33,471 nucleotides of DNA from Cyclobacteriaceae bacterium (GTDB lineage: Bacteria > Bacteroidota > Bacteroidia > Cytophagales > Cyclobacteriaceae): NCBI GenBank assembly GCA_013140555.1, contig JABFSO010000486.1:1-33471 (forward strand). Direction: 5' to 3'. The notes beneath the pieces are model-generated. The model had not been told where the DNA came from. It saw only the letters and a list, made by a program, of their open reading frames with translations, and ran no database searches. Numbering within the stretch: the stretch's first letter is position 1; each line of letters opens with the position of its first letter. A program made the translations under genes and the position numbers. This document shows, piece by piece, positions 1 to 33,471 of the stretch.

Positions 1-1143
1 CTGGAAGACAACTGGAGAAGATCGAACAAATCGAATGTAATCAACGACCGACCGGTTGCCGAAACAAAACCTGTTGAAGTTGCCGCCAAGCCAACGGTAG
101 CAGCTGAAAGTGCACCCGTAGCCAAAGTAGATGAAGCGGGCAAAGTCTTAAAATCGCTGCCGTATTCTGAAAAACAGAAAAGTGAGTTGCTCGCCAAAAT
201 CGAGAACGCCTACATTAAATTGGGGGATCTCTATTATTTCAATTTAGAAGATCGCACGAATGCAGCCGAATCCTATCAAAAGTTGTTGGATCGTTTTCCG
301 GAATCTGAACTCGAACCCGAATCACTTTACAAGTTGTATCTCATCTATCAGGAGACTGACCCCGTGAAGGCCGCCCTATATGCCGATCGTTTGAAGAATG
401 AACACCCGAACTCTACGTTTGCAAAAATTCTAGTCAATCCAAACTACCTAAAAGAAACCAGTGTAGCAGCCGAAAAGCAAAAGCTGATTTACAAAGAAGC
501 GTATGCCCTCTACCAAAAGAATAATTTGCGGTCAGCCCAAGAAAAAGTAGAGCAAGCCATTCAGGTAGGCGAAACCAATTTTACGCCTCAACTCGAATTG
601 TTAAAAGTTTTGATCACGGGTCGCACCGAAGATGTAGCCAAGTATCAATTTGAATTGGAGGGCTTTATTAAAAAATACCCCAGCGAACCGTTGAAAGCGT
701 ACGCTGAAGAATTGCTGGCTTCTTCCAAAGCTTTATTAGACAAACTGGAACGCGCCAAGGGCATTCAATACAGTACCACCACCATAGGGCCACATTATTT
801 TGTAGTGGTTTACAAAACAAGCGACCGAATTACCAATCCGGTAGCCGATGCGCTGGATAAATTCAATGCCGGCCAATGGAAAAATTTAAAGTTAACCACC
901 AGCAACCTGGCCTTAACGGATGATAAAACGCTTACTATGACCGTGGAATTTGCTGATCGCGAAAGCGCCTTGAGTTATTTTGACAAATTTCTCGCTCAAC
1001 TAGCCAACACAAAGCCGTTTTCCAATTATAAATTCTATAATTTTGTAATTACCAAAGATAATTTCCAAACTTTTTACAGAACCAAAGCGCTGGATGAGTA
1101 CCTCACCTTCTTCGATCGGAACTATCAAAAGCAAAGTCAGTAA
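1..1143 (+). CDS. porW/sprE: TPR-containing protein, C-terminal part; likely type IX secretion/gliding lipoprotein PorW/SprE (5' truncated by window edge)
   Basis: Frame is open from base 1 (LEDNWRRSNKSNVINDRPVAE...), so the TTG at 187 is not the real start; TPR-type motif YYFNLEDRTNAAESYQKLLDRFPESELEPESLYKLYLIY; lies directly upstream of PBP1A. Confidence 0.6.
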   Translation: MEDNWRRSNKSNVINDRPVAETKPVEVAAKPTVAAESAPVAKVDEAGKVLKSLPYSEKQKSELLAKIENAYIKLGDLYYFNLEDRTNAAESYQKLLDRFPESELEPESLYKLYLIYQETDPVKAALYADRLKNEHPNSTFAKILVNPNYLKETSVAAEKQKLIYKEAYALYQKNNLRSAQEKVEQAIQVGETNFTPQLELLKVLITGRTEDVAKYQFELEGFIKKYPSEPLKAYAEELLASSKALLDKLERAKGIQYSTTTIGPHYFVVVYKTSDRITNPVADALDKFNAGQWKNLKLTTSNLALTDDKTLTMTVEFADRESALSYFDKFLAQLANTKPFSNYKFYNFVITKDNFQTFYRTKALDEYLTFFDRNYQKQSQ

Positions 1144-3436
1144 ATTCCTTCGGGTAAAAAAGACCTGGATACCCAAGGCTATTAAGTACACTTGGATTTT
1201 ATTCCTGTGCTTTATGCTCGGCTTGCCTCTTTACATCCTAAGTGTAAAAGTAGACTTGTTTGGCTTATTCGGGGGCATGCCTAGCTTGGCAGAAATTGAA
1301 AATCCGGATAATGATTTATCATCTGAGATTCTTTCGGCCGATGGCGTTTCGTTAGGAAGATATTTTCGCTATAACCGAAGTCAGGTGCATTACAATCAGT
1401 TGTCACCAGACTTGGTGAACACGTTATTAATATCTGAAGACCATCGCTTCTATGAGCATTCCGGGTTGGATCTTCCTGCCTTCCTTCGCGTTATCAAGGG
1501 TTTAGTTACTTTCAACCCTGCTGGCGGTGGCAGTACACTAACTCAACAATTAGCTAAGAATCTCTTTACGATGAATCCTGATAAAGGATTGGACGGGGTG
1601 CTTTCAAAGCTAGGCAAATACCCACGGAGAATAATTCAAAAAACAAAGGAATGGATTATATCGGTTGAGTTGGAAGAAAATTTCACGAAAGAAGAAATCA
1701 TTGCTCTCTATTTAAACACATGTGATTTTAGTAGTGGTTCTTTCGGAATTAAGATTGCTGCCGAGACTTATTTCAAGAAGCAGCCGGATAGTTTAAACTT
1801 GCAAGAGTCAGCAGTTCTTGTTGGTATGCTTCAAGCGCCTACTCGATATAATCCACCTCTTCATCCAGAAAGTTCTCTATCTAAAAGAAACGAAGTTCTT
1901 TTAAAAGTATATCGTCATGGCTATAAGGTAAAATCCAGAACTCAGTTTGATTCAATTAAGGCACTTCCTATTGATCTAAAATACAACGTTCAAAATCAAA
2001 ACGAAGGACTGGCTACCTACTTCCGCACGGTATTGCAAAATTATCTGACCAAGTATTGCAACGACAAGGGCATTGACCTCTACAACTCCGGTTTAAAAAT
2101 TTATACCACCATCGACAGCCGTTTGCAAAAGTATGCCGAAGAGGCGGTGAGCGAACACATGAAAGATTTGCAAGCCAAGTTTTTCAATGAGTGGAAAAGA
2201 AGAAACCGCAACCCGTGGGTAGATGAAAACGGTGTGGAGATTAAAGACTTTCTTCAAAAACGTATTAAGCAAAGTGATGCCTACAAAATGTATGTGGAGA
2301 AGTATGGAGAAAACTCTGACTCATTGAAAATCATGCTCAAGCTGAAAAAGCCTATGACTATCTTCACTTGGAATGGCGAGCGAGATACCACCTTCAGCAG
2401 TTTCGATTCGCTCAATTATTACAAACGCTTTTTGCAAACCGGCTTGATGTCGATGGACCCGAACACCGGTCACATCAAAGCATGGGTGGGAGGTTTCAAT
2501 CACAAATATTTCAAGTTCGATCACGTGCGCCAAGGCAAACGTCAGCCTGGTTCTACTTTCAAAGCATTTATCTATGGTCTGGCAATTGAAAATAATTATT
2601 CACCATGCCACGAGATGACGGATATTTCACCGCAGTTTTCCATTCCGGGCCAACCCGATTGGTACCCCATGAACTCTAATGGCACGCGAGGTTCCGGCAA
2701 GAAAATGACCATCCGTCAGGCCATGGCACAATCGGTAAACGCCATTTCAGCACAACTCATGAAAGACCTCGGTGAAGAGAATGTAGTCGAGTTTGCACAC
2801 CGCATGGGCATTGAAAGTCATTTGGATGCTGTGCCTTCGTTGTGTTTAGGAACCAGTGATGTTTCATTGTTTGAAATGGTGGGCGCTTACAGCACTTTCG
2901 TGAATGGCGGTATCAACACACAACCGTTTTTCATTTCACGCATTGAAGACAAAAACGGAAACGTGATTGAAAACTTCGTTCCTAAAACTAAACAAGCCAT
3001 CGATGAACAAACTGCTTATCGAATGATTTACATGTTGAAAGGTGGTGTAGAAGAACAAGGTGGCTCATCTCGTGGATTGAGTCCCATTATTTTACAAGAC
3101 AACGAAGTAGGCGGAAAAACCGGAACGACCAACGATGCATCAGACGGTTGGTATATGGGGGCCACCCATAATCTCGTTACCGGTGTGTGGGTAGGTGGAG
3201 ACGAGCGTGCTGTGCATTTTCCTTCATGGGATTTTGGTCAAGGTAGCCGTACCGCCCGACCTATTTGGGATAAGTACATGGTGAAGACGTACTCCGATCC
3301 GAAAACTGGTGTTGCGAAAGGATATTTCAAACGTCCTTCCAATGGTGTTGATGTTTCGTTTGACTGCGGTAAGTTCACCCAAGTATCTGACTCGGTCAAA
3401 GTGAAAGACGAAGACGAGTGGGATATTAAAAATTAG
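1094..3436 (+). CDS. mrcA: Penicillin-binding protein 1A (bifunctional transglycosylase/transpeptidase)
   Basis: 780 aa; N-terminal TM segment, GT51 motifs EDHRFYEHSG and GGGSTLTQQLAKNLF, transpeptidase SVNAISAQ and KTGTTNDASDGWYMG. Confidence 0.95.
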   Translation: MSTSPSSIGTIKSKVSKFLRVKKTWIPKAIKYTWILFLCFMLGLPLYILSVKVDLFGLFGGMPSLAEIENPDNDLSSEILSADGVSLGRYFRYNRSQVHYNQLSPDLVNTLLISEDHRFYEHSGLDLPAFLRVIKGLVTFNPAGGGSTLTQQLAKNLFTMNPDKGLDGVLSKLGKYPRRIIQKTKEWIISVELEENFTKEEIIALYLNTCDFSSGSFGIKIAAETYFKKQPDSLNLQESAVLVGMLQAPTRYNPPLHPESSLSKRNEVLLKVYRHGYKVKSRTQFDSIKALPIDLKYNVQNQNEGLATYFRTVLQNYLTKYCNDKGIDLYNSGLKIYTTIDSRLQKYAEEAVSEHMKDLQAKFFNEWKRRNRNPWVDENGVEIKDFLQKRIKQSDAYKMYVEKYGENSDSLKIMLKLKKPMTIFTWNGERDTTFSSFDSLNYYKRFLQTGLMSMDPNTGHIKAWVGGFNHKYFKFDHVRQGKRQPGSTFKAFIYGLAIENNYSPCHEMTDISPQFSIPGQPDWYPMNSNGTRGSGKKMTIRQAMAQSVNAISAQLMKDLGEENVVEFAHRMGIESHLDAVPSLCLGTSDVSLFEMVGAYSTFVNGGINTQPFFISRIEDKNGNVIENFVPKTKQAIDEQTAYRMIYMLKGGVEEQGGSSRGLSPIILQDNEVGGKTGTTNDASDGWYMGATHNLVTGVWVGGDERAVHFPSWDFGQGSRTARPIWDKYMVKTYSDPKTGVAKGYFKRPSNGVDVSFDCGKFTQVSDSVKVKDEDEWDIKN

Positions 3437-3472
3437 GAGTTAAACTGCGACTCGCACGTTTGCACCAAACAC

Positions 3473-5272
3473 ATGCTGAAAGATCAAGTTGCTTCATTGC
3501 CCGATTCCCCCGGTGTTTATCGGTATTACAACAAAGAAGATGTATTGATCTATGTTGGCAAAGCCAAAAGCCTGAAGAAGCGTGTGAGCAGCTACTTCAA
3601 CAAGCAATCGCAATACAATCGTAAAACTGAAAAGCTGGTATCTGAAATCCATCGATTGGAGTTTACGTTGGCCAACACCGAATTTGATGCATTGCTGCTC
3701 GAGAATAATCTCATCAAACAGAATCAGCCGAAATACAACATCTTGCTGAAAGATGACAAAACGTTTCCCTATCTCTGCATTTTAAAAGAACGTTTTCCGC
3801 GGATTATTTCCACCCGCAAATACATTCCCAAGCAAGGCGAATATTTTGGTCCCTACTCCAGCGTGGGCTCCATGAATAGTGTGTTGGAATTGGTCAGACA
3901 ATTGTATTCAATACGAACATGTTCGTTGTTGCTTTCCGCAGAAAACATTGAAGAGAAAAAATTCAAAGTGTGTTTGGAATACCACATCGGTAATTGCAAA
4001 GGCCCTTGCGAAGGAAAGCAAGAAGAGCAAGCTTACTTAGAAGAAATCGCGCAAGCCCGATACATATTGAAAGGCAACCTCAGCATAGTCGAAGATTATT
4101 TTGCCGATCAGATGAAACAAGCTGCTGACAAATTGGAGTTTGAAAAAGCGGCTTTCTACAAATTCAAGTTAGAGAAACTCGAAAACTTCCAGAGCAAATC
4201 GTTGGTGGTGAATCGTAAACTCACTGACATTGATGTGGTGACAATCGCAAGCAGCGAAACCTTTGCCTACATCAACTACTTGCAAATAAAAGAAGGCTCC
4301 ATCATCTTTTCGAAAAATCTGGAGATCAAGAAAAAACTCGATGAATCAGATGACGAGATTTTGAGTTTGGCGGTGGAAGAATTGCGCACCGAATACCACA
4401 GCAACAATCCGGAGGTCTATACCAATGTGGCGTTGAGTGTGAAGTCGGAATTATACGAAAATATCATTCCTATCATTGGTGACAAAAAGAAACTGGTCGA
4501 TCTCTCGTTGAAGAATGCGTTGTACTTGAAGCGCGAGCGTGAAATCAATCTGGAGGAACGCAAGACCAAAAAGAACGAAGTACTCCACATCTTACAAGAA
4601 AACCTGCGACTGATTCAATATCCAAAAATCATTGAGTGTTTTGATAACTCCAACTTTCAAGGAACCAATCCGGTTGCCTCGATGGTGCGCTTTGTGGATG
4701 GCAAACCTGATAAAAAAGGCTATCGCCATTTCAATATCAAAACGGTTGTTGGCCCCAACGACTTTGCTTCGATGAAGGAGATTGTAGGCAGGCGCTACAA
4801 GCGGATTATGGAAGAGCAAGGTGAATATCCGCAATTGATTATTGTGGACGGTGGCAAAGGCCAGTTGAGCAGCGCGTGCGAGGCATTGCAAGAGCTGGGA
4901 CTGTATGGAAAAATTCCGATTGTGGGCATCGCAAAGCGGTTGGAAGAAATTTATTATCCGGAAGATCCTCTCCCACTTTTGATCAACAAAAAATCACCAG
5001 GCTTGATGTTGATTCAACGCATTCGCGATGAAGCACACCGTTTTGGCATTACCTTCCACCGACTGAAGCGCAGCAACTCTACTTTTGTCACGGAGCTGGA
5101 AAACATTCCGGGCATCGGCAAAAAGACTGCTGACAAATTGCTGGCACATTTTAAGTCATTCAAAAAAATCAAAGAAGCTTCTTTGGAAGAATTGAAAGAA
5201 GTGGTAGGCGATGCAGCCGCTTTGAAAATCCGAGAACATGTGGAAATAGGAAATTCTGAGCCAAAAGAATAA
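3473..5272 (+). CDS. uvrC: Excinuclease ABC subunit UvrC
   Basis: 599 aa; GIY-YIG start PDSPGVYRYYNKEDVLIYVGKAKSLKKRVSSYF, UvrC endonuclease region IIVDGGKGQLSSA, C-terminal HhH IPGIGKKTADKLL. Confidence 0.97.
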   Translation: MLKDQVASLPDSPGVYRYYNKEDVLIYVGKAKSLKKRVSSYFNKQSQYNRKTEKLVSEIHRLEFTLANTEFDALLLENNLIKQNQPKYNILLKDDKTFPYLCILKERFPRIISTRKYIPKQGEYFGPYSSVGSMNSVLELVRQLYSIRTCSLLLSAENIEEKKFKVCLEYHIGNCKGPCEGKQEEQAYLEEIAQARYILKGNLSIVEDYFADQMKQAADKLEFEKAAFYKFKLEKLENFQSKSLVVNRKLTDIDVVTIASSETFAYINYLQIKEGSIIFSKNLEIKKKLDESDDEILSLAVEELRTEYHSNNPEVYTNVALSVKSELYENIIPIIGDKKKLVDLSLKNALYLKREREINLEERKTKKNEVLHILQENLRLIQYPKIIECFDNSNFQGTNPVASMVRFVDGKPDKKGYRHFNIKTVVGPNDFASMKEIVGRRYKRIMEEQGEYPQLIIVDGGKGQLSSACEALQELGLYGKIPIVGIAKRLEEIYYPEDPLPLLINKKSPGLMLIQRIRDEAHRFGITFHRLKRSNSTFVTELENIPGIGKKTADKLLAHFKSFKKIKEASLEELKEVVGDAAALKIREHVEIGNSEPKE

Positions 5273-5282
5273 ATTGCACTGT

Positions 5283-5870
5283 ATGCTCAATGAATTAGGT
5301 TCTATTATACTTGATACACGTAGTCTTGGTGGATTCACGGATGCTGAGTTCTATCAATTCTGCCTGGACAACAGAAATATAAAATTTGAGCGAGATGCTT
5401 TCGCGAATATCATAGTTATGTCTAATACAGGCGGTAAAACAGGCTACTACAATACTGAAATTTTAGCAGAGTTGGCCATTTGGAACCGACAACACAAAAC
5501 CGGTATCTGTTTTGATTCTTCTACGGCTTTTCGATTACCAAATAGCGCTGTTCGATCTCCAGATGCTGCGTGGGTTGCCGTTGGGCGGTGGAATCAACTT
5601 TCTGAAAAAGAGAAAGAACAATTTCCTCCATTATGCCCGGACTTTGTTTTAGAAATCAAATCTGCTTCCGATCAACTTTCCTCCTTAAAATCAAAAATGG
5701 ATGAATGGGTTGCGAATGGCTGCCGGTTAGCTTGGCTAATCAATCCGGAAGAGAAGGCTACGCTCGTTTATTCATCCGGTCAAATAAAAACCATTTCCTT
5801 TCAGGAAGTTTTATCGGGGAGCTCTTTAATGCCAGGCTTAGAGCTCATCCTTGGATCTATTTTCAAATAG
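5283..5870 (+). CDS. Uma2 family endonuclease (DUF820-like)
   Basis: PDAAWV...CPDFVLEIKSASDQLSSLKSKMDEWVANGCRLAWLINPEEK is a Uma2/PD-(D/E)XK-like pattern; ATG at 5283 preferred over TTG at 5274. Confidence 0.85.
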   Translation: MLNELGSIILDTRSLGGFTDAEFYQFCLDNRNIKFERDAFANIIVMSNTGGKTGYYNTEILAELAIWNRQHKTGICFDSSTAFRLPNSAVRSPDAAWVAVGRWNQLSEKEKEQFPPLCPDFVLEIKSASDQLSSLKSKMDEWVANGCRLAWLINPEEKATLVYSSGQIKTISFQEVLSGSSLMPGLELILGSIFK

Positions 5871-5968
5871 ATTTTCTTTTTCGCCTGCCTTTTGCAATTC
5901 ACTACATCCGTCCTACAACTCATGCCATTTGACTTGGCTGGCAGGCATCTAAGCCTCACTTTTGCCGT

Positions 5969-7411
5969 ATGGTAGTTCAAATATCTATTCGTATGAAGGC
6001 TTACTTACTCTCGCTTGCCCTATTTGTATCGTCCACTGTTTCTGGACAGATCGGCATTTACTCTTCCAATTCTTCATTTAACGGTAAAACTGTTTACAAA
6101 CATTCCACCGGCCTCACCAGCTTTAATGTGGAAACACGTGGTAAAGTAGAACTCACCGACAATGACTTGGATGTAAAAAGTATGTCGCCCGATGGTTATT
6201 TAGAAATCACCAAAACGGTATTTGGCAACAAACGCTCGATCGTAATTACTCCGCAAGGCAACGGCCTGAAGCGCGAGTATTACGAAGGCCGCTCACTCGT
6301 AGCTTTTGAACCTGAGGGCCGCAAATGGCTTTCGGAAGTGCTCCCTGAATTAGTGCGAACCACCACCATTGGTGCGGAAAGTCGTGTAAACCGTTTCTTT
6401 CGTCAAGGTGGTGCGATGGCCGTAGTAAATGAAATTAAGCGATTGGAAAGCGACCATGTGAAATCACACTACGCCACACTTCTCATGAAGTTGAACATCC
6501 CAGTCAGCGATTACGGTATGATCGCCTCCGGTATCGCCAGCACGATTGACTCTGACCATTACCTGACCGAATTTTTGAAAGGAAGCATGGATAAATTCCT
6601 TCAAAACAAAACAGCCACCGAAGCGCTCTTTACAGCTACGCAAAAAATGGAATCGGATCATTACAAAACAGAAGTGATCCGCGAAGCATTGTACAGTGCT
6701 CCTGCCACAATCGAAAATGTACGCATCATCATGATTGCTACCGGCAAAATGGATTCTGACCATTACAAAACAGAAGTTCTAAAAGCATTATTAAAACAAA
6801 ATAATCTGACCGATGCGGTAATCACTGAAATGATCAATACCACGCAGACCATTGATTCCGATCACTACCGCAGTGTAGTGCTGAACAAAGCACTCGCTAA
6901 GCCAGGGTTATCAGCTACTGCTTTTACAAAAGTGTTAGAGTCCGTAAAGAATATTGAATCGGATCATTATAAAAGTGAAGTGTTGGGCAACCTGTTTCAA
7001 AACAATCTGACACCGGAAGTTTTAAACAGCGCGATGGAGGTAATCGGTTCGATTGAATCGGATCACTATATCACGCAAGTGGCCAATCAATTGGTGAAGC
7101 GTCAAAACTTAACGGACGAAAATTTTCAGAAGCTACTAGGTGCCATGAGTGCTAACCAAAGCGATCACTACATGTCTGTGTTTTTGCAAACGGCTTTGGA
7201 ACGCCCCAGTTTATCCAAAGAAAATCTGATGAGCATATTACAATCTACCTCGCACATCGATTCTGATCATTACATCACCGAAGTGCTGACAGATGTAGCT
7301 TACAAAATGAAGGGCATGAATGATGCCTCGCTGAGAGAAGCCTACCGCACTGCGGCCAAGCGCATCGAATCTGAAACCTACTATGGCCGTGTCATGCGTG
7401 CCATCGACTAA
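5969..7411 (+). CDS. Secreted helical-repeat protein with about ten (I/M)(D/E)SDHY repeats
   Basis: Signal-like N-terminus MKAYLLSLALFVSSTVSGQ (likely start at the internal Met near 5993); motif xSDHYxxxVL repeated about every 34 aa. Confidence 0.8.
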   Translation: MVVQISIRMKAYLLSLALFVSSTVSGQIGIYSSNSSFNGKTVYKHSTGLTSFNVETRGKVELTDNDLDVKSMSPDGYLEITKTVFGNKRSIVITPQGNGLKREYYEGRSLVAFEPEGRKWLSEVLPELVRTTTIGAESRVNRFFRQGGAMAVVNEIKRLESDHVKSHYATLLMKLNIPVSDYGMIASGIASTIDSDHYLTEFLKGSMDKFLQNKTATEALFTATQKMESDHYKTEVIREALYSAPATIENVRIIMIATGKMDSDHYKTEVLKALLKQNNLTDAVITEMINTTQTIDSDHYRSVVLNKALAKPGLSATAFTKVLESVKNIESDHYKSEVLGNLFQNNLTPEVLNSAMEVIGSIESDHYITQVANQLVKRQNLTDENFQKLLGAMSANQSDHYMSVFLQTALERPSLSKENLMSILQSTSHIDSDHYITEVLTDVAYKMKGMNDASLREAYRTAAKRIESETYYGRVMRAID

Positions 7412-7420
7412 ACAAAAAAG

Positions 7421-7452
7421 CCGGAGCGTTAAACTACAACGCTCCGGTTTCT
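7421..7452 (+). terminator. Rho-independent terminator downstream of the SDHY-repeat gene
   Basis: Perfect 10-bp stem CCGGAGCGTT (7421-7430)/AACGCTCCGG (7438-7447), followed by TTTCTACTT. Confidence 0.8.
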
Positions 7453-7536
7453 ACTTAACTTCCAGATCAATTGCATTGAGGATTAATTTTTTTATCTTCA
7501 TGCGATCACAAATCATCAAGTAACAAGTTTTTTCAA

Positions 7537-8550
7537 ATGAAGAAGTATGCCTTGCTCATCGCTAGCTGCACCGGACTGGGCATTCTGCTTTTTCTGTTTA
7601 TCTATTACAGTGAGAATGGGTCAGTGGCTCCCATCAGCACCACATGGAAACGATATCTTCTTCTGATTGCGCTGACCAATGCCATTGGCGTTCTTCTCTT
7701 AACTACCGATCGAATCATCAACAAGCTGCTCGACTGGAAAGAACATTTTATGATGCGTTTTCTAGTAGGGTTAATCGCTAACTTCATCATGATGATGTTG
7801 TTTCTTAGCCTGACGGGAAAATTCATTTTTGCATTAACTTCCGAAGAGCTTTTGAAGCTGGTGATCGTTTTCGTGATTGTAGTCTTTATATACGAAATCT
7901 TTTACGGTCTTTTCTATTCCTATTATCACTATGCCGTCATACAAGCCGAGCAACTAAGATCGGATCGCTGGCAATTAGAATTACAGTTCGAATCGCTCAA
8001 GAGCCAGATCAGTCCACACTATCTTTTCAATTGCCTCAACACCGTTTCTTCACTCCTATTCAAAGACACACGTGTAGCCGAAGAATTTATCCGCAGAATG
8101 GCCGACACCTTTCGGTATGTATTATCGCACCAAAAACAGCGGCTGGTTTCCTTACGGGAAGAATTGGAGTTTGTGAAATCATACTATTTTTTATTGCAAG
8201 TGCGCTATGAATATCATTTGCAACTCGAGGTAAATTTACCACAGAATGTAATGGATAGCGTGGTGCCTCCAATGACGCTACAATTGCTCGTAGAAAATGC
8301 AGTGAAGCACAACAAAATCAGTAAAGAAAAACCGCTGCTGGTTTACATTGGTGCACAAGACAATACGCACTTGTTAATAACCAATACCAAAACCGATGCC
8401 ACGCAACCGGTGGTCAGTTTTAGAGTGGGATTGGAAAACATTCATCAACGCTATAAATTCTTTACTTCTGAAAAAGTGGTGGTAAAAGATGGTGAAAAAT
8501 TTCAAGTGCAACTGCCTGTGTTGAAAAAAGATAAAATCAAACTGGGATAA
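7537..8550 (+). CDS. LytS/YehU-type membrane sensor histidine kinase (His_kinase family)
   Basis: 337 aa; N-terminal TM helices, SLKSQISPHYLFNCLNTVSSL H-box, QLLVENAVKHN N-box, GLENIHQRY G-box-like motif. Confidence 0.93.
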   Translation: MKKYALLIASCTGLGILLFLFIYYSENGSVAPISTTWKRYLLLIALTNAIGVLLLTTDRIINKLLDWKEHFMMRFLVGLIANFIMMMLFLSLTGKFIFALTSEELLKLVIVFVIVVFIYEIFYGLFYSYYHYAVIQAEQLRSDRWQLELQFESLKSQISPHYLFNCLNTVSSLLFKDTRVAEEFIRRMADTFRYVLSHQKQRLVSLREELEFVKSYYFLLQVRYEYHLQLEVNLPQNVMDSVVPPMTLQLLVENAVKHNKISKEKPLLVYIGAQDNTHLLITNTKTDATQPVVSFRVGLENIHQRYKFFTSEKVVVKDGEKFQVQLPVLKKDKIKLG

Positions 8551-8560
8551 GTATCAACTG

Positions 8561-9607
8561 ATGAAACGGATTTTTATACATAATCCCTTCTTTCGCATAC
8601 TGGCCCCGCCTGTGTTTGGTGTATTTATCTATTTGCTGATTTTGTTGATCAACAACAATGTAGAGCAAATCACCACGCTGGTCAGCAATCAGGAAGTGTA
8701 TGTATGCATTGGGCTCAGCCTGATTTCATTTGAGTCCATGCGGCTCGTCATCGTATTGCTTCAGCGCTTCTTTTCCATGGAGCCTAAAAAATTAGCGCTT
8801 CAGGTCTTTGCCACTACTTCCATTAGCATAGCCATCGTTCTAATCGCGATTAGCAGCTATTTTCAATGGGTAATCGGTTTCGATATCAGCAGTCGTGAGT
8901 TGTGGATATTCGGTACGTTGTTTACGCTCACTTCATTTCTTTACAACGCGTTGTACATCGGCAATCAGTATTTGCATTTGGAAAACACCTTGCGCATTGA
9001 ACAAGAACAAAAGCTCCGCGAAAGCCTGGAATCCGAATTTCTCTCCTTCAAACAAGAAATCAATCCCGATCTGCTTTACGACAGTCTGGAAGACCTGATT
9101 CTCTGTCTGCACAAAAAAACAGATGTAGCTGAAGATTTGATCGACAGCCTTGCAGCTTTATATCGCTACCAGTTGGTGCACCGACAAAAAGAGTTTGTAA
9201 CCTTAAGCGAAGAAATACAGGCCGTACAACACTTGATTCGCTTGGCCAATCAAAAGCATCGGCAAACGATCAAATGGATCAACAAAATTTCTGAAACTTC
9301 TTCAATTCAATTGATGCCTGGTGCACTCATCACTGCGATAGATAGCGTCATTCGCAATACGCTCATCTCGCCCGATGCGCCACTCATGTTCACGCTCTCG
9401 CAAGAAGATGACGAATACTTTGTGTTGCACCACGACCTAAACGACAAACTGCAACTGCATCCTGAAAGCATAGCAGCCTTTCAGCGTTTACAGCGCTCGT
9501 ACTCCGTTTATAGCGACCGCCCTTTTGTTCAGGTGAAGGCGGGCCGGGAAAATTATATTAAATTTCCGATGATCATGGTTGAGCCTCTATTATCTGAAAC
9601 GGAATGA
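8561..9607 (+). CDS. Degenerate LytS-type histidine-kinase paralog (predicted pseudokinase)
   Basis: 348 aa; TM helices, then SFKQEINPDLLYDSLEDLILCL aligning to SLKSQISPHYLFNCLNTVSSLL with the phospho-His replaced by Asp; N-box degenerate (TAIDSVIRNTL). Confidence 0.8.
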   Translation: MKRIFIHNPFFRILAPPVFGVFIYLLILLINNNVEQITTLVSNQEVYVCIGLSLISFESMRLVIVLLQRFFSMEPKKLALQVFATTSISIAIVLIAISSYFQWVIGFDISSRELWIFGTLFTLTSFLYNALYIGNQYLHLENTLRIEQEQKLRESLESEFLSFKQEINPDLLYDSLEDLILCLHKKTDVAEDLIDSLAALYRYQLVHRQKEFVTLSEEIQAVQHLIRLANQKHRQTIKWINKISETSSIQLMPGALITAIDSVIRNTLISPDAPLMFTLSQEDDEYFVLHHDLNDKLQLHPESIAAFQRLQRSYSVYSDRPFVQVKAGRENYIKFPMIMVEPLLSETE

Positions 9608-10389
9608 GTCTGACACTTTCCATATTGATTGTTGAAGACGAAACTCCGGCAGCAGAAAAACTGGAGCGCTACTTGCAAAAGTATAGCTCAACCATTTCGG
9701 TAGCTGCCGTCTGTGATTCAATTGAGAGTGCCTCCCAATGGCTGCAGGATAATCAGGAAAGTATTGATCTGATCTTCATGGACATTCAACTGAAAGACGG
9801 GTTGAGTTTTGCCATCTTCAAAGAAGTGACCGTGCAGAAACCGGTAATCTTTGTCACTGCCTACAATGAATACGCGCTGGAAGCATTTAAAGTCAACAGC
9901 ATCGACTATTTGTTGAAACCTGTCACCTTCTCTGACCTAAGTGCCAGCTTACAAAAGTTTGAGAATCTGCGTGAGCAAATGGCCACCACCGATGCCAAGC
10001 GCGAAAAGATCAAGTCCTTGGCACAAACCGATTCGCCAAAAAATTATAAAGAGCGGTTTATGGTGAAGGTGGGCGATCACATCCGCTCCATCACCATCGA
10101 TCAAGTGCTATTCTTCTTTGCGGATGGCCGTGATGTGTATTTGGTCACCAATCAACTTCGTAAATTTATTATCGATTTCACGCTGGAGTCGTTGGACGAA
10201 GTGTTGAACCCAAAAAATTTCTTTCGCGTCAACCGCTCCTACATTGTGCATATTCCTTTTATTCAAGATGTCGTGACTTACTCCAACAGCCGACTGAAAA
10301 TCACGACCCAACCTGCGTGGGACAAAGAGATTATTGTAAGTCGCGAGAAGGTAAACGAATTCAAAGAGTGGTTTGACGGAGTGCATTAA
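9604..10389 (+). CDS. LytTR family response regulator (REC-LytTR)
   Basis: Starts in ATGA overlap with the preceding gene; REC LIVEDETPAAEKL...LIFMDIQLKDGLSF...FVTAYNEYALEAFKVNSIDYLLKP; LytTR ending FFRVNRSYIVHIPFIQDVVTYSNSRLKI. Confidence 0.95.
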   Translation: MSLTLSILIVEDETPAAEKLERYLQKYSSTISVAAVCDSIESASQWLQDNQESIDLIFMDIQLKDGLSFAIFKEVTVQKPVIFVTAYNEYALEAFKVNSIDYLLKPVTFSDLSASLQKFENLREQMATTDAKREKIKSLAQTDSPKNYKERFMVKVGDHIRSITIDQVLFFFADGRDVYLVTNQLRKFIIDFTLESLDEVLNPKNFFRVNRSYIVHIPFIQDVVTYSNSRLKITTQPAWDKEIIVSREKVNEFKEWFDGVH

Positions 10390-10400
10390 TCCTCCTTTCT

Positions 10401-10484
10401 CTCCGCGACACGAGGAGTCTTATCGGAAGCAAAAACTAAATGTGAGTAATGACAGAAGATGCCTCGTTCATCGGCATGACAAGG
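10401..10484. repeat. Intergenic repeat copy 1
   Basis: ctccgcgacacgaggagtcttatcggaagc...gatgcctcgttcatcggcatgacaag is nearly identical to 10653-10735. Confidence 0.85.
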
Positions 10485-10613
10485 GCAGTTAAAGGACTTT
10501 CTTAAAATCCTTTTTGATACCTCATCCTTGCCTTCTCCACAAGAGAAGGAATCAGTGGGGTTTTAAGAAATGCCTTTGCGGGCTTCGTCACAACATTCAT
10601 AACTCGTTATAAA

Positions 10614-10735
10614 GATGCCTCGTGACTTGGCAGGACAAGCTTTCTCTTGTCACTCCGCGACACGAGGAGTCTTATCGGAAGCTAAAACTAAATGTGAGTA
10701 ATGACAGAAGATGCCTCGTTCCTCGGCATGGCAAG
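10614..10735. repeat. Intergenic repeat copy 2 with an adjoining inverted half forming a long hairpin
   Basis: 10653-10735 duplicates copy 1; CCTCGTG...GGACAAG ctttct CTTGTCAC...CACGAGG forms an imperfect hairpin. Confidence 0.75.
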
Positions 10736-10781
10736 CTTCGGCAATCGTAAAAACTGTATCTTTAATAAAGAATCAATCGCT

Positions 10782-11840
10782 ATGACTAAAAAGTATTTTA
10801 AAATCGGACTAGGTCTCCTCGGTGTGTTTGTGATCATTTTCATTCTCAATACCCTCAATGCTGCGGGTTCGTTCACGACACTTACGTCACACATAGACGG
10901 CCAAATCGAAACTACTTACACCAATACACCCGGAGCCGAAGACATGGATATCGATTACCAAAAGGGTTTGTTATTTATATCCAGCACCGATCGCTGGCAG
11001 CAATTTCAAAATAAGGATGTATAAGGTGGCATCTATCTTTTGCAACTGGACAGCGGGAAAGTGCCCACGAAAATTCCCACTACCTACACCGGTCAATTTC
11101 GTCCGCACGGTGTTTCCTTTCTTACCCACGAATCAAGAGATTACTTGTTTGTGGTAAACCACAATAATGAGGGAAATTTTGTCGAGTTATTTCAATTTAA
11201 GAATGACACGCTCTTTCATCAACGCTCGTATTCCGATGATTCGATGTGTTGCCCCAATGATGTAGTAGGCGTTTCTCCTACCCAATTTTACGTGACAAAT
11301 GACCACGGCACCCAAAAAGGAGCTATGCGCAAAGTAGAAGATTACCTGCGTGTGCCGCTCTCCTATCTTTTATATTTTGATGGAACCCGGTTTTCGAAAG
11401 TCTACGAAGGCCTGACTTACGGCAATGGCGTGAATTTATCCAACGATGGATCAAAGCTATATCTCACTCACACCACCGGCAGAGAGTTACTCACATTTAG
11501 CCGCGATGCACAATCCGGAACTTTAAAGCTCTTGGATAAATTGAATTTGAAATCAGGACTGGATAATATTTCTGTCGATGAAAACGATAACCTGTGGATT
11601 GCCTCGCATCCGAAGATGTTGAAGTTCGTTGGTCATGCTACCGACTCCTCTAAGAAATCGCCATCTCAAATTTTTAGGTTGACACCGGAAGGAAATGACA
11701 GCTATCTGGTAAAAGAAGTTTTTCTCGATCGAGGAGAAGTGATCTCTGCCTCCAGTGTTGGCATTCACTATAAAAATCAGCTGTTGATTGGAGGCGTTTT
11801 TGAAAGCAAGGTTGTGCGCCTTACACTTTCCGAGAAATAG
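10782..11840 (+). pseudogene. SMP-30/arylesterase-like beta-propeller protein interrupted by one in-frame TAA (11022-11024)
   Basis: ORFs 10701-11024 and 11040-11840 are in the same frame; continuous reading is ...QFQNKDV*GGIYLLQLDSGKVPTKIPTTYTGQFRPHGVSF...; no frameshift. ATG at 10782 is the likely start. Confidence 0.75.
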
Positions 11841-11882
11841 AAGTTCGGAACAACTGTTAAATGGAATTAGTCTAAAAAACAA

Positions 11883-11914
11883 GAGCGCAAATCAAACGAA
11901 TTTGATCTGCGCTC
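11883..11914 (-). terminator. Intrinsic terminator of the SWIB gene (possibly bidirectional)
   Basis: GAGCGCAAATCAAA cgaa TTTGATCTGCGCTC, 14-bp stem with one mismatch; T-rich tail (TTGTTTTTT) on the minus strand. Confidence 0.8.
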
Positions 11915-11933
11915 AGATGTTTTGGGTGGTGAA

Positions 11934-12275
11934 TTACTTCACGTGTTTGTTAACCACTTTTGCCAACTCAAACATAGAAATTTGCTTCTTGCCATCGAAA
12001 AGCACTTTCAACTTTTCGTCAGCATTAATCATTCTTCTGTTTTTGCTGTCTTGTAGTTTGTTCTTCTTGATGTACTCCCAAATCTTCTTAATGATTTGAG
12101 TTCTAGGAAGAGGTTTGCTGCCTACCACTGCACCTAATGCTGCACTAGGAGTCAATGCGGCCATGAATGCTGCATTGGGTTTGCGAGCTGATTTTTTCTT
12201 AGCGGCCTTCTTAGGGGCGGCTTTCTTAGCGGCCTTTTTAGGAGCTGCTTTTTTCTTTGCTGCTTTTTTTGCCAT
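11934..12275 (-). CDS. SWIB/MDM2-domain protein with Lys/Ala-rich histone-H1-like N-terminal tail
   Basis: N-term MAKKAAKKKAAPKKAAKKAAPKKAAKKKSARK; SWIB core PLPRTQIIKKIWEYIKKNKLQDSKNRRMINADEKLKVLFDGKKQISMFELAKVVNKHV. Confidence 0.92.
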   Translation of the reverse strand: MAKKAAKKKAAPKKAAKKAAPKKAAKKKSARKPNAAFMAALTPSAALGAVVGSKPLPRTQIIKKIWEYIKKNKLQDSKNRRMINADEKLKVLFDGKKQISMFELAKVVNKHVK

Positions 12276-12383
12276 AGCTGAAATTGGTTTTAATGGTTGC
12301 GAATTAAGTTGAAAAAATTGAGTTATCCCAACATCAGGGCAACGAATTACATTTTACACTTGAATTTTATGATGAGCGGACTG

Positions 12384-12486
12384 TTTTCCTAGGGAAAAAC
12401 TCAATTTTACCTATGAAAAAAACAATAATGAACTGCTTTGCCTTCTATGTAATTATCGGGCGATCGATACGTTTTCATAGGGGAAA
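12384..12486. promoter_or_regulatory. Three 15-bp palindromic operator-like motifs upstream of the 12514 CDS
   Basis: TTTTCCTAGGGAAAA (12384-12398), TTTTACCTATGAAAA (12405-12419, reverse complement TTTTCATAGGTAAAA), TTTTCATAGGGGAAA (12472-12486). Confidence 0.55.
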
Positions 12487-12513
12487 CGAGTATTTTGGAA
12501 CAAAAATTACAAC

Positions 12514-13656
12514 ATGCTGAAAGAGCGACAAATTCATATTTTGATTGGATGTGCCGATGCACGCGACTTGAGCCAGATACAAATTGATGCCATTGAAGAA
12601 ACCAGCAAATCGTTTCTTTCATTGGGGATCTCCATCGAATTTCATGTGATCCGCACAGCCGGCTCATTTGTAACACCCGATGTGGTGATGGATATCAAGC
12701 GAACTTTTGAGCAAGCCCAACGCCATAGTAATGATGCATTGGTGCCTATGAAATACTATGTACACATTCAGACACACGGCCATCTTACCGAAGATTCCAA
12801 TGACGCTTACATTAGTCATGTGCATGATTTGCATCTCGTAGAAGGCTCTCCTCTAAACTGCGGTATGCTCCAAGCCTCCTCAGTAGGAATTGAAATTGAG
12901 AAGCTTATTATTGAAGAAGCCCTTGAACTTCCTTTGGCAGGACAGAAGGTAAAAATCGACAACGACACTAAAATCAAATTGCTGCTGAAGGAGCACTATG
13001 CCTATGATGGCTACCTGGCGGGCGATTGGGTGTTTAGTATCGACTTGCTGCGCACGCATCCGCGCCACCAGCGAACGTTATTAGAAAAAGCCATCGCTAC
13101 TGATGCGGAATTAAAAGTGCTGCAAATACAAATTACTAGCGGAATAATGGACTATGCCATCCACTCGCTCATTCGTGTGGACGATGGAATTCCGGAGGTG
13201 CCCTTCTGGGATACGGTGCAAAAATACATTCGCGAGCATTCGGAAAACCAGCGAAACAAGGTTGAGATTCTCATTCACCAATCGCAAAAGCAAAAGCCAT
13301 TAGCAGGATTGCTATGCATGAGCGACCCTCGACAGTCTTCTAGATGGTTAGCGGCAAACTACTATTTAACCAAGCACGGCATCGATACTGATGGCGATTA
13401 TCTGCCCAATACGCTTTTTAATATGTCGGGCAGCTCGTTTGACATTCCGCACACACCCTTTGGGCCCTATGTGATTGCCGGATTTTTCTACAGTGTAAAA
13501 CATTTGAAATTAACCGACCAATTGGTGATGGGATACGATGCGAACCAAACCGGGCGCATTCTGCAAAAGATTAAAAATGATCCAATCATGAATTTGATTG
13601 TAGATAAGTTTCAGGTAAATCTGATCCCGATTCATCAAACCGAACTCGAGAAGTAA
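12514..13656 (+). CDS. Hypothetical protein with beta-carbonic-anhydrase-like N-terminal motifs
   Basis: 380 aa; IGCADARD...VIRTAGSF...IQTHGHLT...SPLNCGM recalls beta-CA CxDxR / RNAG / H...C elements, with an insertion between His and Cys. Confidence 0.6.
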   Translation: MLKERQIHILIGCADARDLSQIQIDAIEETSKSFLSLGISIEFHVIRTAGSFVTPDVVMDIKRTFEQAQRHSNDALVPMKYYVHIQTHGHLTEDSNDAYISHVHDLHLVEGSPLNCGMLQASSVGIEIEKLIIEEALELPLAGQKVKIDNDTKIKLLLKEHYAYDGYLAGDWVFSIDLLRTHPRHQRTLLEKAIATDAELKVLQIQITSGIMDYAIHSLIRVDDGIPEVPFWDTVQKYIREHSENQRNKVEILIHQSQKQKPLAGLLCMSDPRQSSRWLAANYYLTKHGIDTDGDYLPNTLFNMSGSSFDIPHTPFGPYVIAGFFYSVKHLKLTDQLVMGYDANQTGRILQKIKNDPIMNLIVDKFQVNLIPIHQTELEK

Positions 13657-13731
13657 CGTTACATCACCCAATTGCTTGTCCAACCATAAGCAACAAAATG
13701 AATCATGCTTCTACATAAAATCAAATCTACC

Positions 13732-14259
13732 ATGAATCAAAAAAACAGTCTTTCACGCCAGCAGTTCATTCAAAAATCACTTCTTACCTTCGGTGGATTG
13801 GTGCTTACCTCTACAGCCCAAAGTCAATCGCAGGAAAAGCGCGGCCCGTTAAAGGTTGAACTGGTGAAAGAATTTGTGACCGTATGCCATGGTAATTTTG
13901 ATCGCGCTAAAGAGTTGCTCGAGAATGAACATTTACTACTCCATTCTTCGCACGACTGGGGAGGTGGTGATTTTGAATCGGGCATTGAAGCTGCCGGCCA
14001 TGTGGGCAACAAAGAAATCGCGAACTATTTGCTTAGCAAAGGTGCTCGCTACAATGTATTCCTCGCCTGTATGCTAGGCCATGTGGAGACCGTAAAAAAT
14101 ATACTTGCCTTTCAACCAGGCTTACTTCATTTGAAAGGGCCACATGGATTTACTCTGTTACATCATGCCGAAAAAGGTGGCGATGAAGCCAAAGCTGTGG
14201 TGGATTATCTGACGGGATTGGGTGCCAAAGAAACCATTGTCGATTTCTGGAAAAAATAG
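13732..14259 (+). CDS. Exported ankyrin-repeat protein
   Basis: N-term MNQKNSLSRQQFIQKSLLTFGGLVLTSTAQSQ signal-like; ankyrin-like GGGDFESGIEAAGHVGNKEIANYLLSKGARYNVFLACMLGHVETVKNIL, HGFTLLHHAEKGG. Confidence 0.8.
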   Translation: MNQKNSLSRQQFIQKSLLTFGGLVLTSTAQSQSQEKRGPLKVELVKEFVTVCHGNFDRAKELLENEHLLLHSSHDWGGGDFESGIEAAGHVGNKEIANYLLSKGARYNVFLACMLGHVETVKNILAFQPGLLHLKGPHGFTLLHHAEKGGDEAKAVVDYLTGLGAKETIVDFWKK

Positions 14260-14260
14260 A

Positions 14261-14283
14261 GCAGGCTCTGCTAAAGAGCCTGC
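14261..14283 (-). terminator. Intrinsic terminator between convergent genes, overlapping the stop of the 61-aa ORF
   Basis: Perfect 9-bp stem GCAGGCTCT/AGAGCCTGC, loop gctaa; minus strand continues TCTATTTTTT. Confidence 0.75.
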
Positions 14284-14456
14284 AACTTGACAAAAATTAA
14301 ATCAAGTTCTTCGCGCGACTTATTCAATTTTACCTGAAGGCGTTGCAGCATGCTTTCGCGGTTTTCATTTTCAAACAAAAAATCCTCATCGGAAAGAGTT
14401 GGAAACAATCTTTTCAAAAGGATTTTTTGTTCGCGCCAGCTTCTGACTATGCTCAC
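14271..14456 (-). CDS. Small CsbD-like stress protein
   Basis: 61 aa; LKRLFPTLSDEDFLFENENRESMLQRLQVKLNKSREELDLIF resembles the CsbD-like pattern in Bacteroidetes. Confidence 0.6.
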   Translation of the reverse strand: MSIVRSWREQKILLKRLFPTLSDEDFLFENENRESMLQRLQVKLNKSREELDLIFVKLQAL

Positions 14457-14457
14457 G

Positions 14458-14826
14458 TTAGGCGGGTTCTACTGTTTTCTCTAATCGCGTTACATGCAGG
14501 ATAAACTGCTTATCCAACACAAACTTAAACTCATCTTCACCCATCAACTCGGTAGCCTTGCGGCTTGTTTGCAATAAATGCAACAGATCTATCGCCACCA
14601 TCGATGCTTTGATGTTATTCTTCGCTTTGCCTTTGGTTACTTCCAACGTAAATGAATAAACGCCTTTTTCCTTGGGGTTTAATGATTTAAACTCGTGTGG
14701 ATACATTTTGTATTGTTGCGGTGCCTCCGAAGAAGCCACCATCATTTGCAAAATGGCAGGGCGGTATTTAATCCATAGTGGAATGTAAGGCTTGGTGGCA
14801 GTAGAGTCAAATGAAGAGTAATTCAT
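14458..14826 (-). CDS. Conserved hypothetical protein
   Basis: 122 aa uninterrupted ORF packed between the small CsbD-like gene and the sigma factor, same strand. Confidence 0.6.
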   Translation of the reverse strand: MNYSSFDSTATKPYIPLWIKYRPAILQMMVASSEAPQQYKMYPHEFKSLNPKEKGVYSFTLEVTKGKAKNNIKASMVAIDLLHLLQTSRKATELMGEDEFKFVLDKQFILHVTRLEKTVEPA

Positions 14827-14858
14827 GCAATTAGCGGTTTTATAAATAGTCGGTTTTC

Positions 14859-15719
14859 TCAGAGATAGGTTTTGAGTGCCTTGCTGCGGGCGGTATCGCG
14901 TAGGCGTCTGGTGGCTTTTTCTTTGATCTGACGCACGCGCTCGCGCGTAAGGCTAAACTTCAAGCCAATTTCTTCCAGTGTCATAGAGCGGGTTCCATTC
15001 AAGCCAAAGAAGTAAGAGATTACCTCCGACTCACGGGCGGGTAACGTGGCCAGTACCCGAGCCACCTCGCTGCACAACGAATCGCGCATCAAATCGCCAT
15101 CCGGTGTTTGATCCGTTTGGTTCGTAAGTACATCTAATAAGTTATTTTCTTCGCCTTGCACAAAAGGTGCATCTACCGAAATATGACGCCCCCCGAGGCG
15201 CATGGTGTTTTCCACTTCTTCGGTTGTCACTTTCATTACTTCAGCCAACTCCTCAGGCGAAGGCTCGCGCTGAAATTTTTGCTCAAGTTCAGAAAAGGTC
15301 TTCGCTACTTTATGCAATGACCCTACGCGGTTGAGCGGCAGGCGTACCACACGTGATTGTTCGGCCAATGCTTGTAAAATGGATTGACGAATCCACCACA
15401 CAGCATAGGAAATGAATTTAAATCCACGCTTCTCGTCAAAGCGGCTGGCAGCCTTAATCAAGCCCACATTGCCTTCGTTGATCAAATCTCCGAGGCTTAA
15501 TCCATTATTCTGATATTGTTTGGCAACGGAAACCACAAAGCGCAAATTAGCTTTCGTAAGTTTTTCGAGTGCCATTTGGTCGCCTTCGTGAATGCGTTTA
15601 GCCAATTCCACTTCCATCTCTGAAGTAATCAAATCGACTTTTCCGATCTCTTGAAGGTATTTATCCAGCGATTGATTCTCGCGGTTGGTAATCTGTTTTA
15701 CAATTTTTAGCTGTCTCAT
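14859..15719 (-). CDS. rpoD: Primary RNA polymerase sigma-70 factor (RpoD/SigA type, short Bacteroidetes form)
   Basis: 286 aa; [73 protein letters not shown]; region 4 [30 protein letters not shown]. Confidence 0.96.
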
Positions 15720-15940
15720 AGTTGCGTTATTGGCCCGTTCCGTTCAAAAAGTGGCTTTGTGAACTTCAATTGAAAAAACCAAGGCGCAGGAATCAGCTTG
15801 CGAAAGAAGATACCGACAGCAGGATTTGAGGAATTGAACCCCAAAGATACGTTTAATTTTACCCGCACCCTAGGAGAATATGAAGTTTAGCGGAATGCAG
15901 GGATGAGCGAGTGAATGTTGATTTATCGCTTTCGCGATGT

Positions 15941-18199
15941 CTATTCGTTATTGGATTCTGCTTCCTGACTTTTGGTATACGCCCAAACGGCTCGCAATTG
16001 TCCATAATTATACTTGCCTTTTAAATGGTCATACACAGCTTTAGAAGTCACTTCGCCTGTCAACTCTCTGCGTGCATTCACAATTTCCATCACGGCTGCT
16101 TCAGTCATAAATGAGAAGATGGGGATGGTTCCCAACTCTACCGCTTTAGCCAAATGCCCTTCGATGGTGCCCACCACCAAACCGCGTTGTTCGGCAATCT
16201 GCTCAATCGTAAAACCTTTATGAAAAAGATCGAGTGTAATGTCAAAGGTGTTCGCGGTATCTCCTTTCTTTTTCTTTTCTCTCTTGGGTCTAGTTGATTT
16301 TAATTTCGTGCTGACACTGGGCAACTCTTCCCGAATTTCAGTTAAGAGCTTGGCGCGTTCCAGTGCACGTTGTTTATTCAGCAGCGATAAATCAATTTTT
16401 TCTTCACCACTGAGGATGGCATCGGTCAGATAAATAGCTTTCTCAATTTGAGCTAATTTCTTACTGAGCATCTGATCGATCTCCAGCAATTGATTCAAAT
16501 ACGTTTTGGTGCGCTTTTGCTGACGAGTGACTTCGATGTGATGAAGCAGTTTTTTTAAAATGCCCGTCATGAATATCTTGTAGTACTCGCTTCCTTTCGT
16601 GAGGCGCTCGCGTAAGAAGGAATAATTTTGAGCCAGCAACAAATCTATCAACTGCTTGCGAAAACGCTCCGTATTGGTTTGCTCCGCTTCCAGCGACTCG
16701 ACTAGTTGCTGCAATACAGGTTTCATACTTTCCTCTGAAAACGTATCACTCGATTCGTTCTTTTGCAGGTATTGAATGTCTTTAATGGCCGCTGTGAAAT
16801 TGAAAGTTTGTTCCAGCAAATAATGAACAAACTCCTGCTGTCGCCTTTTCATCATCTCGGGCAACTCATTCGGCTTATGATGTTCGCGTGCAAAAGCGAC
16901 AATCTGCTGATCGGTGCTAATCGCTGCTGAATGAATAGGTGTTCGTAAGATCAGTCCCTCGAGTGTACGCAACCGCGAAAGTGCCACGTAGACCTGACCA
17001 TCTGCGAAAGCTTGACCCACATCGATGATTGCGCGATCAAATGTTAATCCCTGACTTTTATGAACGGTAATGGCCCACGCCAACTTGATCGGAAACTGCT
17101 CGAAGGAACCAATCACTTCATCTTCCAGATCGCTGCCTTCTTTGACCGCATAGCGCTTGTTCTCCCAGAGAATGCGCCTGAGTTGATAACGAGTGTTGGT
17201 ATCGGCCATCGTCACCCACACGCTCTCGTCTTTTATTTCTTTTACGGTTGCTAATTTGCCGTTGAAGTACGCTTTGCTCTCGTTGTCGTTGCGCACGAAC
17301 ATAATCTGTGCGCCTACTTTCAATTCTATGCTAGGAGCCACTGGATACATGCTTTCCGGAAATTCTCCATCCAGGTGAGCTTCAAAAAAATGCGATTCCC
17401 CGGCTAAAGCCTTCAACTCCTGCCGATTCAATTCATCGGCTTTGTAGTTGTGCGTAGTGAGTGTGATCACTTCTTTGAGTGCGCGAATTTCTTCTTCCGA
17501 CCGATAGTGGCGATTCAGTGCTTCAATATCTTCCGGAGAAGCTACGTTGTTGCGCAGATTATTTAAAATACCAATGAACGTAGAATCATGTTGACGAAAA
17601 ATCTTCTCTAATTCAATGTATACCAGCCGCTGGCCTTGTAGTGCCACTGCTTCGTAAAACCAAGGTGTATTGTAATACTTACGCAGTGTTTCCCAGTCTT
17701 CGTTTCTTACTACCGGTGGCAATTGATACAAATCGCCAATGAAAAGCACCTGCACACCGCCAAAACTTTCGCGGTAATTACCACGCGCTGCACGCATACG
17801 GTAGTCGATGGCATCGAGCAAATCAGCACGCAACATACTGACTTCATCAATCACCAGTAAGTCGATGGAGCGAAGCACCTGCTTGCGGGCACTGTTGAGC
17901 GGATGTTTGTGAGCCAGGGTATTCTGGTTGATGAACCGACCGCCTTCAGCGAAGTTATCACTCAAATTTCGGTCGGGCAGAAACGTGAAAGGCGGCAACA
18001 AAAACTGCGAATGAATCGTCACTCCGCCTGCATTCAATGCCGCGATGCCGGTAGGTGCGACTACGATGTAATTCTTATGTGTAAGCTGGGGAAGATTTTT
18101 TAAGAATGTCGTTTTGCCTGTTCCTGCTTTTCCGGTTAAAAACAAATGGCTGCCGGTAGTATTGATAAACTGCGCGGCTGCCGCCAAAAAATCTTGCAT
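15941..18199 (-). CDS. PIF1/Dda-like superfamily 1 helicase with C-terminal helix-turn-helix region
   Basis: 752 aa; Walker A LTGKAGTGKTTFLK, DEVSML Walker B, WAITVHKSQGLTFDRAIID...YVALSRLRTLEGL; C-term ITLDLFHKGFTIEQIAEQRGLVVGTIEGHLAKAVELG. Confidence 0.93.
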   Translation of the reverse strand: MQDFLAAAAQFINTTGSHLFLTGKAGTGKTTFLKNLPQLTHKNYIVVAPTGIAALNAGGVTIHSQFLLPPFTFLPDRNLSDNFAEGGRFINQNTLAHKHPLNSARKQVLRSIDLLVIDEVSMLRADLLDAIDYRMRAARGNYRESFGGVQVLFIGDLYQLPPVVRNEDWETLRKYYNTPWFYEAVALQGQRLVYIELEKIFRQHDSTFIGILNNLRNNVASPEDIEALNRHYRSEEEIRALKEVITLTTHNYKADELNRQELKALAGESHFFEAHLDGEFPESMYPVAPSIELKVGAQIMFVRNDNESKAYFNGKLATVKEIKDESVWVTMADTNTRYQLRRILWENKRYAVKEGSDLEDEVIGSFEQFPIKLAWAITVHKSQGLTFDRAIIDVGQAFADGQVYVALSRLRTLEGLILRTPIHSAAISTDQQIVAFAREHHKPNELPEMMKRRQQEFVHYLLEQTFNFTAAIKDIQYLQKNESSDTFSEESMKPVLQQLVESLEAEQTNTERFRKQLIDLLLAQNYSFLRERLTKGSEYYKIFMTGILKKLLHHIEVTRQQKRTKTYLNQLLEIDQMLSKKLAQIEKAIYLTDAILSGEEKIDLSLLNKQRALERAKLLTEIREELPSVSTKLKSTRPKREKKKKGDTANTFDITLDLFHKGFTIEQIAEQRGLVVGTIEGHLAKAVELGTIPIFSFMTEAAVMEIVNARRELTGEVTSKAVYDHLKGKYNYGQLRAVWAYTKSQEAESNNE

Positions 18200-18254
18200 G
18201 CAGTAAAACTAACGAGAATTTGAAAAAAGAAAAATCAAAATTGATTCTTTGCTC

Positions 18255-18704
18255 TCAGCCTCGTAATTTATCTAAAAGACGATTGAGTTCTTTTGCCTCG
18301 GTGGTACTTACGTTTTTGAGGGAGGTAATCCATAGTTCCGCTTCATCGTCTATTTTCTTTAGTATGGATAAGCCCTTTGCTGTAATACTGATGTCTACCT
18401 GTCTGCGATTGCCTTCGCAAATCTCGCGGTTAACCATTGCTTTCAAGCGTAATTTTTCAACCAGACGGGTGCAGTTGCTGCTTTTATCGATCATCCGCTT
18501 AGCTATTTCTGAAAGCATCAATTTCTGGGGATGAGAGCCACGTAAAATACGCAGCACGTTGTATTGCTCGGGCGTGATACCATGCGGCTTCATGCGGGTG
18601 ATGTTGCCACTATGCAACCAACTGCTGGTGTACATAATGTTGATGGCCATTTTCTGGTGTTCGTTTTGAAACTTGGTTTGCTGAATATCTTCTTCGAGAG
18701 GCAT
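18255..18704 (-). CDS. MarR family transcriptional regulator
   Basis: 149 aa; winged-helix pattern ITPEQYNVLRILRG...LSEIAKRMIDKSSNCTRLVEKLRLKAMVNREICEGNRRQVDISITAKGL. Confidence 0.93.
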   Translation of the reverse strand: MPLEEDIQQTKFQNEHQKMAINIMYTSSWLHSGNITRMKPHGITPEQYNVLRILRGSHPQKLMLSEIAKRMIDKSSNCTRLVEKLRLKAMVNREICEGNRRQVDISITAKGLSILKKIDDEAELWITSLKNVSTTEAKELNRLLDKLRG

Positions 18705-18754
18705 GGTGCAAAGGTAGCGACTATTATTGTCGATACAACCTTTGCCGGTGCGCT

Positions 18755-19867
18755 TTAGTCAACTTTCGTCCACCACGCTTCACGCGGATAGCTTTCACCC
18801 ACAATCACGGGCTGACCGATGAGTGGCGTAGTATAGGTTACTCCCTTTGCATACGCGGCTTTCGTAGCGCGCTCAATGGGTTCCTTCCATGGATGTAAGG
18901 ATAGTTTGAATTTCGCCCAATGCACGGGCATTAAAACTTCCGCTTTCAAATCGATGCTGGCCTGCACCGTTTGCTCGGGCATCATGTGAATGTAGGGCCA
19001 ATTCTCGTTGTACTGCCCACATTCCAGCAAAGCGATATCGAATGGTCCAAACTTTTCTCCGATGGTTTTAAAGTGCGTTTCATACCCGGAATCGCCACCT
19101 AAAAAAAGATTGTGCGTTGGCGTTTTCAAAACAAACGAAGACCATAGTGACTTGTAACGGGCAAAGCTGCGACCTGAAAAGTGACGAGCGGGAGTGGCCG
19201 TCAACTCCATCGACTCAAAAATGGTTTTGCTTTCCCACCAGTCCAACTCAACGATTTTATCCGGTGCGATGCCCCAGTGTTCGAGATGCGCACCCACACC
19301 TAGTGAAGTGCAGAACAATTTCGTTTTGTCTTTCAATTCCAAAATTGTTTTGTAGTCCAGATGATCGTAATGATCGTGCGTAATCAGTACCATATCTAGA
19401 TCCGGAAAGTCGTTGACTCCATAGACATTCGAACCTTGAAAGTTGGACGTTAAAAAAGAAACCGGAGAGGCGTTTCCACTAAATACCGGATCGACCAGAA
19501 TTTTTTTGCCGTTGATTTGAATGAAATACGAAGAGTGCCCAAACCACACAACCACAGGTTTGTCGGACTGAATGTTTTTAAGATCGGTGCGAACGGAAGG
19601 AAGCGGTTGCGATGGCTCCGAAGATTTAGGCGTGTTGAAATATTTCCACATCACTTTCCAAGCTGAAAAGTTTTCGGATTGCACAGGTGTAGGAGTAAGA
19701 TTTTGAAAAGCTCCGTTTTTATAGTTGGGCGATTTTTCAATGCGAGCTTGCCGATCACCGGAAGGATGAGCGCCAAAAACGGCTGTTTGCATAAACAAAT
19801 AAATACCGACTGCGGCTACCAGAATCACTAAGAGAATAATCATGAGTATCTTTTTAAGAATTTTCAT
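18755..19867 (-). CDS. MBL-fold metal-dependent hydrolase (NAPE-PLD/UlaG-like)
   Basis: 370 aa; N-terminal TM; VVWFGHSSYFIQINGKKILVDPVFS, MVLITHDHYDHLDY, HFSGRSFA, LFLGGDSGYETHF, MPVHWAKF. Confidence 0.93.
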   Translation of the reverse strand: MKILKKILMIILLVILVAAVGIYLFMQTAVFGAHPSGDRQARIEKSPNYKNGAFQNLTPTPVQSENFSAWKVMWKYFNTPKSSEPSQPLPSVRTDLKNIQSDKPVVVWFGHSSYFIQINGKKILVDPVFSGNASPVSFLTSNFQGSNVYGVNDFPDLDMVLITHDHYDHLDYKTILELKDKTKLFCTSLGVGAHLEHWGIAPDKIVELDWWESKTIFESMELTATPARHFSGRSFARYKSLWSSFVLKTPTHNLFLGGDSGYETHFKTIGEKFGPFDIALLECGQYNENWPYIHMMPEQTVQASIDLKAEVLMPVHWAKFKLSLHPWKEPIERATKAAYAKGVTYTTPLIGQPVIVGESYPREAWWTKVD

Positions 19868-19943
19868 TCGTAGTTATCAAGACGTAAAGAAAGGCGTTTT
19901 ATTTTTTATGTTGGATTTTCTAATTTGAACGTTGAAGAACAAA

Positions 19944-20450
19944 ATGATCAAATTTACCACCACCATCCAGCGGTTCGATAAAAAAGGAGAAAAAACCGGC
20001 TGGCAATACATTGAGATCAGCTCTGCACATGCCAAGAAGCTGAAGGATAGCAAAGTGTCTTTTCGCGTCAAGGGAAAGTTGGACGCAATAGCCATTCAAA
20101 AGACTGCTATTCTACCCATGGGTGATGGTCAGTTTATCTTGCCCATAAACGCTACCCATCGCAAGGCATTGGGAAAAAAGCATGGTGATAAGTTAACGAT
20201 TCAACTGGAGTTAGATGAGCGTAAGCTGCCGTTATCAGCTGATTTAATGACGTGCCTCCAAGAAGATCCGGAGTCACTGAAATTTTTCAAATCATTGCCA
20301 CCCTCGCATCAGAGCTACTATTCCAAATGGATTGAAAGTGCAAAAACTTCCGCTACCAAAGCAAAACGTATTGTCGTATCGATCAATGCCTTTAGCAAAA
20401 AGCAAACTTATGGCGAGATGATGCGCTCCTACCGAGATAGCATCGATTAA
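19944..20450 (+). CDS. DUF1905/YdeI-OmpD-associated family protein
   Basis: GWQYIEISSAHAKKL...FRVKGKLDAIAIQKTAILPMGDGQFILPINATHRKALGKKHGDKLTIQLELDE...YYSKWIESAKTSATKAKRI; ATG at 19944 preferred over TTG at 19932. Confidence 0.88.
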   Translation: MIKFTTTIQRFDKKGEKTGWQYIEISSAHAKKLKDSKVSFRVKGKLDAIAIQKTAILPMGDGQFILPINATHRKALGKKHGDKLTIQLELDERKLPLSADLMTCLQEDPESLKFFKSLPPSHQSYYSKWIESAKTSATKAKRIVVSINAFSKKQTYGEMMRSYRDSID

Positions 20451-20461
20451 GTGCTAGTCTA

Positions 20462-21487
20462 CTAATACCTGCTATCCATCATTTTATCTTTCATACCCCC
20501 ATAGAGCACATCGATTACCCCGGCCTCGTTAAAAAACTTCTGCGGAAAAGGTAATTCGATTTTTGATACTTCATTCAACTCGTTGATGGCATCGGCAGGC
20601 AATTCAAATGTTAAACAACCCAACACATCTTCTAGCTGCGCTACTTTGGTTGCTCCTACAATTGGAATCACACTCTGCGATTTATTTTGTCGTGTCCAGT
20701 TGATGGCCACTTGCGAAGCTGAAACTCCGAGGCGATCGGCCACTTCTACCACTTTCTTCGTAATGGCAACCGCACGTTCTCCTAATCGCGCGCTCGCTTC
20801 CGGAAGTCGTCCTTTATCACCTTTCAGATATTTGCCGGTAAGTGCACCACCCGCCAGCGGAGCCCATGGTGTCACGGTCATGCCAAATGCTTTCGCCATG
20901 GGCATAAGTTCCGCCTCCACCGTTCGCTGAATCAAACTATATTCAATCTGCAAACCAATGAACTGATTCCAGCCACGCAACTGCGCCATTGTATTTGCTT
21001 GACTCACCACCCATGCGGGCGTGTCGCTAATGCCGATGTAATGAACTAATCCACGTGAGATCAAGTCTTCCAAACCTTTCATCACTTCCTCAGTTGGTGT
21101 CCAACTGTCCCACGCATGCATCCAAAGTACATCGATGTAATCGGTGTTGAGGCGCCAGAGACTCTCTTTTACACTGCGCATTAAATTCTTCCGGTGATTG
21201 CCGGCAAAATTCAAATCGCCTGATCTGTCGCGTAATGAATATTTAGTAGCCACTACAAAATGGTCGCGGTCTTTGGCAATAAAATCACCTAGAAATTTTT
21301 CTGAAGTGCCTTCGGTATAACGATTAGCGGTATCCAAAAAATTGCCGCCTGCATTGGCATACGCATCAAAGATAGCTTTGCTCAATTCTTTGTCGGCACC
21401 CCACTTCCACTCAGTACCAAATCCCATGGTGCCCAAACACAGTTCTGACACACGTAGTCCACTTTGACCAAATAATTTGTAGTTCAT
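20462..21487 (-). CDS. Aldo/keto reductase
   Basis: 341 aa; LFGQSGLRVSELCLGTMGFG, GGNFLDTANRY, LNTDYIDVLWMHAWD, VIPIVGATKVAQLED. Confidence 0.96.
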   Translation of the reverse strand: MNYKLFGQSGLRVSELCLGTMGFGTEWKWGADKELSKAIFDAYANAGGNFLDTANRYTEGTSEKFLGDFIAKDRDHFVVATKYSLRDRSGDLNFAGNHRKNLMRSVKESLWRLNTDYIDVLWMHAWDSWTPTEEVMKGLEDLISRGLVHYIGISDTPAWVVSQANTMAQLRGWNQFIGLQIEYSLIQRTVEAELMPMAKAFGMTVTPWAPLAGGALTGKYLKGDKGRLPEASARLGERAVAITKKVVEVADRLGVSASQVAINWTRQNKSQSVIPIVGATKVAQLEDVLGCLTFELPADAINELNEVSKIELPFPQKFFNEAGVIDVLYGGMKDKMMDSRY

Positions 21488-21555
21488 ATTAAAATTGATT
21501 CTAGATTTGATTGCTAGTTACTGAAAGCGTTTTTAACACAAAAAAGTTTAGAGAG

Positions 21556-22164
21556 GTGAAAAAGATTGCCATTGTTTTGTTTGATCAGGTTGAGGTGCTG
21601 GACTTTGCCGGTCCGTTTGAAGTGTTCTCCATCACCGGCAAGCGACAAATTGGAGCGCCTTACGAGGTGTTTACCGTAGCTGAGCATGGCACGGTGAGTG
21701 CGCGGAATAATCTGGTGATCACTCCCACTTACACTTTTGCCAACTGCCCCACACCTGATATTTTTTTGATTCCCGGAGGCGGAGGTTACGATGCGGAAGG
21801 GAAACCGTTCGGTTCCCGTAAGGAGATGGACAACCCGGTGATGCGAAAGTGGATTCTGGAGCATTTTGATCAAGCCGAGTTGGTGCTGTCGGTTTGCACG
21901 GGGGCACTGATTTTAGCGAAAGCCGGACTTCTTGAAAACCAAGAAGCGACCACACACTTTATGGCCGTAGAGGCATTGCAAAAGATGGCGCCTACTACGA
22001 AAGTATCCGGAGAAAAACGATGGGTCGACAACGGAAAAATCATTTTATCAGCCGGTGTTTCTGCGGGCATCGACATGTCGTATTATGTGGTGAGCCGCCT
22101 ACAAGGAGCGGAAGTAGCCAAAGAAGCCGCGAAGTATATGCAGTATGATTATTGGGGAAAATGA
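21556..22164 (+). CDS. DJ-1/PfpI family protein
   Basis: KKIAIVLFDQVEVLDFAGPFEVFSI, DIFLIPGGGGYDA, ELVLSVCTGALILAKAGLLENQEATTHF; GTG at 21556 after GAGAG-like RBS is more plausible than TTG at 21511. Confidence 0.9.
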   Translation: MKKIAIVLFDQVEVLDFAGPFEVFSITGKRQIGAPYEVFTVAEHGTVSARNNLVITPTYTFANCPTPDIFLIPGGGGYDAEGKPFGSRKEMDNPVMRKWILEHFDQAELVLSVCTGALILAKAGLLENQEATTHFMAVEALQKMAPTTKVSGEKRWVDNGKIILSAGVSAGIDMSYYVVSRLQGAEVAKEAAKYMQYDYWGK

Positions 22165-22190
22165 TTGCTTTATTTAAGTTTTCAAAATGA

Positions 22191-22271
22191 AAACTTATTA
22201 AGGAATACGATAAAATAAAGCCTGATACGATTGAGTTTGACGTAAGCATTTTAAACTATAGAGTAAAATGA
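22191..22271 (+). pseudogene. C-terminal remnant of a HigB-type toxin
   Basis: Frame encodes KLIKEYDKIKPDTIEFDVSILNYRVK*, like the conserved HigB tail (...GTHKEYDKID..TIEF); its stop overlaps the downstream ATG as ATGA; no upstream toxin body. Confidence 0.6.
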
Positions 22272-22462
22272 ATTGGAGCGTATTGAAGACGGAAGCGACT
22301 TATCAAAAAGCAGTTAAGCGCACCTTAGCCATATTTCACGCCAAAGAAGGAACACCTGAGTCAAATGAGTTAGCCATGCTTTTGGTATTGATTAAGGATT
22401 ATGAGGATAAACACATTCATATCCCTGAAGTTGACCCGCTGGAGGTCATCAAGTTATTTTAG
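22268..22462 (+). pseudogene. Truncated HigA-type antitoxin (N-terminal region only, no HTH)
   Basis: MNWSVLKTEATYQKAVKRTLAIFHAKEGTPESNELAMLLVLIKDYEDKHIHIPEVDPLEVIKLF* matches the HigA N-terminal pattern and stops where the HTH domain should begin. Confidence 0.75.
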
Positions 22463-22487
22463 TAAATATTTAGTAATATTTTAGTAA
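22458..22487. repeat. Three direct repeats TTTAGTAA at 11-bp period
   Basis: TTTAGTAA at 22458-22465, 22469-22476 and 22480-22487. Confidence 0.85.
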
Positions 22488-22493
22488 TTGCTT

Positions 22494-22501
22494 TATCTTT
22501 G
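22494..22501 (+). promoter_or_regulatory. Bacteroidetes-type -7 box (TAnnTTTG)
   Basis: TATCTTTG; -33 element weak. Confidence 0.6.
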
Positions 22502-22505
22502 CAGT

Positions 22506-22586
22506 AGCATCGCCCAAAGGGTGAAGGCATTGGCTTCGCAAGGCCGTACATTGCGCTCCGCACCAACAGGGTGCGGTTTTCATTTT
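22506..22586 (+). ncRNA. Candidate small RNA, about 80 nt
   Basis: Follows TATCTTTG -7 box; TCGCCC-AAA-GGGTGA hairpin (22510-22524), CGCAA...TTGCG (22537-22555), terminal CCGCACC-AACAG-GGTGCGG (22558-22576) plus TTTTCATTTT; GC-rich in AT-rich surroundings; no good ORF. Confidence 0.55.
22558..22586 (+). terminator. Intrinsic terminator of the candidate small RNA
   Basis: CCGCACC aacag GGTGCGG TTTTCATTTT; T-run overlaps the stop codon of the convergent 22585-23088 gene. Confidence 0.75.
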
Positions 22587-23088
22587 AGCAGTTCCCATTT
22601 CCTTGTTGGAAATCCCTGAACCTTTCATAAAAAGTAGCTTTTTGGCTTTTATCAACACAAAAGGCTGTGACGATTTGTAAATCTTGACTGACATCTTTTA
22701 GTACAACCATAAAATCTTTAGCAAAGAACCAGTAATGATCTTTACAAATGCGATCATCATCCTTCCATCGATAAAACTTGACATCATTGCATGGATGTGA
22801 TAGCAGAATAGGTTTTATCCAATGAATACGATTTGCTCTGCGGCTATCATAAATCCTCTCATTGGTGAGTGAACGAGTAATGATATGAATAAATGTTTCA
22901 GGGTACTTACTGTACTCCTTTATCTTCGATACTTTTCCAATAAACTTGATCTTTTTTCCATTAACCATTAAAGGATTACTTATAAAATCCGTTTTGAACG
23001 TTTCAAAAAACTGATCAATTTGTTCTGTATTGAATCCAGGCTCAAGTTCATTGTCATCAAAAAATGGCACCAAATCAATCAAACTCAT
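22585..23088 (-). CDS. Hypothetical protein, candidate BECR-fold (phage-barnase/EndoU/colicin/RelE-like) RNase
   Basis: 167 aa; FIHIITRSLTNERIYDSRRANRIHWIKPILLSH...HYWFFAKDFMVVLKD...LQIVTAFCVDKSQKATFYERF recalls PBECR-type nucleases; ATGA overlap with upstream DUF3800 gene. Confidence 0.5.
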   Translation of the reverse strand: MSLIDLVPFFDDNELEPGFNTEQIDQFFETFKTDFISNPLMVNGKKIKFIGKVSKIKEYSKYPETFIHIITRSLTNERIYDSRRANRIHWIKPILLSHPCNDVKFYRWKDDDRICKDHYWFFAKDFMVVLKDVSQDLQIVTAFCVDKSQKATFYERFRDFQQGNGNC

Positions 23089-23786
23089 TTTACGATAGAT
23101 TTGGGTTGAAAATCAAAAATATTAAACTTTGACTCCCATATGGGCGTGCCTTCATTAAGTACAAACCCTGATTTTTGTTCGAGGTAATCGACAAATTCAT
23201 CTTTCAATTTATTCTCTATCAATTCACCACTTACTCTTCTGTTTTTATACGCGACTGAGCCAATGAATAAATCTGCAAGTTGAAAGAATACACTTTCGTG
23301 AGATCTTAAATTTTGGTAATGAATAAAAGGGGAATCGCCATGATGATGATTCTTAAAAACTTCGTCTATTTTTAATAAGCGATCTTTCCCCCTAGTATCC
23401 TTGATATCAATGAAAACTCGATACTGAGACCCAGAGGGGTTTGGACGCAGCAAGTAATACATCATTTTATAATAAAAATTATCATGAGAGCCTTGATTAA
23501 AATCCTTATGTGAAAGTCTGTCTTTATACTTAACCAAGACGCATCGGAATTCTAACGGATTATCAAAGAAAAAATCAACTAAGCACTTGTATAGTGGTAA
23601 ACGAGAACGAGATAACTTACTCCACTTTATTTCTGCTGGCGTTTGAAATTGGAACTTAACTTTTAACAAGGCTTCGCGCAATTCCGCATAAACGAGCTTA
23701 GGCACTTTGATATACCCAATGCACATTATAGGAATTTTATCATGTTCCAAGTGACAGCTTTCATCTACAAATAAATTGTATTTCAT
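23085..23786 (-). CDS. DUF3800 domain protein
   Basis: 233 aa; N-term MKYNLFVDESCHLEHDKIPIMCIGYIKVP, YRVFIDIKDTRGKDRL, SVFFQLADLFIGSVAYKNR; matches the DUF3800 acidic-residue layout. Confidence 0.85.
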   Translation of the reverse strand: MKYNLFVDESCHLEHDKIPIMCIGYIKVPKLVYAELREALLKVKFQFQTPAEIKWSKLSRSRLPLYKCLVDFFFDNPLEFRCVLVKYKDRLSHKDFNQGSHDNFYYKMMYYLLRPNPSGSQYRVFIDIKDTRGKDRLLKIDEVFKNHHHGDSPFIHYQNLRSHESVFFQLADLFIGSVAYKNRRVSGELIENKLKDEFVDYLEQKSGFVLNEGTPIWESKFNIFDFQPKSIVK

Positions 23787-23993
23787 ATCTCTAATTGTTC
23801 TATCTTCTTTACACGCCTGAGCAGCCCATACATTAGCTTACTTTGTTTAATTTAATATTCAAATGTCATATGCTAATTGGCAACTTCATTTTCACAGAAA
23901 AAATACTGATTTTAAAGGTAGAGGGTGAACGAATTGATCAAGTGACATTCTTGTTCTAAACAGATATTATGATCAAAGTTATAAAAATAAAAA

Positions 23994-24016
23994 AGCCGTC
24001 ACTTTTGGTAACGGCT
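23994..24016 (-). terminator. Intrinsic terminator downstream of tRNA-Val
   Basis: Minus strand AGCCGTTAC CAAAA GTGACGGCT then TTTTTTATTTTTAT. Confidence 0.8.
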
Positions 24017-24030
24017 CTGATTTTTATAGT

Positions 24031-24104
24031 GGGAGCTGAGGGGTTCGAACCCCCGACCCTCTGCTTGTAAGGCAGATGCTCTGAACCAGCTGAGCTAAGC
24101 TCCC
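24031..24104 (-). tRNA. tRNA-Val (anticodon TAC)
   Basis: Reverse complement GGGAGCTTAGCTCAGCTGGTTCAGAGCATCTGCCTTACAAGCAGAGGGTCGGGGGTTCGAACCCCTCAGCTCCC; 7-bp acceptor stem, GGTTCGAACC T-arm, CTTACAA anticodon loop. Confidence 0.97.
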
Positions 24105-24262
24105 TTTTTTAAGGAATGCAAAGGTAAAAGAGATTTCTATTTGTGCAAAAAATATTTTTAAATCATTACATTTTTTATGCCCTACACAAGAAAGGTAACA
24201 AGCTGGTAGTTATTCAATTACATAGAGCTAACCTTTCATCTGAAAATTTAGTTTTAGTAACC

Positions 24263-24270
24263 TATCTTTG
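24263..24270 (+). promoter_or_regulatory. Bacteroidetes-type -7 box upstream of the AsmA gene
   Basis: TATCTTTG about 15 bp upstream of the GTG start at 24285. Confidence 0.55.
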
Positions 24271-24284
24271 TACACTCAAGACCT

Positions 24285-26765
24285 GTGCGATTGAAAAGAC
24301 TCAAAAAAGTAGCCCTGATTGTTCTGACGACAATCATGATCATCGTAGTCGGAGGCCTCATCTCCATCTTCCTCTTCAAAGACCGGATCATTCAGCAGTT
24401 TGTGGCGGAGGCGAACAAGCACATCAATACGCCCATCAAAATTGGCCAGATCGAAATTGCCACGTGGCAGGATTTCCCGAACCTGTCCATCGTATTCAAC
24501 AATGTCTATGTAGAAGACAGCCATCCGGGCGAGTACCCGCTTTTAACAGCAGACCGCATCTCTTTCTCGTTGAACGCACTCGAAGCCTGGAAAGGCAATT
24601 ACGCCATTCAAGGTCTCACCATTTTAAACAGCGAGACCAGCTTAAAAATCAATGAAAAAGGTGAAAACAACTTCACCATTCTTAAACCCGATTCTTCTTC
24701 GGGTTCCAGCACGATTTCATTTGACTTGAAAGATGTGAAACTGATCAACACAGCCGTGGCGTACACCGATGCTGTGGCCATTCAAGAGCATGTGTTTGCC
24801 AGTGAAAGCCTTGTGTCGTCTATTGCCATTCGTGGTGATGTGTATAAAATTGATGCAAAAGGTGATGTGCTGTGTGGGCAAATCGGGATTCGAAAAAAAG
24901 CATTTCTTAAAAATCGAAAGTTTTTGGTGGACGCGCAGGTGGACTATGATGATGAAAAGAAAACGATCACCATTGGAAAAGCGCGTCTCGATGTTAATCA
25001 ATCACGGTTTTCGCTGTTGGGAAATTATGGCTTCAAGAAAAAGAATCTGATTGATTTACAAGTAAAAGGCGAAGAAGCTAACATACAAACTATTCTGGCG
25101 CTGTTGCCTGATGATGTATCGGATAATTTGAGCAAATACCAAAGCAAGGGTGATGTGTTCTTCGATCTGAACCTGAAAGGCGAGATTAGCAAACACAAAG
25201 ATCCTGCTCTGCATGTACGCTTCGGATGTACAGATGCAACATTCACTCACCCCGACTACCAATCGAAAATTACACAAGCGAATCTGAAAGGTTCCTTCCG
25301 CACACCTTCGTTTACCAAATTCGACAAAGCAACACTTGAGCTAAATGAATTGACGGGTGAGCTCAACGGGAAGTCATTCGCCTCAAATCTGAAAATTGAA
25401 AATCTCGAACACCCAGTAGTTGATTTTACTTTTAAAGGTGAACTGGATGCAGCCTCCATTCAAAATTTTTATTCGATCCCACATGTGTCTAAACTGCGAG
25501 GGAATGTAGTAGCCGATTTTTCGGTAGTGGGTGAGTTGGATCTGCTTAAAAAGAAAAGTACGGCTCAACAAGTGAAAACGGCAGGCGCGATTGACCTCAC
25601 GGACATTTCTTTCGAATGGGGCGAAGCGAAAGTGAAAATCAATGACCTGAACGGCAATCTTCAATTCAACAACAACGACCTGGCCATGAGCAACCTGACA
25701 GGACAATTGGGTAACAGTGATTTTGCGTTGAACGGTTTTTTCAAAAATGTAATCACCTTTTTGTTGTTTGAAAAGCAGCCTATTGGTATTGAAGCTGATT
25801 TGAAATCGAAATTTCTGGATGTAGATCAACTGTTTGAAATTGGTTTTGGCAAGGCGCAGTCCAACGATTTTAAGTTCAGTATCTCACCGCTTATTTATCT
25901 GAACTTCAATTGCGATGTGCAGCAACTTCGCTACAAACGTTTCCATCCCACTGCAGTGAAGGGCGACTTGTTAGTAAAAAATCAGGTAGCTATTTCCAGA
26001 AACATCGCTATGAAAACAATGGGCGGTAAACTGGATTTGAATGCCATTGTAGATGCCAAGAAGGCAAACGCCATCGACATTACCAGTGCGGTGAGGTTGG
26101 ATGGCATTTACATTGACAGTGTTTTTTATGTGTTTGAAAACTTTTACCAAAAGTTTATTGAAGACAAACATCTCAAGGGTCAGGTGTTTGCCGATGTGAA
26201 TATGGAAATGACGCTAACCGAAAACCTGAAGTTAATTTCGAAAACACTGATAGCTGACATTAGCACTACAATTAAAAAAGGAGAACTGAACAATTTTGAG
26301 CCCCTGCAAGGATTAAACAAATATCTGGATGATGAAGGCTTGAGCAAATTGCGGTTTGCCGATTTGAAAAATGACATCCATATCGAAAACGAAACCATCT
26401 ACATTCCACAGATGGAGATCAAAAGCAATGTGACCACTCTTCAATTGAGTGGTACGCACACTTTCGATCAACAAATCAACTATCGGGTAGTGGCACCGCT
26501 ACGCAACAAAAAGAAAATCGATCCCGATGAAGCTTTTGGTGCAATTGAAGAAACCCGTCAAGGCAAAACACAAGTATTCTTAAAAATCACCGGCACTACC
26601 GACCAATACAAAATCAGCTACGACAAAGAAGCGGTGAAAAAGAAAATTGTCAGCGACCTAAAAAAGGAAGTCAAAGAGCTGAAAGAAGCGTTCCAACTAA
26701 AAGGCAAAAAGAAGAAAAAAGAAATTGAGTTAGAGAAAGATGATTATTTCGATTGGGAGAATTAG
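24285..26765 (+). CDS. AsmA family outer-membrane-biogenesis protein
   Basis: 826 aa; N-terminal TM, INTPIKIGQIEIATWQDFPNLSIVFNNVYVEDS, C-terminal LQGLNKYLDDEGLSKLRFADLKNDIHIENETIYIPQMEIKSNVTTLQLSGTHTFDQQINYRV. Confidence 0.9.
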   Translation: MRLKRLKKVALIVLTTIMIIVVGGLISIFLFKDRIIQQFVAEANKHINTPIKIGQIEIATWQDFPNLSIVFNNVYVEDSHPGEYPLLTADRISFSLNALEAWKGNYAIQGLTILNSETSLKINEKGENNFTILKPDSSSGSSTISFDLKDVKLINTAVAYTDAVAIQEHVFASESLVSSIAIRGDVYKIDAKGDVLCGQIGIRKKAFLKNRKFLVDAQVDYDDEKKTITIGKARLDVNQSRFSLLGNYGFKKKNLIDLQVKGEEANIQTILALLPDDVSDNLSKYQSKGDVFFDLNLKGEISKHKDPALHVRFGCTDATFTHPDYQSKITQANLKGSFRTPSFTKFDKATLELNELTGELNGKSFASNLKIENLEHPVVDFTFKGELDAASIQNFYSIPHVSKLRGNVVADFSVVGELDLLKKKSTAQQVKTAGAIDLTDISFEWGEAKVKINDLNGNLQFNNNDLAMSNLTGQLGNSDFALNGFFKNVITFLLFEKQPIGIEADLKSKFLDVDQLFEIGFGKAQSNDFKFSISPLIYLNFNCDVQQLRYKRFHPTAVKGDLLVKNQVAISRNIAMKTMGGKLDLNAIVDAKKANAIDITSAVRLDGIYIDSVFYVFENFYQKFIEDKHLKGQVFADVNMEMTLTENLKLISKTLIADISTTIKKGELNNFEPLQGLNKYLDDEGLSKLRFADLKNDIHIENETIYIPQMEIKSNVTTLQLSGTHTFDQQINYRVVAPLRNKKKIDPDEAFGAIEETRQGKTQVFLKITGTTDQYKISYDKEAVKKKIVSDLKKEVKELKEAFQLKGKKKKKEIELEKDDYFDWEN

Positions 26766-26844
26766 TTATGATCACTCTTCACCTACTTTAACGTCTTTTA
26801 ACGACACTGAACTTTGACCTTTAGATAGCCATTATCAATCTTTA

Positions 26845-27606
26845 TCAATGCAACAACTGATAACCAAGGGAAACATCTAAACGAGATGCACTACCATTAT
26901 TGGCTCCGCGATCAATCGCTTGATTAACTCGGACGCTCAAAAATAATTTTGACTTGTGGTAAAGCGTACCGGTAACATTGATAAACCAAGGATTGGGATA
27001 GCCTTCTTGATGTGCATAATTGGCACCTGTACCTTTGTTTAATTTTGCAAACGGTATATCAGCGGTTAAAATCCCATCGACCCAAAAATCATTGTTAATT
27101 AAATAACTTGCTTTAATTGATGGCCCTACAGCAAAATAGTAGCCGAATGGTTCATTTGAAAGTGTATTGGGGGCTATTGTAGTAGCTATTTCGTTTCCAA
27201 AAATATAGTCACCGAAACTCGCACCAGGTGCAATAATTAATTTATCAGTGGCTACGACATTATAATATCCTTGAACCCAACCTAAAAAGCCAGCACCAAA
27301 TGCTTGGTTCAACTTCTGGCTTTGTTTTAGATTCGCAAGCTTCCAAAAAAAATCACCCACAGTAACATTCTCGTAGTTCACACTAATCTCGCCTTTGCCA
27401 ACTTTGGCGCTCCGTATAGAAACATTTCCCGTAAAACCGCCAAAGCTTTCATTGCCTTTGCCTGTCACATGGGTATATCGTATCATCAGGTTAAACCAAT
27501 TATCTTCATAGAGCGAGCGACCCTTCTTGTCTTTCATATCCAAGAACGACTGACCATTTGCTACCCCAAATATTAAAAGTGAAATGATGAATAGTATTGA
27601 TCTCAT
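26845..27606 (-). CDS. Hypothetical secreted / outer-membrane beta-barrel-like protein
   Basis: 253 aa; signal peptide MRSILFIISLLIFGVANGQ; alternating strand-like segments and C-terminal aromatic-rich strand RLDVSLGYQLLH. Confidence 0.55.
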   Translation of the reverse strand: MRSILFIISLLIFGVANGQSFLDMKDKKGRSLYEDNWFNLMIRYTHVTGKGNESFGGFTGNVSIRSAKVGKGEISVNYENVTVGDFFWKLANLKQSQKLNQAFGAGFLGWVQGYYNVVATDKLIIAPGASFGDYIFGNEIATTIAPNTLSNEPFGYYFAVGPSIKASYLINNDFWVDGILTADIPFAKLNKGTGANYAHQEGYPNPWFINVTGTLYHKSKLFLSVRVNQAIDRGANNGSASRLDVSLGYQLLH

Positions 27607-27767
27607 AATTAATTAAGTTTTCTTACAGCTTGTGAATAGTCCCTTTTACTATACAAAGCAATCACCTAAGCAAACCAAATTCAATAAGTGAAAATTGGTA
27701 ATTTATACTACCTAGAAGTAGGTAGAGTGTAGCCTATGCGAGTTCTACATTTTAAACTAATTAAGAG

Positions 27768-30644
27768 TTAATTCCCATAATAAATAAAGGGTGCCCAGAA
27801 GTGCGGGTGCTGAAATTCTTTCCCAAAATCCCCTTTTATAAATTTCCTCTTCAGCTCATTTACAATTTGTGGGTACGATTTTCCTTTTGCTACTTCCTTG
27901 TAAAAGTTGCTCATGAACAACATCGTGCTGGTGTCATTCACCGGCCACAGCGACACCAGCGCTGCATTGCTGCCGGCTATCAACAAGGATTGTGTTAATC
28001 CTGTAACACCTTCACCTACATACAATTTTCCCAGCGCTGTTTGACAAGCTGATAACACCGTCAAATCGCACTTCAATTTTAGATTTGAAATTTCCATTGT
28101 ATTCAGAAAACCATCTTCGCCTCCCTGCTCTTGCGTAAAAATACTCATCGCCACGCCTGAGAGATCAGGTATCTGTGAAACTACGAAGCCGTGCGTTGCG
28201 AGATGCAGCACTTTGTAATTGGCTAATTCACCGCTCTTCGACATAGCTTTGACGCGATTCTCTGTCATATCCTTTCCTAAAAAAACATCGGCCTCGGATA
28301 AATTTTTACTGATGCTTTTCACTTCTTCTACGGTGCCGGGTAAAGCATTCATGGCTCTAGTGCCAAACAAACTGGCATACGCATTACGTACCGATTTATT
28401 ATCGCGCAGGTTCTCTGCCACTTCCGCTTGCAAGAGTGTGAGATCGGCCTCTGTTGACAATACTTTTCGGTCGGTTGCCAACTCTTCATAAATAGCACCG
28501 CCCATTGCCAATAGCGGTTTGCGCGATGATTCATATTTGCGCTCCGCCAATTGCTGCATCACGCTGGCTGAATGCAGATAGCGTATGTTGTATTTCTCCA
28601 CCAGGTATTTTCCGTCAAATGTTTTCAATGCTTCAAACGGAATAAAACTTAATACATCATTGGGCGAAATGATTAATGTCTTAATGCCACCTAAGCGATT
28701 GTTGATGGGCGTGATGAGGAAGCGTTGATAGCGTGTCAAAAAATCCATCAGCACCTCAACGCCTAAGTTTGGATCCTCGGAATATTGACGTGTGAGTTTC
28801 ACCACGCGATCAAAATCGTTCCGTGGCGCAATGGCATCGCGGTCATAGCCACGGTTTACTTGTGTGCGCTGGTGATCCTGACTGATCCACTCAAAACCAC
28901 GAGCCGGTTCTTCTAAAGTGTGTTCGGTGGCTTGCTCTTGTTTCGATCGTTTAAAGTATCGGTCGCGAATATCACCTACAAAGCGAGGATCTGCATGATA
29001 ATAAACATGCGCATACTTTTTCGTTACAGTTAAAATCACCACTTCATAGCCTGAAAAAACATGATACATCAAACAAGCTTCATCGGGCTTCAACAGGTTT
29101 TGAAATTCAGCAATCGTAGGAGGTGCAATTGCCTTCTGCGCCAATCGCTCGCTGAGCACGCGCGCTCGGCTGCGCTCCATCGCCTCAAAAGCTTTTTCGG
29201 TGTTGCCCGTTTGGGCATAACACATTACCAACCATTGATTGGCACTCATCTGGCTTTGGTAATGCGACAACCGATCTTGTGGGTTGCTGTACACCACGCC
29301 CTCACTGGCTAACAAGGCAGCTTCCTCAAATAACTGAATGGCTTGCTCGATATCTTGTTGCTGATAGTACATCGTTGCCAAATTGTTCAGGTAGAGTGAA
29401 GCGTCACTCAATCGGTTTTCTTTCTTGGCTTGCTCGATTTGAAAACGATACAAATTGCGACACTTCTGCTGTCCATCGCGACCGGTGCCCCAGTACAATA
29501 GCGCCAGATTAGAAATGATGGATCGCTTCATGATCAAATGATTTTCCTCGGCTACTTTAAAACCATATTCGCCATAGCGGATGGCTGAGGTGCTGTAGTC
29601 GGTATTGTAGCCAGACAACACGATGGAATTGGCCGCAACTACTACTCCGTTGATGTATTGATTTTTTAACGCGAGGTCATACGCTTGAATGGCCAATTGA
29701 TTAGCTGTTGATTGATTCTTTTTTGTGTCTCCACTGCGCATCGTGCTATATGCCACAGAAAGATTCGTCAGTCCATCGATATCCACCGGAACAAGAGTCG
29801 ATTTGCCCATGTGTTCATAAAAATCTTCACTAAACTGAATGGCTTTTTCCGGATCGCCTTTATCGATATGATAGGCCATGAGTTGATCAATGAAAAACGT
29901 TGCCAGATAATGGTTGTCGCCATATCCTTTTGATTTCAACTGCACATATCCTTCGGTGGCGATCTCCAGTGCCTCACTTTTGTAGCCCCAGTTATTCAGC
30001 CAACGCGCTGCATAACTAAATGCCAGCAAGGCCATCACGGGTTTATTCTGTTGATTGAAGAGTGCCACCTTTTCGCGACACTGCTTCATTAACTCAGCAG
30101 GATTTTCCGGATATTGGTTATAGAGTGCAATTAATTTATCAAGCGACCAGTCGCGTTCGTGTATGGAAGGTTCGGTTTGCTTTAACCATTGCGCCAGATT
30201 TTGAAACACTTCCTGTTTGTTAAACACTTTTCCAAACTCTTTCATCTCCTCTATCGCCACTTGCGAATCTTCATTCTCCGGAGAAAGTCGAATGGCTTCC
30301 GTCAATAATTTTTTTGCTTCTGTCACATTGCCTTGCTGTGCGAGCACATATGCCTTAGCAGTTATGGAAGCTGCAGACGTAGGATCCATGAGCAATACAC
30401 GATCGATGTAAGTCAATGCCTCTGTTGGGCGATTCAGAAAGAGCAAACACGCTGCTTGATTTCCATTGGCTGTCAGGTTATCCGGAAATATCCGTAAGTA
30501 TTGAGTAGACAGCTGCAGCGATTCGCTGTACTTTTTTTCCTGATAAAGGGAGAGCATCTTTTTTTCTAATTCGGTATAATAATCCTGAGCCGACAAAGAA
30601 AAATTGATTAACAGAAAAAGGAAGATGATGATCGATCGCATCAT
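27768..30644 (-). CDS. TPR-CHAT domain protein (caspase-like)
   Basis: N-term signal MMRSIIIFLFLLINFSLSAQ, TPR repeats, C-terminal CHAT with KVLHLATHGFV and LTVLSACQTALGKLYVGEGVTGLTQSLLIAGSNAALVSLWPVNDTST; starts in TAATG overlap with upstream gene. Confidence 0.93.
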   Translation of the reverse strand: MMRSIIIFLFLLINFSLSAQDYYTELEKKMLSLYQEKKYSESLQLSTQYLRIFPDNLTANGNQAACLLFLNRPTEALTYIDRVLLMDPTSAASITAKAYVLAQQGNVTEAKKLLTEAIRLSPENEDSQVAIEEMKEFGKVFNKQEVFQNLAQWLKQTEPSIHERDWSLDKLIALYNQYPENPAELMKQCREKVALFNQQNKPVMALLAFSYAARWLNNWGYKSEALEIATEGYVQLKSKGYGDNHYLATFFIDQLMAYHIDKGDPEKAIQFSEDFYEHMGKSTLVPVDIDGLTNLSVAYSTMRSGDTKKNQSTANQLAIQAYDLALKNQYINGVVVAANSIVLSGYNTDYSTSAIRYGEYGFKVAEENHLIMKRSIISNLALLYWGTGRDGQQKCRNLYRFQIEQAKKENRLSDASLYLNNLATMYYQQQDIEQAIQLFEEAALLASEGVVYSNPQDRLSHYQSQMSANQWLVMCYAQTGNTEKAFEAMERSRARVLSERLAQKAIAPPTIAEFQNLLKPDEACLMYHVFSGYEVVILTVTKKYAHVYYHADPRFVGDIRDRYFKRSKQEQATEHTLEEPARGFEWISQDHQRTQVNRGYDRDAIAPRNDFDRVVKLTRQYSEDPNLGVEVLMDFLTRYQRFLITPINNRLGGIKTLIISPNDVLSFIPFEALKTFDGKYLVEKYNIRYLHSASVMQQLAERKYESSRKPLLAMGGAIYEELATDRKVLSTEADLTLLQAEVAENLRDNKSVRNAYASLFGTRAMNALPGTVEEVKSISKNLSEADVFLGKDMTENRVKAMSKSGELANYKVLHLATHGFVVSQIPDLSGVAMSIFTQEQGGEDGFLNTMEISNLKLKCDLTVLSACQTALGKLYVGEGVTGLTQSLLIAGSNAALVSLWPVNDTSTMLFMSNFYKEVAKGKSYPQIVNELKRKFIKGDFGKEFQHPHFWAPFIYYGN

Positions 30645-31795
30645 TAATAGGAATTGAGGTTGCACAAATCTCCATTGAAACTAACGAGGCTTTTTCGGAC
30701 ATTACCGTTAAAGTATGTTTCTTCTACATCAAAATTGACAGAGGCGGACTTTTGCGAAACGCGAAAGTGTAAAGTTTGATAATACTTGTCGTTTTCTTCT
30801 ACCGTAGAGCCCACCGTCTTGCTTCCCAGTTTATTTCCCTTCTTATCAAACGCTTCAATACTTATTCTAAATACACGTTGGATGCCGGTGGTGTATTTAT
30901 GCCCCACCAAAAAAGTATAACCGCTCTGACAAACCGAAAGGATAGCCAATCCAAAAGTGTAGTGGTCGCGAGTGGTGCTGATCTCGTATTGATAAAAGTG
31001 CTTCTGCACGAAGGGAAGTTGGGTAACATCTTTTGCCTGATTAATAACTGTACTGTAGTCGTAGGGGAAGGCGAATTTCTCGAACTGATTATAAAATTGC
31101 TGAAAGTCGGGTGGTAATTCTTCCGTAAGAATAATGTTCTTCACATCCTGCTCTTCCACTTTGGCCATCGCGGCCTGACTTGCAATGATGCGCTGCTTTC
31201 CTTTCTTCGGATCGAATACCTGCACTTCGTCCACCCGCAAACTCATGTTCTGACTTACATACAATGCGATCATAGGGCCAAAGAATGGCTTGATCGCATC
31301 ACGAAAGACCTGCTTATCATTAATCAAAAATTGATATTCACCCGAGCGCTTGATTATTGTCAATGTGTTGTAATCATAAGGCTTGATGACCGTTGACTTC
31401 GATTGCCGCAGCACTTCGTGCTTTTTTCCGAAGTTGGCCGTAATCAAAAAACCTTGCGCATTGTTGTAAGAAAACGTGAGATACTTCTTTGCGTCTTCAC
31501 TCATGCCGAAGCGGACGCCCATCCAGCCTTCGCTGGTGCCATTGAAAAAAATCATCCGTGCATGCATACCAAAGTCATCGTCCTTCGTGATGCCTACATT
31601 TTGAAAGGTGTGTACCGAAGTAGTGTTGGCATCGATCACCAAATGCCCTTCCTGAATTTTAAAACCATAAGCGGCTGTTACTTCTTCAAACCACTTATTG
31701 CGATTATCGTCAAACCCATCGGCCAGGTATTGAATCGATTGACTTTGCGCTAGCGACACAACAAATGACAAAATAATGACAAACCACTTCTTCAT
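30644..31795 (-). CDS. Secreted hypothetical protein with LamG/concanavalin-like N-terminal region
   Basis: Start at MKKWFVIILSFVVSLAQSQ (31795); GFDDNRNKWFEE...GWMGVRFGMSEDAKKYLTFSYNNAQGF; stop overlaps the CHAT gene start. Confidence 0.65.
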   Translation of the reverse strand: MKKWFVIILSFVVSLAQSQSIQYLADGFDDNRNKWFEEVTAAYGFKIQEGHLVIDANTTSVHTFQNVGITKDDDFGMHARMIFFNGTSEGWMGVRFGMSEDAKKYLTFSYNNAQGFLITANFGKKHEVLRQSKSTVIKPYDYNTLTIIKRSGEYQFLINDKQVFRDAIKPFFGPMIALYVSQNMSLRVDEVQVFDPKKGKQRIIASQAAMAKVEEQDVKNIILTEELPPDFQQFYNQFEKFAFPYDYSTVINQAKDVTQLPFVQKHFYQYEISTTRDHYTFGLAILSVCQSGYTFLVGHKYTTGIQRVFRISIEAFDKKGNKLGSKTVGSTVEENDKYYQTLHFRVSQKSASVNFDVEETYFNGNVRKSLVSFNGDLCNLNSY

Positions 31796-31822
31796 AGCTG
31801 GGTATTCAATTTCAGTTAAACA

Positions 31823-31850
31823 AAAAAATGGAGCGGTGATAAGCCGCCCC
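31823..31850 (-). terminator. Putative intrinsic terminator after the 522-aa ORF gene
   Basis: Minus strand GGGGCGG cttatca CCGCTCC ATTTTTTTG. Confidence 0.65.
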
Positions 31851-31868
31851 ACTTTCGGTTTGAAAATT

Positions 31869-33471
31869 CTATTTGTCAATGTTGATTCGGGCAAACCACA
31901 AGGAGCTTCCTTTCTTGTTCTCGCCAAAGTAGGCTACCTTATTCGCATCTTTGTATCTGAAGTAGTTGGTGATTCCACCATAGTGCACGTAGTTTTCACC
32001 ATTACCGTATTCGGTATATTTATCGAATGCTCCGGTAGCTAGATTGATGGTAGCGAGTTTGGGTACGCCCAACGGTTTCTCTACCATAAAAGATAACTCC
32101 CTTACCGCTTTGGTTCCAACCACATCAAAGTATGTCCAGAATAATGTCTTTCCATCCGGTGAGAATTCGAAGAACTGACCATCGGCTGAGGTTCCTCTGA
32201 ATTTCTTATTCACCGTATATTGGGAAACCAGATTTCCTTTTGAATCAAAGTGAAACATAACCAAATCTTCGTAGGCTCGTCCGATAACTTGTCCCTTTCC
32301 ATTTCGCATCATGCCATAGTTTTGGCCGGCTAGGATAAAATCACCATTCGGGCCGATAACAGTTTCGTTGAATTCAACTCTGCGTCCGTTATACGAGTCG
32401 CCTTTTTTTCCATTCGGTTGAGGTTTTAGTTTGGCTTCAAAATCATCCATCGAAGTAGTGGTAACAAATTCAACGCGGCCCTTATCGATTTTAGCCAACT
32501 GAAAACGAGGCCACTTCTTCTTCTCCGCATGTGACTCCAGTCTACTTATAAAGTACTCGTCTTGTTCGTCATTAGAAGGGCCATAAAAGTAAACCGCTCC
32601 ATCTGCGCGTAACACGAAATCATCTACACGCCAGATGCTGTTGGGTGATGTAAAGCTTATCTTATCCAATAATTTTCCTTCATAAGAAACTCGCACATAG
32701 GTATATTCAGTTTGGCTTTTGTTCCAAATCTTGGGGCCTACGTAGTTTTTAACTTTCGTAGGTGCAAAAATCACAATCATGTCACTCTTTGGATCATCTT
32801 CCGTATTTGGATAGCCATAGGTTGCTACTACCGATTGGGGTGTTTCAAAATTAAGTGTTACATCTGCCAGTGTAGTCAAATTCACATCGTATTTTAAAAA
32901 GTGGAAGTTCATCATGTGGTTGAACGGGCCATTTTTAGCGCTTCCTTTTTCACCTGCCAGCACCATCGCTGTGCCGGTCGTATTGTCTTCGATATGATCG
33001 TGGTAGAAAAGTTTTTTATTATCATCTGTTTTCGCCTTCAACTTTTCGGCCACATTGGTGGTAACGGTGTAACCACCCCGAAACCAACTCCAATTGAAGT
33101 TTGTAACTTTTCGTTTTAAAACAAGCGTGCCCATCATATTGGGTTCTACCGCCAATCCTTCTATGGAATAATCCTCGCCTCTGTATTTTTTAGGGCGATA
33201 TTTTGCTGGTAATTCTTTCTCCATATCAACGATCTCCTCCGATTGGTTGAGGAAGTTGAAATTCATATCAAAAGAATAGGTGATAAATTTAGATTGGTTC
33301 TTCTTAGCACGCACCCGATAAACCACATCGATCTGTCGTTTCTCGAGGTCTGTGTTAACTAAGTGAATGATTCCTTTCATCGCTTCTTTCGAAACATCAT
33401 AGGTTTTCTCGATGTCCAGCGTTTGGCCACAAGCCAACGAGGCAACGAAAAGGAGGGGATAAAATAAATAC
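31869..33471 (-). CDS. Secreted hypothetical protein (5' end outside window)
   Basis: Frame continues upstream of the called TTG as ...LFYPLLFVASLACGQTLDIEKTYD, a signal peptide reaching the window edge. Confidence 0.7.
   Translation of the reverse strand, partial: YLFYPLLFVASLACGQTLDIEKTYDVSKEAMKGIIHLVNTDLEKRQIDVVYRVRAKKNQSKFITYSFDMNFNFLNQSEEIVDMEKELPAKYRPKKYRGEDYSIEGLAVEPNMMGTLVLKRKVTNFNWSWFRGGYTVTTNVAEKLKAKTDDNKKLFYHDHIEDNTTGTAMVLAGEKGSAKNGPFNHMMNFHFLKYDVNLTTLADVTLNFETPQSVVATYGYPNTEDDPKSDMIVIFAPTKVKNYVGPKIWNKSQTEYTYVRVSYEGKLLDKISFTSPNSIWRVDDFVLRADGAVYFYGPSNDEQDEYFISRLESHAEKKKWPRFQLAKIDKGRVEFVTTTSMDDFEAKLKPQPNGKKGDSYNGRRVEFNETVIGPNGDFILAGQNYGMMRNGKGQVIGRAYEDLVMFHFDSKGNLVSQYTVNKKFRGTSADGQFFEFSPDGKTLFWTYFDVVGTKAVRELSFMVEKPLGVPKLATINLATGAFDKYTEYGNGENYVHYGGITNYFRYKDANKVAYFGENKKGSSLWFARINIDK

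Follow-up and report, generated by a model that had tools for sequence, protein, structure and literature searches.

The locus analysed here raises the question of what a short structured RNA does when it faces a two-gene operon of a putative defence module and also occurs alone in phages. The window (the whole stretch of 33,471 nucleotides that was analysed, from a Cyclobacteriaceae bacterium) holds the element at positions 22494-22580 of the plus strand, where the box TATCTTTG is followed by three hairpins, the last of which is the terminator. The box (22494-22501, +) was assigned as a Bacteroidota-type -7 promoter box (TAnnTTTG) from its sequence and its spacing in homologues. The small RNA gene spans 22506-22580 (+), with a predicted start near 22505-22508 and a predicted transcript of approximately 75 nt. 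Hairpin 1 (TCGCCC-AAA-GGGTGA, 22510-22524, +), recognised by homologue comparison, is followed by a TTGG joiner (22530-22533, +) whose TGG is kept in all aligned members. Hairpin 2 (22537-22555, +) pairs CGCAA at 22537-22541 with TTGCG at 22551-22555; its stem freely covaries and its loop carries a conserved CCGTA (CCNTA) at 22544-22548. Hairpin 3 is an intrinsic terminator (CCGCACC-AACAG-GGTGCGG-TTTT, 22558-22580, +), supported by double changes in homologues, with the stem CCGCACC/GGTGCGG at 22558-22576 and a T-rich tail that extends as far as the convergent gene's stop codon (22585-22587). The box, both upstream stems, the terminator with its T-run and the overlap of that run with the convergent stop codon had all been listed in the initial annotation and were found in place.

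That annotation had also proposed a candidate undescribed RNA, not recognised as a tRNA, 6S, SRP, tmRNA or riboswitch. Comparison of the window RNA with all 4227 Rfam models gave no match up to E = 10, which supports the claim, and its assignment as a tRNA, a tmRNA or a member of any Rfam family was rejected. A SNORD11 match near position 22660 (E = 1.4) was dismissed as chance. The RNA is present as a single copy in its own genome, which ruled out a repeat element or the end of a mobile element. With the window RNA as query, a nucleotide search found nothing among records of phages and plasmids. Fold energy alone was mildly better than chance (z = -1.93, with 7 of 200 shuffles equally good).

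Homologous loci were more informative. BLAST against 397 genomes of the same family returned one clear homologue, named by a later scan as belonging to Algoriphagus yeomjeoni, and a third member of this subtype (the window subtype) came from a viral contig. A covariance model built on these three members (R1) found four further strong members, namely G380, G319, G131 and the near-identical loci G231 and G235, counted as a pair, as well as the more divergent G088. An RNA-first search by pattern through 85,462 species genomes produced 58 matches, which R1 sorted into 17 clear members (E ≤ 4e-8) and a remainder with E > 7e-4. Most weak model matches above the latter value were judged to be chance, and L026 was rejected since it had only hairpin 1 in common with the window RNA. 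Members of the window subtype were found in Cytophagia, Flavobacteriia, Bacteroidia and KSB1.

A lack of covariation that preserves the structure among homologues had been named beforehand as one refutation of the RNA; such covariation was found. For hairpins 1 and 3 in 25 aligned homologues, 94.8% of the cells were paired, compared to 80.9 ± 1.3% after shuffling; double-change cells numbered 45 (13.6 in shuffles), and the covariation score was 0.372 (0.170 in shuffles). Double changes occurred at all 7 pairs of hairpin 3. The mean stem of hairpin 2 was 6.05 bp, whereas 2000 partner swaps averaged 3.97 bp and reached 5.0 at most, in a test anchored on the CCNTA loop, so that pairing itself was not selected. 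Hairpin 1 varied among homologues as TTACCC/GGGTAA, TTGCCC/GGGTGA and TTTCCC/GGGAAA; since the search pattern partly imposed this hairpin as well as the TGG joiner, the constancy of the two has to be read with caution. Many members had an extra small hairpin between hairpins 1 and 2. The promoter-like box and the terminator were also conserved, and in most cellular homologues the TTTG ended exactly 6 nt 5' of a conserved CAT, while the TTTG was mostly absent from phage copies of the window subtype. It is thus the homologue comparison, and not fold energy, that places the element far beyond chance as a genuine conserved RNA gene, with transcription predicted from its sequence.

The initial annotation overlooked the main point, which is that the RNA lies in a two-gene putative defence module and has lone copies in phages. 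The window RNA is convergent to an operon of a DUF3800 gene and a partner gene, which are adjacent and match the protein models of the PADLOC candidate PDC-M04. PDC-M04A (23085-23786, -) encodes 233 aa and matched DUF3800 (Pfam PF12686, E = 4.9e-12) and PADLOC (E = 2.8e-79), while the RlfB-like partner PDC-M04B (22585-23088, -) encodes 167 aa (PADLOC E = 3.2e-57). Both genes adjoined the RNA in convergent orientation at 14 of the 17 clear homologue loci of the RNA-first scan and at none of the other 41, far weaker pattern matches. The association with DUF3800 was thus found in these 14 loci and additionally in loci sampled by their proteins. For two of the three loci without A and B (L182 and L158) the fetched stretch ends near the RNA, and no A and B were seen for the RNA of L158 in the overlapping stretch L079, where at 1648-3060 (-) on a cellular contig the window-subtype RNA is convergent to a different large gene that is not PDC-M04. 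The third (L150) carries two tandem window-subtype RNAs (2972-3188, +) in a type I restriction locus, between hsdR and a pair of PIN and Shedu-like genes and without PDC-M04 genes; hairpin 1 of the first RNA reads TTTCCC/GGGAAA.

In most loci the module was enclosed by a type I restriction system, with hsdS on one side and hsdR on the other, and it stands alone in the window and in L151, L157 and L192. At one locus (L074) a window-subtype RNA and hsdR are joined to A and B proteins that belong to a different lineage, the B protein being 55% identical to that of L213, and this mixture suggests that RNA and protein lineages are exchangeable. The window also holds a tRNA-Val gene (24029-24104, -) approximately 240 bp upstream of where the DUF3800 gene begins, and the module may have inserted next to it as an island. 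A frame of 64 aa that immediately precedes the RNA (22268-22462, +) had no Pfam match and looks like a truncated start of a HigA-type antitoxin. Further along the window (27768-30665, -), a TPR-CHAT domain protein (caspase-like) is encoded, and the two large frames that come after it had no Pfam match.

Structure prediction pointed to a nuclease for PDC-M04A. Its model was of good confidence (pLDDT 85) and matched RNase HII in Foldseek (E = 3.1e-5, probability 1.0), and the alignment showed that D8, E9, D127 and D172 were invariant, so the DEDD residues are kept. From its fold, PDC-M04A is a predicted RNase HII-like nuclease. The AlphaFold2 model of PDC-M04B (pLDDT 90) has a four-stranded sheet with no significant Foldseek match (best E 0.067), and searches of Pfam, NCBIfam and PDB sequences returned nothing. 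The ribonucleases HigB, colicin E5 and colicin D recurred among its weak top matches, which hint at a BECR-type ribonuclease; as these matches are suggestive and not significant, a proven BECR assignment was rejected.

The closest annotated relatives of the window DUF3800 protein were RlfA of phage P1 and its kin, P1 RlfA being 39% identical to a PDC-M04A. The two P1 genes rlfA and rlfB are listed as non-essential, with the remark 'possibly associated with lytic replication' (PMC10695390), and in the P1 record no RNA is annotated at this place. Both A and B were present at 14 loci when 346 Bacteroidota genomes were sampled by their proteins, and four of these loci have the window-subtype RNA. 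In most of the others a second RNA subtype was found in the same convergent slot, with the arrangement CTCAT-stem-ACCANGTGT-stem-AARGAG, a second hairpin and often a terminator. A covariance model of this subtype (R2) was built from solitary phage RNAs only, none of which adjoined A or B genes. It detected P1-like RNA in seven of the 14 loci (L206-L212, E 2e-16 to 0.02), and the remaining three were weak (L216, L217 and L213, E 0.15-0.58). R2 also recovered the convergent RNA beside rlfB in P1 (E 9e-10) and beside B in Bifidobacterium phage Bbif-1 (E 2e-9) and a faecal phage (E 2e-4). The P1 RNA is located between rlfB and pmgF, has a sigma-70-like promoter (TTGAAA-17-TAGATT) on one side and a terminator on the other, and had no Rfam match up to E = 1. 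R1 did not match the loci of the second subtype, nor did R2 match the window RNA. The subtypes share their position, their partner genes and a short frame, CA-U-stem-A-ARG, and it is these features that link them, common descent not being proven. At L213, a DUF3800-VIII RNA of Rfam lies on the RNA strand approximately 190 nt beyond the weak P1-type hairpin, and it was rejected as the occupant of the slot at that distance.

Solitary copies were widespread in phages. The window subtype occurred alone in nine viral contigs and the P1 subtype in 105 stretches of viral contigs; among 80 P1-subtype loci examined, A and B lay beside the RNA in nine (mostly P1-like) and not in the other 71. Two base pairs left free by the search pattern were 99.2% complementary in 61 distinct P1-subtype sequences, compared to 60% in shuffles (maximum 73.8% in 10,000). 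The structure is complete in phage copies, with both hairpins present, and matches to PHROG families confirmed phage genes (terminase, replicative helicase) on several contigs. DUF3800 was found in none of 48 viral records with a solitary RNA, and both positive controls were detected among the 50 records searched, many of which are fragments. The same absence held for the complete genomes of five carriers, SPbeta, phi3T, Vibrio phage 1.084.O, a Rhizobium phage and Streptococcus Javan443. SPbeta (NC_001884.1) carries an unannotated array between yonN and yonK (L340, 2505-2748, +), in which two P1-type RNAs are followed in tandem by a DUF3800-VIII RNA. One RNA of each kind is present in tandem in phi3T (L342), and the two kinds are also in tandem at L290. 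At L291 (2067-2163, +) a drum RNA (RF02958) adjoins a solitary P1-type RNA on a 184-kb phage contig. The Rhizobium phage locus (L343, 1140-1506, +) has two weak matches to YrlA (Y RNA-like) in a cluster with the P1-type RNA, tRNAs and a gene for a TROVE (Ro60-like) protein.

These solitary copies bear on two of the alternative explanations. The RNA could be a cis element only, acting as a bidirectional terminator or a 3'-antisense regulator of the operon, as might be thought from the overlap of its terminator with the end of B and from the B reading frames that in some loci extend into the terminator. Conservation goes beyond the terminator and takes in hairpins 1 and 2 as well as the precise spacing of the promoter, and phage copies with neither operon nor DUF3800 gene on the record already contradict this explanation, which we consider very improbable. 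Alternatively, the RNA could be first of all a phage RNA, regulatory or part of tRNA arrays, whose own role is unrelated and which the module senses or has recruited. This would suit the tRNA genes found in 22 of 41 checked solitary P1-type loci, often directly flanking the RNA, and the spread of P1-type copies over Bacillus, Vibrio, Rhizobium, Streptococcus and other phages, but against it stand the conserved promoter of the cellular copies and their strict position beside B, and such an origin appears unlikely.

The combination of a fixed structure, a nuclease-like protein pair, a frequent place in restriction loci and lone phage copies, with no repeat/spacer or hypervariable guide segment in the alignments of either subtype, fits best with an RNA-controlled nuclease whose RNA an invader can supply. 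Under the proposed mechanism, the module would consist of the RNase HII-like nuclease (PDC-M04A, equivalent to DUF3800 and RlfA), its partner (PDC-M04B, equivalent to RlfB) and the short convergent RNA, which would be expressed from its own promoter and whose terminator would also close the protein operon. The RNA would most likely bind the A-B proteins and keep them inactive. Phage-induced shutdown or degradation of host transcripts would lead to loss of the short RNA and let the nuclease act, following the logic of an RNA antitoxin and not of a guide. Phages would keep the nuclease off by supplying an RNA of this kind in trans, often from within their tRNA genes and sometimes from arrays that combine subtypes. 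Inhibition would account for the retention of complete RNAs and of several subtypes by phages. We rate this three-part anti-phage module, with an inhibitory RNA and a counter-RNA supplied by phages, as having about an even chance of being correct. Its counterpoints are that PDC-M04 is a PADLOC defence candidate with a putative defence role, that the P1 genes are listed as non-essential and with a possible link to lytic replication, that a few cellular copies adjoin other genes (L150 and L079/L158), and that neither subtype is matched by the covariance model of the other.

The main rival to inhibition is that the RNA is a required cofactor of the A-B complex, as scaffold, activator or substrate-presenting RNA, and that phage copies are decoys which would tie up the proteins unproductively. 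The conserved partnership, the RNase H-fold protein and the lone phage copies would be explained equally, and solitary CRISPR-repeat mimics in phages (Racrs, PMC10651486) offer a parallel for decoys. Phage copies retain the whole structure with both hairpins and not merely a binding part, and there is no variable guide region, both of which count against a cofactor with decoys; we regard it as a tentative possibility. In the broadest reading, a widespread PDC-M04/RlfAB defence in Bacteroidota, P1 and an actinobacterial phage would be controlled by a small convergent RNA, and the phage RNAs, single or in arrays of several subtypes and inside or outside tRNA clusters, would be a panel of antitoxins or decoys matched to different versions of the defence, a proposal as likely to fail as to hold. 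The conserved RNA beside the module and the lone phage copies suggest a protein-RNA defence that phages may disarm with an RNA of their own.

As far as searched, a convergent RNA as a regular component of both PDC-M04 and P1 RlfAB appears to be new, as do the lone copies and arrays in phages without the proteins. The rlfAB locus of the textbook phage P1 lacks an explanation, and the RNA-protein layout and the lone phage copies unite it and the DUF3800-associated RNAs in one question, whether a phage RNA switches off a nuclease defence, which is testable in Escherichia coli and Bacillus subtilis.

Among known systems, the DUF3800-I to -XI RNAs of Rfam are alike in being short structured RNAs near DUF3800 genes. 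DUF3800 RNA motifs were reportedly described in a 2017 study, and to our knowledge no function has been assigned to them, Rfam listing them without one. The window RNA matches none of the eleven models. DUF3800-VIII (RF03075) shares loci with P1-type RNAs, but its structure differs from both the window and P1 RNAs, and it adjoins the P1-type RNA without being that RNA. RNAs near DUF3800 genes are of a known kind, with Rfam families, as cited in PMC10910872. If the proposal is true, these orphan RNAs would gain a function. To PDC-M04 and P1 rlfA-rlfB the likeness is closer, as both window genes match strongly and P1 also has a convergent RNA, but the PADLOC entry consists of protein models only and has no RNA component. 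Type III toxin-antitoxin systems (ToxIN) are likewise protein-RNA modules, and phages can escape them by RNA antitoxin mimicry, as with the ToxI mimic of PhiTE (PMC3475682). The ToxIN antitoxin is a tandem repeat upstream on the same strand, whereas the window RNA is single, non-repetitive and convergent, and this departure from the repeats and gene order of type III antitoxins is a further counterpoint to inhibition. The toxin has the ToxN/AbiQ fold, whereas A is RNase HII-like and B has no significant match, and neutralisation of the protein by the RNA, as in type III systems, is a proposal for the PDC-M04 module. RNA anti-CRISPRs are also solitary copies of a host-defence RNA in phage genomes (PMC10651486); the window case differs in having no CRISPR array, Cas protein or CRISPR repeat, and its counter-defence role is likewise a proposal. 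If this is true, RNA-based counter-defence would be common, beyond CRISPR and ToxIN.
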